Part shown: positions 1 through 64,000 of the stretch, piece by piece
Position numbering within the stretch: the first letter of the stretch is position 1
How the letters are laid out: each line of letters opens with the position of its first letter
NCBI RefSeq assembly: GCF_013201035.1
Contig: NZ_CP053707.1
Coordinates: 3,720,001 to 3,784,000, forward strand
Direction: 5' to 3'
Source of the DNA: Arthrobacter sp. NEB 688
GTDB taxonomy: Bacteria > Actinomycetota > Actinomycetes > Actinomycetales > Dermatophilaceae
Length of the DNA stretch: 64,000 nucleotides
Notes under the pieces: model-generated
What the model saw: only the letters and a program-made list of their open reading frames with translations
Databases searched by the model: none
What the model was told of the DNA's origin: nothing
Made by a program: the position numbers and the translations under genes

Positions 1-171
1 GGTCAGCACGAAGGCGCGCCGCTGCCAGAGGTCGCGGACGTACTCGCCGAACGGGGGCCGTGCGGTGAGCAGCGACAGCCCGTGGCTGCGGGCGAGGGCC
101 TCGGCGTCCGCGTCGCTCAGGGCACCCGCCACGGGTGCCGGGCGGCGGGCCTCGTCAGAGGCGGTGGGCAC
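1..171 (-). CDS. Polysaccharide ABC-2 exporter permease, N-terminal fragment
   Basis: Only the first 57 codons are present; the gene runs off the left edge. The GTG start at 171 overlaps the end of the upstream dehydrogenase gene by 17 bases, which fits an operon. The residues after an unstructured lead (PPFGEYVRDLWQRRAFVLT) match the cytoplasmic amphipathic segment that precedes the first membrane helix in Wzm/TagG-type ABC-2 permeases for capsule, O-antigen or teichoic acid export. By family knowledge the permease would pair with an ATPase encoded further left. The call rests on this short motif and on the glycopolymer context, so it is tentative. Confidence 0.45.
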   Translation of the reverse strand, partial: MPTASDEARRPAPVAGALSDADAEALARSHGLSLLTARPPFGEYVRDLWQRRAFVLT

Positions 172-1417
172 GGTCCCTCGGCGTCACGACGCCGCGGGTG
201 TCGAAGAAGCGCTTCGAGGCGCCGGCGAGGACGTCGACGTCGTAGCCGCGGTGGTTCTGCAGCAGGACGACGAGGTCGGCCTCGGCGACGGCGGCGTCGA
301 GGTCGGCGGCGGCCGGGACGGCGTCACCGAAGTGCTTCCACATGTCGACGTGCGGGTCGTGGAAGCTGACCTTCGCGCCCTTGTCGAGCATGTGGCGGGC
401 GACCGGCACGGCCGGCGACTCGCGCTGGTCGGCGATGTTCGGCTTGTAGGTGACACCGAGCAGGAGCACGGAGGCACCGCGGATGGCCTTGCCGTCCTCG
501 TTGAGGAGGTCCTGGGCGCGCTGGACGACGTACGCCGGCATCGTCGCGTTGATCTCCTGGGCCAGCTCGACGAAGCGGAAGGGGTAGCCGAGCTTCGCGC
601 GCACGTTGTAGGAGAGGTAGTTCGGGTCGATCGGGATGCAGTGGCCGCCGACGCCCGGGCCCGGGTAGAAGGCCTGGAAGCCGAAGGGCTTGGTCTTGGC
701 GGCGTCGATGACGTCCCAGAGGTCGATGCCGAGGTCGTGGCAGAAGCGCGCCATCTCGTTGACGAGCGCGATGTTGATGTGGCGGTAGGTGTTCTCGAGC
801 AGCTTGGCCGTCTCGGCCTCGCGGGTGCCCTTGGCGCGCACGACGGTGTCGACGAACTGCCCGTAGAACGCGGCCGCCTTGTCACCGCACTCGGGGGTGA
901 ACCCGCCGACGACCTTGGGGGTGTTCTTCGCGCCGAACTTCTCGTTGCCCGGGTCGATGCGCTCGGGCGAGAACGCGAGGTGGAAGTCCTGGCCCGCGGT
1001 CATCCCGCCGGCCTCGAGGATGGGGCGGACGACCTCGTCGGTCGTGCCCGGGTAGGTCGTGGACTCGAGGATGACGAGCTTGCCGGCGGTGAGGTTGCGG
1101 GCGATCGCGTGGACCGCGCCCTCGACGGCGCCGAGGTCCGGGCCGCCGTCCTCGCCGAGCGGCGTCGGGACGCAGATGACGACCGTCTGCGCCTCGGCGA
1201 TGACGTCCTCGGTCGTCGCGGCGCGGAAGCCGCCGGCGAGGATCTCGCCGAGCTCGGCGTCGCTGATGTCGTCGATGTGGGAGGTGCCCCCGTTGAGCGC
1301 GTCGACGACCCCCTGGTTGATGTCGTAGCCGCGCACGGTGAGCCCGGCGCGCACCGCCTCCTGGACGAGGGGCAGGCCCACGTAGCCAAGGCCGATGACG
1401 GTGACGTCCACGGACAT
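155..1417 (-). CDS. UDP-N-acetylhexosamine/UDP-glucose 6-dehydrogenase (WbpA/WecC-like)
   Basis: This 420-residue NAD-dependent nucleotide-sugar dehydrogenase oxidises the C6 hydroxyl of a UDP-hexose to a uronic acid for surface polysaccharide. The Rossmann loop GLGYVGLP is at residues 9-16, and the catalytic cysteine is Cys260 in GVGGHCIPIDP. That GHCIPIDP form is typical of the UDP-GlcNAc/UDP-ManNAc branch rather than plain UDP-glucose dehydrogenases, so an aminosugar substrate is likely. The length is normal. The ATG has an AGGAGA ribosome site 5 nt upstream. It lies just upstream of the ABC permease and divergent from the glycosyltransferase cluster. A second, differently typed dehydrogenase is at 31954. 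Confidence 0.85.
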   Translation of the reverse strand: MSVDVTVIGLGYVGLPLVQEAVRAGLTVRGYDINQGVVDALNGGTSHIDDISDAELGEILAGGFRAATTEDVIAEAQTVVICVPTPLGEDGGPDLGAVEGAVHAIARNLTAGKLVILESTTYPGTTDEVVRPILEAGGMTAGQDFHLAFSPERIDPGNEKFGAKNTPKVVGGFTPECGDKAAAFYGQFVDTVVRAKGTREAETAKLLENTYRHINIALVNEMARFCHDLGIDLWDVIDAAKTKPFGFQAFYPGPGVGGHCIPIDPNYLSYNVRAKLGYPFRFVELAQEINATMPAYVVQRAQDLLNEDGKAIRGASVLLLGVTYKPNIADQRESPAVPVARHMLDKGAKVSFHDPHVDMWKHFGDAVPAAADLDAAVAEADLVVLLQNHRGYDVDVLAGASKRFFDTRGVVTPRDRAHRL

Positions 1418-1515
1418 GCAGATCTCCTGAGAGGTCGGGGGAGCTCCGGGTCCAGAGCGTCCGACACTCTATCCCAGCGCAGGGGGCCCCCCGCCGCGTG
1501 GCATGATCGGGCACC

Positions 1516-2604
1516 ATGTCGCGCTCGCCGGGGACGGACCACGTCGTGCTGCTCGTCTCCAGCAACGGCGCGGGGATGGGCCACCTGACGCGGCTGCTCG
1601 CGTACGGCCGCCGCCTCCCCGAGGGCCTGCGCCCCCACGTCCTCTCGCTGAGCCAGGCCGTCCCCGTCGTCGGCGGCTACGGCGTCCCCTGGGAGTACCT
1701 GCCGAGCAAGGACGCGACGGGGATGGACTCGGGCGAGTGGCGCTGGCTCTTCGCGGAGCGGATGCGCGAGGCGGTGCAGCGGCTGCGGCCGGCCGTCCTC
1801 GTCTTCGACGGGACCCACCCCTACGCCGGCCTCGACGCCGCGCTCGCCTCCTCCCCCGGGACGCGCGCCGTGTGGTCGCGCCGGGCGATGTGGAAGCCGG
1901 GGCGCAACACCCACCAGCTCGCCAAGGCCTCGTGGTTCGACGCGGTCCTCGAGCCCGGCGACCTCGCCGCCGACGCCGACCGGGGGGCGACCGTCGGCAC
2001 CGACGCGCACCGCGTCGGCCCGGTGACGCTCGTCGACCCGGCGGAGTGCTCGGACCGCGCGAGCGCCCGGCGCGCCCTCGGCCTGCCCGCCGACGGCCCG
2101 CTCGCGCTCGTCTCGCTCGGCGCCGGCAACATCAACGACACCGCCGACGAGGTGGGCGCCGCCGTGCGGGCCCTGTCCTCGCGCGGCGTCGGTGTCTGCG
2201 TCACGCAGGCCGGCATCGCCGAGCAGGCCGCCGGCCGCGACGACGTGCACCTCGTGCGCCACTTCCCCATCAGCGAGCACCTCGCCGCCTTCGACGTCGC
2301 CGTCGCCGCCGCCGGCTACAACTCCTTCCACGAGCACCTGCGCCTCGGGCTGCCGACGCTCTTCGTCCCCAACGACGCCACCTCGCTCGACGACCAGGTC
2401 GCCCGGGCCGAGCACGCGGCCGCGCGCGGCTGGGCGCTCTCGGCACGCACCCTCGCCGACGGGCAGGTCGACGCCGCGGTCGACGCGCTGCTCGAGCGCG
2501 GGCCGGCCCTCGCCGAGGCCGCCCGGGCCGCCGACCCCGGCAACGGCGCGGCCGCGGCGGCCGAGCTCCTCGCCTCCCTCGCCGGGACGGGGGCCCGCCG
2601 GTGA
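1516..2604 (+). CDS. MurG-like GT-B glycosyltransferase
   Basis: A 362-residue cytoplasmic protein. The N-terminal stretch VLLVSSNGAGMGHLTR has the glycine-rich acceptor loop of MurG/GT28-type enzymes. The C-terminal half has ALVSLGAGNIND and a nucleotide-sugar-binding region with VAAAGYNSFHEHLRLGLPTLFVPN, close to the GYNSxxE motif of GT28 C-domains. It probably transfers one sugar from a UDP donor during assembly of the glycopolymer made by this locus; donor and acceptor cannot be read. It is first in a run of four + strand genes whose stop and start codons overlap, implying one translationally coupled operon. Confidence 0.8.
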   Translation: MSRSPGTDHVVLLVSSNGAGMGHLTRLLAYGRRLPEGLRPHVLSLSQAVPVVGGYGVPWEYLPSKDATGMDSGEWRWLFAERMREAVQRLRPAVLVFDGTHPYAGLDAALASSPGTRAVWSRRAMWKPGRNTHQLAKASWFDAVLEPGDLAADADRGATVGTDAHRVGPVTLVDPAECSDRASARRALGLPADGPLALVSLGAGNINDTADEVGAAVRALSSRGVGVCVTQAGIAEQAAGRDDVHLVRHFPISEHLAAFDVAVAAAGYNSFHEHLRLGLPTLFVPNDATSLDDQVARAEHAAARGWALSARTLADGQVDAAVDALLERGPALAEAARAADPGNGAAAAAELLASLAGTGARR

Positions 2605-3194
2605 GCCCCGTCGACGAGGGCGCCGACCGGCGCCAGCGCCTCGCCGCGGCGGCCCGGCGCGCCCCCGGCTTCCGCCTCGCGAGCGACCGGGTCCTCCCCC
2701 GGCTGCGCGCGAACCGCACGCTGACCGACCTCGTCTGGCGGGTCTTCGACCCCGACCACGGCCTCGGCGTCGCCCGGCGCCCGTTCCGCTCCGCCGGCGC
2801 GGACCCCGACGCCGAGCTGCTGCCGGTCGTCGCCTTCGTCCTCCTCGGCGCCGACGACGCCACGTTCGCCCGGGCCCTCGACGCCGTGTGCGCGCTGCGC
2901 GACGAGACCGGCGCCTTCCGCCCCGTGCTCGTCGTCGACCGGCCCGACCTCGGGGCGGTCCGCGGGCGCGGCCTCGTCGTCGACCACGTCGTGCCCCGCG
3001 ACGCCTGGACCGGCGACGCCGCCGACCACGACGCCTACGTCGGGCGGCGCCTGGTCTCGGTCGTCGACGGCTTCCGCACCTGGCACCTCGTGCACCTCGG
3101 GCCCGACGGCGAGGTCCCCGCGGCCGACGCGCGGCTGCTGCGGGCCGTCCGGCCGGCGATCGAGTCCGGCCGCACGGCGGGACGCTTCCGGTGA
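2601..3194 (+). CDS. Uncharacterised glycopolymer-locus protein
   Basis: A 197-residue protein of unknown function. The GTG start at 2601 overlaps the upstream stop (GTGA), and its own stop overlaps the next start the same way, so it is tightly coupled to two glycosyltransferases. I see no signal peptide, membrane helix or catalytic motif. A central segment (AELLPVVAFVLLGADDATFARALDAV) alternates strand and helix in a way that could be part of a Rossmann-like or GT-A-like fold. It may be an accessory subunit or a truncated transferase. The function is not recognised. Confidence 0.7.
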   Translation: MSPVDEGADRRQRLAAAARRAPGFRLASDRVLPRLRANRTLTDLVWRVFDPDHGLGVARRPFRSAGADPDAELLPVVAFVLLGADDATFARALDAVCALRDETGAFRPVLVVDRPDLGAVRGRGLVVDHVVPRDAWTGDAADHDAYVGRRLVSVVDGFRTWHLVHLGPDGEVPAADARLLRAVRPAIESGRTAGRFR

Positions 3195-5275
3195 CGGCAC
3201 CGCTGCACCCGGGATGGTTCGCCGCGGCGACCGACCCGCTCGTGCGCGTGCTCGTCCTGCACCGGCCGGGCACCGAGCCGCCGGCCCTCGACCCGGGCGC
3301 CACGTCCGTCGGCGTCCGCCCCTTGGTGCTCGAGCCCCCCACCGACGCCCTCCCCGCGCTGCGCGAGGCCCGCGTCCGGGCCGCGTCGCTCGCGGCGGCG
3401 CGCGGGCGCCCCGCCGTGGCCCGCGTCGTCCACGACCTCAAGCGCTCGGCCGACCTGCGCCGGGCGGTGACCGGCGGCGTCGACCTCGTCGTGTCGGCCG
3501 ACCCGACCCTCGACGCGGCCCTCGACGGCGTCCCCGCGGTGCTGCACGGCCTGCCCCTCGTGCGCTCGGCCGACGTGCCCGCCCTGCGCACGCTCCTCGC
3601 GGACCTCACGCGCTGGGCGGAGCGCCTCGAGGCCGTCGTCGAGGCCGCCGGCGACCCCCTCGCCGTCGCCGACGCCGAGCTGGCCCCGCCCCCGCTCGCG
3701 CCCGTGCCCGGCGCCCCGGTCGCCCTCCTCGTCGCCGACCTCACCCGGCGGCTGGCCGGCCGCTCGCGCACGCTCGGGGGCCGCGCCGCCCGGCTGGGCG
3801 GGCGCGTCCTGCCGGCCGACGACGCGAGCGACCTCGCGAGCGGCCTCGCCGCCCAGGACGCCGCGGCCGACCTCGTCCTCGAGGCCGACCCCGCGTCGAC
3901 CGACCTCGACCGGCTGGGGGCCGTCGCCCGGGGCACCCTCGCCGCAGCGGACGCCGCGCTCGAGGCGGGCCGGGGCCAGGTCGCGCTCGCCCTGCTGTCC
4001 GACGCCCTGCTCCTGCTCTTCCACCGCGAGCTGCACGCGGACGCCGCCGGGTCCCCCCTCGTCGACGCCCCCGAGCGCTTCCTCGCCGACCTCGTCGCGA
4101 GCACGACCTTCCGGGCCGTCACCACCGGAGGTCGCGGGCCGCTCGTGCGCGACCGGGACCCGCAGGAGCGCGCTCCGATCGCGGTCGTCACCGGGGCCTA
4201 CGGCACCTTCCACCCGGAGGTCGTCGCCGCGCTCGAGACCGTGGGCGGCCTCGAGGTCGAGGTCGTCGACCTCGCCCGGCGCCAGACCTTCTCCGGCAAG
4301 CCGCTGACGGCCGACAGCCTCGCGGCGCTCACCCTCCTGCGGCGGTGGCCCGCCGGGCCGGGCGTCCCCGACCGGGAGCGGCTGCGGCGCACCGAGACCG
4401 ATCTCCTGCGCGACCTCGCGGCCGTCGGCCACGACCGCCGGGCGGTCTTCTCGGACTGGGCCGACAAGTCGACGGCGTTCCTCAGCCACGCGCTCGCCCC
4501 GGGACCGCGCCTGTCGATGCGGGTGCACCGCGTCGACGCCTTCGACCCGTGGTTCGTCCTCACCGACTGGACCCGCGTCAGCGAGCTCGTCGTCGTCAGC
4601 CCGGCCTTCCGCGACCTCGCCCGCGCCCTCCTCGCGGTCCTCGGCCACGACGTGCCCGTGCGCGTCGTCCCCAGCTTCGGGAGCATCGAGGGCCTGGCCC
4701 GGCCCAAGCCGCCGCAGGCCCGCACCCGCCTGGGCCTCATCGGCTGGAGCCGCCGGCCGAAGGACCCGCTGTGGGCCTTCGACCTGCTCGAGCGCTGCCC
4801 CGGCTACACGCTGGTCTGCGTCGGGGCGCCCCCGAACGGCGCCGCCGTGCCGACCGTCGCGGGCCGGGCCTACCACGCCGAGGTCGACCGGCGGCTGGCC
4901 GAGCTCGGCGACCGCGTCGAGGTCATCGGCTGGACCGACGACGTTCCGGCCGTCCTCCAGGGCATCGGCGTCATCCTCAGCACGAGCCGCAGCGAGGGCT
5001 GCCACCGCGGCCTCATCGAGGGAGCCGGCTCCGGTGCCGTGCCCGTCGTGCGCGACTGGCCGCTGCTCGCGAGCCGCGGCGGCCCGCACGGCCTCGTCGA
5101 CGACGCGTGGGTCGTGACCACCGTCGAGCAGGCGGCTGAGAGACTGGTCGCCGTGACCCACCCCGACACCTGGCCCGCGGCGGTCACCGCGACCGCCGCC
5201 CGCGCGGCCGAGCTCTTCGACGGCTCGGACGCCGACGCGACCTACGTGGAGGTCGTCCTCGGGAGCGCCCCGTGA
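3191..5275 (+). CDS. Large glycosyltransferase with GT4-type C-domain
   Basis: A 694-residue protein started at the GTG overlapping the preceding stop. The N-terminal ~320 residues are Ala/Leu-rich and I cannot assign them. From about residue 330 (APIAVVTGAYGTFHPEVVAAL) the sequence turns into a GT-B fold. The C-terminal donor-binding part includes RLGLIGWSRRPKDP, VEVIGWTDDVPAVL and STSRSEGCHRGLIEGAGSGAV, where E-x7-E type spacing suggests a GT4 retaining transferase. It likely elongates the surface polymer from the cytoplasmic face. The two-part build (unknown domain plus GT4) matches the other oversized transferases in this locus. Confidence 0.72.
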   Translation: MTAPLHPGWFAAATDPLVRVLVLHRPGTEPPALDPGATSVGVRPLVLEPPTDALPALREARVRAASLAAARGRPAVARVVHDLKRSADLRRAVTGGVDLVVSADPTLDAALDGVPAVLHGLPLVRSADVPALRTLLADLTRWAERLEAVVEAAGDPLAVADAELAPPPLAPVPGAPVALLVADLTRRLAGRSRTLGGRAARLGGRVLPADDASDLASGLAAQDAAADLVLEADPASTDLDRLGAVARGTLAAADAALEAGRGQVALALLSDALLLLFHRELHADAAGSPLVDAPERFLADLVASTTFRAVTTGGRGPLVRDRDPQERAPIAVVTGAYGTFHPEVVAALETVGGLEVEVVDLARRQTFSGKPLTADSLAALTLLRRWPAGPGVPDRERLRRTETDLLRDLAAVGHDRRAVFSDWADKSTAFLSHALAPGPRLSMRVHRVDAFDPWFVLTDWTRVSELVVVSPAFRDLARALLAVLGHDVPVRVVPSFGSIEGLARPKPPQARTRLGLIGWSRRPKDPLWAFDLLERCPGYTLVCVGAPPNGAAVPTVAGRAYHAEVDRRLAELGDRVEVIGWTDDVPAVLQGIGVILSTSRSEGCHRGLIEGAGSGAVPVVRDWPLLASRGGPHGLVDDAWVVTTVEQAAERLVAVTHPDTWPAAVTATAARAAELFDGSDADATYVEVVLGSAP

Positions 5276-7344
5276 CGACGACGCAGTCCCGCCCGGCCCC
5301 CACGCCCGCCGCCACCCCCCGCCGCTGGCGCGGTGACGTCGAGGGCCTGCGCGCCGTCGCCGTCGGTCTCGTCCTCGCCTACCACGCGGGCCTGGGCCCC
5401 TCCGGCGGCTTCATCGGCGTCGACGTCTTCTTCGTCGTCTCCGGCTTCGTCATCACGACCCAGGTCGTCCGCGAGGTCGAGCGCACCGGCGGGCTCTCGC
5501 TCGTCGGCTTCTACGCCCGCCGCGCCAAGCGGCTGCTGCCGGCGGCCGGTCTCGTGCTGCTCACGACCGCCGTGCTCACGTGGTTCCTCGCGCCGCGCAC
5601 GCAGCGCGGCACCTTCGGCCTCGACATCGCCGGCGCCGCCGGGTACGTCGTCAACTGGGTCTTCGCCGGCCGCTCGGTCGACTACCTCGCCGAGGACCTC
5701 GAGCCCTCCCCCGTCCTGCACTTCTGGTCGCTGGCGGTCGAGGAGCAGTTCTACATCGTCTGGCCGCTCGCGATCATCCTCGTGCTGCTCCTGCGCCGGC
5801 GTTTCGGCTGGAGCAGCACCCGCCTCGCCCTGGCCGTCGGGCTCGGGCTGCTCATCATCCTGCCGACCTTCGTGTGGTCGCTCGTGCTCACCGCCGAGGA
5901 CCCGGCCCGCGCGTTCTTCGTCACGACGACCCGCCTCTGGGAGATGGGCCTGGGCGCCTTCGTCGCGCTCGGCGCGAACCGGTGGGCGCGCCTGCCCGAG
6001 CGGCTCGCGGCCGTCCTGGGCTGGGTCGGCCTCGCGGCGCTGGGCCTGGCCGCCGTCACCTACGACGGGTCCCTGGCCTGGCCCGGCTACGCCGCGGTGC
6101 TGCCGACCGTCGCGACCGCCGTCGTCATCGTCGCCGGGTTCCGGGCCCACCGCACCGGCCCCGAGGTCCTCCTCGGCACCCGCCCGCTGCGCTGGGTCGG
6201 TGGCCTGTCGTACTCGCTCTACCTCTGGCACTGGCCGGTGCTGCGGGCGTTCGAGTGGGTGCTCGGCCCCCTCTCCGCCGTGACCGGCACGCTCGCCGTC
6301 CTCGTGTCGTTCGTGCCCGCGTACCTCTCCTTCCGCCTCGTCGAGAACCCGCTGCGCCGCAACCCGTGGCTCGGCGAGCACCCGCGCCGCGCCCTCGGGG
6401 TCGGCGCCGCGATCTCGGTCGCCGGCCTCGTCGTCGGCCTCGGGATGTGGGCCGCCACGAGCTCGCAGGCCGACGACCGCGGCGCCCGCACCGACGCCGG
6501 GTTCACCTCGCTCACGACGCCGCCGGGGCGCGACTCCTACGACGCCGAGCCCTTCTTCAGCACCCTCACCCCGACGGCGGAGGGCGCGACGGCCGACGTC
6601 CCGTCCCTCTACGCGCAGGGCTGCCAGACCGAGGTCGAGGTCAGCACCCCGAAGCCGTGCGCCGGGGGCGACCCCGAGGGCTCGCTCTCGGTCGCCGTCG
6701 TCGGCGACTCCAAGGTCGCCCAGTGGGTGCCCGCCGTCGACGCCATCGGTCAGGAGCGCGGCTGGGAGGTCACGAGCTGGACCAAGAGCTCGTGCCCCTT
6801 CGTCGACGCCACCGTGCCCTACCAGGACAAGCCCTACGACGCCTGCCGCACCTGGGGCCAGGAGGTGCTGACGCGCCTGACCGGCCCGGACAAGCCGGAC
6901 GTCGTCATCACCTCGTCGGTCTACAGCACGGCCTACGACGCCTCCGGCGAGGCCACCCCCGACGCCTACCGCGCCGGGCTCGTCGCCACGTGGAAGGCCC
7001 TCGAGGACGCCGGCGTCCGCGTCGTGGCCCTGTCCAACACCCCGAACCCGCCGAGCGACCTCACGCCCGTCTACGAGTGCGTCGCCCAGCACCCGGACGA
7101 CCGCGCCGCCTGCTCCTGGCCATACGAGCAGAGCCCGGGCAGCGCCGCCCTCGAGGCGGCCGCGAAGAGCGCCGGTGCGTCGTGGGTCGACATGGACCCG
7201 TGGGTCTGCCCCGGGGGCGAGTGCGCCGGCGTCTACCGCAACGTCCTCACCTACCGCCAGGGCTCGCACATCACCGGGACGTTCGTGCGCATCCTCCAGG
7301 CGCCGCTCGAGGAGCGCCTCGCGGCGGTCGTCAAGGGCTCCTAG
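5272..7344 (+). CDS. OafA/YrhL-type membrane acyltransferase with SGNH domain
   Basis: A 690-residue integral membrane enzyme that O-acylates (usually O-acetylates) a surface polysaccharide. Residues ~25-400 form an acyltransferase-3 domain with about ten hydrophobic helices plus an eleventh before the extracytoplasmic part. RAVAVGLVLAYHAG carries the conserved family histidine, and GVDVFFVVSGF is diagnostic. The C-terminal SGNH domain has GDSKVAQW (nucleophile Ser) and ends in RQGSHIT. In this family the last block normally reads DxxH; here the Asp position is Gln. The GTG start overlaps the upstream stop. The stop codon overlaps that of the convergent gene on a shared CTAG. Confidence 0.85.
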   Translation: MTTTQSRPAPTPAATPRRWRGDVEGLRAVAVGLVLAYHAGLGPSGGFIGVDVFFVVSGFVITTQVVREVERTGGLSLVGFYARRAKRLLPAAGLVLLTTAVLTWFLAPRTQRGTFGLDIAGAAGYVVNWVFAGRSVDYLAEDLEPSPVLHFWSLAVEEQFYIVWPLAIILVLLLRRRFGWSSTRLALAVGLGLLIILPTFVWSLVLTAEDPARAFFVTTTRLWEMGLGAFVALGANRWARLPERLAAVLGWVGLAALGLAAVTYDGSLAWPGYAAVLPTVATAVVIVAGFRAHRTGPEVLLGTRPLRWVGGLSYSLYLWHWPVLRAFEWVLGPLSAVTGTLAVLVSFVPAYLSFRLVENPLRRNPWLGEHPRRALGVGAAISVAGLVVGLGMWAATSSQADDRGARTDAGFTSLTTPPGRDSYDAEPFFSTLTPTAEGATADVPSLYAQGCQTEVEVSTPKPCAGGDPEGSLSVAVVGDSKVAQWVPAVDAIGQERGWEVTSWTKSSCPFVDATVPYQDKPYDACRTWGQEVLTRLTGPDKPDVVITSSVYSTAYDASGEATPDAYRAGLVATWKALEDAGVRVVALSNTPNPPSDLTPVYECVAQHPDDRAACSWPYEQSPGSAALEAAAKSAGASWVDMDPWVCPGGECAGVYRNVLTYRQGSHITGTFVRILQAPLEERLAAVVKGS

Positions 7345-9389
7345 CGCTCCTGGCGCTCCTGGCGCTCCGGGCGCACGTCGACCGGGCGGTGCACGAGCGT
7401 GGCCGTCCCGAGCAGGCGGCGGGCCACCCTTAGCGCGTCGTCGACGACGAGCGGGTCGACGTCGCCCGCCACGAGGTCGGCGAGCAGGTCGGACGCCGCC
7501 ACGGGCGGCACCGGCGCGAGCACCTCGACCCGCGCGGCGACGAGCGCGACGGTCGTGTGCGGGTCCACCGCGAGCAGGCGCGGGTCGGCGACGACCAGCC
7601 GGTCGACGTCGGCCGGCTCGTCCGGGCTGAGCGCCACGGCGAGCGTCCCGTCGGTCACGAGGTCGAACCACGAGTCGTGCATCTCGGTCCGGCCGCCGCG
7701 GCGGTGGGGTGCCTCGACGTGCCAGACCCCGACCGGGCGTCCGGCGCGTGCGGCGGCGAGCGCCTCGCGCAGCGCCTCGGCCCGCAGCGCGGCGTGGGCG
7801 GCGTCGAGGGTGAGGGCGTCGGTCGGCGGCACCCGCCGGCCCGGCTCGAGCGCCCCGGCGAGGACCTCGTCGACGGGCAGGGACAGGTCGGCCATGACGA
7901 CGAGGTCGAGGCGGTGCCGGGGCGCGGCGACCTCGAAGGCCGACGGCACGCGCAGCGGCAGGCCGGCGGCGGCGTCGACGTGGAGGCCGGCGGGCCCGGC
8001 GGCCCGGTGCCAGGACCGGAAGAGACCCTTGAAGGCGAGCCGCTGCGGCGTCGTCCACTGGTAGGAGAAGTCACCGCGCGAGAGCGACCCCGAGCGAAGC
8101 CGCGTGATCGCGAGCACGGTGCCGGTGTCGACGATGGCGCCCTCGGCCGCGGTGATGCGCTCGGCGTACTCCGAGTCGGCGCCGCGGCGGACGGGCAGGA
8201 AGTCGCCGAGGGTGTCGACCGCGCTGCGCCGCAGCATGAGCGAGCTCGCGTTGGCCCGCACCGGCCGGTACCCGAGCCACTGGTGGCTGAGGTCCTCCCG
8301 GGCGCGCAGGGCGTCGCTGCGGCTCGCCCCGACCTCGGGGGCCTCGGCGAGGGCCGCGACCTGGTCGGCGATCCGCTCGGGGTGCGACCAGTCGTCGCTG
8401 TCCTGGAAGGTGACCGCCGTGCCGCGCGCGAGCCGGAAGGCGGCGTTGCGCCCGACGTAGCTGCCGCCGTTGCGTTCCATCCGCACGACGCGCACGCGCT
8501 CGTCCATCGCGGCGACCTCGGCGTACAGGTCGTCGAAGTCGGGCCCGGAGGCGTCGTCGACGACGAGCACCTCGAGGTCGGCCCAGGTCTGCTCGAGGAT
8601 CGAGCGCACCGCGACCCGCATGCCCGGCGCGTCCGGGCGCCAGCTGGGGACGATGACGGTGACGAGCTCGCCGGAGACCGAGGCCGGCCGGTGGCCCGAC
8701 GCCGCGAGGCGGTCGAAGGGGGCGACGTCGGCGACCCCGGCCGCGACCCCGACGGCGACGCCGGGGTGGTGCGCGAAGACCATCCGGCGCAGCGCCTCGC
8801 CCCAGCGCCGCTCCTCGTCGGCGGTGCCCGCCGACCCCACGTCCCACGCCGCGGGGCGCGAGAGGTCGAGGGCGAGGCTGTCGCGGACGATCGCCGGTGC
8901 GCGCCGCCAGCGGGGCAGCAGGTCGGCGACGGCGCTGCGCGGCCCGGCGAGGTAGCGCGACTGGAGCGCGACGAGGTGGTGGACGGGCGCGAGGCGCGCG
9001 ACGTCGGCGGTGCGCGCGAGGTCGGCGTAGAGGTCGGCGGCGACGCGCAGCCCCGAGCCGTCGGGCTCGGCGGCGAGCGCCAGCGCGAGCGCGGCCCGCA
9101 CGCCGGGCTCGCCGTGGGTCGGGGCGCCGGCGAGGACGTCGGCCCAGCCGGACCGCCCGGAGCTCGCGCGGCGCGCCAGCACCTCGCGCACCGCCCCGGA
9201 CCGCACGCGGGTCGCGTACTGCGCCAAGGCGTCCGGTGCCCGGTCCACGGCCTCGACGAGGTGGGCGGCCGTCCACGCGCCGGGGCCGCCGGCCTCGGCG
9301 ACCGTCGTCGCGACCCCGGCGTAGAGGTGGGCCGGAGCAGGCTCGAGGAGCCCCGGTCCGGGCGCGGTGGGGCGCGGATATGCTGTCAT
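7341..9389 (-). CDS. GT2 family glycosyltransferase, multidomain
   Basis: A 682-residue protein. The N-terminal ~225 residues look helical and non-catalytic. A GT-A domain follows: VTVIVPSWRP, then VLVVDDASGP, then RNGGSYVGRNAAFRLARG and QDSDDW. These carry the DD and DxD-type elements of inverting GT2 enzymes. A C-terminal region of unknown fold contains a weak nucleotide-binding-like stretch. The architecture and several motifs resemble residues ~200-500 of the protein starting at 9776, so the two are probably paralogues. The chosen ATG lies 27 bases from the divergent start at 9417; longer readings would run through that gene. It converges on the acyltransferase with a 4-base overlap. Confidence 0.75.
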   Translation of the reverse strand: MTAYPRPTAPGPGLLEPAPAHLYAGVATTVAEAGGPGAWTAAHLVEAVDRAPDALAQYATRVRSGAVREVLARRASSGRSGWADVLAGAPTHGEPGVRAALALALAAEPDGSGLRVAADLYADLARTADVARLAPVHHLVALQSRYLAGPRSAVADLLPRWRRAPAIVRDSLALDLSRPAAWDVGSAGTADEERRWGEALRRMVFAHHPGVAVGVAAGVADVAPFDRLAASGHRPASVSGELVTVIVPSWRPDAPGMRVAVRSILEQTWADLEVLVVDDASGPDFDDLYAEVAAMDERVRVVRMERNGGSYVGRNAAFRLARGTAVTFQDSDDWSHPERIADQVAALAEAPEVGASRSDALRAREDLSHQWLGYRPVRANASSLMLRRSAVDTLGDFLPVRRGADSEYAERITAAEGAIVDTGTVLAITRLRSGSLSRGDFSYQWTTPQRLAFKGLFRSWHRAAGPAGLHVDAAAGLPLRVPSAFEVAAPRHRLDLVVMADLSLPVDEVLAGALEPGRRVPPTDALTLDAAHAALRAEALREALAAARAGRPVGVWHVEAPHRRGGRTEMHDSWFDLVTDGTLAVALSPDEPADVDRLVVADPRLLAVDPHTTVALVAARVEVLAPVPPVAASDLLADLVAGDVDPLVVDDALRVARRLLGTATLVHRPVDVRPERQERQER

Positions 9390-9416
9390 CGCTGTTCGCG
9401 TCGCACGAGGAGTTCC

Positions 9417-9779
9417 ATGAAGTCCCGAATCGTACAGGTCAGCCTCCTCGCCGGGGCGGGCCTCGCCGTGCTGCTCCTCGTGGGTGCGGTGCTCGGGCTG
9501 CCGTGGCTGCTGGCCCTCACCGGAGCCGGGTTCGCCGCCGTGCTCATCGCCCTCGCCGCCGACACCAACGTGCGCGTCCGGCGCCTGGAGCGGCGCCTCG
9601 AGAAGGGTGCGCGCGGCCTCCCCGACGCGGCCCCGACCCCTCCCCCGGCCACCGCCGCCGACGTCCTCGGCACCGTGCGCCTGCTCCAGGCCCAGTACAC
9701 CGCCCGGCTGGACCGCCTCCAGGGCACCGTCGAGAAGCTGGCCGCCGGTCACGACGGCGCCGACCGCTCCGAGTCGTGA
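9417..9779 (+). CDS. Small membrane protein with C-terminal coiled coil
   Basis: A 120-residue protein. Two hydrophobic helices (about residues 6-28 and 32-48) are followed by a basic turn (RVRRLERRLEKGAR), a Pro/Ala linker and a short heptad-like helix (LLQAQYTARLDRLQGTVEKL). GAGGAG sits about 6 nt before the ATG. It is coupled to the following glycosyltransferase by a GTGA overlap, so it may help anchor or organise that enzyme at the membrane; that is inference from context. No family is recognised. Similar two-helix/coiled-coil proteins occur in polysaccharide loci as scaffolds. Confidence 0.7.
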   Translation: MKSRIVQVSLLAGAGLAVLLLVGAVLGLPWLLALTGAGFAAVLIALAADTNVRVRRLERRLEKGARGLPDAAPTPPPATAADVLGTVRLLQAQYTARLDRLQGTVEKLAAGHDGADRSES

Positions 9780-12577
9780 CCGGTCGCGGGGCCGCCACCC
9801 CGTCCGCCTCCCGGCGCACCGTCGCCCGCGACACGCTGCGCCGGGGCAACCGCGCCCCGGACAAGGTGCTGACGACGACGCTGCGCACGCGCTCGGTCCA
9901 CGCCCGTGAGGTGCTCGCCGAGCACGCGTGGCCCGGCCACACCCCGGCGCAGCTGACGGCCTGGGCCGACGCCCGGCCCGCGCGCCTTGAGCCCGGCATG
10001 GACGCCGACATGCTGGCGCGCTACGCGATGGTCCTCGGCCTGCAGCTCCCCGGCCCGGAGGCGAGCGCCACGGTGCTCGCGCTCGCCGACGTCCTCGAGG
10101 CCGACCACGCGCTCGGCCGCGTGCCCGACCGCGCCGTCGAGGCCCTCGGGCAGGTCCGGCTCGCGGCGGGTGACGTCCGCGGCGCACTGCGGCTCCTCGA
10201 GCGCCCCGAGGTCCGTGACGACGTCCGCCTCGCCGGCCTGGCCGACGCCCTCAACCCCTTCGCCGGCGGCCCCGACGCCGACGAGCGCGCCTGGGCCGCG
10301 GCCTTCGCCGAGGCCGTCGGGGGCGGGACCGCACCGGTCCGCCTCGCGCCCGGCACCGGCACGCCGTTCGACCGGCTGGCCGCCGACGCCCCGCGCGTCG
10401 AGCACCCCGGCCGCGTCACGGTCCTCATGAGCACCTTCCGCCCGCGGCGCTCCGACCTCCTGACGGCCGTGCGCTCGGTCCTCGCGCAGACGTGGAGCAA
10501 CCTCGAGCTGTTCGTCGTCGACGACGCCTCCGGGCCGGGCACCGCCGCCCTGCTCGACGAGGTCGAGGCCCTCGACCCGCGCGTCACCGTCGTCCGCAAG
10601 GCCGTCAACGGCGGCACCTACCGGGCCCGCAACACCGCCCTGCGGCTGATGACCGGCGACTGGTTCACCGTCGTCGACTCCGACGACTGGGTGCACCCCC
10701 AGATGGTCGAGGTCGCCGTCCGCCACCTGCTCGAGAACCCCGGCCGGGTCGCGGTGCGCTCGCAGGGCGTCCGCATCTCCGAGGACCTGCGCCTGAGCCG
10801 ACCCGGCTACGCGCCGCGCTACCCGTCGGCGGCCTCGCTCATGGTGCCGGTGCACCCGACGATGGCCCGCGTCGGCTTCTTCGACCCCACCCGCAAGGGG
10901 GCCGACACCGAGTACGCGCGCCGCATCGAGGCCGCCTTCGGGCAGCGCGTCCCGACGCTCCCGCACGTCATGACCTTCAACCGCACCCTCGCCGGCTCGC
11001 TCTCGGCGGAGGAGTTCTCGCGCGGGTGGCGGCACGGGTCGCGCCATGAGTACAAGAGCGTCTACGCGGCGTGGCACCAGGGCGTCCGGGCCGGCACCGA
11101 GGACCCGTGGCTGGACCCGACCGCGCCGCGCGCGTTCCCGCAGCCGCTGCGCTGGAACACCCGCCCGGCCGCCGGCCCGCGCCGCTACGACGTCGTCTTC
11201 GGCGGTGACTGGCGGCGCTTCGGCGGCCCGCAGCGCTCGATGCTCGAGGAGATCCGCGCCTGCCTCGAGGGGGGCCTGAGCGTCGGGGTGCTGCACCTCG
11301 AGGCGCTGCGCTTCATGTCGACCGACGACCCGCCCCTGTGCGCCCCGCTCGTCGACCTGCTGCGCTCGGGAGCGGTGTCGCAGCTGCAGGTCGACGACGA
11401 CGTCGACGTCGACGTGCTCGTCGTGCGCTACCCGCTGATCCTCCAGTACCCGCCGCACGCGCCGGCCGCCTTCCGGCCGCGTCGCGTCGTCGTCGTCGCC
11501 AACCAGGCCCCGCTCGAGCTCGACGGCTCCGACCAGCGCTACGTCGTGCGCGACGTCACCGAGCGCACCGAGGAGCTCTTCGGGCAGCGGCCGCTCTGGT
11601 GGCCCCAGGGCCCGACGGTCCGCGAGCTGCTCCTCACCCAGGACCCCACGATCGAGCTCCTCCCGACCGACGACCTCGGCCTCATCGACGTCGACGACTG
11701 GCACGTGCGCGAGGACGGGCGCGACCCCGCCGCCGGCGGCGAGCTCGTCGTCGGCCGCTACTCGCGCGACGACGTCATCAAGTTCCCCTCGACCTGGGCC
11801 GACGTGCTCGCGGCGTACGACCTCGGCCCCGGCCACCGGGTCCGGATGATGGGCGCGCGCGCTCAGCTCAAGCGGCTCTCGGAGGCCGCCGGCAGCGGCC
11901 CCGACCGCTACCCGGCGCAGTGGGAGGTGCTGCCCCACCGGGCGCTGGACACCCGCGACTTCCTCGCCGACCTCGACGTCTTCGTCTACCTCGACAACCC
12001 GGACGCCCACGAGGCCTTCGGGCGGGTGCTCCTCGAGGCCGCCGCGAGCGGCTGCGTCGTCATCACCCATCCCAAGCACGAGCCCACCTTCGGGGCGGCG
12101 CTCGACTACGCCCTGCCGCACGAGGTGCCGGCCCTCGTCGAGCGCTACCGCGACCCGACGGTCTTCCACGCGCGCGTCGCGCAGACCCTCACGATGGTGC
12201 GCGCCGCCTTCGGCCACGAGCGCTTCCTCGCCGACGTCCGCACCCTGCTCGGACCCGCCCGGCCGCCGGCGTCCGTCGACCCCGACCCGATGCTCGGCGC
12301 CCCCGCGTGGCTCCCCGGCGTGCACGCCGGCCGACGCGTCCTCACCCTGCCGGTGCGCAGCGCGGCCGACGGCGAGCGGGCCGACCACGTCGCGCTCGTC
12401 CTGGCCGACGACGCCGACGCCGGCCGCGTGGCGGCGTGGCTCCTCGCCACGGTCCGTGACACCGCCGACTCGCAGCTGGATGCCGTGCTCGCCTCCGGCG
12501 CAGCCGATCTCGGGGTCGAGGCCGTCGTCGTGCGACGCGACGGCGTGGTGCTCGAGCCGGCGCCCGAGCCGGCCTGA
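9776..12577 (+). CDS. Bifunctional GT2-GT4 glycosyltransferase
   Basis: A 933-residue fusion. After an N-terminal helical region comes a GT2 domain: VTVLMSTFRPRRSDLLTAV, FVVDDASGPG, NGGTYRARNTALRL and VDSDDWVHP. From about residue 465 (YDVVFGGDWRRFGGPQRSM) a GT-B-like module begins, ending with DVFVYLDNPDAHEAFGRVLLEAAASG. That segment has the conserved E-x7-E region of GT4 enzymes. One polypeptide probably adds two sugars in sequence to the growing polymer. The GTG start overlaps the stop of the small membrane protein. It is much longer than a single GT (300-400 residues). The substrates are unknown. Confidence 0.8.
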   Translation: MTGRGAATPSASRRTVARDTLRRGNRAPDKVLTTTLRTRSVHAREVLAEHAWPGHTPAQLTAWADARPARLEPGMDADMLARYAMVLGLQLPGPEASATVLALADVLEADHALGRVPDRAVEALGQVRLAAGDVRGALRLLERPEVRDDVRLAGLADALNPFAGGPDADERAWAAAFAEAVGGGTAPVRLAPGTGTPFDRLAADAPRVEHPGRVTVLMSTFRPRRSDLLTAVRSVLAQTWSNLELFVVDDASGPGTAALLDEVEALDPRVTVVRKAVNGGTYRARNTALRLMTGDWFTVVDSDDWVHPQMVEVAVRHLLENPGRVAVRSQGVRISEDLRLSRPGYAPRYPSAASLMVPVHPTMARVGFFDPTRKGADTEYARRIEAAFGQRVPTLPHVMTFNRTLAGSLSAEEFSRGWRHGSRHEYKSVYAAWHQGVRAGTEDPWLDPTAPRAFPQPLRWNTRPAAGPRRYDVVFGGDWRRFGGPQRSMLEEIRACLEGGLSVGVLHLEALRFMSTDDPPLCAPLVDLLRSGAVSQLQVDDDVDVDVLVVRYPLILQYPPHAPAAFRPRRVVVVANQAPLELDGSDQRYVVRDVTERTEELFGQRPLWWPQGPTVRELLLTQDPTIELLPTDDLGLIDVDDWHVREDGRDPAAGGELVVGRYSRDDVIKFPSTWADVLAAYDLGPGHRVRMMGARAQLKRLSEAAGSGPDRYPAQWEVLPHRALDTRDFLADLDVFVYLDNPDAHEAFGRVLLEAAASGCVVITHPKHEPTFGAALDYALPHEVPALVERYRDPTVFHARVAQTLTMVRAAFGHERFLADVRTLLGPARPPASVDPDPMLGAPAWLPGVHAGRRVLTLPVRSAADGERADHVALVLADDADAGRVAAWLLATVRDTADSQLDAVLASGAADLGVEAVVVRRDGVVLEPAPEPA

Positions 12578-12580
12578 GCC

Positions 12581-13606
12581 TCAGCGTCCGCCGAGCAGGC
12601 GGCGCGGGCGCGAGGTGAGGAAGCCCCATCCCCACGCCCAGTGCATCGTCGCGAGCACCGGCCCCGCGAGCAGCCGGGTGCGCGCCGGCTCTCCGGCCGT
12701 GATGGCGACCCCGCCGGCGCCGACGGCCAGGGCGTACCCGGCCGGCACGGCGAGCGCCGGCCACCACGCGAGACCGACGAGGGTCGCGGCGGTCGTGCCG
12801 ACCACCATCGTCGGGGCGGCGAGGTAGCGGGCGGTGAGCGTGCCCCCGTGCAGCCCGGCGACGACCCGGCGCCAGCGGCCGTAGTCGCGGTACTGGCGCG
12901 CGAGCCCGCGGAAGCCCGAGCGCGGGCGGTAGGTGACGACGAGGTCGGGCGTGAACCACACGGTGCCGCCGCTCTCGCGGATGCGGTGGTTGAGCTCCCA
13001 GTCCTGGGTGCGGGTGAAGCGCGGGTCGTAGCCGCCCACCCGCTCCAGCGCCGTCCGGCGGAAGCAGCCGAGGTAGACGGTGTCGACCTCGCCGGCCCCG
13101 CCACCGGTGTGGAAGCGCGACGAGCCCACGCCCAGCGGGCTGCGCATCGCGGCGGCGACGGCCCGCTCGAAGGCCGTCCGGCCGCGCGCGTCCATCGTGC
13201 CGCCGACGTTGTCGGCGCCGGTCTCGGCGAGCGCCGCGACGGCCGTCGAGACGTACCCGCGCGGGATCTCGGCGTGCCCGTCGACCCGGACGACGACGTC
13301 ACCCGTGGCGGCCGCGACGGCCGCGTTGAGGCCGTCCGGCGTGCGCCCGGTCGGGTTGCGCACCAACCGGACCCGCTCGTCGGAGGCCGCCAGCCGCTCC
13401 GCGACCTCGTCGGTGCGGTCGCGCGAGGGGCCGAGGGCCAGGACGACCTCGAGCGGGCCCGACCAGTCCTGGCCGAGGACCATCCGGACGGCGTCCTCGA
13501 GGTGGCGCTCCTCGTCGAGGACGGGGATGACGACGCTGACCGACGGGTTCGTCGGCAGGGGCTGCGGGGCGGGTCGGGCGGGCTCGGTGCTCATCGGGGA
13601 CATCAT
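12581..13606 (-). CDS. GT2 family glycosyltransferase, ExoA-like membrane-bound
   Basis: About 341 residues. The N-terminal GT-A domain has VSVVIPVLDEERHLEDAV, then VVVRVDGHAEIPRGY and the processive-type RTQDWELNHRIRESGG. Two or three C-terminal hydrophobic segments (LAAPTMVVGTTAATLVGLAWW and ALAVPAGYALAVGAGGVA) should anchor it in the membrane, as in ExoA succinoglycan transferases. Several starts are possible. ATG at 13606 overlaps the stop of the upstream LCP gene (ATGA), and ATG at 13594 (MSTEP) is the shortest. I chose the overlapping one for translational coupling. It likely acts early in chain assembly on a lipid-linked acceptor. Confidence 0.82.
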   Translation of the reverse strand: MMSPMSTEPARPAPQPLPTNPSVSVVIPVLDEERHLEDAVRMVLGQDWSGPLEVVLALGPSRDRTDEVAERLAASDERVRLVRNPTGRTPDGLNAAVAAATGDVVVRVDGHAEIPRGYVSTAVAALAETGADNVGGTMDARGRTAFERAVAAAMRSPLGVGSSRFHTGGGAGEVDTVYLGCFRRTALERVGGYDPRFTRTQDWELNHRIRESGGTVWFTPDLVVTYRPRSGFRGLARQYRDYGRWRRVVAGLHGGTLTARYLAAPTMVVGTTAATLVGLAWWPALAVPAGYALAVGAGGVAITAGEPARTRLLAGPVLATMHWAWGWGFLTSRPRRLLGGR

Positions 13607-15114
13607 CCCGCGGAGCACACGCTCGCGAGGTCACCGGTGTCGGCGTCGGGGTCGGTGCCGGGGCGCTCCATGACGGCGGGCGTCTTCGGCGTGGCGGTGG
13701 CCGAGCTCGTGGCGGACGCGGCCGCCGACGGCTTCGGGCTCGCCGCCGCCGGCTTGGGGGTCGGGGCGTCCTCGCTGCGGGCGATGGCCTTGGCGACCGT
13801 CGAGCGGACCACCTGGGGGTCGTAGTCCCACGGCTTGATGAGCGGCGGGACGAAGTTGACCGAGGTGATCTTCTCCTGCTTGGTCCTGACCGCCACGTCG
13901 GCCAGGTCGGCCAGGGCGTCCTGCGGGATGTCGGTGCGGATGAGCCCGGTCGTGGCCTCGGCGATGCGCCCGAAGCGCAGGAGCAGCGTCTGGGGGTCGA
14001 GCTCCTTGACGAGGGCGGTCGTCACGCAGCGCTGGCGGGCCATCCGCTCGTAGTTCGTCGACCCGACGCGGCTGCGGGCGTACCAGAGCGCGTGGTAGCC
14101 GTCGAGGTGCTGCGGGCCCGGCTCGATGTAGCCGCTGATCGGGGACCCGTTGCCGCCGATGGGGGTGCGCCGCTGCACCTCGACGTCGAGCCCGCCGACC
14201 GCGTTGATGATGCTCGCGAACCCGCGCAGGTCGACCATGACGTAGTACTGGACGTCGAGCCCGGTCAGGCCCTCGACGGCCTCCTTGGTCGCGACGAGGC
14301 CGGGGTCCTTCGTGCCCGCCGGGAAGAGCTTCGCGTGGTCCTGGCCCCACGTGTAGAGGCCGTTGAGCAGGCAGTCGTCGCCGCACGCCCAGCCCTCGGG
14401 CATGAGGCGGGCCATCGTCGAGCCGGGGCGGAAGTGGATGTCCTCGGTCTCGCGGCTGAAGCCGAAGAGCACCGAGCGGCCGGTCTGCGCGTCGACGCTC
14501 GCGAGCTGGATGGAGTCCGGGCGCAGGCCGACGCGGCCCTTGCCGCTGTCGCCGCCGAGCAGGAGGACGTTGTAGCGGCCGTGGGCGGCGGCCGCGGCCT
14601 CGCCGGTGCCGAAGAGCGAGGTGAGGGCGCCGCGCGCCTGGCCGACGCCGACCCCGGTCCAGCCGACGAGGCCCGGCACGAGGAGGAGGACGACGAGGCC
14701 GCCGAGCAGCCCGCGACGGTCGCCCATCGGCAACCGGTCCGGGCGCCCGAGCCGCCACGCGTCGACGAGCAGCGCGGCCCAGCCGACGGCGACGACGACG
14801 AGCACGACCTGCGCGAGGAGGAGCATCCACCCGCGGGTCAGCAGCCAGAGGACGGCGGGCCGGCTGACCAGGGCGAGGAGCCCGCCGAGGACGAGCACCC
14901 CGACGAGGGAGAGCCAGACCCGCAGCGCGAGCCGGCCCACCTCGCGGCGCCCGGCGACGAGCTGCGCCGAGCCCGGGAGCACGAGGGTGAGCAGGAGCAG
15001 CGTCACGGCCCGCCGGCGGTGGTGGCGACGGCCCACCGTGCCGTCGCGACCCGGCCCCGGGCGCGCGCCCGTGCCTCGGGCGCGCTCGATCACACCGGTC
15101 CCTGCCTGTCCCAT
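13603..15114 (-). CDS. LytR-CpsA-Psr ligase with multi-helix N-terminus
   Basis: A 503-residue membrane protein of the LCP family, which transfers undecaprenyl-linked glycopolymers onto peptidoglycan outside the cell. Four hydrophobic segments lie between about residues 38 and 165. The LCP domain starts near YNVLLLGGDSGKGR, with GLRPDSIQLASVD (divalent-metal and pyrophosphate contacts), FGFSRETEDI, and later DGYHALWYARSRVGSTNYERMARQRCV carrying the catalytic arginines. A Ser/Pro/Ala-rich tail ends the protein. The ATG at 15114 is preferred over an upstream GTG because the extra residues look non-coding. It is upstream of, and coupled to, the ExoA-like transferase. Confidence 0.88.
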   Translation of the reverse strand: MGQAGTGVIERARGTGARPGPGRDGTVGRRHHRRRAVTLLLLTLVLPGSAQLVAGRREVGRLALRVWLSLVGVLVLGGLLALVSRPAVLWLLTRGWMLLLAQVVLVVVAVGWAALLVDAWRLGRPDRLPMGDRRGLLGGLVVLLLVPGLVGWTGVGVGQARGALTSLFGTGEAAAAAHGRYNVLLLGGDSGKGRVGLRPDSIQLASVDAQTGRSVLFGFSRETEDIHFRPGSTMARLMPEGWACGDDCLLNGLYTWGQDHAKLFPAGTKDPGLVATKEAVEGLTGLDVQYYVMVDLRGFASIINAVGGLDVEVQRRTPIGGNGSPISGYIEPGPQHLDGYHALWYARSRVGSTNYERMARQRCVTTALVKELDPQTLLLRFGRIAEATTGLIRTDIPQDALADLADVAVRTKQEKITSVNFVPPLIKPWDYDPQVVRSTVAKAIARSEDAPTPKPAAASPKPSAAASATSSATATPKTPAVMERPGTDPDADTGDLASVCSAG

Positions 15115-15256
15115 AGCCGCCCAGTATTCGCGCGGCCCGCAGCCGTCCGCGCGAGGCGCGCCGGGGGCGCCGACCCCTGTTTCGGGGCGTCGACGGCGCG
15201 GCCTCACGGCCCGGACGGGCACACTGGGTGGTCGGCCCCTTCCCGAGAGGACCCGG

Positions 15257-16552
15257 ATGTCCGACGACCACGCCCGCCCGATCCCGCGCCGTCCCGCGCC
15301 CGGGAGCGGCGACGACGACGTCTACGTCGTCGACACCCGGCGCCGCCGCGGCGCCCCCTCCCCCGGCAGCGCGCGCCGCGCGACGCCGCCTCCCCCGGCC
15401 GCCGCACCCGCCGACGCCGCGGGCTACGACGAGTACGGCCGGCCCGTCGCCGCCCCCGGCCGCGGCGCCGTCCCGGGCCGGGCCCCCGCCGACCGCGGCG
15501 CCCGGCCGCCGCGGGAGCCCCGTCCCCCGCGAGAGCCCCGTCCTCCCCGCGAGCCGCGCACCCGCCGGCCGGGCCGCGGGCGGCGGGTCGCCTCCCTCCT
15601 CGTGCTCGCCCTCGTCGCGTGGGTGGGCTTCACGGCCTTCGCGCCGTGGCACGCGTGGTCGAGCGTCTCGCGGGTCGACGACGTGCCCTCCGGCGAGCGC
15701 CCGACCGCGGGTGACGGCCACACCTACCTGCTCGTCGGGTCCGACAGCCGCGAGGGCCTCAGCCGCGAGGAGCGCCGCAAGCTCGGCACCGGCACCGCGG
15801 AGGGCCGGCGCACCGACTCGATCATCCTCGTCCACACCCCGTCGGGCGCGGGCAAGCCGGCGCTCGTCTCGGTGCCGCGCGACAGCTTCCTGCCCATCCC
15901 GGGCCACGGCGAGAACAAGGTCAACGCGGCGTTCGCGATCGGGGGGCCGAAGCTGCTCGTGCAGACCCTCGAGCAGGCCACCGGCCTGCGCATCGACGGC
16001 TACGTCGAGATCGGCTTCGGCGGGTTCTCCACCGTCGTCGACAGCCTCGGCGGCGTCGACCTGTGCGTCCCGCGGGCGATCAAGGACGAGAAGGCGCACA
16101 TCGACCTCGCGAAGGGCTGCCAGACCCTCGACGGACCGACCGCGCTCGGCTACGTGCGCGCCCGCTACTCCGACCCCGAGGGCGACATCGGCCGGGCCAA
16201 GCGGCAGCGGCAGTTCCTCGGCGCCGTGATGAAGGAGGCGGCCACGCCCTCGACCGTCCTCGTGCCGTGGCGCTGGTGGTCCTTCACCCACGCCGCCGCC
16301 TCGAGCGTCTACGTCGGGCGGGAGACGAGCCTGCTCGACGCCTACCGGATCCTCTCGACGATGCGGAAGGTGTCGTCCGACGGCGCGCTGAGCCTCGTCG
16401 TGCCGATCGGGAACGCGAACGTCACGACCTCGGCCGGCTCCTCGGTCGTCTGGGACGCGCAGCGGGCGAAGGAGCTGTTCGGGATGCTCAACGACGGCAC
16501 CCCGCTCGAGGCCCCGCCGCCCGGGACCGACGGCAAGCCCACCGGGGGCTGA
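15257..16552 (+). CDS. LytR-CpsA-Psr family ligase
   Basis: A 431-residue single-pass membrane protein. About 110 residues of proline/arginine-rich cytoplasmic sequence include three tandem PPREPR units, then comes one helix (VASLLVLALVAWVGFTAF). The extracytoplasmic LCP domain has TYLLVGSDSREGL, GRRTDSIILVHTPSG, VSVPRDSFLPIPG and ALGYVRARYSDPEGDIGRAKRQRQFL, so the catalytic arginine cluster is complete. Its role is to attach teichoic-acid-like or capsular polymer to peptidoglycan. GAGAGGAC lies about 7 nt before the ATG. It is divergent from another LCP gene, with a 142-bp shared upstream region. Confidence 0.9.
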   Translation: MSDDHARPIPRRPAPGSGDDDVYVVDTRRRRGAPSPGSARRATPPPPAAAPADAAGYDEYGRPVAAPGRGAVPGRAPADRGARPPREPRPPREPRPPREPRTRRPGRGRRVASLLVLALVAWVGFTAFAPWHAWSSVSRVDDVPSGERPTAGDGHTYLLVGSDSREGLSREERRKLGTGTAEGRRTDSIILVHTPSGAGKPALVSVPRDSFLPIPGHGENKVNAAFAIGGPKLLVQTLEQATGLRIDGYVEIGFGGFSTVVDSLGGVDLCVPRAIKDEKAHIDLAKGCQTLDGPTALGYVRARYSDPEGDIGRAKRQRQFLGAVMKEAATPSTVLVPWRWWSFTHAAASSVYVGRETSLLDAYRILSTMRKVSSDGALSLVVPIGNANVTTSAGSSVVWDAQRAKELFGMLNDGTPLEAPPPGTDGKPTGG

Positions 16553-16669
16553 GCCGCGCCGCGGTTCTCAGGCTGCGTCCAGCACCGCTCGGTACACTCC
16601 ACCGGTCCCGTGCCCCGGGACGCCGCGCGCCGTCAGGTGCCGCGGGAGACCCCGAGCGCAGGAGGACCG

Positions 16670-18187
16670 GTGGACGGCGCGCGACCCGACGACGCCCCCG
16701 AGGAGACCCCGGAGGTGCTGCCCAGCCGGCGCGAGGTGCACGGCCGCACCCGCAGCCCGTGGGTGAAGCGCACGGTCATCGCCCTCGTCGTCGCCCTCGC
16801 GGTCGGCGGCACCGGGGTGGCGGTCGCGGCCTGGAAGCTCAACGCCAACATCACCAAGGTCGACGTGTCCGAGGCGGTCGGCACCGACCGCCCGACGCGC
16901 GCCCCCGAGGCCCGCGGCGCGGTCAACCTCCTGCTCCTCGGCTCGGACAACCGCACCGGCGAGGGCAACGACACCTACGGCAAGGTCGTCGACGACCCGG
17001 GCCAGCACTCCGACACCAACCTCCTGGTCCACCTCTCGGCCGACCGCACGTGGGCGACCGTCGTCTCCATCCCCCGCGACTCGATGACCAAGGCCCCGCC
17101 GGAGTGCTCCAAGAGCGCGCCGAAGGACCAGTGGGTCATGCGGCAGTGGAACCACAACTACAAGATCGGCGGCACCGGCTGCCTCATCCGCACGCTCGAG
17201 GGCAACACCGGCGTCCTCGTCGACCACTACGCGGTCGTCGACTTCCGCGGCTTCAAGTCGATGGTCGACGCGCTCGACGGCGTCGAGGTCTGCACGACGG
17301 AGCCGATCGACGACCCGAACTCGCACCTCAAGCTCACGGCGGGCAAGCACACCCTCGACGGGGAGCAGGCGCTCGCGTACGTGCGCACCCGCAAGTCCGT
17401 CGGTGACGGGTCGGACCTCGGCCGGATCAAGCGCCAGCAGGCGTTCCTGTCGTCGGTGGCCCAGGAGGCGACCTCGAGCAAGCTGCTCTTCCAGCCGACG
17501 CACCTGTACTCCTTCCTCAGCGCCGCGACGAAGTCGCTGACGACCGACCCCGACTTCGGGCTCGGCACGATGAAGGACCTCGCCGAGAGCATCCGCGGCA
17601 TCGGGCTGAAGAACATCCAGTTCATCACCGTCCCGAACGAGGTGTACCCCAACGACCCGAACCGGGTGCAGTGGCAGGACTCGGCCGACCTCATCTGGGA
17701 GTCGATCCGCGAGGACCACCCGGTCAACGGCAAGCCGACGAAGGGCTCGACGCCCTCTCCGTCCGCGTCGCCGCTCACCGTCTCGCCCGACGAGGTCACC
17801 GTCCAGGTGCTCAACGGCGCCGGCACCTCCGGGCTCGCCGGCCAGGACGCCGCCATCCTCGAGGCGCAGGGCTTCACCGTGTCGGGCACGGGCAACGCCC
17901 CGGACGCGCGCACCGGCACGCTCGTCGAGTACTCCAAGGGCCAGGAGGAGGCCGCCCGCACGGTGGCCGCCGCCTTCCCCGGCGCCGAGGTCGAGGAGGC
18001 GACCGGGCTCGGCCGCACCGTCCGGGTCACGCTCGGCCCGGGCGCCGAGAACCCCGTCGAGGTCGAGAACCGCGTCGGCAGCAAGCCCCTCCCCTCGCCC
18101 TCGCTCACCGCGGCCTCGCCCGCGCCGAGCGCGACCCCGACGATCGAGACCCGCCCGGCCAGCCAGTCCATCTGCAAGACGGCCTGA
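16670..18187 (+). CDS. LytR-CpsA-Psr ligase with LytR_C domain
   Basis: A 505-residue LCP protein. One membrane helix (about residues 28-50) precedes the catalytic domain: NLLLLGSDNRTGEGN, SDTNLLVHLS, VVSIPRDSMTK and QALAYVRTRKSVGDGSDLGRIKRQQAFL. After a Ser/Pro linker, a LytR C-terminal domain (VTVQVLNGAGTSGLAGQDAAILEAQGF) follows, a common actinobacterial partner module. The GTG at 16670 has AGGAGG 5 nt upstream and is preferred to GTG 16610, which has no ribosome site. It is the third LCP gene in 5 kb, consistent with several wall polymers or partial redundancy. A strong hairpin follows the stop. Confidence 0.9.
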   Translation: MDGARPDDAPEETPEVLPSRREVHGRTRSPWVKRTVIALVVALAVGGTGVAVAAWKLNANITKVDVSEAVGTDRPTRAPEARGAVNLLLLGSDNRTGEGNDTYGKVVDDPGQHSDTNLLVHLSADRTWATVVSIPRDSMTKAPPECSKSAPKDQWVMRQWNHNYKIGGTGCLIRTLEGNTGVLVDHYAVVDFRGFKSMVDALDGVEVCTTEPIDDPNSHLKLTAGKHTLDGEQALAYVRTRKSVGDGSDLGRIKRQQAFLSSVAQEATSSKLLFQPTHLYSFLSAATKSLTTDPDFGLGTMKDLAESIRGIGLKNIQFITVPNEVYPNDPNRVQWQDSADLIWESIREDHPVNGKPTKGSTPSPSASPLTVSPDEVTVQVLNGAGTSGLAGQDAAILEAQGFTVSGTGNAPDARTGTLVEYSKGQEEAARTVAAAFPGAEVEEATGLGRTVRVTLGPGAENPVEVENRVGSKPLPSPSLTAASPAPSATPTIETRPASQSICKTA

Positions 18188-18206
18188 CCCGGGTCGACCC
18201 CGCACA

Positions 18207-18248
18207 CGGACGGCGGCCCCGGCGCGAGAGAACCGGGGCCGCCGTCCG
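18207..18248. terminator. Bidirectional hairpin terminator
   Basis: The arms at 18207-18222 and 18233-18248 form a perfect 16-bp, almost all-GC stem around a 10-nt loop (CGCGAGAGAA). It sits between the converging LCP and aquaporin genes and could end transcription from both sides. There is no U-tract, as is usual in high-GC actinobacteria. Confidence 0.8.
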
Positions 18249-18262
18249 GCGTCGGGGACCGG

Positions 18263-18997
18263 TCAGGGGCGCAGCCGCGAGGCGACCAGCCCGCCGAGCA
18301 CGCCGCCGACGAGCGGGGCGAGGACGAAGAGCCACACCTGGCCGAGCGCGGCGCCGCCGGCGAAGAGCGCGGGCGCGATGGAGCGGGCCGGGTTGACCGA
18401 GGTGTTCGTCACGGGGATGGACACGAGGTGGATGAGCGTCAGCGTCAGGCCGATCGCGAGCGGCGCGAAGCCCTTCGGGGCGCGCTCGCCGGTGGCGCCG
18501 ACGATGACGAGGACGAAGACCGCCGTGAGGACGACCTCGACGAGCAGGGCCGCGACGAGGCCGTACTGCTGGGGCGAGCGGTCGCCGAAGCCGTTCGTCG
18601 CGAAGCCGTCGGCCGTCGTGAAGCCCGGACGGCCGGAGGCGATGCCGAAGAGCACCGCCGCACCGGCCACGGCACCGACGAGCTGGGCCGCCACGTAGGA
18701 CGGCACCTCGCGCCAGGAGAAGCGGCCCGCGACGGCGAGGCCGACGCTGACGGCGGGGTTGAAGTGACCGCCCGACAGGTGCCCGACGCCGTAGGCGGCG
18801 GTCGTCACGGCCAGGCCGAAGGCCAGCGCGACGCCGAGGTAGCCGACGCCGACGAGGACGGGCCGGCCGTCGGCCTGCGTCATCGCGGTGGCCGCGAGGA
18901 CGGCGGTCCCGCAGCCGGCGAGCACCAGCCAGAACGTGCCGACGAGCTCGGCGCCCAGCCGGCGGGTGGTGGACGGGGTCTCGGTGGCGGTGCTCAT
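18263..18997 (-). CDS. aqpZ: Aquaporin Z-like water channel
   Basis: A 244-residue member of the major intrinsic protein family, expected as a tetramer in the cytoplasmic membrane conducting water or small neutral solutes. Both signature half-helices are present: GGHFNPAVS at about residue 77 and NTSVNPARS near residue 200. Six membrane helices surround them. The AEL/GTFWLV start ([20 protein letters not shown]) matches AqpZ of bacteria. The ATG overlaps the stop of the upstream Asp23-family gene (ATGA), so both are one transcript, perhaps for osmotic or envelope stress. Confidence 0.92.
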
Positions 18998-19452
18998 CGG
19001 GCGGTCCCTTCGGGGGTGGTGGAGGTGGGAGTGGTGGACGTGGTGCGGGGGTCGGCCACGGCGGTGTCGTCCGCGAGGTCGGCGACGGTGACGTCGACGC
19101 GCGCGACGGCCAGCCCGGTCATGCCCTCGACCGCCTCGACGACGTGCAGCCGCACGTCGGCCGCCGTCGCGAGGACGGGGCGGGACGCGGTGACGACGAG
19201 CTCGACCTCGAGCGAGGCCACGCGCTCGTCGACGACGACGGTGACGCCGGCGGTCGAGGTGGCGCTGCCGGTCAGGCGGTGGACGACCGCGCCGGCCAGG
19301 CGCTCGGCGCCGGTGCCGACGTGCGCCACGCCGGGCACGTCACGGGCCGCGAGCGCGGCGATGGTGCCGACGACCGAGTCGGCGATGCGGGTGCGCCCCC
19401 GGGTGCTGGGGGCGGTCTCGACGGTCCCGGCCGTCGTGCCGAGGACTGCCAT
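18994..19452 (-). CDS. Asp23/Gls24 family envelope stress protein
   Basis: A 152-residue protein of the Asp23/Gls24 (DUF322) family. The pattern [22 protein letters not shown], then [30 protein letters not shown], is typical; the family is alkaline-shock or envelope-stress related and membrane-associated through partners. In actinobacteria these genes often sit with small membrane proteins, but here the partner is an aquaporin, overlapping by 4 bases. No cysteine or catalytic motif is seen. The function is inferred from the family only. Confidence 0.8.
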
Positions 19453-19633
19453 GGTGGACGACTCCTTCTCTCTCGGTGGTGGTTCACCCGGTCAGTCGCC
19501 GCGGTGCCGCGGACCGCACGCGCTGTCGAACGTGACGCGCGCCACACGCGCCGGGCACGTCGGCCAGCCCCCTCTCCCCGCCACGGCCGGCGTCATCGCT
19601 GGCGCGCGGGATCTGCGACGGGTACGTTCGTTA

Positions 19634-19650
19634 TTGCGAACCGTTCGCAA
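19634..19650. promoter_or_regulatory. Nur-type nickel operator upstream of sod
   Basis: TTGCGAACCGTTCGCAA is a perfect 8+1+8 palindrome, 18 bases before the sod ATG. Written as TGCGA-N5-TCGCA it matches the form of the Streptomyces Nur box (TGCaa-N5-ttGCA, recalled). A second copy lies before the nickel permease, whose operon encodes a Fur-family regulator. Nur bound to nickel would repress sod by blocking initiation. Confidence 0.7.
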
Positions 19651-19668
19651 CAAGGACGAGGGAGCCAG

Positions 19669-20292
19669 ATGACCGACTACGCCCTGCCCGACCTGCCCTA
19701 CGACTACGGCGCTCTCGAGCCGTACATCTCCGGCGAGATCATGGAGCTGCACCACTCCAAGCACCACCAGACCTACGTCAAGGGCGCCAACACCGCCGTC
19801 GAGCAGCTGGCCGAGGCCCGCGACGGCCGGACCTTCACCTGGCTGGGCACCTTGGAGAAGAACCTCGCCTTCCACCTCGGCGGGCACGTCAACCACACCG
19901 TCTTCTGGGGCAACATGTCACCCGACGGCGGCGACCAGCCGACCGGCGAGCTGGCGGCGGCCATCGACGAGCACTTCGGGTCCTTCGACGCCTTCCGCGA
20001 GCACTTCCAGGCCAACGCCCTCGCGGTCCAGGGCTCGGGCTGGTCGATCCTCACCTGGGACGTCGTCTCGCAGCGGCTGTTCGTCGTGCAGCTGTACGAC
20101 CACCAGGGCAACGTCCCCGTCTGCATGGTGCCGCTGCTCTTCCTCGACATGTGGGAGCACGCCTACTACCTGCAGTACAAGAACGACAAGGCCACCTTCG
20201 TGCAGCAGTGGTGGAACGTCGTCAACTGGGCCGACGTCCAGGCCCGCTACGAGCGGGCCCGGACCCAGACCCCCGGGCTCATCGTGCCGTGA
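19669..20292 (+). CDS. sodA: Fe/Mn-type superoxide dismutase
   Basis: A 207-residue cytoplasmic enzyme converting superoxide to oxygen and peroxide. Metal ligands are visible in family positions: His in [10 protein letters not shown], His in [11 protein letters not shown], and Asp and His in [15 protein letters not shown]. The QGSGWSIL and VVNWADV blocks are also conserved. Sequence alone does not settle iron versus manganese; relatives in actinobacteria are often iron or cambialistic. GAGGGAGC precedes the ATG. The upstream palindrome suggests repression when nickel is plentiful, as for Streptomyces sodF, when a nickel SOD elsewhere could take over. A small gene overlaps its stop. Confidence 0.95.
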
Positions 20293-20558
20293 CCGACGCC
20301 ACCGACCGCCGGACCGAGCTGCTGCGCGTCGTCGACGCCGCGCAGCGCTCGGCCGGCGTCCTGGCCGCCCGCGAGCGCGGCGACCGCGACGGCGCCGGAA
20401 CCCTGCTCGCCTCGTTCGAGGACCATGAGCTCCTGGCCTCCGGCTCGCTGCTGCTCGCCGAGCTCGCGGTGCACCAGTCGGCGGCCGCCACCGGACGGAC
20501 CCCGCAGGAGTGCCTGCACGAGCTGTGTCTGGACATGGAGGGTGCGCTGCGCGGCTGA
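20289..20558 (+). CDS. Small hypothetical protein coupled to sod
   Basis: An 89-residue, mostly helical acidic protein started at a GTG that overlaps the sod stop (GTGA). No signal peptide or membrane helix is seen. Two cysteines near the end ([14 protein letters not shown]) and a His/Cys mix could bind metal, but no family is recognised. Because it shares the sod transcript it should fall under the same nickel-responsive control. A role in SOD metallation or protection is possible but unproven. Confidence 0.65.
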
Positions 20559-20640
20559 GGGCGGCCTGTGAAGGACGACGTGAACCCTCCGGCCGGACGG
20601 GCGACGAGGCCGGGCGCCGCGTGCTCTACTGAGGCCGTTG

Positions 20641-20657
20641 TTGCGATCTCTTCGCAA
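20641..20657. promoter_or_regulatory. Nur-type nickel operator upstream of nicT-nur
   Basis: GTTGCGA-TCTCT-TCGCAAC (20640-20658) has perfect 7-bp arms around a 5-nt centre. It shares TTGCGA-N5-TCGCAA, with the same spacing, with the site before sod. It lies 66 bases before the permease start and probably confers nickel-dependent repression of uptake plus autoregulation of the Fur-family gene. Confidence 0.7.
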
Positions 20658-20723
20658 CAGTCACCCGGCCCCGGACAGGGCAAGAGCCCCGTCCCCGGCC
20701 CCTCGGGTCAGGAGCCGCACCAC

Positions 20724-21899
20724 ATGGACACGACCGAGCTCCCCACGGCCACGGCCTCCCTGCGCTCGCGCGCGGTCCACTTCGTGCGCACGCTGGACCG
20801 CGCCGACAAGCGGTCCCTGGCGGGGATGTACGCCTTCATCGCCCTCCTGCACGTGCTCGGCTTCGGGGTCCTCCTGGCGTTCGTGGTGCCCCACCACTAC
20901 AGCCTGGGCGGCAGCACCCCGGTGTACACCGTCGGCGTGGGGGTGCTGGCCTACACCTTCGGCATGCGGCACGCCTTCGACGCCGACCACATCGCGGCCG
21001 TCGACAACACCACCCGCAAGCTGCTCACCGACCGCGCCGAGCAGGGCCACCGGCACCGGCCCCTCTCGGTCGGGTTCTGGTTCTCCCTCGGCCACTCCAC
21101 GATCGTCTTCCTCCTCGCGTTCCTGCTCTCGGTCGGCGTCAAGGCCCTGGCCGGGCAGGTCGAGGACGACACCTCCCTCCTCCACGCGGTCACCGGCGTC
21201 GTCGGCGCCTCGGTCTCCGGCGTCTTCCTCTGGGTGCTCGGCCTGCTCAACCTCGTGGCCCTCGTCGGCATCCTGCGGGTCTTCCGCCGGATGCGCCACG
21301 GCGAGTTCGACGAGGCGGAGCTCGAGGAGCACCTGAACAACCGCGGCCTGATGAACCGCTTCCTCGGGGGCCTCACCCGCTCCGTGCGCAAGCCCTGGCA
21401 CATCTACCCCGTCGGCGTCCTCTTCGGGCTCGGGTTCGACACCGCCACCGAGGTCGGCCTGCTCGTCCTGGCCGGCGGCGCCGCCGCGTTCGACCTGCCC
21501 TTCTACGCCGTCCTCGTCCTGCCGGTCCTCTTCGCCGCCGGGATGTGCCTCCTCGACACCACCGACGGTGTCCTCATGAACGGCGCCTACGGGTGGGCCT
21601 TCCTCAAGCCCGTGCGCAAGGTCTTCTACAACCTGACCATCACCGCCATCTCCGTCACGGTCGCCCTGGTCATCGGCACCGTCGAGCTCGTCGGCGTCAT
21701 CGCCGACGAGGCCCACATCACCACGGGGGTCCTGGCCGACATCGCCGCCATCCCCCTCGACGACGCCGGCTACGCCATCGTCGGGCTGTTCCTGCTCGCC
21801 TGGGCCCTGGCCGTGGTGGTCTGGCGCGTCGGGCGCATCGAGGAACGCTGGAGCGCCGACCTGGACCGGCATGCCCCACCGAGCGGCGACCCCGCCTGA
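20724..21899 (+). CDS. nicT: HoxN/NicT-family nickel/cobalt permease
   Basis: A 391-residue secondary transporter of the NiCoT family with about eight membrane helices. All signatures are present: RHAFDADHIAAVDN (metal-binding HX4DH, helix II), FSLGHSTIVF, LFGLGFDTATE and GMCLLDTTDG. It imports Ni2+ (possibly Co2+) for metalloenzymes. The ATG is preceded by CAGGAG about 10 nt upstream; a longer GTG reading would run through the operator and is rejected. Its stop is one base from the start of the Fur-family regulator, so the two are co-transcribed. Confidence 0.95.
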   Translation: MDTTELPTATASLRSRAVHFVRTLDRADKRSLAGMYAFIALLHVLGFGVLLAFVVPHHYSLGGSTPVYTVGVGVLAYTFGMRHAFDADHIAAVDNTTRKLLTDRAEQGHRHRPLSVGFWFSLGHSTIVFLLAFLLSVGVKALAGQVEDDTSLLHAVTGVVGASVSGVFLWVLGLLNLVALVGILRVFRRMRHGEFDEAELEEHLNNRGLMNRFLGGLTRSVRKPWHIYPVGVLFGLGFDTATEVGLLVLAGGAAAFDLPFYAVLVLPVLFAAGMCLLDTTDGVLMNGAYGWAFLKPVRKVFYNLTITAISVTVALVIGTVELVGVIADEAHITTGVLADIAAIPLDDAGYAIVGLFLLAWALAVVVWRVGRIEERWSADLDRHAPPSGDPA

Positions 21900-21900
21900 G

Positions 21901-22401
21901 ATGCCCGACCCGGGGCAGGCGGTCGGTGACGCCGACCTCCGCCGCCTCCTCCACGACAAGCGGCTGCGCGCCACCCCCGCCGGCCTCGCCGTTCTGCGCG
22001 TCCTCGCCCGGACCCACGACCATCACCACCTCACCGCCGCCCAGATCCACCAACGGCTGCGCGCCGACGATCCCGACGTTCCTGCGGCGACCGTCCTGCG
22101 GGAGCTGCGCATCCTGACCGACGCCGGGCTCGCCCACACGCTGCACGACTCCGACGGAACCGCGAGCCACGGCATCGTGCTCGCCCCGCACCACCACGTC
22201 GCCTGCACGCTCTGCGGCGTCGTCCACCCCCTGCCCACCACCACCCTGCACGCCGCCCTCGCGCAGGTCAGCAAGGTCGGCCGTCTGAGCTTCGAGGGTG
22301 ACACCATCGTCCTGCACGGCATCTGCCCGGCCTGCCGTCGTCGGCCACGCGGACCTGTCCCGGCCGGGCCGGGCGCGACCGACGCGCCGAGAGCCCGATG
22401 A
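21901..22401 (+). CDS. nur: Fur-family nickel-responsive regulator (Nur-like)
   Basis: A 166-residue metal-dependent repressor. The N-terminal winged helix (RLRATPAGLAVLRVLAR, then ILTDAGLAHTLHD) is followed by the dimer domain. Histidine-rich metal ligands are in DHHHLTAAQIH, HTLHDSDG and APHHHVACTLCG, with a second Cys pair in GICPACRR forming a structural Zn(Cys)4 site. Position right after a nickel permease, plus paired palindromes before nicT and sod, argue for Nur rather than Fur, Zur or PerR. It probably represses both targets when Ni2+ is bound. It is transcribed with nicT, hence self-regulated. Confidence 0.82.
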   Translation: MPDPGQAVGDADLRRLLHDKRLRATPAGLAVLRVLARTHDHHHLTAAQIHQRLRADDPDVPAATVLRELRILTDAGLAHTLHDSDGTASHGIVLAPHHHVACTLCGVVHPLPTTTLHAALAQVSKVGRLSFEGDTIVLHGICPACRRRPRGPVPAGPGATDAPRAR

Positions 22402-22435
22402 CACCCCAAGGTGGTGCCCGCTAGGGTCTGCGCTC

Positions 22436-23020
22436 GTGGGCACGCGAGCGGCAGGTGACGGGGTGCGCCTGATGCGCGCCCTCGTGGCGACGCTCGTCGT
22501 CATCGGGCTGGGGGCCGCCGCCCACGCCATGGCCGGCGGGGCACCGCTCCAGCCGGTCCCCGTCGTCGTCCTCCTCGTCGTCGTCGCCCCCGTGGTGCAC
22601 CTGGTCGTCCGTCGTCGGACCTCCCTGGCCCGGATGGTGCTGGCCACCGCCCTCGGCCAGCTCCTCACCCACCTGCTCCTCACCGCGATGACACCGGCGG
22701 CCGCCGGCACCGGCCGGCGGCTGCACGCCCACGAGGCGGTGGCCATGGCGATGCCGACCACCGGCTCGGCGTCCGCCTCCTCCCTCACCGGCGGGATGCT
22801 CGCGGCGCACGCCGTCGCGACCCTCCTGGCCGCCGTGCTGCTGACCCGCGGCGCGGACGCCCTCGAGCTGCTGGCCCTCGCGCTGCTGCGGCTCGCGCGC
22901 CCCGCGTCCCCGGGCACCGGCCCGCTGGGGCGTCCCGTCGACCTCGTCGAGGTCCGGGTGCCGGACGGGCGCGTCGTCGGCCCGCTCGGTGGGCGGGCGC
23001 CGCCTCTCCTGCTGGTCTGA
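22436..23020 (+). CDS. Hypothetical membrane protein
   Basis: A 194-residue protein with four or so hydrophobic helices (LVATLVVIGLGAAAHAMA, VPVVVLLVVVAPVVHLVV, MVLATALGQLLTHLLLTAM and AAHAVATLLAAVLLTRGA). A His/Met-containing loop (RRLHAHEAVAMAMP) could touch a metal. TAGGGT lies 8 nt before the GTG, suggesting a leaderless transcript. It precedes a PepSY-domain protein, and in other actinobacteria, as I recall, such pairs sit near copper or iron handling genes. No specific function is recognised. Confidence 0.7.
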   Translation: MGTRAAGDGVRLMRALVATLVVIGLGAAAHAMAGGAPLQPVPVVVLLVVVAPVVHLVVRRRTSLARMVLATALGQLLTHLLLTAMTPAAAGTGRRLHAHEAVAMAMPTTGSASASSLTGGMLAAHAVATLLAAVLLTRGADALELLALALLRLARPASPGTGPLGRPVDLVEVRVPDGRVVGPLGGRAPPLLLV

Positions 23021-23188
23021 GCCGTCCCGGGCCCCGGGTCGGCCGACCTCGCCGACCCCGACGTCGCCCGACGTCCACGGCCCCGCGCCCGCGGGCCGCC
23101 CGCCGCACGGCCCCGCCGTGCGCGCCGCGGCCCGGTGCGCCGACGCGCCGCCACGCCCGCACGCCGCCCGACCCCCAGGAGACCTCGC

Positions 23189-24622
23189 GTGTCCATGCTC
23201 AAGGACCCCACCCCCGACACCGCGCCGGAGCCCTCCCGCCCGGCACCGAGCCCGGCGCGCGACCGCCGTGGCACCGGCCTGTTCCGCGCGTTCTGGCGCT
23301 GGCACTTCTACGCCTCCGTCGTCGTGATCCCCACCGTCTTCGTCCTCGCCGTCACGGGGCTGGTCTACCTGTTCCGGTTCCAGATCGAGCCGGTGGTGCA
23401 CGCCGACCTCCTGCGCGTCAGCGCCCCGGCCGGCGCGACACCGGTCACCTACGAGGAGCAGCTCGAGGCCGTCCGCCGGGCCCGCCCGGCCGACACGGTC
23501 GTCTCGATGACCGAACCGGCCGCCCCGGACCAGAGCACCCGCTTCACCGTCACCACCCCGGACGAGGCGACCCGGGACGTGTTCGTCGACCCGTACTCCG
23601 GCAGCGTCCTCGGCTCGCTCGACCCCGACACCACCATCAGCGGCACCGCGGTCCGTCTCCACGCCGACCTCATGGCCGGGCCGGTCGGGGACCTCTTCCT
23701 CGAGCTGGGCGCCTGCTGGGCCATCGTCATGGCGGTCACCGGCTACTACCTCTTCTTCCGCGGCCGCCGCGCCCGCCTCAGGCTGCGCCGCAAGGACCCC
23801 GCGGCGGCGCGCCTGCGCTCGACCCACGCCTGGACGGGCTTCTTCGTCGGTGCCGGCCTGCTGACCCTCGTCGTCTCCGGGCTGCCGTGGACCGGGGTCT
23901 GGGGTGCCCAGGCCCAGAAGCTCGCCGCCGCCACCGGCACCTCGTTCTGGGGCGAGGACCACGGAGCCCTGTCCGACCCCACCTCCACCCTCGACGAGTC
24001 CCTTCCCCACAGCCACGGCGTCATCCCGTGGGCGCAGGAGAAGAGCAGCGTCCCCCGCTCGACCGGCGACCCGGCACGCTCCGTCGCGAACGTCGACACC
24101 GCCGTCACCGTCGGCGAGCAGCGAGGCCTCGCCCACCCGATGACCGTGGTCCTCCCGAGCGACGACACCGGCGTCTACTCCGCCATCGGCTACGCCTTCG
24201 ACGACCCCGGCGCCGAGCGCACCGTCCACGTCGACCGGTACGGGGGCACGGCCGTCTCCGAGTACGGGTACGACGACTACAGCCCCCTGGCCAAGACCGT
24301 CAGCCACGGCATCGCCCTGCACGAGGGCCGACACTTCGGCGTCGTCAACATGACCCTGACGACGCTGTTCTGCCTCGCCGTCATCGCCTCCTGCGTCACC
24401 GGGCCGGCGATGTGGTGGCGCCGCCGCCCCGCCCGCTCCGGCAGCCTCGGCGCCCCGCGGGGCCGGATGCCCGTCGCGACGAGCCCCGTGCTCGCCGTCG
24501 TGCTCGTGCTGCTCTGCGTCGTCCTGCCGGTCTTCGGCGCCTCGGTCGTCGTCGTCCTCGTCGCCGAACGGCTGCTGCGCCGCTCGGCCCGCGCCCGACG
24601 GGTCCTCGCCCTCACCCCGTGA
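23189..24622 (+). CDS. PepSY-associated transmembrane protein
   Basis: A 477-residue PepSY-TM family membrane protein. Helix 1 (FYASVVVIPTVFVLAVTGLVYLF) is followed by an extracytoplasmic PepSY-like region (YEEQLEAVRRARPADTVVSM... and VFVDPYSGSVLG). Then come WAIVMAVTGYYLFF, a third helix GAGLLTLVVSGLPW, a second outer domain, and two C-terminal helices. Relatives often act in iron/siderophore reduction or in copper handling; the substrate here is unknown. The GTG at 23189 has AGGAGA 6 nt upstream and is preferred to the ATG 6 bases later. Confidence 0.85.
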   Translation: MSMLKDPTPDTAPEPSRPAPSPARDRRGTGLFRAFWRWHFYASVVVIPTVFVLAVTGLVYLFRFQIEPVVHADLLRVSAPAGATPVTYEEQLEAVRRARPADTVVSMTEPAAPDQSTRFTVTTPDEATRDVFVDPYSGSVLGSLDPDTTISGTAVRLHADLMAGPVGDLFLELGACWAIVMAVTGYYLFFRGRRARLRLRRKDPAAARLRSTHAWTGFFVGAGLLTLVVSGLPWTGVWGAQAQKLAAATGTSFWGEDHGALSDPTSTLDESLPHSHGVIPWAQEKSSVPRSTGDPARSVANVDTAVTVGEQRGLAHPMTVVLPSDDTGVYSAIGYAFDDPGAERTVHVDRYGGTAVSEYGYDDYSPLAKTVSHGIALHEGRHFGVVNMTLTTLFCLAVIASCVTGPAMWWRRRPARSGSLGAPRGRMPVATSPVLAVVLVLLCVVLPVFGASVVVVLVAERLLRRSARARRVLALTP

Positions 24623-24643
24623 GCGGGAGGACCGTGGGCGGGC

Positions 24644-25864
24644 TCAGGCCACGGAGCCGGACATCCCGTTGACGTAGGGCATCGCCCAGGCGAACGCGCG
24701 GGCGGCGGCGGCGTCGAGGTCCACGGCGGTGGCCGCCGGGAGTCCCTCGACGACGCCGTGCTGGAAGGCCTCGACCTCGGTGACCAGCTCGCCGGCGGCG
24801 GTGGACCGGCGGAAGGCGGCGTCGGCCACCGCCGGCGGGACGTCGAGCATCCCCGACACGTCCTCGAGCGGGAGGCCGAGCAGCAGGTCGAGGGTCGACA
24901 GCAGGCCGACGGTGAAGGCGAAGTCCGGGTCGCAGACGGAGCGCTCGGCGGCGAGCAGCTCGCAGGTGCGGGCCCGGACCAGCGCGGTCGCCAGCCCGTC
25001 GGCGCCCGACCCCGGCCGACCGGAGAGGAGGGTCAGCGCCACCCACTGGCGGATGCGGCCCGTACCCAGGATGACGAGCGCGTCACGGATGCTGCGCACC
25101 TCCCGGCGCAGCCCGTGGTGGGCCCCGACCGACGCGAGCTGGAGCACCTGGAGCACCAGCCCGGGCTCGCGGCGCAGGATCGACTCCAGCGCGTCGAAGT
25201 CGACGTCCTCCGTGAGCAGGGTCGTCGCGAGCTGCGTGTGGGCCAGCGCGGCCGCGGGGATCGCCTGCCCGCGCACGACGCGCGGCTTCTCGATGGCGTA
25301 GCCCTGGAACAGCTCGAACCCGGCCTGCATCGCCCAGTCGAGGTCGTCGAGCGTCTCGAGCTTCTCGGCGAGGAGGCGGACGCCGTAGGGCCGGCACCGG
25401 GCGGCCAGCGCGAGCGAGCCCTCCCGGCCGAGGGCCAGCACGTCGAGCTTGACGATGGTGGCGAGCTCCAGCAGCCGCTCGGCGCCGTCGACCCACACGA
25501 AGTCGTCGAGGGCGAGCTGGTAGCCGCGCCCGACGAGGTCGCGGCACCCACGCACCGACTCGTCGTCGACGGCCACGGTCTCCAGCACCTCGATGACCGT
25601 GCGCGCGGGCGGGAGGCTCACCGGGGTCTCGCCCGTGAGCACGCCCCGCTCCGCGTTGCAGAAGATCACCTTGTCGCCGACGAGCTGGCCCACCCCGATG
25701 GTGAGCGCCCCCAGCACCACGTCGGCGGTCATCTGCTCGCCCGACGGCAGCGGGGCGTCCGCCCGGGCGGCCCGGTACAGCAGCTCGTAGCCCACCACCG
25801 CGCCGGTGCGGTCGACGATGGGTTGACGGCCCACGGCCACCGCCGGGGCAGCCGTCGACGTCAT
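24644..25864 (-). CDS. EAL-HDOD signalling protein (YuxH-like)
   Basis: A 406-residue cytoplasmic protein. Residues ~8-200 are an EAL-like domain: VGRQPIVDRTGAVVGYELLYR, LALDDFVW, IVKLDVL and AEKLETLDD. The usual EAL motif reads ELL, and the DDFG loop is DDFV, so cyclic-di-GMP hydrolysis is doubtful; it may bind the nucleotide or act as scaffold. A C-terminal HDOD domain (ILRREPGLVLQVLQLASVGAHHGLRREVRSIRDALVILGTGRIRQWV) is clear. AGGGA precedes the ATG. It is divergent from a PAS histidine kinase across 269 bp in which I see no clear operator. Confidence 0.88.
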   Translation of the reverse strand: MTSTAAPAVAVGRQPIVDRTGAVVGYELLYRAARADAPLPSGEQMTADVVLGALTIGVGQLVGDKVIFCNAERGVLTGETPVSLPPARTVIEVLETVAVDDESVRGCRDLVGRGYQLALDDFVWVDGAERLLELATIVKLDVLALGREGSLALAARCRPYGVRLLAEKLETLDDLDWAMQAGFELFQGYAIEKPRVVRGQAIPAAALAHTQLATTLLTEDVDFDALESILRREPGLVLQVLQLASVGAHHGLRREVRSIRDALVILGTGRIRQWVALTLLSGRPGSGADGLATALVRARTCELLAAERSVCDPDFAFTVGLLSTLDLLLGLPLEDVSGMLDVPPAVADAAFRRSTAAGELVTEVEAFQHGVVEGLPAATAVDLDAAAARAFAWAMPYVNGMSGSVA

Positions 25865-26133
25865 CGGCTTCCCTGCAGCCACGTTCGATCCTCCACTCGT
25901 GTCACCCCCGACCCTGATCGTGCCCCGGACGGGGGCGTCGACGTGCACGACGGCGGCGGAACTGGCCGATCGGTCACCAACCCCTGTCCCCATGGACATC
26001 TGCCGGACGTGCGTGCACCGCGTGCCCGCACGAGGTCGTCGGGACGACCCGCCCCGCCCTCTGGTCGCGCACGCCGCTCTCGCCCTAGGCTGTCGCGGAA
26101 CGCAGCACCGGAACATCCGTGGGGGGAGACCAC

Positions 26134-27552
26134 GTGTCCCAGACAATGCACGAGCCCGTGCAGCGAGGCGCCTCGGCCATCCAGGCGCTGGACAACCTCG
26201 CGGGCGGGGTCTTCTCGATGGCTCCCGACGGCACGATCCTCTTCGTCAACGACGCGCTGCAGCGCACGGTCGGCCTGCGTTTCGAGGAGGCCGTGGGGCG
26301 CAACTTCTACGACCTCTTCCCGTACGCGCGCGGCACCGAGATCGAGCGGCACCTCACGCTCGCGATGGAGTCGGGTGAGGTGCAGGAGCTCGAGGAGTTC
26401 TCGCCACGGGTCGGCCGGTGGCTCCGGCGACGGATCTTCCCCGGCCCCGACTCGGTCACCGTGCTCGTCGACGAGGGCGGCCTGGGCCGCGTCGAGGACG
26501 AGCCGAACCGGCTCCGGCACGCGCTCGAGCGGGCGCGCAACGCCGAGCGGCGCTACCGCGACGTCCTGGACTCGATGGCGGACGGGTGGAAGGAGACGAC
26601 CCCGGACGGGGCCCTCATCGTCGTCAACGAGGCGCTGGCGACGATGCTCGGGTACGACGACGCGAACCAGCTGATGGCGAGCGTGTCCTCCGCGAACGAG
26701 CTGTACGTCGACCCCGAGGACCGCGCGCGCGGACTGCAGAGCGAGTCCGACGGCCGGCCCCGCATGATCGAGGCCCAGATGCGCCGCCGCGACGGCACCC
26801 CCGTGTGGGTCCGGTCGACGCTCACCCCCCGGCGCTCGCCCACCGGCGAGGTGACGAGCTACCGCGGCTTCGTGGAGGACATCACCGAGCAGCGCGACGC
26901 CGAGCACCGGCGGCGCGAGGCCGAGGACCGCATCGAGACCCGGGAGCGCACCCTGCTCGCCGAGGCCGTGCACGACGCGCCGCTCCAGCTCATCGTCGCC
27001 GCGATGCTGCGCCTCGACGGTCTCGAGCCGCAGCTGCCGCCGGCGTTCTCCGAGCCGTTGGAGCACGTGATCGAGCTCCTGCGCCAGACCGTCGAGCGGC
27101 TGCGCGACCTCGTCGTCGTCCTCAGCCCACCCGTCCTGGGGCACGGCCTCGCCGACGGGCTCCGGGCGCTCGCCCAGGGCGTCTTCGCGGGGTCGGGCAC
27201 CGAGGTGGAGGTCGCCGGGCCCGCTCGCCTGCCCCTGCGGCCGGACGCGGAGAACGGGGCGTTCCGCATCGCCCGCGAGGCCCTCGTCAACGCCCGCCGG
27301 CACGCCCGGGCCGAGCACGTCGTCGTGCGGCTGGCGCACGAGGGCGACGCGGTCGTCCTCACGGTCGCCGACGACGGGGTCGGTGGCGCCCACCCCAGCT
27401 CGGAGCCCGGCCACCTCGGGATGACCTCGATGTACTCCCGGGCCGAGGGCATGGGCGGCACCCTGACCGTCGACAGCCCGCCCGACGGCGGGACCACCGT
27501 GACGCTCAGCGTGCCGCTCGACCCGCCATCGGACCCGCCCGCACCCCGCTGA
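26134..27552 (+). CDS. PAS-domain sensor histidine kinase (HisKA_3 type), orphan
   Basis: A 472-residue cytoplasmic kinase. Two PAS domains (about residues 15-110 and 140-255, the second with a PAC end VTSYRGFVEDITEQRD) precede a NarL-system dimerisation helix with His280 in AEAVHDAPLQ. The ATPase domain has the N-box EALVNARRHA and G-box DDGVGG. No membrane helix is seen, so it senses a cytosolic signal. There is no adjacent response regulator, so the partner lies elsewhere. The GTG at 26134 has a GGGGGGAG site 7 nt upstream. Confidence 0.85.
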   Translation: MSQTMHEPVQRGASAIQALDNLAGGVFSMAPDGTILFVNDALQRTVGLRFEEAVGRNFYDLFPYARGTEIERHLTLAMESGEVQELEEFSPRVGRWLRRRIFPGPDSVTVLVDEGGLGRVEDEPNRLRHALERARNAERRYRDVLDSMADGWKETTPDGALIVVNEALATMLGYDDANQLMASVSSANELYVDPEDRARGLQSESDGRPRMIEAQMRRRDGTPVWVRSTLTPRRSPTGEVTSYRGFVEDITEQRDAEHRRREAEDRIETRERTLLAEAVHDAPLQLIVAAMLRLDGLEPQLPPAFSEPLEHVIELLRQTVERLRDLVVVLSPPVLGHGLADGLRALAQGVFAGSGTEVEVAGPARLPLRPDAENGAFRIAREALVNARRHARAEHVVVRLAHEGDAVVLTVADDGVGGAHPSSEPGHLGMTSMYSRAEGMGGTLTVDSPPDGGTTVTLSVPLDPPSDPPAPR

Positions 27553-27564
27553 CCTCCGCGGGCG

Positions 27565-28728
27565 TCAGCGCAGGAGCTGGCGCGCCATGACGATCCGCTG
27601 GACCTGGTTGGTGCCTTCGTAGATCTGGGTGATCTTCGCGTCGCGCATCATCCGCTCGAGCGGGAAGTCGCGGGTGTAGCCGGCCCCGCCGAGCAGCTGG
27701 ACGGCGTCCGTCGTCACCTGCATCGCGACGTCCGAGGCGTACGCCTTGGCGGCGGCGCCGAAGAACGGGAGGTCGGCGTCGCCGCGCTCGGACTTGGCCG
27801 CCGCCACGTACACGAGCTGGCGCGCGGCCTCGAGCTGCATCGCCATGTCGGCGAGCATGAACTGCACGCCCTGGAACTCGGCGACCCTCTTGCCGAACTG
27901 CCGGCGCTCCTTGACGTACGCGACGGCGTGGTCGAGCGCGCCCTGCGCGATGCCGACGGCCTGCGCGCCGATCGTCACGCGGGTGTGGTCGAGCGTCGCG
28001 AGCGCGATCTTCAGCCCCGCCCCCACCTCGCCGACGACGCGGTCGCCGGGGATGCGGCAGCGGTCGAAGTGCAGCTCGCGCGTCGGGCTGCCCTTGATGC
28101 CGAGCTTGCGCTCCTTCTCGCCGAAGGAGAACCCCTCGTCCGACTTCTCGACGACGAACGCCGTGATGTTGTTGCCACGGGGGCCGTCGGGGTCGGTGAC
28201 GGCCAGGACCGTGTAGTACTCGGAGACACCGGCGTTGGTGATCCACGACTTCTGCCCGGTCAGCACCCAGTCGTCACCGTCGCGCACGGCCTTGCACTTC
28301 ATGGCGGCAGTGTCCGAGCCCGCCTCGCGCTCCGAGAGGCCGTAGGAGAACGTCGACTCCCCGGCGGCGAGCGGGGTGAGGTAGCGCTTCTTGACGTCGT
28401 CGTCCGCCGCGAGGACCAGCGGCATCGAGCCGAGCTTGTTGACCGCGGGGATGAGCGAGGACGACGCGCACGCGCGGGCGACCTCCTCGATGACGAGGCA
28501 GGTGGCGAGGGCGTCGGCGCCGACGCCGCCGTACTCCTCGGCCACGTGCGGCGCGAAGAAGTCCGAGGCGACGAGCGCGTCGTGCGCCTCCTGCGGGTAG
28601 CGCGACTCCTCGTCGACGGCGGCCGCGAACGGCGCGATCTTGTCCTCGGCGACGGCGCGCACCGCCTCCCGGATGGCCTCGTGGTCCTCCGAGAGCCGGT
28701 AGGTGTCGAAGTCGGGGTTGCCGCTCAT
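27565..28728 (-). CDS. Acyl-CoA dehydrogenase
   Basis: A 387-residue FAD enzyme introducing an alpha,beta double bond into an acyl-CoA. Conserved segments include FSYGLSEREAGSDTAAM, WITNAGVSEYYTV, the FAD-contact block RRQFGKRVAEFQGVQFMLADM and QLLGGAGYTRDFPLERMMRDAKITQIYEGTNQVQR, which carries the catalytic Glu (YEG) of short-chain dehydrogenases. The ATG with GAAGAGGC upstream is preferred to a longer reading. It is divergent from a TetR regulator across a strong inverted repeat, so substrate-induced derepression is likely. It probably works on short or branched acyl-CoAs; the exact substrate is not readable. Confidence 0.9.
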   Translation of the reverse strand: MSGNPDFDTYRLSEDHEAIREAVRAVAEDKIAPFAAAVDEESRYPQEAHDALVASDFFAPHVAEEYGGVGADALATCLVIEEVARACASSSLIPAVNKLGSMPLVLAADDDVKKRYLTPLAAGESTFSYGLSEREAGSDTAAMKCKAVRDGDDWVLTGQKSWITNAGVSEYYTVLAVTDPDGPRGNNITAFVVEKSDEGFSFGEKERKLGIKGSPTRELHFDRCRIPGDRVVGEVGAGLKIALATLDHTRVTIGAQAVGIAQGALDHAVAYVKERRQFGKRVAEFQGVQFMLADMAMQLEAARQLVYVAAAKSERGDADLPFFGAAAKAYASDVAMQVTTDAVQLLGGAGYTRDFPLERMMRDAKITQIYEGTNQVQRIVMARQLLR

Positions 28729-28762
28729 GGGTGCCTCTTCCGTCGGCGGCCGCGGCCGCAGT

Positions 28763-28795
28763 GGTACTGAGTTCCACCTCACGATACTCAGTACC
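28763..28795. promoter_or_regulatory. TetR operator between acyl-CoA dehydrogenase and regulator
   Basis: GGTACTGAGT (28763-28772) and its exact complement ACTCAGTACC (28786-28795) form a perfect inverted repeat with a 13-nt spacer. It is placed between two divergent starts (28728 and 28821). The size and AT content stand out in this GC-rich window. It is the expected binding site for the TetR protein and would control both genes. Confidence 0.8.
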
Positions 28796-28820
28796 GCCTC
28801 CGGCGTCTATCGTGGGCGGT

Positions 28821-29528
28821 GTGACGTCCACCCCCCGCGAGCGGCTGACCGACGCCGCGTTCGCGCTCTTCGCCGAGCGCGGCTTCCACGAGACGACGGT
28901 CGACGACGTCGTCGCGCGGGCCGGGGTCGGCCGCACGACCTTCTTCCGCGCCTTCAGCGCCAAGGAGGACGTGATCTTCCCCGACCACGAGGCGCTCGTC
29001 GCGCAGGTGCAGGAGCGCCTCGCGGCGTCGTCCGACGCCCCGGCCCTGGCGGCCGCGTCGGACGCCGCCGGCCTCGTGCTCGAGCACTACCTCGCCGAGG
29101 GCGACCGCGCCCGGCTGCGCTACCGCATCACCCGGCAGGTCGCCGCCCTGCGCGACCGCGAGGCCGCCAGCCAGCTCCCCTACCACCGCGCCTTCCGGGT
29201 CTTCCTGCGCGACCTGACCGGCGAGAGCGAGGCCTCGGACCTGCGCGCCGAGCTCCTCGCCGGCGCCGTCGTCACCGCCCACAACCACGTCCTGCGCCGG
29301 TGGCTGCGCGGCCACACGGAGGCCGACGCCGCGCGCGCCGAGCTCGGTCGGGCGATGGCCGAGGTCGCCCTCTGGGCCACCCCCTCTGCTCCCACCGACC
29401 TGGCGCCGGTGCAGGAGACGGCGATCGTCGTCGTGCGCTCGACCCGACCCGTCGACGAGCTCCTGCCCGCCCTGCGCGCCGCCGCCGCCGAGCCGGGCGC
29501 CGCGCACGCGCCGGGCAGCACCGCCTGA
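28821..29528 (+). CDS. TetR family regulator
   Basis: A 235-residue repressor. The N-terminal helix-turn-helix RLTDAAFALFAERGFHETTVDDVVARAGVGRTTFFRAFSAKEDVIF is classic for the family, and the remaining ~180 residues form the ligand/dimer domain. It is divergently placed from an acyl-CoA dehydrogenase with a 33-bp palindromic operator between them, so the ligand is probably an acyl-CoA or related acid. GTG 28821 sits 7 nt after TATCGT, consistent with a leaderless message; GTG 28812 is in frame but would overlap that hexamer. Confidence 0.87.
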   Translation: MTSTPRERLTDAAFALFAERGFHETTVDDVVARAGVGRTTFFRAFSAKEDVIFPDHEALVAQVQERLAASSDAPALAAASDAAGLVLEHYLAEGDRARLRYRITRQVAALRDREAASQLPYHRAFRVFLRDLTGESEASDLRAELLAGAVVTAHNHVLRRWLRGHTEADAARAELGRAMAEVALWATPSAPTDLAPVQETAIVVVRSTRPVDELLPALRAAAAEPGAAHAPGSTA

Positions 29529-29607
29529 GGCCGGCGCCGGACCACCCGGTCGCGTCTCCACGGCCCCCGGGGGCGACGCGAACGCCGGCGACCCCTAGCC
29601 TGCCCTC

Positions 29608-30168
29608 ATGGACGAGAGCGGCCGGCTGACCTACGTGCTGGTGGACGGCGAGAACATCGACGCCACCCTGGGCAACGCGATCCTGGCCCGACGGCCCCGC
29701 CCCGAGGAGCGCCCGCGCTGGGAGCGGGTGCTCAAGTTCGCCGAGGAGCACTGGCAGCAGGAGGTCCGCGGCCTGTTCTTCCTCGCGGCCAACTCCGAGC
29801 TGCCGATGTCGTTCGTCCAGGCCCTGCTGGCCATCGGCTACCGCCCGGTGCCGCTGTCGGGCGACCCCGGCGTCAAGGTCGTCGACGTCGCCATCCAGCG
29901 CACCCTCGAGGCCCTGCAGGCGCGCTCGGCCGACGTCATGCTCGTGAGCAACGACGGCGACTTCCTGCCGCAGGTCGAGGGCCTCCTCGACGGGCGCAAG
30001 GTCGCGGTCGCGGGCTTCGACGAGTTCCGCAACCAGGCCTTCAACGCGCTGACCGGCCGCGGCCTCGAGGCGCTCGACCTCGAGCACGACGTCCGGGCCT
30101 TCAAGGAGCCGCTGCCGCGCGTGCGGATCATCCCGATCGACGAGTTCGACCCGCTGTTCTTCCTCTGA
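29608..30168 (+). CDS. NYN-domain RNase-like protein
   Basis: A 186-residue protein of the NYN/PIN-like nuclease group. The fold signatures are YVLVDGENIDATLG near the N-terminus, with the first acidic residues, and ADVMLVSNDGDFLPQVEGLLDGRKVAV, with the SNDGDF motif holding catalytic Asp residues. The family cleaves RNA or single-stranded nucleic acid with Mg2+. TAGCCT lies 6 nt before the ATG, suggesting a leaderless transcript. It stands alone, convergent with the next gene; the target RNA is unknown. Confidence 0.85.
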   Translation: MDESGRLTYVLVDGENIDATLGNAILARRPRPEERPRWERVLKFAEEHWQQEVRGLFFLAANSELPMSFVQALLAIGYRPVPLSGDPGVKVVDVAIQRTLEALQARSADVMLVSNDGDFLPQVEGLLDGRKVAVAGFDEFRNQAFNALTGRGLEALDLEHDVRAFKEPLPRVRIIPIDEFDPLFFL

Positions 30169-30277
30169 CCGACCCGACTTATTGCCAGTTCTGCCGCCCG
30201 ACACGCCGTCGGACGGCGCGGCGAGCGGCGGAGCTCGCAACCAGTCGGGTTCGTCCGCGCTGGTTCGTGGGCGCGGG

Positions 30278-30802
30278 TCAGGTGTGGAAGAGGTCCCAGC
30301 AGAGCGGGTTGCGGCGCTCCTGGTCGGCGAGGACGAGCTCGCGGACGGCCTCGGGCAGCCGCGCGCGCTGCCAGGCGCACTCGGCCCGCCCGGCGGCCTC
30401 CGCGGCCTGCGACCCCTGCGGCCCGGCCGCGGCCCGGACCGCCTTGAGCGCGTACGCGGCCGCACCGAGGTCGTGCGCCGCCACGTGCGCGACGCAGGCG
30501 GCCTGCCCGCAGGCGTAGGCCGCCCACCGGGGCGCGCCGCGCAGGTCCCGCGCGGCGCCCATCGCGTGACCGCCGGCCGCACGCGAGGCCATCATCCCGA
30601 CCTCGCCCCGCACCCAGCCGCGGACCGCCTCGAGGGCGGCCCGCGGGCGGTGGTCGTCGGGCCGCTCGGCCTCGACGAGCGGCAGGACGTGCTCGGCGCA
30701 GGCCGCCGCCCACAGGGCCAGCAGCCGGTGGTCGGCGTCGGTGAGCGTGCCCCCGCGGCGGACCGTCGTCAGCCGTGGGTCGCGCTGCGGCGGCAGGATC
30801 AC
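30278..30802 (-). CDS. Imm5-like putative immunity protein
   Basis: A 174-residue, Ala-rich, all-helical protein. The order LWAAACAEHVLPLVEAERPDD, then RAALEAVRGWVRGEV, then AAYACGQAACVAHVAAHDLGAAAYALKAV resembles the Imm-5 domain of actinobacterial putative immunity proteins, as I remember it. No toxin gene is adjacent. It lies 20 bases after the luciferase-like oxidoreductase on the same strand, so it may be co-transcribed with it. Immunity function is only inferred; many Imm5 homologues occur without a toxin. Confidence 0.6.
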   Translation of the reverse strand: MILPPQRDPRLTTVRRGGTLTDADHRLLALWAAACAEHVLPLVEAERPDDHRPRAALEAVRGWVRGEVGMMASRAAGGHAMGAARDLRGAPRWAAYACGQAACVAHVAAHDLGAAAYALKAVRAAAGPQGSQAAEAAGRAECAWQRARLPEAVRELVLADQERRNPLCWDLFHT

Positions 30803-30821
30803 CGGCGCCGGCCGCCCGGCG

Positions 30822-31883
30822 TCACTCGCCGCGCAGCAGGTGCCAGAGGTGACCGTGGTGCTCGCGGTCGACCAGCTCGGGCATGACCTCGCGCTCGAAC
30901 AGCTCGACGCCGGAGAGGTCGTAGGCCTGCTCGACGAAGTAGGTGATGGCGTACGTCATCCCGCGCGACTGCAGGTCCTTCAGCTTCTCGACGACCTGCT
31001 CCGGGGTGCCGACGAGCGGCCCGGTCTCGAAGGAGCGGACGGTGTCCTCGACGACGTCGGCCGGCAGCCCGGCGGACTCGTAGTGGTCGCGGATCCACGC
31101 GAGGCGCTCCTGCACCTCGCGCTCGTCGCGCCCGATGACGACGTTGTAGTTGGCGCTGCGGACGATCTCGCCGAAGTCACGGCCGATGTCGCGGCAGTGC
31201 TGCTCGAGGATCGCGCTCTTGGCGCTGAAGCCCTCGGGCGAGCCGTCGAAGTTCGTGTAGTCGGCGTACTCGGCCGCGATGCGCAGCGTCTTGCGCTCCC
31301 CGCCGCCGGCGACCCACATCGGGATGCCGTTCGCGCGCGAGCCCGGCATCGACGTGCCCTGCAGCGGCTGCGGGAAGCACATCGCGCCGTCGACCTGGTA
31401 GTGGTCGCCGTCGAGCGACGCCCGGCCGGTGGTCCACATCTGGCGCATGATCTCGACGCCCTCGCGCAGGCGGGCCAGCCGCTCCCCCGCGCCCGGGAAG
31501 CCGTAGCCGTAGGCGCGCCACTCGTGCTCGTACCAGCCCGCGCCGATGCCCATCTCGACCCGGCCCTCGGACACGGCGTCGACGGTGGCCGCGACCTTCG
31601 CGAGGTAGGTCGGCTCGCGGTAGCCCAGGCAGGTGCACATCTGGCCCAGGCGCACCCGGCCGGTGACCCCGGCGAAGGCCGCCATGAGCGTCCACGCCTC
31701 GTGCACGCCGGCCTCCGTGGGCCGCGGCACCGGGTGGAAGTGGTCGTAGACCCAGATCGAGGTCCAGTCCTCGATGCCGTCGGCCCGGCGGGCGAGGCCG
31801 GCCATCACCCCCCAGTGCTGGGACGGGTCGATGCCGACGAGGTCGTGGCGCCAGCCCTGCGGGACGAACAGTCCGAACTTCAT
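30822..31883 (-). CDS. Luciferase-like (LLM) flavin/F420 oxidoreductase
   Basis: A 353-residue TIM-barrel oxidoreductase of the bacterial luciferase-like monooxygenase superfamily. Typical elements are [10 protein letters not shown] at strand 1, [63 protein letters not shown] and the C-terminal [10 protein letters not shown]. In actinobacteria the GAGWYEHE variant is common among F420-dependent members, so F420 is the more likely cofactor, though FMN cannot be excluded. GAGGAGA precedes the ATG. The substrate is unknown. Confidence 0.88.
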
Positions 31884-31953
31884 CGTGGGGTCTCCTCGAG
31901 GTGTCGTGGACCTCGATCATGCCCCAGTCCGCAGCGCCCGTAGGCTGTCGGCC

Positions 31954-33123
31954 GTGACCCACCGGATCTGCGTCGTCGGCACCTCCTACGTCGGCCTCTC
32001 GCTCGCCGTCCTCCTCGCGCGCCACCACGAGGTCGTCGCGTTCGACATCGACGAGTCCCGGGTGGAGGCGCTGCGCGCGGGGCGCAGCCCCATCTCGGAC
32101 CCCGACATCGAGAGCCACCTCGCCGCCGGCGGGCTGAACCTCACCGTGACCACGGACAAGGAGGAGGCCTACCGGGGCGCCGAGTTCGTCGTCGTGGCCA
32201 CCCCCACGAACTACGACGAGCGCACGAACTACTTCGACACGAGCAGCGTCGAGCAGGTCGTCGGCGACGTGCGGCGCATCGCGCCGGAGGCCACGGCCGT
32301 CGTCAAGTCGACCGTCCCCGTCGGCTTCACCCGCGGCCTGCGCGAGCGGCTCGGCACCGACCAGATCGTCTTCAGCCCCGAGTTCCTCCGCGAGGGCAAG
32401 GCCCTGCACGACAACCTCCACCCCTCGCGCATCGTCGTCGGCGACCGCAGCGAGCGCGGCGAGCTCTTCGCGCGGCTGCTCGCCGAGGCCTCGCTCGACC
32501 CCGACGTGCCGGTGCTGCTCACCGACAGCACCGAGGCCGAGGCGATCAAGCTCTTCGCCAACACCTACCTCGCGATGCGCGTCGCCTACTTCAACGAGCT
32601 CGACACCTACGCGGCCACCCACGGGCTCGACACCCGCCAGATCATCGACGGCGTCGGCCTCGACCCGCGGATCGGGACGCACTACAACAACCCGAGCTTC
32701 GGCTACGGCGGCTACTGCCTCCCCAAGGACACCAAGCAGCTGCTCGCGAACTACGCGGACGTGCCGCAGACGCTCATCCAGGCGATCGTCGACGCCAACA
32801 CGACCCGCAAGGACTTCGTGGCGACCGACATCCTCGCCCGCCGCCCGAAGGTCGTCGGCATCCACCGGCTCATCATGAAGTCCGGGTCCGACAACTTCCG
32901 CAGCAGCAGCGTCCAGGGCGTCATGAAGCGGCTCAAGGCCAAGGGCGTCGAGGTCATCGTCCACGAGCCCGAGCTGCACGAGGACGCCTTCTACGGCTCG
33001 CCGATCGTCTCGCTCGAGGAGCTCAAGGAGCGCTCGGACGTCATCGTCGCCAACCGCCTCGTCGACGAGCTGGCCGACGTCGCCGACCGCGTCTACACGC
33101 GCGACCTCTTCGGCAACGACTGA
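31954..33123 (+). CDS. ugd: UDP-glucose 6-dehydrogenase (short Ugd type)
   Basis: A 389-residue enzyme, the length of E. coli Ugd (about 388). It converts UDP-glucose to UDP-glucuronate. The Rossmann start is [31 protein letters not shown] and KSTVPVGFT are family blocks, and the catalytic cysteine is Cys255 in [14 protein letters not shown]. The C-terminal domain contains [11 protein letters not shown]. This GGYCLPKD form differs from GGHCIPID in the gene at 155-1417, so the two probably make different uronic acids. The GTG start is 7 nt after TAGGCT (leaderless pattern). A hairpin follows the stop. Confidence 0.92.
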
Positions 33124-33140
33124 CCCGCACGACCCGCCCG

Positions 33141-33165
33141 CGCGGCGCCCCCCGTCGGCGCCGCG
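33141..33165 (+). terminator. Hairpin terminator after ugd
   Basis: A 9-bp all-GC perfect stem (33141-33149 with 33157-33165) and a 7-nt loop start 18 bases after the ugd stop. There is no U-tract. It would separate ugd from the CoA-binding protein gene. Confidence 0.6.
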
Positions 33166-33184
33166 CCCGGAGCATGATGGGCGG

Positions 33185-33640
33185 ATGGGCGCACTGAGGC
33201 ACCAGAACGACCCCGACCTGATCCGCGAGCTGCTCATGGACCCCGGCATCTGGGTCGTCGTGGGGCTCTCGGACAACCCGGCCCGGGCCGCGTGGTCGGT
33301 CTCGCGGTGGATGACCGTCGAGCTCGGGACGCCGATCATCCCGGTGCACCCCAAGGCCGAGACGGTGCACGGCGCCCGGGGCTACGCGAGCCTGGCCGAC
33401 ATCCCGGACCAGGACCTCAAGGTCGTCGACTGCTTCGTCAACTCCTCGCGGGTCGGCGCCGTCGTGGACCAGGCCATCGAGCACAAGGACCGCCTGCAGC
33501 TCGACGCGATCTGGATGCAGGTCGGCGTCGTCGACACGGCCGCGGCCGAGCGGGCCCGCCGCGCCGGGCTCGGCGTCGTCATGGACACCTGCCCGAAGAT
33601 CGAGTGGCCGAAGGTCCGCCGGGACGGCATGCAGCGCTGA
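33185..33640 (+). CDS. CoA-binding domain protein (YccU-like)
   Basis: A 151-residue single-domain Rossmann protein of the CoA-binding family. GIWVVVGLSDNPARAAWSVSRWM is the first nucleotide-binding loop, and PIIPVHPK, VVDCFVNSSR, DAIWMQVGVVD and the ending GVVMDTCPKIEW are the usual landmarks (the last resembles VMDRCxxxE). The physiological role of this widespread family is not established; CoA binding is inferred from succinyl-CoA synthetase similarity. It is convergent with purE. Confidence 0.85.
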   Translation: MGALRHQNDPDLIRELLMDPGIWVVVGLSDNPARAAWSVSRWMTVELGTPIIPVHPKAETVHGARGYASLADIPDQDLKVVDCFVNSSRVGAVVDQAIEHKDRLQLDAIWMQVGVVDTAAAERARRAGLGVVMDTCPKIEWPKVRRDGMQR

Positions 33641-33651
33641 CGCGCGCGGCG

Positions 33652-34188
33652 TCAGCCCTGCCGGCGCTCGCGCAGGGCCGCGCCCTTGGCGTGTGCCTGG
33701 TCGCGCAGCGCGGCGCGGAACTCCCCCATCGCCGCGCGCAGCCGCTGCGCCTCGGCGCCCTCGCCGGCCCCGAGGATGCGGGCCGCGAGCAGCCCGGCGT
33801 TGCGGGCGCCGCCGACCGACACGGTCGCGACGGGCACCCCGGCGGGCATCTGGACGATGGAGAGCAGCGAGTCCATCCCGTCGAGGTACTTGAGGGGCAC
33901 GGGCACGCCGATGACGGGCAGCGACGTGACCGACGCGAGCATCCCGGGCAGGTGCGCGGCGCCGCCGGCCCCCGCGACGAGGACCCGCAGGCCACGCTCC
34001 TCGGCGGAGCGGCCGTACTCGAGCATCTCCTCGGGCATCCGGTGCGCCGAGACCACGTCGACCTCGCACGCCACCCCGAACTCCTCGAGCGCGGCGACGG
34101 CGGCCTCCATGACGGGCCAGTCGGAGTCCGAGCCCATGACGACGCCGACGACCGGCGCCCCGGTGGGCGCGTCCTGCGTGGTGCTCAT
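33652..34188 (-). CDS. purE: N5-carboxyaminoimidazole ribonucleotide mutase
   Basis: A 178-residue class I PurE that rearranges N5-CAIR to CAIR in purine synthesis. Signatures are [16 protein letters not shown] (active-site loop), [14 protein letters not shown] with the catalytic His, [14 protein letters not shown] and [15 protein letters not shown]. The protein should form an octamer. The ATG overlaps the purK stop (ATGA), so the two consecutive steps are translationally coupled. The purE-purK-gtrA order is conserved in actinobacteria. Confidence 0.96.
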
Positions 34189-35369
34189 TCGGTGACCACT
34201 CCCTGGAGGTAGTCGGCGGCGTGGCCGGCCCGCTCGCGCAGGTCGGCGAGGTCGTCGCCGGAGACGTTGACGTGCCCGATCTTGCGGCCCGGGCGCACGC
34301 CCTTGCCGTAGAGGTGGACCTTGGCCTCGGGGTCGCGGGCCATGACGTGCCGGTAGGCGGGGTAGAGCTCGGGGTAGTCGCCGCCGAGGACGTTGGCCAT
34401 GACGGTCCACGGCGCCCGCGGCCGGGGCGAGCCGAGCGGCAGGTCGAGCACGGCCCGCAGGTGCTGCTCGAACTGCCCGGTGACGGCGCCGTCCATCGAC
34501 CAGTGCCCGGAGTTGTGCGGGCGCATCGCGAGCTCGTTGACGACGAAGCCGGGCTCGCCGCCCTCACCCTCCACCTCGAACAGCTCGACGGCGAGCACGC
34601 CCGTCACGCCGAGCTCGCCGGCCACCCGCAGCCCGGCCTCGACGGCGCGGGCCGAGAGGTCGGCGTCGAGCGTCGGCGCGGGCGCGAGCACCTCGGTGCA
34701 GATGCCGTCGGTCTGGACGGTCTCGACGACGGGCCACGCGGCCGCCTGCCCGGACGGGCTGCGGGCCAGCAGGACGGCCAGCTCGCGGCGGAAGGGCACC
34801 TTCTCCTCGAGGAGCAGCCCGGTGCCGGCCTCCTGCGCCCGCGCCAGCCAGTCCCGCAGCTCGTCCGCCGACGACACGACCGCCACGCCCTTGCCGTCGT
34901 AGCCGCCGCGCGGGGTCTTGGCGACCAGCGGCCACCCGACCTCGGCGGCGAAGGCCTCGACGTCGGCCGCGGTGTCGGCGCGCGCCCAGCGCGGGCAGGG
35001 CACCCCGAGCGCGGTCAGCCGCTCGCGCATCGCGAGCTTGTCCTGGGCGAAGCGCAGCGCGTCGGGCGTCGGGTGCACGGGCACGCCGGTCGCGACGAGC
35101 TGCTCGAGCACCTCCGGCGGGACGTGCTCGTGGTCGAAGGTCACGACGTCGCAGGCCTGCGCGAAGGCGAGGACGGCCTCGGCGTCGGTGTGGTGGCCGA
35201 CCGGCGAGCTCGGGACGACGAGGGCCGCGCTGGCGTCCTCGGCCTCGGCCAGCACGCTGAGGGTGACCCCCAGCTCGGCGGCGGGGCCGGCGCACATCCG
35301 TGCCAGCTGACCACCCCCGACGATGCCGACGACGGGGAACCCTCCGGGGGCACGACGTGGGGTGGTCAC
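34185..35369 (-). CDS. purK: N5-carboxyaminoimidazole ribonucleotide synthetase
   Basis: A 394-residue ATP-grasp enzyme making N5-CAIR from AIR, bicarbonate and ATP. The N-terminal domain has [15 protein letters not shown]-grasp features include [31 protein letters not shown] and [19 protein letters not shown] with metal-binding Glu/Asn. The GTG at 35369 is preferred because TATCCT lies 7 nt upstream (leaderless pattern); an earlier in-frame start would cross that hexamer. It is divergent from gtrA across 40 bp and first gene of the purKE operon. Confidence 0.96.
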
Positions 35370-35376
35370 CCGGACG

Positions 35377-35403
35377 AGGATAGCGACCCGCACTCAGTAG
35401 GCT
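35377..35403. promoter_or_regulatory. Paired -10 elements, purK/gtrA divergent promoters
   Basis: On the minus strand TATCCT (35377-35382) is 7 nt from the purK GTG. On the plus strand TAGGCT (35398-35403) is 6 nt from the gtrA GTG. The starts are only 40 bp apart, so the -35 regions must overlap the opposite gene. Both messages are predicted to be leaderless. Confidence 0.55.
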
Positions 35404-35409
35404 GCACGG

Positions 35410-35886
35410 GTGACTGCCCAGGACGCCCCCTCGCGAGGCCCCGTCTCCCGTGTCGTCGCCTCGGCGCGCGGCGCGGTCGACGTCCTCTACCGCGAGATGA
35501 TCAAGTTCGGCGTGGTGGGGGCCATCGCCTTCGTCATCGACCTCGGCGGGGCCAACCTCCTGTGGCACACGGTGCTCGCCGACAAGATCACGACGGCGAA
35601 GATCATCTCCGGCGCGGTCGCCACGCTCGTCGCGTGGATCGGCAACCGGCAGTGGACCTTCCGGCACCGACGCAGCCGGCCGGTCCACCACGAGGTGATC
35701 CTCTTCTTCGGGGTCAACCTCGTCGCGCTCGGCATCTCGGCCGTCGTGCTGGCCGTGTCGCACTACGGCCTGGGCTTCACCTCGCGCCTGGCCGACAACG
35801 TCGCGACGATCGTCGGCATCGGTCTCGGCACGCTCTTCCGGTTCTGGGCCTACCGCCGGCTCGTGTTCTCGCACGAGCCGATCTGA
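35410..35886 (+). CDS. GtrA-family membrane protein
   Basis: A 158-residue protein with four membrane helices (MIKFGVVGAIAFVIDLGGANLLW, IISGAVATLVAWIGNRQWTF, LFFGVNLVALGISAVVLAV and NVATIVGIGLGTLFRFWAYRRLVF). The N-terminal FGVVGAxxFxxDL and RQWTFRHR match the GtrA family, which helps flip or transfer polyprenyl-linked sugars for wall polysaccharide modification. In mycobacteria a homologue sits next to purK (Rv3277, from memory). The sugar handled here is unknown. Confidence 0.9.
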   Translation: MTAQDAPSRGPVSRVVASARGAVDVLYREMIKFGVVGAIAFVIDLGGANLLWHTVLADKITTAKIISGAVATLVAWIGNRQWTFRHRRSRPVHHEVILFFGVNLVALGISAVVLAVSHYGLGFTSRLADNVATIVGIGLGTLFRFWAYRRLVFSHEPI

Positions 35887-35898
35887 GGCCCCCGCCGT

Positions 35899-36882
35899 TC
35901 AGTCGGTGCTGAGCGACAGGAACAGCGCGAACACCGGCGGAGTGGCCCGGGCCAGCTCGAGCCGGCCCCCGGCGCCCTCGGCGAGGTCGCGCGCCAGCGA
36001 CAGCCCGAGCCCGGACCCCGACGACGACACGGACCGCTCGAAGATGTGCGGCGCCATCGACGGCGGCACGCCGTCGCCCTGGTCGCTCACCTCGATGACG
36101 ACCGACGGCCCGGCGCGCCGGGCGTTGACCTCGACCGTCCCGCGCCCGTAGGCCAGCGAGTTCTCGAGCAGGGTCGTGAGGATCTGCCCGAGCGACACCG
36201 GCGTCGCGCGCACGACGAGCCCGCGCTCCCCGCTGACCTTGATGCTGCGCCGCGCCTGCGCGAAGGCCGGCTGCCACTCGCGCTGGAGCGAGGCGAGCAC
36301 GGAGTCGAGCGACACCGACGGGTTGACCTCGGCGCCGTGGCGGGTACGCGTCATGAGGTCGTCGACGACCTTGCTCAGCCGCTCGACCTGCCCGATGGCG
36401 ATCGTCGACTCCTCCGCGACGACGGTCAGGTCGTCGGTGAGGTTGATCTCCTCGAGGCGCATGAGCAGCGCGGTCAGCGGCGTGCGCAGCTGGTGCGACG
36501 CGTCGGCCGCGAAGTCCCGCTCGGAGGCCAGGCGGCGGGCGCCCTGTGCGGCGCCCCGGACGAGCGCGGCGTCGAGCTTGTCGACCTCGACGATGCCGGA
36601 GTCCAGCGGCACCGGGCGGTCACCGGCGTTGAGCCGGTCGACCCGCTGTCTCAGCGTCTCGAGCAGCGTCGAGACCCGCGCGGCGCTGCGCTCGGCGAGC
36701 CACATCGCGCCGAGCACCGCCACGGCGAGCGCGGCGAGGACGGTGAGGCCCGGCGCGACCCACGACCCCGGGTCGTCGGTCGTGGGCACGCCCTCGGCGG
36801 CGACCCCGGCGACCGCCGCGACGGCCGCGACGGTCGTCAGCCCGAACGCCTGGAGGACGACGGTCAGCGCGATGCGGCGCAC
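35899..36882 (-). CDS. Sensor histidine kinase
   Basis: A 327-residue membrane kinase. Helix 1 (residues 6-30) and helix 2 (43-63) enclose a sensor loop of only about 12 residues, so it may sense within the membrane or envelope. A HAMP-like stretch precedes the dimerisation helix with phospho-acceptor His130 in AADASHQLRTPLT. The ATPase domain has LLENSLAYGRG (N-box), EVSDQGDGVPP (G1) and GSGLGLSLARDLAEGAGG (G2). The GTG start is 6 bases after the response-regulator stop on the same strand, so it is the cognate partner. Confidence 0.92.
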   Translation of the reverse strand: MRRIALTVVLQAFGLTTVAAVAAVAGVAAEGVPTTDDPGSWVAPGLTVLAALAVAVLGAMWLAERSAARVSTLLETLRQRVDRLNAGDRPVPLDSGIVEVDKLDAALVRGAAQGARRLASERDFAADASHQLRTPLTALLMRLEEINLTDDLTVVAEESTIAIGQVERLSKVVDDLMTRTRHGAEVNPSVSLDSVLASLQREWQPAFAQARRSIKVSGERGLVVRATPVSLGQILTTLLENSLAYGRGTVEVNARRAGPSVVIEVSDQGDGVPPSMAPHIFERSVSSSGSGLGLSLARDLAEGAGGRLELARATPPVFALFLSLSTD

Positions 36883-36888
36883 GCGGCG

Positions 36889-37569
36889 TCAGTCCTCCGG
36901 GGAGTCGAACCGGAAGCCGAGGCCACGGATCGTCGTGATGTAGCGCGGGCTCGCGGCGTCGTCGCCGAGCTTGCGGCGCAGCACCGAGATGTGCATGTCG
37001 AGGGTCTTCGTCGAGCCGTACCAGGCGCTGTCCCAGACGTCGCGCATGAGCTTCTCGCGGGAGACGACCTTGCCCTCGTTGGCGACGAGGACCCGCAGCA
37101 GCTCGAACTCCTTGCCGGTCAGCTGCACCTCCTCGCCGCGCAGGAACACCCGGCGGCCGTCGGGGTCGATGTCGATGAGCTGCTGGCCCTCGTCCTCGGT
37201 GGCCTCGACGACGCCGCGGCGCAGCAGCGCCCGGGCGCGGGCCAGGAGCTCGGCGAGCCGGAACGGCTTGGTCACGTAGTCGTCGGCTCCGGCGTCGAGC
37301 CCGACGACGGTGTCGACCTCGTCGGCGCGCGCGGTGAGGATGAGCACGGGGACGCCGCTGCCCTCCTGGCGCAGCCGGCGGCAGACCTCGAGGCCGTCCA
37401 TCTTCGGCAGGCCGAGGTCGAGCACGACGAGGTCGGGCTGGCGCAGGGCCGCCGCCAGGGCCGACTCGCCGTCGGAGCACACCTCGACGTCGTAGCCCTC
37501 GCGCCGCAGGGCGCGGGCGAGCGGGTCGGAGATGGCCGGGTCGTCCTCGGCGAGCAACACCTTCGTCAT
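36889..37569 (-). CDS. OmpR-family response regulator
   Basis: A 226-residue DNA-binding response regulator. The receiver has acidic pair LAEDDP, phospho-acceptor Asp51 in VVLDLGLPKMDG, the conserved Thr in LILTARAD and Lys in DYVTKPF. The C-terminal winged helix (VQLTGKEFELLRVLVANEGKVVSREKLMRDVW, then TLDMHISVLRRKLGDD and RYITTIRGLGFRF) is OmpR/PhoB type. TACGAT lies 6 nt before the ATG (leaderless pattern). It is first gene of the two-component operon; targets are unknown. Confidence 0.95.
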   Translation of the reverse strand: MTKVLLAEDDPAISDPLARALRREGYDVEVCSDGESALAAALRQPDLVVLDLGLPKMDGLEVCRRLRQEGSGVPVLILTARADEVDTVVGLDAGADDYVTKPFRLAELLARARALLRRGVVEATEDEGQQLIDIDPDGRRVFLRGEEVQLTGKEFELLRVLVANEGKVVSREKLMRDVWDSAWYGSTKTLDMHISVLRRKLGDDAASPRYITTIRGLGFRFDSPED

Positions 37570-37582
37570 GGGGGGATCGTAG

Positions 37583-38689
37583 TCACGCAGAGCCGTTCGG
37601 CACGGCAGGGCGCCGACCGCCCGGCGCGCGCTGCAGCTCGTGGAGGGTCACGACGCCGATGCCGCGCAGCATCCGCCGCCGCCGCTCGACGGCGGTGAAG
37701 CCCGACACGGAGCCCAGCGCACGGGCCATGTCCTCGTCGACGAACACCGTCCCGGACGGCGTGACCGCGGTGATCCGGCTCGCCTTGTTGACCGTCACCC
37801 CGAAGACGTCGCCGAGCCGCGACACGACCCGGCCGTGGGCCATCCCGACCCGCACCGGGGGCAGCAGCTCGTCACCGGCCATCGCGTCGACGAGGTCGAG
37901 GGCGATGGCGGAGGCGGCGGCGATGTCGGTGTGCACGAACAGGACCTCGTCGCCCACGGTCTTGATGACGCGCCCGCCGTGCTCGGCGACGACGTCGCTG
38001 GCCAGCAGCTCGAAGTGCTGCACGAGGCGGGCCAGCTGTCGCTCGCTCATCCGGCGCACGAAGGACGTGAACGACACGAGGTCGGCGAACCCGACGGCCC
38101 GCACGGGCGCCGAGGGGTCGGAGCGCACCGCGGGGTCGGCGTCGGCGAGCATGCGCTGGATGGCGTTGGTCAGGTGCCGGCGCCAGACGTAGACGAGCAG
38201 CGGCTCGATGTCGTCGATGGTGCGCGAGAGCAGGTTCGCCGCGTCGGCGGCGATGCGCGGCTCGGGGACCGAGCGGGTGTCCTTGCCCTCCAGCTGGTCC
38301 GACACCTCGGGGGTGAACGACTCGGCGACGAGCTGGGTCTGCCACACCGCGAGCCGGTCGGCGGTGCGCGCGAAGGCGCGGGTCATCCCGAGCGCGAGCT
38401 CCTCGCTGACGGCCCCGCTCTGGACGAGGTCGCTGACCCGGCGCAGCGCGGCCCGGTCGGCCTCGGTGAACATCGCCTCGTCGTCCTCGACGACCTGGAA
38501 GCCCATCGCGTGCCAGAAGCGGCGCGCCTCCGCGGGGTCGACCCCGGCGGCGGCGCTGACCTCGGCCCGGGCCATCGACGCGGACCGGCCGAGCAGCGAG
38601 CGCTCGACGCGCTCGGCGAGGTCGTCGGCGGCCGGCTCCGGCGGCGGGACGGGGAGGACGGTCTCCTCCCCCGGCGGCTCGTGCGTCAT
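37583..38689 (-). CDS. Class III adenylate cyclase with Rv1264-like regulatory domain
   Basis: A 368-residue soluble cyclase. Residues ~20-170 (RAEVSAAAGVDPAEARRFWHAMGF...) resemble the autoinhibitory, pH-sensing N-terminal domain of mycobacterial Rv1264/Rv2212. The catalytic domain begins at RAVGFADLVSFT with metal-binding Asp; VIKTVGDEVLF has the purine-specifying Lys and second metal Asp; LGDVFGVTVNKASRIT has transition-state Asn and Arg. All catalytic residues look intact, so cAMP synthesis is expected. GGGAGGTGGG precedes the ATG. It lies between birA and a two-component operon on the same strand. Confidence 0.9.
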   Translation of the reverse strand: MTHEPPGEETVLPVPPPEPAADDLAERVERSLLGRSASMARAEVSAAAGVDPAEARRFWHAMGFQVVEDDEAMFTEADRAALRRVSDLVQSGAVSEELALGMTRAFARTADRLAVWQTQLVAESFTPEVSDQLEGKDTRSVPEPRIAADAANLLSRTIDDIEPLLVYVWRRHLTNAIQRMLADADPAVRSDPSAPVRAVGFADLVSFTSFVRRMSERQLARLVQHFELLASDVVAEHGGRVIKTVGDEVLFVHTDIAAASAIALDLVDAMAGDELLPPVRVGMAHGRVVSRLGDVFGVTVNKASRITAVTPSGTVFVDEDMARALGSVSGFTAVERRRRMLRGIGVVTLHELQRAPGGRRPAVPNGSA

Positions 38690-38703
38690 CCCACCTCCCT
38701 CGG

Positions 38704-39474
38704 TCAGCGCGACCGGACGTGGACGACGTCGCCGGCCGAGACGGTGGTCGTCCCGGCCTCGGTGCGCACGGCCAGTCTGCCCTCCGCGTCGACGCCTGTC
38801 GCCCTGCCCCGCCGGACCGCCCCGTCCGGCTGGTGGACCTCGACGTCGCGCCCGACGGTGCCGCACGCGTCGCGGTAGGCGGCGACGGAGGCGCCGGCGG
38901 GCCCGGTGTCCTCGCGCAGCACGGCGGCGAGGTGGCGCAGGTAGGCGGTGAGCAGGGCGGCACGGTCGACCCCGGGCGCCCCGGCGGCACGCAGGGAGGT
39001 CGCGGTGTCGAGCGGCAGCTCCTCGCGGGCCGTGTCGACGTTGACGCCGCAGCCGACGACGACGCCGGCCGGCGGCACCCACTCGCAGAGGAGACCGGCG
39101 AGCTTGCGGTCGTCGTCGCCGGGGACGAGGACGTCGTTGGGCCACTTGAGGCTCGTCGTGACCCCGGCCACCTCGGCGACGGCGCGGTGCAGCGCGAGCC
39201 CGGCGAGCAGCGGCACCCATCCGGCGCCCGACACGGGCACGGGGACGCAGACCGACACCGCGAGCGCCGTGCCCGGGGTCGTCGTCCAGGCCCGGCCGAG
39301 CCGTCCGCGGCCGCTCTCCTGCACCTCGGCGACGAGCACGCGCCACGGCCGGGGGTCGGCCCGGACCTCGTCGTTCGTCGACCCGACGCGCTCGCGGACC
39401 TCGACGGGCAGCCACGGGTCGCCGGGTGTGACGGACGCCGCGTCCAGCGCCGCGTTCAGGGGGTTCTCGCTCAC
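38704..39474 (-). CDS. birA: Biotin-[acyl-CoA carboxylase] ligase
   Basis: A 256-residue monofunctional biotin protein ligase that activates biotin as biotinyl-AMP and transfers it to the carboxylase carrier lysine. The biotin/ATP loop ESGRGRLGRAW, SLKWPNDVLV with catalytic Lys and GVGVNVD-type GCGVNVD are present. There is no N-terminal helix-turn-helix, so it is not a transcriptional repressor. It is divergent from pccB, the beta partner of its substrate complex, with only 23 bp between the two starts and overlapping -10 elements. TAGCCT is 7 nt from the GTG. Confidence 0.95.
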   Translation of the reverse strand: MSENPLNAALDAASVTPGDPWLPVEVRERVGSTNDEVRADPRPWRVLVAEVQESGRGRLGRAWTTTPGTALAVSVCVPVPVSGAGWVPLLAGLALHRAVAEVAGVTTSLKWPNDVLVPGDDDRKLAGLLCEWVPPAGVVVGCGVNVDTAREELPLDTATSLRAAGAPGVDRAALLTAYLRHLAAVLREDTGPAGASVAAYRDACGTVGRDVEVHQPDGAVRRGRATGVDAEGRLAVRTEAGTTTVSAGDVVHVRSR

Positions 39475-39481
39475 GGCGCCA

Positions 39482-39491
39482 AGGCTAGGCT
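39482..39491. promoter_or_regulatory. Overlapping divergent -10 elements, birA/pccB
   Basis: Plus-strand TAGGCT (39486-39491) is 6 nt from the pccB ATG; minus-strand TAGCCT (complement of 39482-39487) is 7 nt from the birA GTG. The two hexamers share bases 39486-39487, so RNA polymerase could open only one promoter at a time. Confidence 0.55.
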
Positions 39492-39497
39492 CGGGTC

Positions 39498-41126
39498 ATG
39501 TCGAAGAGCGACCACCACTCCATGGGCGGTACTGACGTCCCGACCGACATCGACACCACGACGACCGCGGGGAAGCTGGCCGACCTCAAGCGGCGGGTCG
39601 CCGAGGTCGCGGGTGCGGGGTCCGAGCGCGCGGTCGAGAAGCAGCACGCGCGCGGCAAGAAGACCGCCCGCGAGCGCCTCGAGATGCTCCTCGACGAGGG
39701 TTCGTTCGTCGAGATGGACAAGTACGCGCGCCACCGCTCGGTCTCCTTCGGCCAGGACAGGAACCGGCCCTACGGCGACGGCGTCGTCACCGGCTACGGC
39801 ACGGTCGACGGCCGCACGGTCGCGGTCTTCGCGCAGGACTTCACGGTGTTCGGCGGCTCGCTCGGCGAGGTCTTCGGCGAGAAGATCTGCAAGGTCATGG
39901 ACTTCGCGATGAAGGTCGGCTGCCCCGTGGTCGGGCTCAACGACTCGGGCGGCGCGCGCATCCAGGAGGGCGTCGTCTCCCTCGGCCTGTACGGCGAGAT
40001 CTTCCGCCGCAACGTCCACGCGTCGGGGGTCGTCCCGCAGATCTCGCTCGTCATGGGCCCGTGCGCCGGCGGGGCCGTCTACTCCCCCGCGGTCACCGAC
40101 TTCACCGTGATGGTCGACCAGACCTCGCACATGTTCATCACCGGCCCCGACGTCATCAAGACCGTCACCGGCGAGGACGTCGGCTTCGAGGAGCTCGGCG
40201 GCGCGCGCACCCACAACACGAAGTCCGGTGTGGCGCACTACATGGGCACCGACGAGGAGGACGCCGTCGAGTACGTCAAGGCGCTCCTGTCGTACCTGCC
40301 GAGCAACAACATGGAGGACCCGCCGGTCTTCGGCGACGAGCTCGACCTCGAGGTCACCGACGACGACCGCTTCCTCGACACGATCGTCCCGGACAGCCCG
40401 AACGTCCCCTACGACATGCACCAGGTCATCGAGAAGATCCTCGACGACGGCGAGTTCCTCGAGGTCTCACCGCTGTTCGCGCCGAACATCATCACCGGGT
40501 TCGGCCGGGTCGAGGGCCGCTCGGTCGGTGTCGTCGCGAACAACCCGATGCAGTTCGCCGGCACCCTCGACATCGACGCCTCCGAGAAGGCCGCGCGCTT
40601 CGTGCGCACCTGCGACGCCTTCAACGTGCCCGTGCTGACCCTCGTCGACGTGCCCGGCTTCCTCCCCGGCACCGACCAGGAGTGGGACGGCATCATCCGC
40701 CGCGGCGCCAAGCTCATCTACGCCTACGCCGAGGCCACCGTCCCGCTCGTCACCGTCATCACCCGCAAGGCGTACGGCGGCGCGTACGACGTCATGGGGT
40801 CCAAGCACCTCGGGGCCGACATCAACCTCGCGTGGCCGACCGCGCAGATCGCCGTCATGGGCGCGCAGGGCGCGGTGAACATCCTCTACCGCAAGGAGCT
40901 CGCGAAGGCCGCCGAGAAGGGCGAGTCGGTCGAGGAGGCGCGCGCCACGTTCATCAAGCAGTACGAGGACGCGCTGGCCAACCCCTACGTCGCCGCCGAG
41001 CGCGGGTACGTCGACACCGTCATCACCCCGTCGAACACGCGGATGAACGTCACGAAGGCGCTGCGGGCGCTGCGCACCAAGCGCGAGACGCTGCCGCCGA
41101 AGAAGCACGGGAACATCCCCCTGTGA
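39498..41126 (+). CDS. pccB: Acyl-CoA carboxylase beta subunit (PccB/AccD5-like)
   Basis: A 542-residue carboxyltransferase subunit that moves carboxyl from biotin to propionyl- or acetyl-CoA, supplying methylmalonyl- or malonyl-CoA. Crotonase-type oxyanion loops are visible in [25 protein letters not shown] and the C-terminal [15 protein letters not shown] with [20 protein letters not shown]. The length and these motifs fit actinobacterial AccD5. It is followed by the epsilon subunit with a TGATG junction. The biotin-bearing alpha subunit starts at 63370. Biotin ligase is divergent upstream. Confidence 0.95.
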
Positions 41127-41368
41127 TGGCTGCCTCCCCCTCGAGCCCCGAGACCGCGCAGGCCGCCGACGCGCCGCCGGCGATCGTCGTCCACGGCCCC
41201 GCGACCGCCGAGGACGTCGCGGCGGTCGTCGCCGTGCTCGCGGCGGCCGGCGCGGGCGAGCAGCCGGCGCCGACCGGGCGCACCTCGACCTGGGCCGCGC
41301 ACGACGCCGCCGTGCGCCGGCCGGTCGGCCACGGCCCCGGCGCCTGGCACACGGCCTTCCGCCGCTGA
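41126..41368 (+). CDS. accE: Acyl-CoA carboxylase epsilon subunit
   Basis: An 80-residue protein beginning at an ATG that overlaps the pccB stop (TGATG). A disordered Ala/Pro N-terminus is followed by PAIVVHGPATAEDVAAVVAVLAAAG and a C-terminal W-containing tail (STWAAHDAAVRRPVGHGPGAWHTAFRR). This matches the actinobacteria-specific epsilon subunit that stabilises the alpha-beta carboxylase complex. The short acidic-to-basic pattern and the position after AccD5 make the call secure despite low sequence complexity. Confidence 0.88.
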   Translation: MAASPSSPETAQAADAPPAIVVHGPATAEDVAAVVAVLAAAGAGEQPAPTGRTSTWAAHDAAVRRPVGHGPGAWHTAFRR

Positions 41369-41419
41369 CCCACCCGCCCCCTCGCGAACGTGCGGGACCC
41401 ACGGCAAGCGGCGTGCCCG

Positions 41420-41502
41420 AACTGACGAATGTGTCGATTGATGCACACCCCCCGACCCCCGGACCGTGCACAAACTGACGAAAGTGTCGATTGATGCACA
41501 CC
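41420..41502 (+). repeat. Two direct 30-bp repeats, left flank of DUF559 gene
   Basis: Copies at 41420-41449 and 41473-41502 differ at one base and are 53 bp apart. Both contain AAWGTGTCGATYGRTGCAC. The same core, in inverted orientation, occurs four times right of the DUF559 gene. The rest of 41369-41573 shows no coding potential. Confidence 0.85.
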
Positions 41503-41573
41503 GCTGCCGTCGGGCGAGCGATCCGGCCTGTGGACGACCGTTTTCGCGCTCCGCCGGATGACAGGCTCGGCCG

Positions 41574-42500
41574 ATGGACGCCGATGACCCCCGGAGCCCG
41601 TTCCTCGCGACGGACGCCGCCGCCATGGGCATCTCACGACGAGCTCTCCACGGTGGGCGCTATCGGCCGGTCGTGCGCGCGGTGTTCATCGACGCGCGGG
41701 TCCCGGACACCGTGGTCGTCCGCTCCCGAGCGGCCCTCCTCGTCGCGCCCGACGGGGCTGTCCTGAGCCACTGGACGGCCGCGCGACTCTGGGGTGGACG
41801 CGTGCCGGAGAACGACTCCGTCCACGTGTCGTTCTCACGGCGCGTCCGCTGGCGGCTGCGCGGCGTCAAGCCCCACTGCTACATCCATCGACTGGCCACC
41901 GCCCGACGCCACGGCCTTCCCGTGACGACACCCGCCGCCACGTTCTGCCTCCTCGCTGCGTTCCTGGGGCTGGTCGACCTCGTGGCGCTCGGGGACAGCC
42001 TCGTCCGCCGCGGGCACATCACGCCGCATGATCTCTGCGCCTCCGCCGAAGGATGGGTGGGGCAGCACCGCGCCGAGGCCATCGAGGCCGCCCGCCTCGT
42101 CCGTGACGGGGTGGACTCGTCGCCCGAGACGACGTTGCGGCTGCTCATGGTGCTCTCGGGGCTGCCGGAGCCTCGGATCAACGTCACGGTGTACCGCGAC
42201 GACGGCTCGATCCGCTACCGCATCGAGCTCGCGTACGAGGAGCAGCGGGCCGCGATCGAGTACGACGGGCGCTGGCACGAGGAGCCGGCCCAGCGGGTGC
42301 GGGACTCGTCCCGGCGTGAGGGCCTGGCCGCGCAGGAACGCTGGACGTTCGTCGTCGTCACCCCGGACGAGCTGTTCTCCGCTACCGAGGACCTCGTCGA
42401 CCGGCTGCACTCCGAGCTGAGAGCCCTCGGCGTCCCCGTCCCCCCACGGCCTGACGACGCCTGGCGCCAGTACTTCCGCGTCGCGCGGATCGCCGCGTGA
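41574..42500 (+). CDS. AbiEi-like/DUF559 nuclease-fold protein
   Basis: A 308-residue protein. The N-terminal part (AAAMGISRRALHGGRYRPVVRAVFID, then AVLSHWTAARLWG) resembles the AbiEi antitoxin/winged-helix domain found before DUF559 in actinobacteria. The C-terminal ~90 residues (YRIELAYEEQRAAIEYDGRWH, then RVRDSSRREGLAAQERWTFVVVTPDELF) fit DUF559, a Vsr/PD-(D/E)xK-like nuclease fold with candidate acidic residues Glu and Asp in IEYDG. Substrates of this family are unknown. It is flanked by repeat arrays in opposite orientations and interrupts an otherwise conserved carboxylase block, which suggests insertion. Confidence 0.75.
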   Translation: MDADDPRSPFLATDAAAMGISRRALHGGRYRPVVRAVFIDARVPDTVVVRSRAALLVAPDGAVLSHWTAARLWGGRVPENDSVHVSFSRRVRWRLRGVKPHCYIHRLATARRHGLPVTTPAATFCLLAAFLGLVDLVALGDSLVRRGHITPHDLCASAEGWVGQHRAEAIEAARLVRDGVDSSPETTLRLLMVLSGLPEPRINVTVYRDDGSIRYRIELAYEEQRAAIEYDGRWHEEPAQRVRDSSRREGLAAQERWTFVVVTPDELFSATEDLVDRLHSELRALGVPVPPRPDDAWRQYFRVARIAA

Positions 42501-42520
42501 CCGCTGCCGGGTGGGTCGCC

Positions 42521-42710
42521 GTGCACCGATCGACACTTTCGACGATTTCTGCCCACCCGGGAGGAGGCGGGCGTGCACCGATCGACACTTTCGACGATTG
42601 ATGCACGCCCAGGGCGAGGCGGGCGTGCACCAATCGACACTTTCGACGATTTCTGCCCACCCGGGAGGAGGCGGGCGTGCACCGATCGACACTTTCGACG
42701 ATTGATGCAC
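42521..42710 (-). repeat. Four tandem 52-bp repeats, right flank of DUF559 gene
   Basis: Units begin at 42521, 42573, 42625 and 42677, exactly 52 bp apart. All start GTGCAC followed by YRATCGACACTTTCGACGAT. Units 2 and 4 end in TGATGCAC, making a near-palindrome with the start; units 1 and 3 end in TTCTGCCCAC. The array is thus two 104-bp super-units. The core is inverted relative to the copies at 41420-41502. The gap 42711-42750 shows nothing else. Confidence 0.9.
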
Positions 42711-42750
42711 ATGCCGCCGTCACCGACGTCCGCGGAGGACGGGCAGTGCG

Positions 42751-43413
42751 TCAGGGGGTGCGGCGGGCGACCGAGCGCTCGAGCTCGGCGTGGTGCTGCG
42801 CGTCGAGCACCCGCGCCCCGAGCACCTCGTCGGCGGCCTCGAGGTCGCCGCACAGCGCCCGGAACACCCGCGGGACGACGATGCCGTGCGCCGGCCGCTC
42901 GAGCACCTCGACGACGTCGCCGGTCGACACCGTCCCCGGCTCGACCACCGCGAGGTAGGCACCGGTCCGGCCGCGCTCGGTGAAGCGCCGCACCCAGCCG
43001 CGCTCGCCCATCCACGCCCCGAACGTGGCGCACGGGATGCGCGGCCCGGTCACCTCGAGCAGCGCCGACCCGACCCGCCAGCGCTCCCCGACGACCGCGC
43101 CGTCGACGTCGAGACCCTGCGTCGTGAGGTTCTCGCCGAACTGCCCGTCGGGCAGCACGCGCTCGAGCACGCCGCCCCAGTGGTCGAGCTCCTCGCGGGC
43201 CACCGCGTAGACCGCCTGCGAGGACCCGCCGTGGTGCCGGCGCGACACGACGTCGTCGCCGACGACACCGCTACCCAGCCCGCCGCGCTTCGGCCCGGGG
43301 TCGCGAACCTCGACCGAGGCGACCGGCTGCTTGTCGATGGCGCTGGCCCGGCCCCGGCTCCCCACGCCGTCCCGGGAGGCGCCGACGTTGACCGAGCGGA
43401 TGCGTGCTGTCAC
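42751..43413 (-). CDS. MOSC-domain protein
   Basis: A 220-residue single-domain MOSC protein (molybdenum cofactor sulfurase C-terminal family). The order VTARIRSVNVG, AVYAVAREELDHW, GQFGENLTTQGLDVDGAVVGERW and PRIPCATFGAWMG fits YiiM-type MOSC proteins, whose conserved cysteine (RIPC) can contact the molybdenum cofactor or a reactive N-oxide substrate. TAGGCT is 7 nt before the GTG at 43413, favouring this start over the long upstream reading. It is divergent from the DUF885 gene. The cellular role is not defined. Confidence 0.88.
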   Translation of the reverse strand: MTARIRSVNVGASRDGVGSRGRASAIDKQPVASVEVRDPGPKRGGLGSGVVGDDVVSRRHHGGSSQAVYAVAREELDHWGGVLERVLPDGQFGENLTTQGLDVDGAVVGERWRVGSALLEVTGPRIPCATFGAWMGERGWVRRFTERGRTGAYLAVVEPGTVSTGDVVEVLERPAHGIVVPRVFRALCGDLEAADEVLGARVLDAQHHAELERSVARRTP

Positions 43414-43477
43414 GGCCCCGAGCCTAGGCCGGGAAACCGAGGGGCCGGAGCCGGTCGCCTCGGGTAGCGTCCCGCGG

Positions 43478-45166
43478 GTGAGCGAGCCCACCACCGTCCG
43501 CACCCCCACCGCCGTCGACGCCGTCGCCGACGCGCACTTCGACGCCGCCGTCGCCCTCAGCCCGATGGAGGCCACCTACCTCGGCGTCCCCGGGCACGAG
43601 CACGAGCTCGACGACCTCTCCCCGGAGGGCTACGCGGCGCACGCCGACCTCGCCCGCTCCACCCTCGCCCGGCTGGAGGTTACCGAGCCCGTCGACGACG
43701 TCGACCGGGTCACCGTCGCCGCGATGCGCGAGCGCCTCGGCCTCGCGCTCGAGACGCACGAGGCGGGCCTGGACCGGATGCAGCTCGACGTCATCGCCTC
43801 GCCGCTGCAGGGCGTGCGCGACGTCCTCGACCTCATGGCGACCGACACCCGCGACGACTGGGCCACGATGGCCGCCCGCGTCGCCCAGGTCCCGCGCGCG
43901 CTCGAGCAGTACACCGGGACGCTGCGCGAGTCGGCCGACCGCGGCCTCGTGACGCCGCGCCGCCAGGTCGAGGCGTGCATCCGCCAGTGCGAGGACCTCG
44001 TGGCACCGGACGGCTACTTCGCGACCTTCCTCGCGAGCGCCCGGGTCGGGGACCAGCCGCTCGACGACGCCGTCGCCGCCGACCTGCGCCGCGCCGTCGA
44101 GGGGGCGGCCGCCGCCTACCGTCGCGCCGGCGAGGACCTCGCGACGTACCTGCTCGACCGCGCCCCCGAGTCCGACGCCGCGGGCCGCGACCGCTACGCC
44201 CTCGCCTCGCGCTCCTTCCTCGGGGCGAGCGTCGACCTCGAGGAGACCTACGCCTGGGGCCAGGAGGAGCTCGCCCGCATCACCGCCGACATGGAGCGCA
44301 CGGCGCGCCGCATCGTCCCCGGCGGGACCGTCGACGACGCGGTCGCGCACCTCGACCGTGACGAGACCTACCGCCTGCACGGCACGGACGCGCTCCAGGC
44401 GTGGATGCAGGTGCGCGCCGACGAGGCGATCGGGGCCCTGGCCGGCACGCACTTCGACATCCCGGAGCCGGTGCGCACCATCGAGTGCCGCATCGCCCCG
44501 ACGCAGACCGGCGGCATCTACTACACCGGCCCGAGCGACGACTTCGCGCGCCCCGGCCGGATGTGGTGGTCGGTGCCGAAGGGCGTCACCGAGTTCGGCA
44601 CCTGGAAGGAGCTGACGACCGTCTACCACGAGGGCGTCCCGGGGCACCACCTCCAGGTCGCGCAGACGGTGTACCGCCGCGAGCTGCTCAACAAGTGGCG
44701 CCGGATGATGTGCTGGGTCAGCGGCCACGGCGAGGGCTGGGCCCTGTACGCCGAGCGCCTCATGGCCGAGCTCGGGTACCTCGAGGACCCGGGGATGTAC
44801 CTCGGGATGCTCGACGCCCAGTCGCTGCGGGCGGTCCGGGTCGTCATCGACATCGGGGTGCACTGCGGCTTCGACGCCCCGGCCGAGGTCGGCGGCGGCG
44901 CCTGGACGTACGAGAAGGCCTGGACGATGCTCAGCCGCCACGCCCGGAACGACGAGGCGTCGCTGCGCTTCGAGCTCGACCGCTACCTCGGCTGGCCGGG
45001 CCAGGCCCCGAGCTACAAGGTCGGCGAGCGCCTGTGGCTCCAGATGCGCGACGAGGTCGCCGCCCGCGAAGGGGACGCGTTCTCGCTCAAGGACTTCCAC
45101 CGCCGCGCCCTCGACGTCGGGTCGGTCGGGCTCGACGTCCTGCGCACCGCCGTCGTCGGCGCCTGA
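43478..45166 (+). CDS. DUF885-family metallopeptidase-like protein
   Basis: A 562-residue cytoplasmic protein of the DUF885 family. The zinc-binding/catalytic motif HEGVPGHHLQ, resembling HExxH metallopeptidases, and the second block SGHGEGWALYAERLMAELGY are intact. QTGGIYYTGPSDDFARPGRMWW is also conserved. By fold relation to carboxypeptidase Taq/M32-like enzymes it may trim peptides; no substrate is established. TAGCGT lies 7 nt before the GTG (leaderless pattern), while an upstream reading would run into the MOSC promoter. Confidence 0.87.
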   Translation: MSEPTTVRTPTAVDAVADAHFDAAVALSPMEATYLGVPGHEHELDDLSPEGYAAHADLARSTLARLEVTEPVDDVDRVTVAAMRERLGLALETHEAGLDRMQLDVIASPLQGVRDVLDLMATDTRDDWATMAARVAQVPRALEQYTGTLRESADRGLVTPRRQVEACIRQCEDLVAPDGYFATFLASARVGDQPLDDAVAADLRRAVEGAAAAYRRAGEDLATYLLDRAPESDAAGRDRYALASRSFLGASVDLEETYAWGQEELARITADMERTARRIVPGGTVDDAVAHLDRDETYRLHGTDALQAWMQVRADEAIGALAGTHFDIPEPVRTIECRIAPTQTGGIYYTGPSDDFARPGRMWWSVPKGVTEFGTWKELTTVYHEGVPGHHLQVAQTVYRRELLNKWRRMMCWVSGHGEGWALYAERLMAELGYLEDPGMYLGMLDAQSLRAVRVVIDIGVHCGFDAPAEVGGGAWTYEKAWTMLSRHARNDEASLRFELDRYLGWPGQAPSYKVGERLWLQMRDEVAAREGDAFSLKDFHRRALDVGSVGLDVLRTAVVGA

Positions 45167-45325
45167 CGCCGCCCCCGGGGGCCGTGCCCCGAAACCGGGC
45201 GGCCCCAGGGGTGGACACCGGTGCCCCCGCGTCCCCTACGCTGGTCGACCACCGGGGGGTGGGGCCGACGGCCGGGTCGTGTCCTCGCCATCCACCGTGG
45301 GACACCCGGACACGGAGGAGGGCCG

Positions 45326-45931
45326 ATGCCGAGATCACGAGGGAGACGCCCCGCGGGCAGCACCACCCGCGAGGACATCCTCGCGGCCGCCACGCACCTC
45401 TTCGGCGAGCACGGGTACCCGGGGACGACGCTGCGGGCCATCGCCCGCGAGGCCGACGTCGACACGCGGCTGGTCACCCACTACTTCGGCACCAAGCAGA
45501 ACCTCTTCGTCGCCGTCGTCGACTTCCCGTTCGACCCCGACCAGCTCGCCGGTGCCGTCCTGTCCGAGGGACCCGACCGCGCCGGGTACCGCCTCGCCCA
45601 GGTCGTCGTGCGGATGTTCGACGACCCCGGCACCCGTCAGTCGATGACCGGCCTCGTGCGCGCCGCCGCCTCGGAGGACGACGCCGCGCTGCTCGTCCGT
45701 GACGTGCTGTCCGAGCGGATGCTCACCCCGCTGGCCCGCCTCCTCGGCGAGGACGAGCCCGAGCTGCGGGCCTCGCTCATCGGCAGCCAGCTCGTCGGCT
45801 ACATCTTCTCGCGGTACGTCCTGTCGCTGCCGGGCATCCCCGACGAGGACCCCGACCGGCTCGCGGCCGCCGTCGGACCCGTGCTGCAGCACTACCTGAC
45901 CGGGGCCCTCGAGGAGGCCGTCCCCCGCTGA
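45326..45931 (+). CDS. TetR family regulator
   Basis: A 201-residue repressor with an N-terminal helix-turn-helix (TREDILAAATHLFGEHGYPGTTLRAIAREADVDTRLVTHYFGTKQNLF). The C-terminal domain resembles TetR_C_31-like ligand domains. GGAGGAGGG lies 5 nt before the ATG; a longer reading is unlikely. It is between DUF885 and the antiporter on the same strand with gaps of 159 and 67 bp. The target and ligand are unknown; the following antiporter is the obvious candidate. Confidence 0.85.
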   Translation: MPRSRGRRPAGSTTREDILAAATHLFGEHGYPGTTLRAIAREADVDTRLVTHYFGTKQNLFVAVVDFPFDPDQLAGAVLSEGPDRAGYRLAQVVVRMFDDPGTRQSMTGLVRAAASEDDAALLVRDVLSERMLTPLARLLGEDEPELRASLIGSQLVGYIFSRYVLSLPGIPDEDPDRLAAAVGPVLQHYLTGALEEAVPR

Positions 45932-45998
45932 CGCCCCGCGTCCCGACCCGTGAGCCCGTGGGCCCCCGCCCTCCCCTCCGGCGTCGCGACGCGAGAGG

Positions 45999-47897
45999 AT
46001 GACCGCCGTGGAGCCCGCCGCGCTCGTCGTCGCCATCATCCTCGTCGTCATCGTCGTCAGCCGTCTCGCCGCGCCCCTCCGGGTCCCGGCGCCGATCGCG
46101 CTGCTCGTCGTGGGCGCCGTGCTGTCCGCCGTCCCCCAGGTCCCCGAGATCCGCCTCTCCCCCGAGGTCGCGCTCTTCGGGCTGCTGCCGCCGTTGCTGT
46201 ACTCGGCCGCGCTGTCGAGCTCGCTCGTCGACATCCGGACCTTCCGCTCGAAGATCCTCAGCCTGTCGGTCGGCCTCGTGCTCTTCACGGCCTTCGGGGT
46301 CGCGCTCGTCGTGTGGGCCCTGCTGCCGGGCGTCTCGTTCGCGCTGGCCCTGGCCCTCGGGGCGATCGTCGCCCCGCCGGACGCCGTCGCGGCCACCGCC
46401 GTCGCCCGCCGGATCGGCCTGCCGCGCAAGATCACGACGATCCTCGAGGGCGAGTCGCTGCTCAACGACGCGACCGCCCTCGTCACGCTGCGCACCGCGC
46501 TCGCGGCGGCCGGCCTCGCCGCGCACGGCGCGGAGATCACGCAGGTCACGTTCGCGACGGTCACCCTCGACCTGCTCGTCGCGGCGGTCGGCGGCGTGGC
46601 CGTCGGGGTCGTCGCGTTCGTCGTCATCGGCTGGCTGCGCCGCCGGCTGACCGAGGTCGCGGCCGACACCGCCCTGTCCTTCATCGCGCCCTTCGTGGCC
46701 TACGCGCCCGCCGAGGCCGTGGGCGCGTCCGGGGTGCTCGCCGTCGTCACCGCCGGCCTGCTGCTGGCGTACCGGGCGCCGATCCTCCAGTCCGCCCCCT
46801 CGCGCCTCGCGGAACGCATCAACTGGGGCAGCGTGACCTTCGTCCTCGAGAACGCGGTGTTCCTCCTCATCGGCCTGCAGGTCTGGACGCTCATCCGCGA
46901 CACGCGCACCGGCGAGCTCGGCACCGGCCGCACGCTGGCCGTCGCGGGCGCCGTGCTCGTCACCGTGCTGCTGCTGCGGCCGCTGTGGCTGCTCGGGCAG
47001 GCCGCCGTCCAGGTGCTGCGCGGGCGGGCCGACCGCCGCCAGGTCCTCGGGTGGTCGCTCGTCAGCGGCTGGGCCGGGATGCGGGGCGTCGTCACGCTCG
47101 CGGCCGCGCTGACCCTCCCCGAGGAGACGCCGATGCGCCCCGAGCTCGTGCTCATCGCGCTCGTCGTCACCGTCGGCACCCTCGTCCTCCAGGGCACGAC
47201 CCTGCCGGCGCTGGCCCGCGCCCTCGACGTCCGCGGCCCCGACCCGCGCGAGGACGCGCTCCAGGAGGCGACCGTCCTCGGGGCGACGACCGGCGCCGGG
47301 CTGCGCCACCTCGAGGCCGACCCGGACATCGACCAGGACGTGCTCGAGGTCATCCGCCAGCAGGCCGCCGACCGGGTCAACCGCAGCTGGGAACGGCTCG
47401 GCACGCTCGGCCCCACCGACCGCGAGAGCCCCGCCGAGGCCCGGGCCCGGCTGCGGGCCGAGATGATCCGCGCCGAGCGCGAGGAGCTGCTGCGCATCCG
47501 CGGGAACGGCGAGGTCGACCACGCGGTGCTCACGAGCGTCCTCGGCCAGCTCGACGCCGAGGAGACCGCCCTCGGGTGGAACGCCACCCGCACCGCCGGG
47601 GTGCGCGCCTCCGAGCTGCGCCCGCCGGACCGGGTCGCCGGTGCGTGCGAGCACCTCGCCGACGACAGCGCCCCCCATCCGCCGTCCGACACCGAGGGAT
47701 GCCCGGAGTGCCGCGCCGAGGGCCTCACCTGGGTGCACCTGCGCTCGTGCACCGAGTGCGGCCACGTCGGCTGCTGCGACTCCTCCGTCGGACAGCACGC
47801 GAGCCGGCACTTCCACACCTCGGGGCACCCCGTCATGCGCTCGATCGAGCCCGGCGAGGCGTGGCGCTGGTGCTTCGTCGACGAGGTGCTGGGCTGA
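45999..47897 (+). CDS. CPA1 Na+/H+ antiporter fused to UBP zinc finger
   Basis: A 632-residue membrane protein. Residues ~1-420 form a NhaP/CPA1 antiporter with about twelve helices; LGAIVAPPDAVAATAVARR carries the cation-binding Asp region and LEGESLLNDATALV is the family signature. A ~120-residue cytoplasmic helical linker follows. The last ~80 residues are a UBP-type zinc finger (CEHL, CPEC, CTECGHVGCCDSS, QHASRHFHTSGHP), a fold that in eukaryotes binds ubiquitin C-termini. Such fusions recur in actinobacteria; the domain presumably senses a ligand or protein tail. Confidence 0.9.
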   Translation: MTAVEPAALVVAIILVVIVVSRLAAPLRVPAPIALLVVGAVLSAVPQVPEIRLSPEVALFGLLPPLLYSAALSSSLVDIRTFRSKILSLSVGLVLFTAFGVALVVWALLPGVSFALALALGAIVAPPDAVAATAVARRIGLPRKITTILEGESLLNDATALVTLRTALAAAGLAAHGAEITQVTFATVTLDLLVAAVGGVAVGVVAFVVIGWLRRRLTEVAADTALSFIAPFVAYAPAEAVGASGVLAVVTAGLLLAYRAPILQSAPSRLAERINWGSVTFVLENAVFLLIGLQVWTLIRDTRTGELGTGRTLAVAGAVLVTVLLLRPLWLLGQAAVQVLRGRADRRQVLGWSLVSGWAGMRGVVTLAAALTLPEETPMRPELVLIALVVTVGTLVLQGTTLPALARALDVRGPDPREDALQEATVLGATTGAGLRHLEADPDIDQDVLEVIRQQAADRVNRSWERLGTLGPTDRESPAEARARLRAEMIRAEREELLRIRGNGEVDHAVLTSVLGQLDAEETALGWNATRTAGVRASELRPPDRVAGACEHLADDSAPHPPSDTEGCPECRAEGLTWVHLRSCTECGHVGCCDSSVGQHASRHFHTSGHPVMRSIEPGEAWRWCFVDEVLG

Positions 47898-47927
47898 GGC
47901 CGGCGGGCGCCGTCTAGCGTGTGCGCC

Positions 47928-48587
47928 ATGCCAGACGTCACCCTCGTCCTCGCCTCCGCCAGTCCCGCCCGCCTCGCGACCCTGCGCTCGGCGGGCGTCG
48001 AGCCCGTCGTCCGGGTGTCCGACGTCGACGAGCCCGCTGCCGTCGCCGCGGCCGAGGAGGAGCACGGCACCCTCGCCGCCGAGGACGTCACCCTGCTGCT
48101 CGCCCGCGCCAAGGCCGAGGACGTCGTCGCGACCCTCGAGGACTCGGGCGAGGACCTCCAGGTCGAGCTCGTCCTCGGGTGCGACTCGATGCTCGAGCTC
48201 GACGGCGAGATCCACGGCAAGCCCGCCGACGCCGAGGAGGCCGTCGCCCGGTGGCGCCGGATGCGCGGCCGCTCCGGCGTGCTGCACACCGGCCACTGGC
48301 TCGTCGACCTGCGCGACCCCGGCGACGGCGGCACCGGCGGCCAGCTCGGCGGCACCGCCACGACGACCGTGCACTTCGCCGACCTCTCCGACGAGGAGAT
48401 CGACGACTACGTCGCGACCGGCGAGCCGCTGCGCGTCGCCGGCGCGTTCACCCTCGACGGCCTCGGTGGCCCGTACGTCGCCGGCATCGAGGGCGACCCC
48501 GGCACCGTCGTCGGCGTCTCGCTGCCGCTGCTGCGCGAGCTCGTCGGCGAGCTCGGCCTCGCCTGGCACGACCTGCGCACCCGCTGA
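47928..48587 (+). CDS. maf: Maf family nucleotide pyrophosphatase
   Basis: A 219-residue Maf/HAM1-like protein that hydrolyses non-canonical or UTP/dTTP-type nucleotides. LVLASASPARLATLRSAGV is the N-terminal signature, VLGCDSMLELDGEIHGKP carries the catalytic Asp, and VAGAFTLDGLGGPYVAGIEGD is the late conserved block. TAGCGT is 7 nt before the ATG (leaderless pattern). In mycobacteria Maf follows accE; here about 6.5 kb of accessory genes separate them. Confidence 0.92.
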   Translation: MPDVTLVLASASPARLATLRSAGVEPVVRVSDVDEPAAVAAAEEEHGTLAAEDVTLLLARAKAEDVVATLEDSGEDLQVELVLGCDSMLELDGEIHGKPADAEEAVARWRRMRGRSGVLHTGHWLVDLRDPGDGGTGGQLGGTATTTVHFADLSDEEIDDYVATGEPLRVAGAFTLDGLGGPYVAGIEGDPGTVVGVSLPLLRELVGELGLAWHDLRTR

Positions 48588-48624
48588 CGCCTCCCCGCCA
48601 CCTCCCCCCTCTCTCGCTCCCCTC

Positions 48625-48672
48625 GCGTCGTCGCGTCGTCGTGTCGTCACGTCGTCGCGTCGTCGCGTCGTC
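48625..48672. repeat. Six tandem 8-bp repeats
   Basis: Six consecutive units of (G/A)(C/T)GTCGTC: GCGTCGTC, GCGTCGTC, GTGTCGTC, ACGTCGTC, GCGTCGTC, GCGTCGTC. The array lies in the 251-bp intergenic region after maf and abuts a large hairpin. A slippage-prone microsatellite; no coding role is seen. Confidence 0.85.
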
Positions 48673-48674
48673 GC

Positions 48675-48726
48675 GGGCTACACCGCAGTACCCGTCGCAC
48701 CAGCGACGCTTACTGCGGTGCAGCCC
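48675..48726. other. Nested 52-nt hairpin element
   Basis: The outer arms 48675-48690 and 48711-48726 are complementary over 16 bp with one mismatch. Inside, CGTCGC and GCGACG around ACCA form a second 6-bp stem. It sits between maf and an operator-controlled operon. It could be a terminator for maf or a structured repeat element. Confidence 0.8.
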
Positions 48727-48766
48727 GGTCCTCGCCCTCGCCGGAAGCGGGCGCGTCAGCGCGGGC

Positions 48767-48802
48767 AAGTACTTGACAGAGCGGAAAGTACTTTCGTACG
48801 GT
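48767..48802 (+). promoter_or_regulatory. SigA-type promoter with twin AAGTACTT operators
   Basis: TTGACA (48773-48778) and TACGGT (48797-48802) with an 18-nt spacer form the clearest vegetative promoter in the window. Two copies of the self-complementary octamer AAGTACTT (48767-48774 and 48786-48793), 19 bp centre to centre, overlap the -35 and spacer. The winged-helix protein encoded second in the operon is the likely repressor. Confidence 0.75.
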
Positions 48803-48838
48803 GGTCCCATGAACGACACCACTCGGGAGGGACCCACG

Positions 48839-49300
48839 ATGAACGACATCACGCCCCAGCAGGCCCGCGAGCAGCTGGCCCACGCCGAGGCCGCCACCGG
48901 CCGCCGCGACGCCGAGCGCCGCGTGCACGCCCTGGCCACCGCTGCCTTCGGCCTCCTCATCGGCGTCTTCCTCGCCGTCTCGCGCATCTCGGAGGACACG
49001 CGCTACGAGTCGGTGGTCATCGCCTTCTACGCCCTCGCGCTGGTGGCGCTCACCACGTGGCAGACCCGCGGCGCCCGGGCCTGGCCGCGGCACGCCCGCC
49101 GCACCAGCTGGGTCGGGCTCGGCACCACGATGGTCCTCTTCCTCGCCGCGGTCATGGTCTTCAACGTCCGCGAGATGCAGCAGGAGCGGGCCGGCCTGCC
49201 GCAGACCGAGAACATCGGCCTGCTCGTGCTCGCCGGGCTCCTCGTCGCCGCGCCGATGGTGCTCGCCGGGCTGCGTATCCGCCGCGGGGACCAGCGGTGA
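48839..49300 (+). CDS. Four-helix hypothetical membrane protein
   Basis: A 153-residue protein. A charged N-terminus (ITPQQAREQLAHAEAATGRRDAERR) is followed by helices at about residues 37-52, 62-78, 92-110 and 130-146, arranged as two pairs. ATG 48839 has GGGAGGGA 7 nt upstream and is preferred; ATG 48809 lies 6 nt after TACGGT and could be used on a leaderless message, adding MNDTTREGPT. No family is recognised. It is coupled by a GTGA overlap to a winged-helix regulator; such pairs often sense stress at the membrane. Confidence 0.75.
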   Translation: MNDITPQQAREQLAHAEAATGRRDAERRVHALATAAFGLLIGVFLAVSRISEDTRYESVVIAFYALALVALTTWQTRGARAWPRHARRTSWVGLGTTMVLFLAAVMVFNVREMQQERAGLPQTENIGLLVLAGLLVAAPMVLAGLRIRRGDQR

Positions 49301-49614
49301 GCACCGACGGCGCGACCCGCCCGGCGCACGCCCGGCACCGGCTCGACGACGTCATCCACGCCCCGGTCCGGTTCAGCATCGTCGCGACGCTCGCCGGCGT
49401 CGACGAGGCCGAGTTCGCCCTCGTCCGCGACGAGGTCGAGGTCTCGGACTCCGTCCTCTCCAAGCAGGTCTCGACGCTGGAGCAGGCCGGCTACGTCAAG
49501 GTCCGCAAGGGGTACGTCGGCAAGCGTCCTCGCACCTGGCTCTCGCTGACCCGCCCCGGCCGCACGGCCTACGAGGGCCACCTCGCGGCGCTCCGCGAGA
49601 TCGCCGGCGGCTGA
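49297..49614 (+). CDS. Winged-helix transcriptional regulator (MarR/ArsR-like)
   Basis: A 105-residue DNA-binding protein, essentially one winged helix: LDDVIHAPVRFSIVATLAGVDEAEFALVRDEVEVSDSVLSKQVSTLEQAGYVKVRKGYVGKRPRTWLSLTRPGRTAYEGH. It fits the short winged-helix family (HTH_27 type) often paired with a small membrane protein. There is no metal-ligand cluster. The GTG overlaps the stop of the membrane protein gene. It probably binds the AAGTACTT palindromes over the operon promoter and represses its own synthesis. Confidence 0.87.
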   Translation: MSTDGATRPAHARHRLDDVIHAPVRFSIVATLAGVDEAEFALVRDEVEVSDSVLSKQVSTLEQAGYVKVRKGYVGKRPRTWLSLTRPGRTAYEGHLAALREIAGG

Positions 49615-49645
49615 CCCGACCCCGGAGCACCCCCGCGAGCACCCC

Positions 49646-49707
49646 GTCGAGCGAACAGGACACGCCGTCCGGACCGAGGTCCACGCGGCGTGTCCTGTTC
49701 GCTCGAC
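49646..49707. other. Nested hairpin with perfect 22-bp arms
   Basis: Arms 49646-49667 and 49686-49707 are exact inverted copies over 22 bp. The 18-nt loop holds a second stem, GGACC/GGTCC. It lies between two converging genes (stops 49614 and 49744) and could terminate both; the perfect arms and inner stem also resemble the element at 48675. Confidence 0.85.
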
Positions 49708-49743
49708 CGGTGGCTGGCCCAGCGGTCACCCGGCCCGTCCGGG

Positions 49744-51321
49744 TCAGACCGGCGGGACGTCCCGGCGCCTGGTCGAGAAGTGCCGGTCGCGCCGGGCGGC
49801 GTAGCGCAGCCGGTGCAGCAGCTCCGCGCGCAGCTCGTCGGCCTCGACGACCTGGTCGACGACGAGGTCGGCGGCCAGCCGCTCGAGGTCGACGTCCTCG
49901 AGGTACTCGGCCCGTCGCGCCTCGACGAACGCGTCGCGGGCCTCCACGCCCTCGGACGCCTCGACCTCGGCGATCTTGTTGGCGTACACCGCGTTGACCG
50001 CGGCCTCGGGACCCATGACGGCGATCCGCGCCGTGGGCAGCGCGATCGTGGCGTCCGGGCCGAACCCGGGGCCGCCCATCGCGTACAGCCCTGCGCCGTA
50101 GGCCTTCCGGACGACGACGCAGAACTGCGGCACCGTGGCGGAGGCGACGGCCGAGACCATCTTCGCGCCGTGGCGGATGATGCCGCCGCGCTCGACCTCG
50201 GAGCCGATCATGAAGCCGGGGACGTCGGCGAGGTAGACGAGCGGGATCGAGAACGCGTCGCAGAGCCAGATGAACCGGGCGGCCTTGTCGGCGGAGTCGG
50301 TGAACAGCACCCCGCCCTTGACGGCCGAGTTGTTCGCGACGACGCCGACGCTCTCGCCGTTCATCCGGCCGAAGCCGACGACGAGCTCGGGGGCGAAGAG
50401 CGGCTTGACCTCGAAGAAGCTGTCGTCGTCGACGAGTCCGTCGATCAGCTCGTGGACGTCGAACGGCTGGCTCTCGCGCTCGGGCACGCTGGCCCGCGTC
50501 AGCGGCGCGGTCGGCTCCTCGGCGTGGTAGCTCGGCGGGGAGACGCGCCACGAGTCCGGCACGTACGAGAAGTACAGGCGCGCGAGCTCGATGGCCTCGG
50601 TGTCGTCGGAGGCCAGCAGGTCGCCGACGCCCGAGACGGTGCAGTGCATCCGCGCGCCGCCCATCTCCTCGAGCGAGACCTTCTCGCCGACGACCATCTC
50701 GGCCATCCGCGGGCTGCCGAGGTACATCGACGCGTTGCCCTCGACCATGATGATGACGTCGCAGAAGCTCGGGATGTACGCGCCGCCCGCGGCCGAGGGG
50801 CCGAAGAGGCAGCAGATCTGCGGGACCCGGCCCGAGAGCGCGACCTGGTTGTGGAAGATGCGACCCGCACCCCGACGGCCCGGGAACATCTCGACCTGGT
50901 CGGTGATCCGCGCCCCGGCGGAGTCGACGAGCCAGAAGACCGGCAGCTCCTCGCGCAGCGCGGTCTCGGTGGCGCGGACGATCTTCTCGACGGTCCGCGC
51001 GCCCCACGAGCCGGCCTTGACCGTGGGGTCGTTGGCGATGACGACGACGGGCCGGTCGTCGACCGTGCCGCGCCCGGTGACGACGCCGTCGGCCGGCAGC
51101 CCGGCGGCCCGGGAGTTGGCGTAGCGGCCGTCCTCGACGAAGGACCCCTCGTCGAGCAGCAGCGCGATGCGGTCGCGGACGTAGAGCTTGCCCTGGCTCG
51201 CGAGCTTGGCCGCGGCCTTCTCGAGCGGGGCGGCCGACGCCGCGTGCGCCGCCTCGAGGCGGGCGCGGACGTCGGCGACCCGCGGGTCGGACCCGGGCGC
51301 GGGGGCTGCGGTGTCGCTCAT
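49744..51321 (-). CDS. Acyl-CoA carboxylase beta subunit (MccB-like)
   Basis: A 525-residue carboxyltransferase. Oxyanion-forming blocks are VDSAGARITDQVEMFPGRRGAG, FGPSAAGGAYIPSFCD, ADVPGFMIGSEVERGG and RKAYGAGLYAMGGPGFGPD. The first resembles methylcrotonyl-CoA carboxylase (MccB/LiuB) and acyclic-terpenoid carboxylases more than PccB. With the overlapping dehydrogenase (ATGA) and a MerR regulator upstream, it is probably part of leucine/isovalerate breakdown. No biotin-carrying alpha subunit is adjacent; the gene starting at 63370 or one elsewhere must supply it. Confidence 0.9.
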   Translation of the reverse strand: MSDTAAPAPGSDPRVADVRARLEAAHAASAAPLEKAAAKLASQGKLYVRDRIALLLDEGSFVEDGRYANSRAAGLPADGVVTGRGTVDDRPVVVIANDPTVKAGSWGARTVEKIVRATETALREELPVFWLVDSAGARITDQVEMFPGRRGAGRIFHNQVALSGRVPQICCLFGPSAAGGAYIPSFCDVIIMVEGNASMYLGSPRMAEMVVGEKVSLEEMGGARMHCTVSGVGDLLASDDTEAIELARLYFSYVPDSWRVSPPSYHAEEPTAPLTRASVPERESQPFDVHELIDGLVDDDSFFEVKPLFAPELVVGFGRMNGESVGVVANNSAVKGGVLFTDSADKAARFIWLCDAFSIPLVYLADVPGFMIGSEVERGGIIRHGAKMVSAVASATVPQFCVVVRKAYGAGLYAMGGPGFGPDATIALPTARIAVMGPEAAVNAVYANKIAEVEASEGVEARDAFVEARRAEYLEDVDLERLAADLVVDQVVEADELRAELLHRLRYAARRDRHFSTRRRDVPPV

Positions 51322-52505
51322 GCCGGGAGGCCGAGGCCCTTCGCGAGGACCATCCGCTGGACCTCCGAGGTGCCCTCGCCGATCTCGAGGATCTTCGCGT
51401 CGCGGTAGAAGCGCGCCACCGGGTACTCCTCCATGAAGCCGTTGCCACCGAAGACCTGCGTCGCGATGCGCGTCGCGGTGACCGCGGCCTCGGAGGTGTA
51501 GAGCTTCGCCTTCGCGGCGGCCTGCTTGACCTCCTCGACCGAGCGCCGGCCGGCCTCGTGCTCGTCCTTGAGCCACGCGGCCCGGTAGGTGAGCAGTCGG
51601 GCGGCGTCCTCCATGACGGCGAGGTCCGCGACGGGGAAGGCGACGCCCTGGTTGACGCCGATCGGGCGGCCGAAGGCGGTGCGCGTCTTGGCGTAGGCCG
51701 CGGCCTCCTCGCGCATCCGGGTGATGAGCCCGAGCGCGAGCGCGCTGATCGCGATGCGCCCGTCGTCGAGGGTCTTGAGGAACTGGTGGAAGCCGCGGCC
51801 GCGCTCGCCCAGGAGGTTCTCCTCGGGCACGCGGCAGCCGGCGAACGACAGCCCGTGGGTGTCCGAGATGTTCCACCCCATCTTGTGGTATGCCGGCTCG
51901 ACGGTGAATCCGGCTGTGCCGGAAGGGATCATGATGGCGCTGATCTCGGGACGGCCGTTGTCCAGCGTGCCGGTGCGCGCCGTCACGGTGACGACCGACG
52001 TGATGTCGGTGCCGGAGTTCGTGATGAACGCCTTCGACCCGTCGACCACCCAGTCGCCGCCGTCGAGCACGGCCTTGGTACGGGTGGCGCCGGCGTCCGA
52101 CCCGGCGTCGGGCTCGGTGAGGCCGAAGCCGGCGAGCGCGCGCCCGGCGACGAGGTCGGGCAGGAAGCGCTCCTTCTGCTCCTCGCTGCCGTAGGTGAGG
52201 ATCGGGTTGATGCCCAGGCCCACCCCGGCCGAGAGCGTGATGCCGATCGACTGGTCGACACGGCCGAGCTCCTCGATGGCGATGCACAGGCTCGTGAACG
52301 CTCCCCCGTCGGCGTCCTCGAGCGAGCCGCCGAAGGCCTCGGGGACGACGAGCCCGAAGAGGCCGAGGTCGCCCATCCGCGGCACGAGGTCGGCCGGGAA
52401 GTGGTGGTCGCGGTCCCACTGGGCCACGTGCGGCTCGACGGCGTCGGTCGCGAACTCGCGGACGACCGCCCGGAAGTCCTCGTGGTCCTTGCTGAGCTCG
52501 TACAT
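51318..52505 (-). CDS. Acyl-CoA dehydrogenase, isovaleryl-CoA type candidate
   Basis: A 395-residue FAD dehydrogenase. Landmarks are GFGLTEPDAGSDAGATRTKA, AFITNSGTDITSVVTVTART, RTAFGRPIGVNQGVAFPVADLAVM and TQVFGGNGFMEEYPVARFYRDAKILEIGEGTSEVQRM. The catalytic acid position is IGEGTSEV. The context with an MccB-like carboxylase and a LiuR-like MerR regulator suggests isovaleryl-CoA or citronellyl-CoA oxidation. ATG 52505 with GAAGGGGC upstream is chosen over GTG 52532. It is first gene of the minus-strand operon. Confidence 0.9.
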   Translation of the reverse strand: MYELSKDHEDFRAVVREFATDAVEPHVAQWDRDHHFPADLVPRMGDLGLFGLVVPEAFGGSLEDADGGAFTSLCIAIEELGRVDQSIGITLSAGVGLGINPILTYGSEEQKERFLPDLVAGRALAGFGLTEPDAGSDAGATRTKAVLDGGDWVVDGSKAFITNSGTDITSVVTVTARTGTLDNGRPEISAIMIPSGTAGFTVEPAYHKMGWNISDTHGLSFAGCRVPEENLLGERGRGFHQFLKTLDDGRIAISALALGLITRMREEAAAYAKTRTAFGRPIGVNQGVAFPVADLAVMEDAARLLTYRAAWLKDEHEAGRRSVEEVKQAAAKAKLYTSEAAVTATRIATQVFGGNGFMEEYPVARFYRDAKILEIGEGTSEVQRMVLAKGLGLPA

Positions 52506-52568
52506 GGGCGCCCCTTCGCGCTCGAGGTGCACGGCCCCGGGTCACGGCGGCCGGCGGTGGTCACGTTC

Positions 52569-52600
52569 TTGACGTTGACGTCAACGTAAAGCAATACTCG
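52569..52600 (+). promoter_or_regulatory. MerR/LiuR-type operator-promoter
   Basis: ACGTTGACGTCAACGT (52572-52587) is a perfect 16-bp palindrome. It overlaps TTGACG (52569-52574); a -10-like AATACT (52593-52598) follows after an 18-nt spacer. This long-spacer layout is typical of MerR-family sites. It lies between the regulator (start 52606) and the divergent dehydrogenase (start 52505), so it can control both. Confidence 0.75.
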
Positions 52601-52605
52601 CCCCC

Positions 52606-53049
52606 GTGACAAGCCAGCGCACCTCCTCCGGCACGACGGGCGTCCTGCCGGACGCGGACGATCCCGGCGGCGACTCCCCCACGTGGAGCATCGCCGAGGT
52701 CGCCGACGAGTTCGGCGTCACCCACCGCACCGTGCGCCACTACGAGGACCTCGGGCTCATCTCCCCCGAGCGCCGCGGCACGACCCGCGTCTACCACCGC
52801 CGCGACCGCACGCGGCTCGGCCTCGTCCTGCGCGGCAAGCGCCTCGGGTTCCCGCTCGAGGAGATCCGCACGATCATCGACCTCTACGACGCGCCCCGCG
52901 GCCGCCGCAGCCAGCTCGAGTACGTCCTCGCGCAGATCGACGAGCGCCGGGCCGACCTCGAGCAGCGCCGGCGCGACCTGGAGGCCGCCCTCGCCGAGCT
53001 CGACGGCTTCGAGCGCCGCTGCCGCACGGACCTCGACCGGATGCGCTGA
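52606..53049 (+). CDS. MerR-family regulator, LiuR-like
   Basis: A 147-residue regulator. After a disordered N-terminus, the MerR winged helix WSIAEVADEFGVTHRTVRHYEDLGLISPERRGTTRVYHRRDRTRLGLVLRGKRLGFPLEEIRTII is followed by a dimerising coiled coil (QLEYVLAQIDERRADLEQRRRDLEAALAELD). There is no metal-binding cysteine pattern. LiuR in proteobacteria controls leucine/isovalerate genes; divergence from an acyl-CoA dehydrogenase-carboxylase operon supports the same role here. The start lies within 8-13 nt of the -10 element. Confidence 0.87.
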   Translation: MTSQRTSSGTTGVLPDADDPGGDSPTWSIAEVADEFGVTHRTVRHYEDLGLISPERRGTTRVYHRRDRTRLGLVLRGKRLGFPLEEIRTIIDLYDAPRGRRSQLEYVLAQIDERRADLEQRRRDLEAALAELDGFERRCRTDLDRMR

Positions 53050-53058
53050 GCGCCCGGC

Positions 53059-53976
53059 TCAGCCGGCGAGGAAGGCGTCGACCTCGGCGCGCGTCGGGGC
53101 CGTGTCCGGGCCGCGCCGCGTGACCTTGAGCGCAGCCGCGGCGTTGGCCCGGACCGCCGCGTCCGGCCAGGACAGCCCGGCCGCGCGCTCCGCCAGCAGC
53201 ACCCCGGTGTGGGTGTCGCCGGCGCCGTTGGTGTCGACGGGCCGCTGCGGGTGGCCGGGCAGCTCGTCGACCCGGCCCTCGGCCCGGACGAGGCATCCCC
53301 GCGGTCCGTCCCGCACGACCGTCACGGCATCCGGCCCGAGGATGCCGGCCACGACCTGCGCCGCCTCCTGCAGTCCGCGCAGCCCGGCCAGCGCCTCGGA
53401 CTCCTCGGCGTTGCCGGTCCACACGTCGGTCCGCGCGAGCATCGCGTCGCGGACGGCCGGCGGCACGTCGGCGAAGGCCGCCCCCGGGTCGAGGACCACG
53501 TGCACCCGGTCCTCGAGCGTGCCGAGCCACTCCAGGAGCGGGCCACGCGTGCGCCCGACGAGCGAGTACCCGCTGACGCAGACGAAGTCGCCGGGGGCCG
53601 GCGCGCTCGTGGCGAGCGACGCGGCGGTGATCTCGCGCTCGGCGCCCTGCGTCGTCACGAAGCTGCGCTCGGCGCTGGGCTCGACGAGCACGACGCACAC
53701 CCCGGTGTCCGACCCCTCGACCGGCGGCGCCGAGACCTCCACGCCGTCGGCGGCGAGCGCGGCCCGCACGAGGTCGCCGTTGGGGCCGGTCCCGACCGCC
53801 CCGGCGTGGACGGCGTGCGCCCCGGCGCGGGCGGCGGCGAGCAGGATCGTCACGGCGCCACCGGCGTAGCGGCGGTAGGACGTCGCCATGACGTTGCCGC
53901 CACCGCGCGGGAGGGCGGGCACCTCCATCACGGCGTCGACGAGGGCCTGCGCGGTGTGGATGACCCGGGTCGGCAT
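53059..53976 (-). CDS. PfkB-family sugar kinase (ribokinase-like)
   Basis: A 305-residue PfkB kinase. The substrate-side signature is GGGNVMATSYRRYAGGAVTILLAAARAG, and the C-terminal ATP/anion-hole motif VDTNGAGDTHTGVLLAER contains the catalytic Asp (GAGD). The middle region (EPSAERSFVTTQGAE and VHVVLDPGAA) fits ribokinase-like members. The sugar is not readable; nucleosides or ribose are possible. TAGGGT lies 7 nt before ATG 53976 (leaderless pattern). It converges on the MerR gene with a 9-bp gap and is the downstream neighbour of kynA. Confidence 0.88.
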   Translation of the reverse strand: MPTRVIHTAQALVDAVMEVPALPRGGGNVMATSYRRYAGGAVTILLAAARAGAHAVHAGAVGTGPNGDLVRAALAADGVEVSAPPVEGSDTGVCVVLVEPSAERSFVTTQGAEREITAASLATSAPAPGDFVCVSGYSLVGRTRGPLLEWLGTLEDRVHVVLDPGAAFADVPPAVRDAMLARTDVWTGNAEESEALAGLRGLQEAAQVVAGILGPDAVTVVRDGPRGCLVRAEGRVDELPGHPQRPVDTNGAGDTHTGVLLAERAAGLSWPDAAVRANAAAALKVTRRGPDTAPTRAEVDAFLAG

Positions 53977-54005
53977 GCCCCCGACCCTAGTGAGGGAGCG
54001 GCCGC

Positions 54006-54866
54006 TCAGCCGACCTGCGTGCGCACCTCGTAGAGCTCGGGGAAGAACGTGAGGTCGAGCGCACGCCGCAGGAAGTCGACGCCGCTGGAGCCGCCGGTGC
54101 CGACCTTGTGCCCGATCGTGCGCGTCACGACCTGGAGATGACGGAAACGCCACTGCTGGAACAGGTCCTCGATGTCGACGAGCTCCTCGCACGTCTCGTA
54201 CACGCCCCAGTGCTCGTCCGGGGCGGCGTAGACGGCGGCGATGACCGCCACGAGGTCGGGGTCGAGCCGGTAGGGCTCGCGCACGTCGCGCGCCAGCACC
54301 GCGTCGGGGACGGCGTACCCGCGGCGTGCGAGGTGGCGGAGGAACTCGTCGTAGAGCGTCGGCTCGTCGAGGAGCTGCTCGAGGGCGGTCCGCGCCCGGG
54401 CGTCGTGCTCGAACACCCGGACCATGTCGGCGTTCTTGTTGCCGAGCAGGAACTCGACCGCCCGGTACTGGTCGCTCTGGAACCCCGAGCTCGTCGCGAG
54501 GAAGGGACGGATCTGCGCGTACTCGCTCGGCGTGAGCGTCGCGAGCACGTCCCACATGTCCACGAGCTGCCGCTGGACGTGCTTGACGCGCGCCAGCCGC
54601 TTGAGCGCGGGCCCCAGCTCGTCGGCCGCGAGCAGGCCTCGGGCGGAACGCAGCTCGTGGAGGAGCAGCTTGAGCCAGAGCTCCGAGACCTGGTGCTGGA
54701 CGATGAAGAGCAGCTCGTCGTGCTGCGGCGGCTCGCTGCGCGGGTGCTGCGCCGACAGCAGCGTGTCGAGGTCGAGGTAGGCGCCGTAGGACATCGCGGT
54801 GCTGAAGTCGCGCGAGATGCCCTCCTCGAGTGCCCGCTGGGCCCGGTCGACCGCGTCGTCGCTCAT
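54006..54866 (-). CDS. kynA: Tryptophan 2,3-dioxygenase
   Basis: A 286-residue heme dioxygenase that opens the indole ring of tryptophan to N-formylkynurenine. Conserved segments are MSYGAYLDLDTLLSAQ, HDELLFIVQHQVSELWLKLLLHEL, SSGFQSDQYRAVEFLLGNKN and the substrate/heme loop RTIGHKVGTGGSSG. Length is normal. ATG 54866 is preferred; ATG 54875 is a close alternative. No other kynurenine-pathway gene is in the window, so its product is processed by enzymes encoded elsewhere. Its upstream region is the 51-bp repeat array. Confidence 0.93.
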   Translation of the reverse strand: MSDDAVDRAQRALEEGISRDFSTAMSYGAYLDLDTLLSAQHPRSEPPQHDELLFIVQHQVSELWLKLLLHELRSARGLLAADELGPALKRLARVKHVQRQLVDMWDVLATLTPSEYAQIRPFLATSSGFQSDQYRAVEFLLGNKNADMVRVFEHDARARTALEQLLDEPTLYDEFLRHLARRGYAVPDAVLARDVREPYRLDPDLVAVIAAVYAAPDEHWGVYETCEELVDIEDLFQQWRFRHLQVVTRTIGHKVGTGGSSGVDFLRRALDLTFFPELYEVRTQVG

Positions 54867-54940
54867 GGGGCACATCGTGCCACCGCGCGCCCGGTCCCCG
54901 CGGCAGGCCTCGCCCCGCCCGATCCGGACCACGGGACCCC

Positions 54941-55364
54941 CGCACGTGCGCGGTCATCGATGCCAGGTCCGGCCCGAAGTCACGAAAAGCCCGCACGTGC
55001 CGGGTCATCGCGCCCGGGCTCCATCCCGGACCACGGACAGCCCGCACGTGCGGGGTCATTGCTGCCCGGTCCGGCCCGAGGTCACGAAAAGCCCGCACGT
55101 ACGCGGTCATTGCTGCCGGGTCCGGCCCGTGGTCACGAAAAGCCCGCACGTGCGGGGTCATCGCTGCCCGGTCCGGCCCGGAGTCACGAAAGGCCCGCAC
55201 GTGCCGGGTTGTCGCGCCCGGCCACCATCCCCGACCACGGAAAGCCCGCACGTGCGTGCTTATCGCTGCCGGGTCCGGCCCGGGCTCGCGGAAAGCCCGC
55301 ACGTTCGGGGTTATCGCGCCCGGCCACCGTCCCGGAGTCACGAAGAGCCCGCACGTGCGGGGTC
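54941..55364. repeat. Nine-unit tandem array, 51-bp period, CACGTG palindromes
   Basis: GCACGT occurs at 54942, 54993, 55044, 55095, 55146, 55197, 55248, 55299 and 55351: seven intervals of 51 and one of 52. The best units centre on the 14-bp palindrome CCCGCACGTGCGGG. Two interior versions alternate: A (with GTCCGGCCCG) and B (with CGCGCCCGG); order A B A A A B A B, then a partial unit. It fills most of the 519-bp gap between the aldolase stop and the kynA start. Flanks 54867-54940 and 55365-55385 show nothing else. Confidence 0.92.
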
Positions 55365-55385
55365 GCCGCGGGTGCCGGCTCGGCG

Positions 55386-56414
55386 TCAGGCGGTGACGGC
55401 GCTCCGGTACCAGTCCGGCCCGACGAGCGCGGCGACCTCGGCCGGGTCGACCGGGGTGAAGGCCGGTGCGCCCCGCCCCTCCAGGACCTCGGCGAGCTCG
55501 TCGAGGCGCCGGGCGGCCAGGTCGGCGCCGGCGGCGCGCGCCGGGGCGTCCATCCGGCCGACGGCGTCGCCCCAGATCGCGCGCCCGGCCATGAAGCCGC
55601 TGCAGCCGTGGTCGGCCGCGACGTCGAGCTGGGTCCGGAAGCCCTCGTAGGTCACGCCCGCCGAGAGCAGCACCCACGGCCCGGAGACGGCCTCGTCGAG
55701 CGCGGCGCACGCCTCGTGGGCGGCGTCGAGGTCGTCGAGGTCGAGCACGGGGAACTCGACCTTCATGATGTCGGCGCCGGCCTCGCGGAAGGAGCGCGCC
55801 GACGCGAGGACGCTGCTGCGGCGCACGCGCTGCACCGCCGGGTCGGCCGTGTCCTCCTCGCCCGTCGGGAACCACAGCGGCTCGACGACGAGCGGCATCT
55901 GCAGCGCCCGGCACTGCGCGGCGGCCTCGGCCACGACGGCGTGCTGCTGCTCGACGACGTCGGCCGGCTGGTCCTCGCGGTGGAAGACGACGAGCTTGGC
56001 CGCGTCGGCGCCGAGGGTCGCGAGCACCTGAGGCCCCCAGCCCTCCTTGAGGTGCAGCCCGGTGTCGAAGCCGACCGCGCTGTCCGGCCGGTAGTAGAGG
56101 TCCTCGATGCCGCTGATGACGCCCACGTCACCGGGCACGACGCCGGCGGCGACGGACTGTCCGAAGCTCCACACCGGGTCGACGAGCACCGAGGTCGCGT
56201 GCCGCGAGAGCACCCGCAGCATGTCGAGCTTGGACTCGACGACCTCCTCGAACGACACGGCGTCGAGGTCGGCGTCGAAGAGGCGCAGGTAGTTCTGCGG
56301 GTGGTCGATGGCCATCGTGCGGATGTGGCCGGCGGCGTCGCAGATGCGGGCGAGGCGGCGGTGCAGGCCGATGGTCGAGGGGGTCGGGACGCGAGGCGTT
56401 GACAGCGCTGTCAT
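55386..56414 (-). CDS. LacD/YihT-type class I aldolase
   Basis: A 342-residue TIM-barrel aldolase. The motif order MAIDHPQNYLR at strand 1, AKLVVFHRED, PLVVEPLWFP, ADIMKVEFPV with the Schiff-base Lys, VLLSAGVTYEGF and GFMAGRAIWGDAV closely follows LacD (tagatose 1,6-bisphosphate aldolase) and YihT (sulfofructose 1-phosphate aldolase). It likely cleaves a ketohexose bisphosphate to two trioses. It is divergent from a kinase-repressor-kinase operon. A LacI-type operator overlaps its start codon. The exact sugar is undetermined. Confidence 0.85.
   Translation of the reverse strand: MTALSTPRVPTPSTIGLHRRLARICDAAGHIRTMAIDHPQNYLRLFDADLDAVSFEEVVESKLDMLRVLSRHATSVLVDPVWSFGQSVAAGVVPGDVGVISGIEDLYYRPDSAVGFDTGLHLKEGWGPQVLATLGADAAKLVVFHREDQPADVVEQQHAVVAEAAAQCRALQMPLVVEPLWFPTGEEDTADPAVQRVRRSSVLASARSFREAGADIMKVEFPVLDLDDLDAAHEACAALDEAVSGPWVLLSAGVTYEGFRTQLDVAADHGCSGFMAGRAIWGDAVGRMDAPARAAGADLAARRLDELAEVLEGRGAPAFTPVDPAEVAALVGPDWYRSAVTA
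56400..56413. promoter_or_regulatory. LacI-family operator over the aldolase start
   Basis: TGACAGCGCTGTCA is a perfect palindrome with the central CG and TGnnAnCGnTnnCA layout of LacI-family sites. It covers codons 1-5 of the aldolase on the minus strand. A -10-like TACGGT lies 8 nt upstream of that ATG. The LacI protein encoded at 57445 is the likely ligand. Confidence 0.7.
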
Positions 56415-56430
56415 AGCGCCCTACCGTACG

Positions 56431-56447
56431 CGGAGCGAGGCGCTCCG
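56431..56447. promoter_or_regulatory. Inverted repeat in the aldolase/kinase intergenic region
   Basis: CGGAGCG and CGCTCCG with AGG between form a perfect 7-bp inverted repeat. It lies between the divergent starts at 56414 and 56498, 32 bp (about three helical turns) centre to centre from the LacI-type operator. It may be a second regulator site; it does not match the LacI consensus. Confidence 0.4.
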
Positions 56448-56497
56448 ACAAGACCCCTCGCGCACCCAGACACCGCCGTCGCCCCGGGAGGACCTCC

Positions 56498-57448
56498 GTG
56501 CTCGTCGTCACCCCCAACACGTGCCTCGACGTCACGACGTGGCTCGGTGCGCTGGTCCCCGGCACGGTGTCGCGGTCCACGCGCACCGTCACCGTGGCCG
56601 GCGGCAAGGGGGTCAACGTCTGCCGCACGCTGCGCGTCCTCGGGCGCGAGCACCGCCTGCTCGGCCTGGCCCCGCGCGACGACGACCGCCTCGCCACCCT
56701 CCTCGCCGCCGAGGGCTGCGCCTTCGTCCCGGTCCCCCACGACGGCCAGGGCCGGCTCTCGCTCATCTTCCTCGAGGACGGGGGTCGCGCGACCGTCGTC
56801 AACGGCCTCGGTCCCGACCCCGGTGCGTGGGACCCCGAGGCCCTCCTGCCGGCCGTCGCGTCCGCCCTCGACGGCGCTCCGGCCGTGGCCTGCTCCGGCT
56901 CCCTGCCGCCTGGGCTGCCGGACGACACCTACGGACGGGTCGTCGAGCTCGCCCACTCCCGCGGGGTCGAGGCCTGGGTCGACGGCGGCCCGGCGGTGCT
57001 CGGCGCCGCGCTCCCCTTCGAGCCGGACCTGGTGTGCCCCAACGTCGGTGAGGCCGAGGCGCTCCTGCACGGTCGCGCCGACGAGGCCGTCGAGGAGTCG
57101 GGCGACGACCTCGTCGACCGCTGCGTCGCGGCCGCCCGCGAGCTCCACGGGCGCGGCGCCCGCCGGGCCGTCGTCACCGCCGGCTCGCACGGCGCCGCCC
57201 TCGTGACGGCCGCCGGCGCGTGGTGGCTCGGCGCCACCCGGGTGCCCGTCGCCAACCCGATCGGCGCCGGCGACTCCTTCCTCGCCGGCACGGCCCACGC
57301 CCTCCTGTCCGGGGCGTCCGACACCGACGCCGTCCGCCACGGGACGGCGGTCGCCGCCGCCGCGGTCCAGCACCCGTCCGGCGGGATGCTCGACGCGGCG
57401 CTCGTCGCCCCGGCCCTCGCGGCCCTGCCCGAGGCGGTGCCCGCGTGA
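56498..57448 (+). CDS. 1-phosphofructokinase/tagatose-6-phosphate kinase family (PfkB)
   Basis: A 316-residue PfkB kinase of the LacC/FruK branch. VTPNTCLDVTTWL, TVAGGKGVNVCRTLRVLG, CSGSLPPGLPDD and the catalytic NPIGAGDSFLAGT are all typical. It phosphorylates a ketohexose monophosphate to a 1,6-bisphosphate, the substrate type for the divergent LacD-like aldolase. GGGAGGACC lies just before the GTG. Its stop overlaps the LacI start (GTGA), so kinase, repressor and FGGY kinase form one operon. Confidence 0.9.
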   Translation: MLVVTPNTCLDVTTWLGALVPGTVSRSTRTVTVAGGKGVNVCRTLRVLGREHRLLGLAPRDDDRLATLLAAEGCAFVPVPHDGQGRLSLIFLEDGGRATVVNGLGPDPGAWDPEALLPAVASALDGAPAVACSGSLPPGLPDDTYGRVVELAHSRGVEAWVDGGPAVLGAALPFEPDLVCPNVGEAEALLHGRADEAVEESGDDLVDRCVAAARELHGRGARRAVVTAGSHGAALVTAAGAWWLGATRVPVANPIGAGDSFLAGTAHALLSGASDTDAVRHGTAVAAAAVQHPSGGMLDAALVAPALAALPEAVPA

Positions 57449-58452
57449 GCCGGCCGACCATCTACGACGTCGCCCGCGAGTCCGGGGTGTCCATCAAGAC
57501 CGTCTCGCGCGTCATCAACGACGCCCCCAACGTCCGCCCCGCCACCCTCGCCCGTGTGCGCAGCGCGATCGACCTGCTCGGCTACCAGCCCGACCCGGCG
57601 GCGCAGCGGCTCGGTGGCGGGCGCCTGCCGACGGTCGGTGTCGTCGTCGACTCCATCGCCGACCCCTTCTTCGCCCGGTTCGCGGCCGTCGTCGAGGCCC
57701 GCGCGACGGCGGTGGGGATGGACGTGCTCATCGCGTCGACCGGCCTCGACGAGGACCGGCTGCGCACCCAGGTCGAGCGGCTGGCGCGGCGCGGGGTGGC
57801 GGGGCTGGTCGTCGCGCCGTTCGGCGACGCGGCCTCGGTCGCGGCTGCCCTGCCGTCCGACCTGCCGGTGGTCGTCGTGGACCGGCCCTACGCGTCGGTG
57901 GGTGCCGACGCCGTCCGGGTCACGGACGAGCCGGGCGCCCACGAGGCCGTCCACCACCTCCTCGACCACGGCCACCTCCGCATCGGGTTCGTCGGCCGCA
58001 CAGGGCAGTTCGCGACGCTCGCCGACCGTTATCGCGGGTACGAGCGGGCGCTCCACGAGGCCGGGGTCGAGGTCGACCCGGCCCTCGTCGAGACGCGCGC
58101 GTGGACGACCGACGAGGCGCTGCCCCTCGTGACCGCGATGCTCACCGGCCCCGACGCACCGACCGCCGTCTTCGCCGCGACCCCGATGACCGGCCTCGCC
58201 GTCCTCACCGCCCAGCAGCGGCTCGACCGGCGCGACGTCGCGCTCGTCGTCTTCGGCGACCTCCCGGGCGCCGAGCTGATGACGCCACCGACGACGGTCG
58301 TCGACCAGCAGCCGGATGCCTTGGCGGACACCGCGTTCGACCTCCTCGAACGGCGGCTGCGCGAGCCGTCGGCGGAGCCGCTGGACAGCGTCCTGCCGAC
58401 CCGGCTCGTGCGCCGCGGGTCCGGCGAACTGCGGCCCGGGGGTGCGTCGTGA
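57445..58452 (+). CDS. LacI-family transcriptional repressor
   Basis: A 335-residue regulator. The N-terminal helix-turn-helix and hinge (PTIYDVARESGVSIKTVSRVINDAPNVRPATLARVRSAIDLLGYQPD) is textbook LacI. The periplasmic-binding-like domain (VGVVVDSIADPFFARFAAVVE, GLVVAPFGDAAS, DHGHLRIGFVGR) senses a sugar or sugar phosphate. It is embedded between two sugar kinases with overlapping start/stop codons on both sides. It probably binds TGACAGCGCTGTCA at 56400 and controls both divergent transcripts, including its own. Confidence 0.92.
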   Translation: MSRPTIYDVARESGVSIKTVSRVINDAPNVRPATLARVRSAIDLLGYQPDPAAQRLGGGRLPTVGVVVDSIADPFFARFAAVVEARATAVGMDVLIASTGLDEDRLRTQVERLARRGVAGLVVAPFGDAASVAAALPSDLPVVVVDRPYASVGADAVRVTDEPGAHEAVHHLLDHGHLRIGFVGRTGQFATLADRYRGYERALHEAGVEVDPALVETRAWTTDEALPLVTAMLTGPDAPTAVFAATPMTGLAVLTAQQRLDRRDVALVVFGDLPGAELMTPPTTVVDQQPDALADTAFDLLERRLREPSAEPLDSVLPTRLVRRGSGELRPGGAS

Positions 58453-59819
58453 ACGCCGTCGACCTCGGCATCGACCTCGGGACGACGATGACCAAGGTCG
58501 CCGCGGTCGACGACGCCGGGACGGTCGTCGGCAGCGCCGCCGTCGCCACCGCGTGGAGCGAGCCCGGCGACGGACGGGCCGAGCGCACGCCGGAGTCGGT
58601 CGTCGAGGCCGTCGAGCGGCTGCTCGACGAGGTCGTGGCCGGGCTGCCCCACGGCACGACCGTCCGCTCCGTCGGCATCACGTCGATGGCCGAGGCCGGC
58701 ACCCTGCTCGACGCGTCCGGCGCCGCCCGCTCCCCCGTCATGGCGTGGCACGACCCGCGCGGCGACGACCAGGCGGCCGCCTTCCCCGAGCACCTCGCCC
58801 GGGCCTTCCCCGAGCGCACGGGGCTGCCGGTCGGCCACGTCGCGACCCTCTTCAAGCTGCTCTGGCTGCGCGAGGAGGGCCTCGACCTGCGCGGGCTGCA
58901 GTGGCTCGGCGCCCCTGAGCTCGTGCTGCACCGCCTCGGCGGCCGGCGCGTCGCCGAGCGCTCGCTGCTCGGCCGGACCGGCCTGCTCGACGTCCACACC
59001 GGGGGCCGGTGGCGGCCGGCGCTGGACCTCCTCGGGGTCGACGGCTCCCTCGTGCCCGACGCCGTCGGCGCCGGCGAGCCGGTCGGCACCGTGCGCGCGG
59101 ACCACCCCGTCGTCCCCCTGCGCGGCGCCGTCCTCACGATGGCCGGGCACGACCACGCGGTCGCGGCGGCCGCGACGGGTTGCGGCACACCGGGATCGGC
59201 CCTCGACAGCTTCGGCACCGCAGAGGCGTGGCTCGCCGCGTCCGACCACGTGCCCGAGCCGGAGGTCGTCGGCCGCCTGTCGAACGAGGGCATCTCCGTC
59301 TACCCGCACGTCGTGCGCGGCAGCACCGCGCTCATCGGTGGGACGCGGACCGGGCTGGTGCTCAAGCGGGTCCAACGCATCCTCGGCGCGACCGAGGACC
59401 CCGCCCGCTCGGCGCTCGACGCCGCGGCCCTCCTGCTCGCCCCCGGCGACACGGCGGACGTCCGCGTCTCCGGCTTCGGGATGGAGGACCGCGAGGTCGT
59501 CGTGCACCTCGGCTCCGACCACCACACGCCGGCCCACGTCTGGCGGGCGGCCCTCGACGGCGGCACCGCCCGCGGCCGCGCGGTCCTCGCCACCCTGGCC
59601 CGCGCCGGCGTGCCCGTCGAGCGGATCGTCGTGGCCGGTGGGTGGGCCCGGATGCGCTCCGTCGTCGCCGCCCGCGAGGACCTCGCGGCGCTCGTCGAGG
59701 TCGGGGACGTCGAGCAGCCCGGCACGTGGGGTGCCGCGAGGTTCGGCGCCTGGGCCGCGACCGGCACGGCATCCACCGGCACCGACCCGCGACCGCCGGC
59801 GGCGTGGTTCGAGCACTGA
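58449..59819 (+). CDS. FGGY-family carbohydrate kinase
   Basis: A 456-residue sugar kinase of the FGGY (xylulokinase/gluconokinase) family. The N-terminal phosphate loop GIDLGTTMTKVAAVDDAG, the middle VMAWHDPRGDDQA (catalytic Asp region) and the C-terminal ATP-binding block RIVVAGGWARM are present; SFGTAEAWL and GGTRTGLVL are less typical. It is about 40 residues shorter than E. coli XylB. It likely makes the monophosphate that the PfkB enzyme then phosphorylates again. The substrate could be tagatose, psicose or another ketose. The GTG overlaps the LacI stop. Confidence 0.87.
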   Translation: MNAVDLGIDLGTTMTKVAAVDDAGTVVGSAAVATAWSEPGDGRAERTPESVVEAVERLLDEVVAGLPHGTTVRSVGITSMAEAGTLLDASGAARSPVMAWHDPRGDDQAAAFPEHLARAFPERTGLPVGHVATLFKLLWLREEGLDLRGLQWLGAPELVLHRLGGRRVAERSLLGRTGLLDVHTGGRWRPALDLLGVDGSLVPDAVGAGEPVGTVRADHPVVPLRGAVLTMAGHDHAVAAAATGCGTPGSALDSFGTAEAWLAASDHVPEPEVVGRLSNEGISVYPHVVRGSTALIGGTRTGLVLKRVQRILGATEDPARSALDAAALLLAPGDTADVRVSGFGMEDREVVVHLGSDHHTPAHVWRAALDGGTARGRAVLATLARAGVPVERIVVAGGWARMRSVVAAREDLAALVEVGDVEQPGTWGAARFGAWAATGTASTGTDPRPPAAWFEH

Positions 59820-59826
59820 GATCCCA

Positions 59827-59843
59827 CGGGCCGGAGGGGCCCG
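59827..59843. terminator. Short GC hairpin between converging genes
   Basis: CGGGCC and GGCCCG around GGAGG form a 6-bp stem 7 bases after the FGGY kinase stop and 2 bases from the opposing stop. It could terminate both transcripts; the stem is short, so confidence is modest. Confidence 0.45.
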
Positions 59844-59845
59844 CC

Positions 59846-60343
59846 TCAGGGCGTGGCCGAGACGTCGACGAGCGCGGCGTGGCCCCCGCCGTCGACACGC
59901 ACCGTCGCGACGGCGCGTCCGTCGCGCACGGCTGCCCCGAGGGCGGCCGCGTCGTCCTGCGGGAGGAACCAGCTCTCGATGCCGCACTCCAGCCGCCATC
60001 CTGCGTCGTCGCACCGGAGGAACAGTCCGTCATCGGGCGCGGCGCGCTGCACGGGCCCTCCGACCCACACGTCCCCGGAGCGGGTGAGGGGCACGAACGC
60101 CGTCCCGCGGTCGGCGACCGCACCCGAGCCCGGATCACCGACTCGCCCGGCGGAGTCCGGGAGGTCGGGGTAGGTGAGGTCGGCGTACGCACCACGGAAG
60201 GGGTCGTACGGGTCGACGGGCGCGACGCGCAGGCGCACCTCCTCGCCGGTCAGCCTGGCGGACAGGGGCGCCCACGCGACGACGCCGACGAGGACGAGCT
60301 GCGCGAGCGTCGCGGCGACGACGCGTCCGGTGCGCCCGGTCAT
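59846..60343 (-). CDS. GDYXXLXY-domain membrane-anchored protein
   Basis: A 165-residue protein with one N-terminal hydrophobic segment (VVAATLAQLVLVGVVAWAPLSA) and an outside domain. The defining motif appears as FRGAYADLTYPD (GDYxxLxY-like), after VRLRVAPVDPYDP. Two cysteines (LRCDD and LECGI) could form a disulfide. The family commonly follows DUF2157 membrane proteins, as here: the ATG overlaps the DUF2157 stop (ATGA). The function is unknown; a role in the envelope is implied by topology. Confidence 0.85.
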   Translation of the reverse strand: MTGRTGRVVAATLAQLVLVGVVAWAPLSARLTGEEVRLRVAPVDPYDPFRGAYADLTYPDLPDSAGRVGDPGSGAVADRGTAFVPLTRSGDVWVGGPVQRAAPDDGLFLRCDDAGWRLECGIESWFLPQDDAAALGAAVRDGRAVATVRVDGGGHAALVDVSATP

Positions 60344-61605
60344 GACCGCGCCTCCCGCCCCTCGGCCACGAGCCGGCGGCGGCCGCGGTCCGCGACGACG
60401 CCGGTGCCGATGAGCACGACGCCCACGGCGAGGAAGAGGACGGCGCCCGAGAGCACCGGCGCGAAGACGGCGAAGGCCTGCACGGTCGTGAAGAGCACGA
60501 GGGCCGCGGTGGCCGCCCAGGTGAGCCGCTCGGCGTCCCGCATCCCCCCGAGGACCGCGTAGCCGCTCGTCACGCCGAGGTAGACGAGGACCGCGACGAC
60601 CGCCCGCACCCAGTCCGAGGGCGTTGGGTCCGCGACGCCGCCGAGCCCGGCCGACACCCGCCACAGCCCGAGGACGACGACGCCGGCGAGGGTGGCGGCC
60701 GCGAGCGCGACCTCGGCGCGGCCCAGCCGGTCCGCCCGCAGGGCCGCGACCGCGGCGAGGACGACGGCGACGCCGAGCGCGACCCAGAAGGCGCCACCGG
60801 TGCGCTCGCCGCTGTCGTCCACCGGCAGGGCCGCGAAGAACAGGGCGCCGAGGGCGAGCACCGCGCCGAGCTCGCGCCACGGCTCCCCCAGCGCACGCCA
60901 GGCAGGCACCCGGTCGGCGAGGCGCGCGTGGAGGACGCCGACGGCGACGGCGGCGAGCGCCGCGGCCGCGACGGTGAGGGTGACCCCGAGGACGGTCCGA
61001 CCGGCGTCGGCCGAGACCCAGACCGTCCAGACCGCGGCGAGCACGACGCCGAGCACGACGGGGGCGACGCCGACGACGGCGTAGCCGTAGAGCAGGGTCC
61101 CGGCCGCCCACACGCCGACGAGCGCCGGCTGCCCGGCGGGCACCTGGAGGCTCTGCGCGGCCTGGAAGACGACGGCCCCGAAGGCCGCCGCGGCGAGCAG
61201 GCGCACGGCACCGACGACCGGGGAGGCCACGTCGCCGAGGGCCTCCCGGCGGCGCTGGAGGACCTCGGCGACGACGACGAGGGCGAGCCAGACGAGGGCG
61301 ACGAGCCCGAAGCGCAGGAGGGGCGAGAGCCCGTCGAGGTTGGCGGCGACCGTCCACACGAGGCCGATGCCGACGAACGCGGCGCCGAGCGTGAGGACGA
61401 TCCGGGCGAGGGTCAGACGGCGGTGGGCGACGTAGCGCTGCCGGATGCGCTCGGCGGTCGGGGCGTCGACGACGCCCTCGGCGCGCCAGGCGCCGAGCTG
61501 CTCCTCGAGCCAGGCCAGCTGGCGGGGGGTGGCCGGGTGCCGCAGGACGGGGACGCCGTCCGGGCCCGGGTCGGTCGCGGCGGCGGTCGTGGGGGGCGAG
61601 GTCAT
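60340..61605 (-). CDS. DUF2157 multi-helix membrane protein
   Basis: A 421-residue protein. An N-terminal soluble DUF2157 domain (TPRQLAWLEEQLGAWRAEGVVDAPTAERIRQRY) is followed by about twelve hydrophobic helices to the C-terminus (starting IVLTLGAAFVGIGLVWTVA). GAGGAGC lies 6 nt before the ATG; a GTG-started longer reading is rejected. It is transcribed with the GDYXXLXY gene. No biochemical function has been assigned to this family. Confidence 0.87.
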   Translation of the reverse strand: MTSPPTTAAATDPGPDGVPVLRHPATPRQLAWLEEQLGAWRAEGVVDAPTAERIRQRYVAHRRLTLARIVLTLGAAFVGIGLVWTVAANLDGLSPLLRFGLVALVWLALVVVAEVLQRRREALGDVASPVVGAVRLLAAAAFGAVVFQAAQSLQVPAGQPALVGVWAAGTLLYGYAVVGVAPVVLGVVLAAVWTVWVSADAGRTVLGVTLTVAAAALAAVAVGVLHARLADRVPAWRALGEPWRELGAVLALGALFFAALPVDDSGERTGGAFWVALGVAVVLAAVAALRADRLGRAEVALAAATLAGVVVLGLWRVSAGLGGVADPTPSDWVRAVVAVLVYLGVTSGYAVLGGMRDAERLTWAATAALVLFTTVQAFAVFAPVLSGAVLFLAVGVVLIGTGVVADRGRRRLVAEGREARS

Positions 61606-61767
61606 CGCGTGCTCCTCGGCGAGAGCAGGCCCGGGTCCGGGTTCACCGCCAGTCTCCCGCGCACCGCCCGTCGGCACCATGGACACTCGTGCTCAGGAGG
61701 TGTCTCGTCGGCCACGTCGCGCCGCCCCGGCCCGCAGCGACCGCGACCCGCCGTCGGGACCGACCGG

Positions 61768-62745
61768 TCAGCGCCGCCCACCGACGGCCTCGGAGCGCCG
61801 GGGACCGCCGCCCTCGCGACCGTTGTCGTCGGGAAGGTCGCGGGCCGGACCGAGCGCACTCCCCGCCCGATCGGCGGGCCGCACCCGCCGGCCCAGCGCC
61901 TCCCGTACCGGCGCCTGGGCCACGAGCACCCCGCCGAGGACGACGAGCATCGCCCCGAGCTGGACCCACCCGAAGCCCTCCCCCAACAGGACGACGCCCA
62001 GCACCGTCCCCACGACCGGGTTGAGCAGCCCGACCACCGCGACCGCCCCCGCGTCCATCCGCGTCAGCCCGCGGAACCACACGACGTACCCGACGACCGA
62101 CCCGACGAGCCCCAGCCAGACCAGCGCGAGCACCGCCGCCCCGTCCAGCGCGGGCGGCGCCCCCTCGACGACCAGCGCGACCGGCACGAGCACCAGCCCG
62201 CCGGCCACGAGCTGCCACGCCGTCGTCGCGAGCACCGCGTCCCGCGGGGTCCAGCGCCGCACGAGGACGAACCCGATGGAGGCCGACACGACCGCCCCGA
62301 CCGACGCCGCCACCCCGACCGGGTCGACCGAGCCCGACGCCCCGCCCCCGGCGGAGACCAGCACGACCACGCCCCCGATGCCCGCCACCGCCGCGGCCAC
62401 CGCGACCCACGGCTGCCGCTCCCCGAGGAGCATCCACGCGACGGCCATGACGACGAGCGGCGAGACCGCGGTCAGGGTCGACGCGAGGCCGCTCGGCAGC
62501 CGGTAGGCCGCGACGTACACGAGCCCGAAGAAGACGGCGTGGTTGAGGACGCCGAGCACCGCGGCCCGCCCCCACCAGGAGCCGCGAGGCAGCCGCCGCA
62601 CCCAGAGCAGGAGCAGCAGGCCCGCCGGCAGGATGCGCATGACCGCCGAGAAGAGCGGGCGACCGGGCGGCAGCCAGAGCTGGGTCACGGCGTACGTCGA
62701 CCCCCACACCACCGGCGCGACCGCCGTCACGAGCACCGTGCGCAT
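61768..62745 (-). CDS. EamA/DMT-family exporter
   Basis: A 325-residue drug/metabolite transporter with ten helices in two EamA repeats. The first has VAPVVWGSTYAVTQLWLPPGRPLFSAVMRIL and SPLVVMAVAWMLLGERQPW; the second has WLGLVGSVVGYVVWFRGLTRMDAGAVAVVGLLNPVVGTVLGVVLLGE. About 40 charged C-terminal residues follow. Such proteins export amino acids, nucleosides or drugs. It is divergent from a MarR regulator, with two palindromes between them, so substrate-induced expression is likely. Confidence 0.92.
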   Translation of the reverse strand: MRTVLVTAVAPVVWGSTYAVTQLWLPPGRPLFSAVMRILPAGLLLLLWVRRLPRGSWWGRAAVLGVLNHAVFFGLVYVAAYRLPSGLASTLTAVSPLVVMAVAWMLLGERQPWVAVAAAVAGIGGVVVLVSAGGGASGSVDPVGVAASVGAVVSASIGFVLVRRWTPRDAVLATTAWQLVAGGLVLVPVALVVEGAPPALDGAAVLALVWLGLVGSVVGYVVWFRGLTRMDAGAVAVVGLLNPVVGTVLGVVLLGEGFGWVQLGAMLVVLGGVLVAQAPVREALGRRVRPADRAGSALGPARDLPDDNGREGGGPRRSEAVGGRR

Positions 62746-62755
62746 CCCGGATCTG

Positions 62756-62789
62756 TCTTCCACGGAAGAGACATTACCTTCCACGGAAG
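62756..62789. promoter_or_regulatory. Twin MarR operators between emrA-like exporter and regulator
   Basis: TCTTCCACGGAAGA (62756-62769) is a 6+2+6 palindrome, and CTTCCACGGAAG (62778-62789) repeats its core. Their centres are 21 bp apart, two helical turns, so two dimers could bind the same face. A -10-like TATTGT (62791-62796) abuts the second site and lies 6 nt before the marR ATG. Confidence 0.8.
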
Positions 62790-62802
62790 ATATTGTCGAG
62801 GG

Positions 62803-63288
62803 ATGGACCACGTCGCCACCGTCCACGAGCAATGGCGCACCGAGCGCCCCGACCTCGACACGACCCCGCTCCTCGTCATCGCCCGCGTCCACCGCATCGC
62901 GGCCGCACTGACGCCCGAGCTGACCGCCGTCTACGCGCAGTTCGGGCTCGGCGAGGGCGAGTTCGACGTGCTCGCCACGCTCCGGCGCCACGGCGCACCG
63001 TTCTCTCTCTCCCCCGGCGAGCTCGCCGAGCGCACGATGGTCACCTCCGGCGCGGTGAGCAAGCGCCTCGACCGGCTCCAGGCGCGTGGCCTCGTGGAGC
63101 GACGGGCCGACGCGAGCGACGGGCGGGCGCGCACCGTCGTCCTCACCCCCGACGGCCGGTCGCTCATCGACGAGGCGATGGCCGCCCACGTGGCGAACGA
63201 GGCGCGGCTGCTCGGGGCCCTCGGCGCCCGCGACCGCGACACCCTCGCCCGCCTCCTCGCACGCCTCGCGGAGTCCCTCGGCGCGTGA
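62803..63288 (+). CDS. MarR-family regulator
   Basis: A 161-residue winged-helix repressor. LTAVYAQFGLGEGEFDVLATLRRHG, then LAERTMVTSGAVSKRLDRLQARGLVERRADASDGRARTVVLTPDGRSLID is a full MarR recognition helix and wing (the DxRxR-like SDGRAR). It is divergent from a DMT exporter. The twin palindromes in the 57-bp gap fit dimer binding and autoregulation. It probably releases DNA when a small aromatic or exported substrate binds. Confidence 0.93.
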   Translation: MDHVATVHEQWRTERPDLDTTPLLVIARVHRIAAALTPELTAVYAQFGLGEGEFDVLATLRRHGAPFSLSPGELAERTMVTSGAVSKRLDRLQARGLVERRADASDGRARTVVLTPDGRSLIDEAMAAHVANEARLLGALGARDRDTLARLLARLAESLGA

Positions 63289-63369
63289 CCCCGGGGCCCT
63301 CCGCCCGTGTGAGGCAGACCTCGCCGTGCCCCCGGGTGGGCGACCACCCGGACCGATAGAGTCCGAGAC

Positions 63370-64000
63370 ATGCCGATCAGCAAGGTCCTCATCGCGAACC
63401 GGGGCGAGATCGCGGTGCGCATCGCCCGAGCCTGCAAGGACTCCGGGGTCGCGTCCGTCGCGGTCTACGCCGAGCCCGACCGGGACGCCCTCCACGTCAA
63501 GGTCGCCGACGAGGCCCACGCCCTCGGCGGCACGACGCCCGGTGACTCGTACCTCCTGCAGGACAAGCTCATCGAGGTGGCCAGGGCGTCCGGCGCCGAC
63601 GCGGTCCACCCCGGCTACGGCTTCCTCGCCGAGAACGCCGACTTCGCGCAGAAGGTCATCGACGCCGGCCTGACGTGGATCGGCCCCGGCCCCGAGGCCA
63701 TCGACTCCCTCGGCGACAAGGTCAAGGCCCGGCACATCGCTCTGGCCGCCGACGCCCCGCTCGTCCCCGGCACCAAGGACCCCGTCGAGGGCCCCGACGA
63801 GGTCGTCGCCTTCGCGCAGGAGCACGGCCTCCCGGTCGCCATCAAGGCGGCCTACGGCGGCGGTGGACGCGGCCTCAAGGTCGCCCGCACCCTCGAGGAG
63901 ATCCCCGAGCTGTTCGACTCCGCCGTCCGCGAGGCGGTCACCGCCTTCGGCCGCGGCGAGTGCTTCGTCGAGCGCTTCCTCGACCACCCCCGCCACGTCG
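63370..64000 (+). CDS. accA: Acyl-CoA carboxylase alpha subunit, N-terminal part
   Basis: The gene runs off the right edge; 210 codons are present. [22 protein letters not shown] is the biotin carboxylase N-terminus, followed by [34 protein letters not shown] and the ATP-grasp start [15 protein letters not shown]. In actinobacteria the full protein (about 590-670 residues) also carries the biotinylated domain and supplies carboxybiotin to the beta subunits (here pccB and probably the gene at 49744). TAGAGT is 7 nt before the ATG (leaderless pattern). Confidence 0.95.

Follow-up and report, generated by a model that had tools for sequence, protein, structure and literature searches.

REPs flank RAYT genes, and several families of such gene-and-repeat pairs can coexist; in the accounts cited here these pairs, the REPtrons, are described as not known on plasmids (PMC3733652, PMC8049555). 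Other systems recall single parts of the protein described below. Its catalytic fold is shared with the EDxHD homing endonucleases (PMC3943268), and a second part resembles AbiEi, which is reported to bind two 23-bp inverted repeats that lie 3 bp apart and span 49 bp in total (PMC7319586). The MTES_1575 Vsr REase family is named for a giant HEPN/helicase protein held to act in defense, and flanking repeats go unmentioned for these giant proteins in the passages cited here (PMC3710099). In the open-access literature (most subscription papers lie outside this scope), we found nothing on repeats around such nuclease genes.

Here we analyze a 64,000-nucleotide stretch of the Arthrobacter sp. NEB 688 genome (contig NZ_CP053707.1, positions 3,720,001–3,784,000; hereafter the window), in which a gene for a nuclease-like protein lies between two arrays of short repeats. 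In its logic, the pair appears closest to REPtrons: a chromosomal gene has copies of its own palindromic repeat on its flanks, a genome can contain several families, each with its own gene, and dispersal is mostly intergenic, as non-autonomous copies. Unlike in REPtrons, the protein is an AbiEi-EDxHD/Vsr-type nuclease, and the REPtron-defining Y1 transposase is absent from its Pfam results and from the six Pfam families listed for 83 homologs; the repeats form arrays, mostly with a period of 51–52 bp, the motif differs for most homologs, and the repeat of the window gene (family 1, the one checked in this respect) ends in GTGCA/TGCAC and carries no GTAG or CGTC tag. I-Bth0305I (PDB: 3r3p) is likewise an EDxHD enzyme, but here the gene is free-standing, with another DNA-binding part and no intron or intein seen, and the motif flanks the gene and has many copies. 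The binding fold is held in common with AbiEi antitoxins (PDB: 6y8q; Rv2827c, PDB: 1zel), whereas here it is fused to a nuclease, the repeats also lie downstream of the gene and are dispersed, and no AbiEii toxin partner is found by Pfam among eight neighboring proteins. Vsr endonuclease (PDB: 1cw0, 1vsr) shares the fold but not the extra AbiEi module or the bracketing repeats, and Pfam finds no 5-methylcytosine methylase among the eight neighbors of the window gene. With the MTES_1575 giant proteins, finally, the best-fitting Pfam family is shared, but the present protein has 308 residues in two domains, without HEPN, helicase, or transglutaminase.

Results

Repeat Arrays on Both Sides of a Nuclease-like Gene

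The core AAWGTGTCGATYGRTGCAC has six exact matches in the window, at 41428 and 41481 on the plus strand and at 42521, 42573, 42625, and 42677 on the minus strand; the chance expectation in the window at up to three mismatches is 0.02, and none of the shuffles gave six. The original prediction had two plus-strand copies to the left of the gene and four minus-strand copies to the right, as found here, except that the left cores start 8 bp further right than it had placed them; its strict 52-bp period holds for all three spacings of the right array, the left pair being 53 bp apart. The full family 1 unit is a 34-bp imperfect palindrome of the form GTGCA-NN-(8 bp)-AAAG-(8 bp)-NN-TGCAC, with AATCG(A/T)CG and variants of it as the first 8-bp block (alignment A1, 37 of 40 oriented units, 3 omitted). 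When the six window units were folded as single-stranded DNA together with their surroundings, one gave a strong hairpin (Table 1) and the remaining five gave z scores of −2.0 to 0.2. A Vsr-like reading of G-T mispairs in the hairpin was dropped, as the pair table of 71 units shows mixed NN pairs and does not single out G-T.

Between the arrays there is one open reading frame (ORF), as originally predicted. A Pfam scan of eight neighbors on both sides identified biotin ligase, carboxyl transferase, and ACC epsilon on the left and MOSC, DUF885, TetR, Na/H exchanger, and Maf on the right, in agreement with the accE-to-maf block proposed at the outset.

Table 1. Positions of the Repeat Units, the Nuclease Gene, and Associated Elements in the Window
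Feature	Position	Strand	Remarks
Left array unit 1	41413..41446	+	34-bp imperfect palindrome, family 1
Left array unit 2	41466..41499	+	53 bp from unit 1
DnaA-box-like element CCTGTGGACGAC	41527..41538	+	TGTGGA starts 45 bp before the start codon
CAGGCT, possible −10 element of a leaderless promoter	41562..41567	+	suggested by the weak family consensus CAcgcT
Nuclease gene, 308 aa	41574..42500	+	residues 2–177 AbiEi-antitoxin-like; 180–288 EDxHD/Vsr-type nuclease
Right array unit 1	42521..42554	-	inverted
Right array unit 2	42573..42606	-	predicted ssDNA hairpin, −15 kcal/mol, z −5.5
Right array unit 3	42625..42658	-	family 1 unit
Right array unit 4	42677..42710	-	family 1 unit
Dispersed family 2 array, CCCGCACGTGCGGG core, 51-bp period	54924..55370	+	cognate to the 4.01-Mb DUF559-type paralog, not to the window gene

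The Protein Is Modeled as an AbiEi-like Part Fused to a Vsr-Type Nuclease

The protein had been assigned to a Vsr-related DUF559 family. The Vsr relationship is borne out by a structure model that matches a Vsr-type nuclease, but MTES_1575 (PF18741) fits better than DUF559: it is the best Pfam match of the window protein (E 6e-6; 26.7 bits, below the 38.2-bit cut-off), the DUF559 match is weaker (E 0.024, below cut-off), and among 83 homologs MTES_1575 is matched in 75 (E ≤ 0.01) and DUF559 in 48. In the model, an AbiEi-like DNA-binding part is fused to an EDxHD/Vsr-type nuclease; the AbiEi structural match has an rmsd of 5.4 Å, and the shared fold alone shows no function. PADLOC scanning of three homologs returned AbiEi models in all three (best E 1e-7), together with weak PDC-S37 and mREase_II matches in one. 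Comparison of homologs places the active-site residues among the protein's most conserved positions, and their single-residue equivalence to the EDxHD/Vsr active site would follow from the fold rather than from a residue-by-residue alignment.

Relatives of the protein (E ≤ 1e-5) were found in 4 of 72,556 plasmid records and in 1 of 50,697 phage records, and in the plasmid and phage collections searched the protein is rare outside chromosomes. An internal stop codon in one homolog (L168) shows that some copies have decayed.

Two Dispersed Repeat Families in One Genome

Allowing up to three mismatches, a 16-base family 1 core has 172 matches in the 4.08-Mb genome, compared with 24 for the reversed pattern. 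With a covariance model of the unit (E ≤ 0.001, strict filters), 57 copies were detected there, in at least 23 clusters; G083 has 14, and under these strict filters the other 117 of the 119 family genomes screened have none. Neighboring copies are most often 52 bp apart; a few spacings are 42, 62–64, or 84 bp, and 102, 127, and 169 bp occur once each. One third of the chromosome (1.49–2.89 Mb) holds none of the 57 model matches.

The relatives of the window protein in its own genome, at 4.01, 1.95, 1.65, 3.48, and 0.29 Mb, have none of the 57 family 1 matches within 10 kb; by eye, their flanks hold repeats other than family 1. The 4.01-Mb paralog is bracketed by AAAGCCCGCACGTGCGGGGTCATCG (≤3 mismatches), with three copies on one side and two on the other. 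This second family, unrelated to family 1 in sequence, has 70 copies in the genome (control, 0) in 22 clusters, mostly at 51-bp spacing. Two unrelated repeat families in one genome are thus each paired with their own member of a single protein family. Four paralogs of the same genome (L033, L035, L036, and L037) are each flanked by a palindrome or repeat of their own, scored for the first three.

The repeats show little closeness to the gene in this genome, with a median distance of 859 kb for family 1 and 727 kb for family 2 against a uniform expectation of 1019 kb. By crude gene calls, 16 of 53 clusters lie between convergent, 18 between codirectional, and 12 between divergent genes (46 of 53 in gaps between genes), and 7 lie within an open frame. 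Two family 1 units at about 1483–1600 of L003 (genome position 857 kb) sit in a long, possibly coding, Glu-Pro-rich open frame.

Homologs Are Mostly Flanked by a Repeat of Their Own

Homologous loci were drawn from 13 genome contigs, from the family genomes (75 of the 119 matched at E ≤ 1e-20; 30 loci used), and from 60 further stretches among the matches listed. For a flank test of 109 loci, the 350 bp upstream of each gene were compared with the 350 bp downstream, and the best local match had to score at least 36. Two loci (L037 and L042) have no tblastn match at 1e-3, and the own-genome paralog L037 is outside the counts; removal of four loci with identical proteins and of the short L055 left 102 loci, or 101 without L116, which has a short downstream flank. 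A repeat common to both flanks is present at 82 of the 101 loci, compared with 5 of 600 combinations of flanks from different loci and 1 of 130 neighboring ORFs (taken from 58 of the same stretches; crude calls, ≥450 nt, GC3 > 0.85). At the thresholds used, a tandem array on one side only is seen at 7 of the 101 loci and neither a shared repeat nor an array at 12.

The shared matches are inverted in 40 cases, direct in 40, and equal in 2 (n = 82), and some of the shared motifs are not palindromic. The facing orientation of the arrays, correctly described for the window locus, finds no support as a general feature, and we dropped it as meaningful. By eye, related arrays bracket MOSC and the nuclease gene together in two weak cases (G092 and G111), with arrays both in the gap from the epsilon-subunit ORF to MOSC and beyond the nuclease gene (L204 and L205). 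The gene order of G092 and G111 is also that of G017 (L206). At L116, L119, L130, L137, and L142, draft contigs stop within about 80–550 bp of the nuclease gene, which would be expected of flanks that are repeated in the genome.

The pairing of gene and repeat rests on the flank test, by which it is strongly supported as an association. A first reading, in which scattered repeats and paralogs elsewhere meant that there was no link, was rejected once the homolog flanks were read: the core is indeed scattered, yet linked to the gene family. Ordinary terminator-like or REP-like repeats that happen to adjoin the gene would suit the location of most clusters between genes, as crudely called, and the good folding of just one of the six window units. 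Such a coincidence, already contradicted by the neighboring-ORF control and facing two families each paired with a different paralog, can hardly be the explanation.

The Arrays Have a Preferred Period

A significant tandem array is present in 105 of 202 homolog flanks; the same threshold was reached by none of 202 single-base shuffles and by 10 of 238 neighboring-ORF flanks. Of the 105 flanks, 62 (41 loci) have a period of 51 or 52 bp and 75 one of 50–55 bp; the flanks are not independent, with two per locus and related loci among them. The preferred period is thus mostly 51–52 bp, whatever the motif. A general 10.5-bp phase over all spacings was rejected: it is not the best-fitting period, because 51–52 bp dominates, and only the minor family 1 spacings hint at it, while those of 102, 127, and 169 bp do not fit. 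One array unit is about the size of the reported 49-bp AbiEi site and may represent one protein footprint.

A DnaA-Box-like Element Upstream of the Gene

TGTGGA occurs within 200 bp upstream of 93 of 102 homologs, compared with 5 of 263 neighboring ORFs (unfiltered for overlap), and the longer TGTGGAYRA upstream of 66 of 102, compared with none of the 263. In 71 of the 102 the element, with the consensus CCTGTGGATAAC, starts 44–50 bp before the start codon; it is followed, about 10 bp before the start codon, by a weak CAcgcT, whose position would fit a leaderless transcript. Elements like CCTGTGGATAAC are common to proteins with unrelated repeats. By the actinobacterial consensus, TGTGGAYRA would be a DnaA box, and TGTGGATAA and TGTGGACAA, as complements of DnaA-box sequences, are putative DnaA sites.

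The presence of this element upstream of most homologs, and the uneven placement of family 1 clusters on the chromosome (Rayleigh p about 0.004), would both suit a role in chromosome organization or replication, in which the units would be centromere-like or fork-related, the nuclease would resolve structures, and DnaA would set the timing. We regard such a role as very unlikely: at least two unrelated families occur in a single genome, neither of the two families searched is present in most of the 119 genomes, and the placement of family 2 is not clearly uneven (p about 0.1). We also dropped the notion of repeats centered on the replication origin, with no DnaA-box cluster in the terminal sequence searched, that is, the first 6 kb of G000, G103, G068, G023, and G069 and the last 6 kb of G000; position 0 therefore cannot be taken as the origin.

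Gene and Arrays Are Absent Together, and Array Size Varies between Close Relatives

The locus was compared across 30 genomes, and the results refer to sites among those listed. The epsilon-subunit ORF and MOSC are separated by 1382 bp in the window and by 7 bp in G044 and G079, a compactness that the original prediction had ascribed to related genomes. These are empty sites, at which the gene and the arrays are both absent; in G001 (L200), a 52-bp gap without the gene consists mostly of a long, perfect-looking hairpin unlike family 1 in sequence. Where the site is visible, no case was thus seen of family 1 repeats kept without the gene, and in two related genomes gene and arrays are absent as one unit.

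G083, whose AccD is 98% identical, lacks the 410-kb array (3 copies in the Arthrobacter genome) and has 1 copy instead of 5 in the 544-kb array and 1 instead of 3 in the 687-kb array; the family 2 array of the window has 9 copies here and 5 at the same site in G083. At the sites compared with G083 no target-site duplication or clean insertion junction was seen, and G083 has other sequence at the 410-kb site, so these are not clean insertions.

Motif and Protein Diverge Together

Orthologs 58–60% identical to the window protein in G106, G103, and G118 carry a different motif, CATCGACCAATAGGTCAC, which has 78, 106, and 29 copies, respectively, in these genomes (≤2 mismatches), 9 in G065, and at most 5 in each other genome, the reversed control giving 7 matches over 119 genomes. 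Family 1 and the CATCGACCAATAGGTCAC family, the two searched in this way, are abundant only in genomes with the cognate gene. Across 5050 pairs of loci compared for motif sharing (flank score ≥ 40), the shared fraction among non-syntenic pairs is 7 of 4464 below 45% protein identity, 2 of 411 at 45–60%, and 4 of 7 at 60–70%, and among syntenic pairs 37 of 81 at 45–60% and 47 of 53 at 60% or more. Motif similarity therefore falls as the protein diverges. Because syntenic pairs share motifs far more often at equal identity, much of this is explained by common descent of gene and flanks or by coding sequence in the flanks, and the strong wording that the motif follows the protein and not the place had to be weakened: that it goes with the protein is suggested by seven non-syntenic pairs, two of them not independent. 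Among the non-syntenic pairs, the G068 paralogs L118 and L122, which are 68% identical, have the same motif. The original prediction had proposed a self-addressed element with REP/RAYT-like logic; as an association this stands, with a repeat of its own on both sides of the gene at most loci (82/101 vs 1/130), similarity of the motif that drops with protein divergence, and families that are abundant in genomes with the cognate gene.

A third motif, TTTAGCGGGCTAAA (≤1 mismatch, no control match), has 134, 19, 40, and 19 copies in G119, G120, G121, and G124, respectively, and none in two Aeromicrobium genomes. All 40 copies in G121 lie at 76–267 kb of one contig, with the nuclease gene at 212–213 kb and a median distance to it of 23.6 kb in a 10.9-Mb genome; all 19 in G124 lie at 211–325 kb of one contig, with the gene in the middle of the stretch (267.6–268.5 kb; median 20.3 kb). 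In G119, among the copies listed, they are on many contigs and show no local clustering. Repeats on both sides of the gene, confined in G121 and G124 to its neighborhood, could also serve as a DNA antidote that tethers and neutralizes a harmful nuclease, so that loss of the array is punished and multiplication raises protection. The likeness to the antitoxin fold of toxin-antitoxin systems speaks for such a role, but AbiEi is the antitoxin and not the toxin, and related genomes without gene and arrays imply either that loss of the element is tolerated or that it was never acquired; we think such a role improbable.

Four of the families tested are dispersed. The G023 family is not: its 5 copies are all at its own gene, and elsewhere there is one match with two mismatches. 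A motif restricted to its own gene is what an operator would look like, and the protein could be a repressor or nucleoid-type regulator with the arrays as its operators, serving autoregulation and the control or insulation of other genes, with the nuclease fold used for another task and the repeats static, their turnover due to tandem duplication and selection. AbiEi relatives are reported to autoregulate through binding to inverted repeats (PMC7319586), and the period of about 51–52 bp and the minor family 1 spacings of 42, 62–64, and 84 bp would suit binding on one helix face. We nevertheless consider this reading unlikely, given that arrays also lie downstream of the gene, that sites differ between sister species with 98% identical AccD, that copy numbers range from 5 to more than 100 between homologs, that the 53 clusters show no promoter bias, and that the active-site residues are so well conserved.

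Discussion

In our view, the gene and its arrays probably form a cognate nuclease-repeat element, composed of an AbiEi-type module and an EDxHD/Vsr-fold nuclease (residue limits in Table 1), to which we would ascribe binding, cutting, and spread. Points against it are the undispersed G023 motif, the 12 of 101 loci with neither a shared repeat nor an array and the 7 with a one-sided array, the finding of no target-site duplication or clean insertion junction at the sites compared, the much more frequent motif sharing of syntenic pairs, and local clustering in two genomes but neither in G119 nor in the Arthrobacter genome.

For this element, we envisage binding through the AbiEi part: two copies of it would probably sit together on an inverted repeat that makes up one unit (about 50 bp), at once repressing the gene and docking the nuclease. 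Cutting or nicking at or near the units, followed by repair, would then multiply them into arrays and seed new sites. Seeding may begin near the gene, as suggested by two Pseudonocardiaceae genomes, and later become genome-wide, and the DnaA-box-like promoter element suggests that expression may be tied to replication. In the Arthrobacter genome, the relation of the repeats to the nuclease would be that of REPs to RAYTs, the repeats being carried along as non-autonomous passengers. A more far-reaching version, which we put forward tentatively and rate somewhat below an even chance, is that Actinobacteria harbor an unrecognized class of repeat elements driven by replication-timed AbiEi-EDxHD nucleases, each with a private palindrome that spreads first near the gene and then chromosome-wide, the unit being re-invented as the protein diverges, so that several families come to coexist in a genome.

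The bracketed nuclease genes point to an undescribed kind of gene-and-repeat pair. If the proposed element is real, many dispersed intergenic palindromes of high-GC bacteria would gain an owner gene, a nuclease family of unassigned role would become a testable system, and repeats would have a route of spread that does without a transposase, while their dynamics might turn out to be linked to replication timing. Dozens of protein-motif pairs supplied by nature could be used to decode how AbiEi-type modules read DNA, and spread in cis could be tested directly in the two genomes whose copies cluster around the gene.
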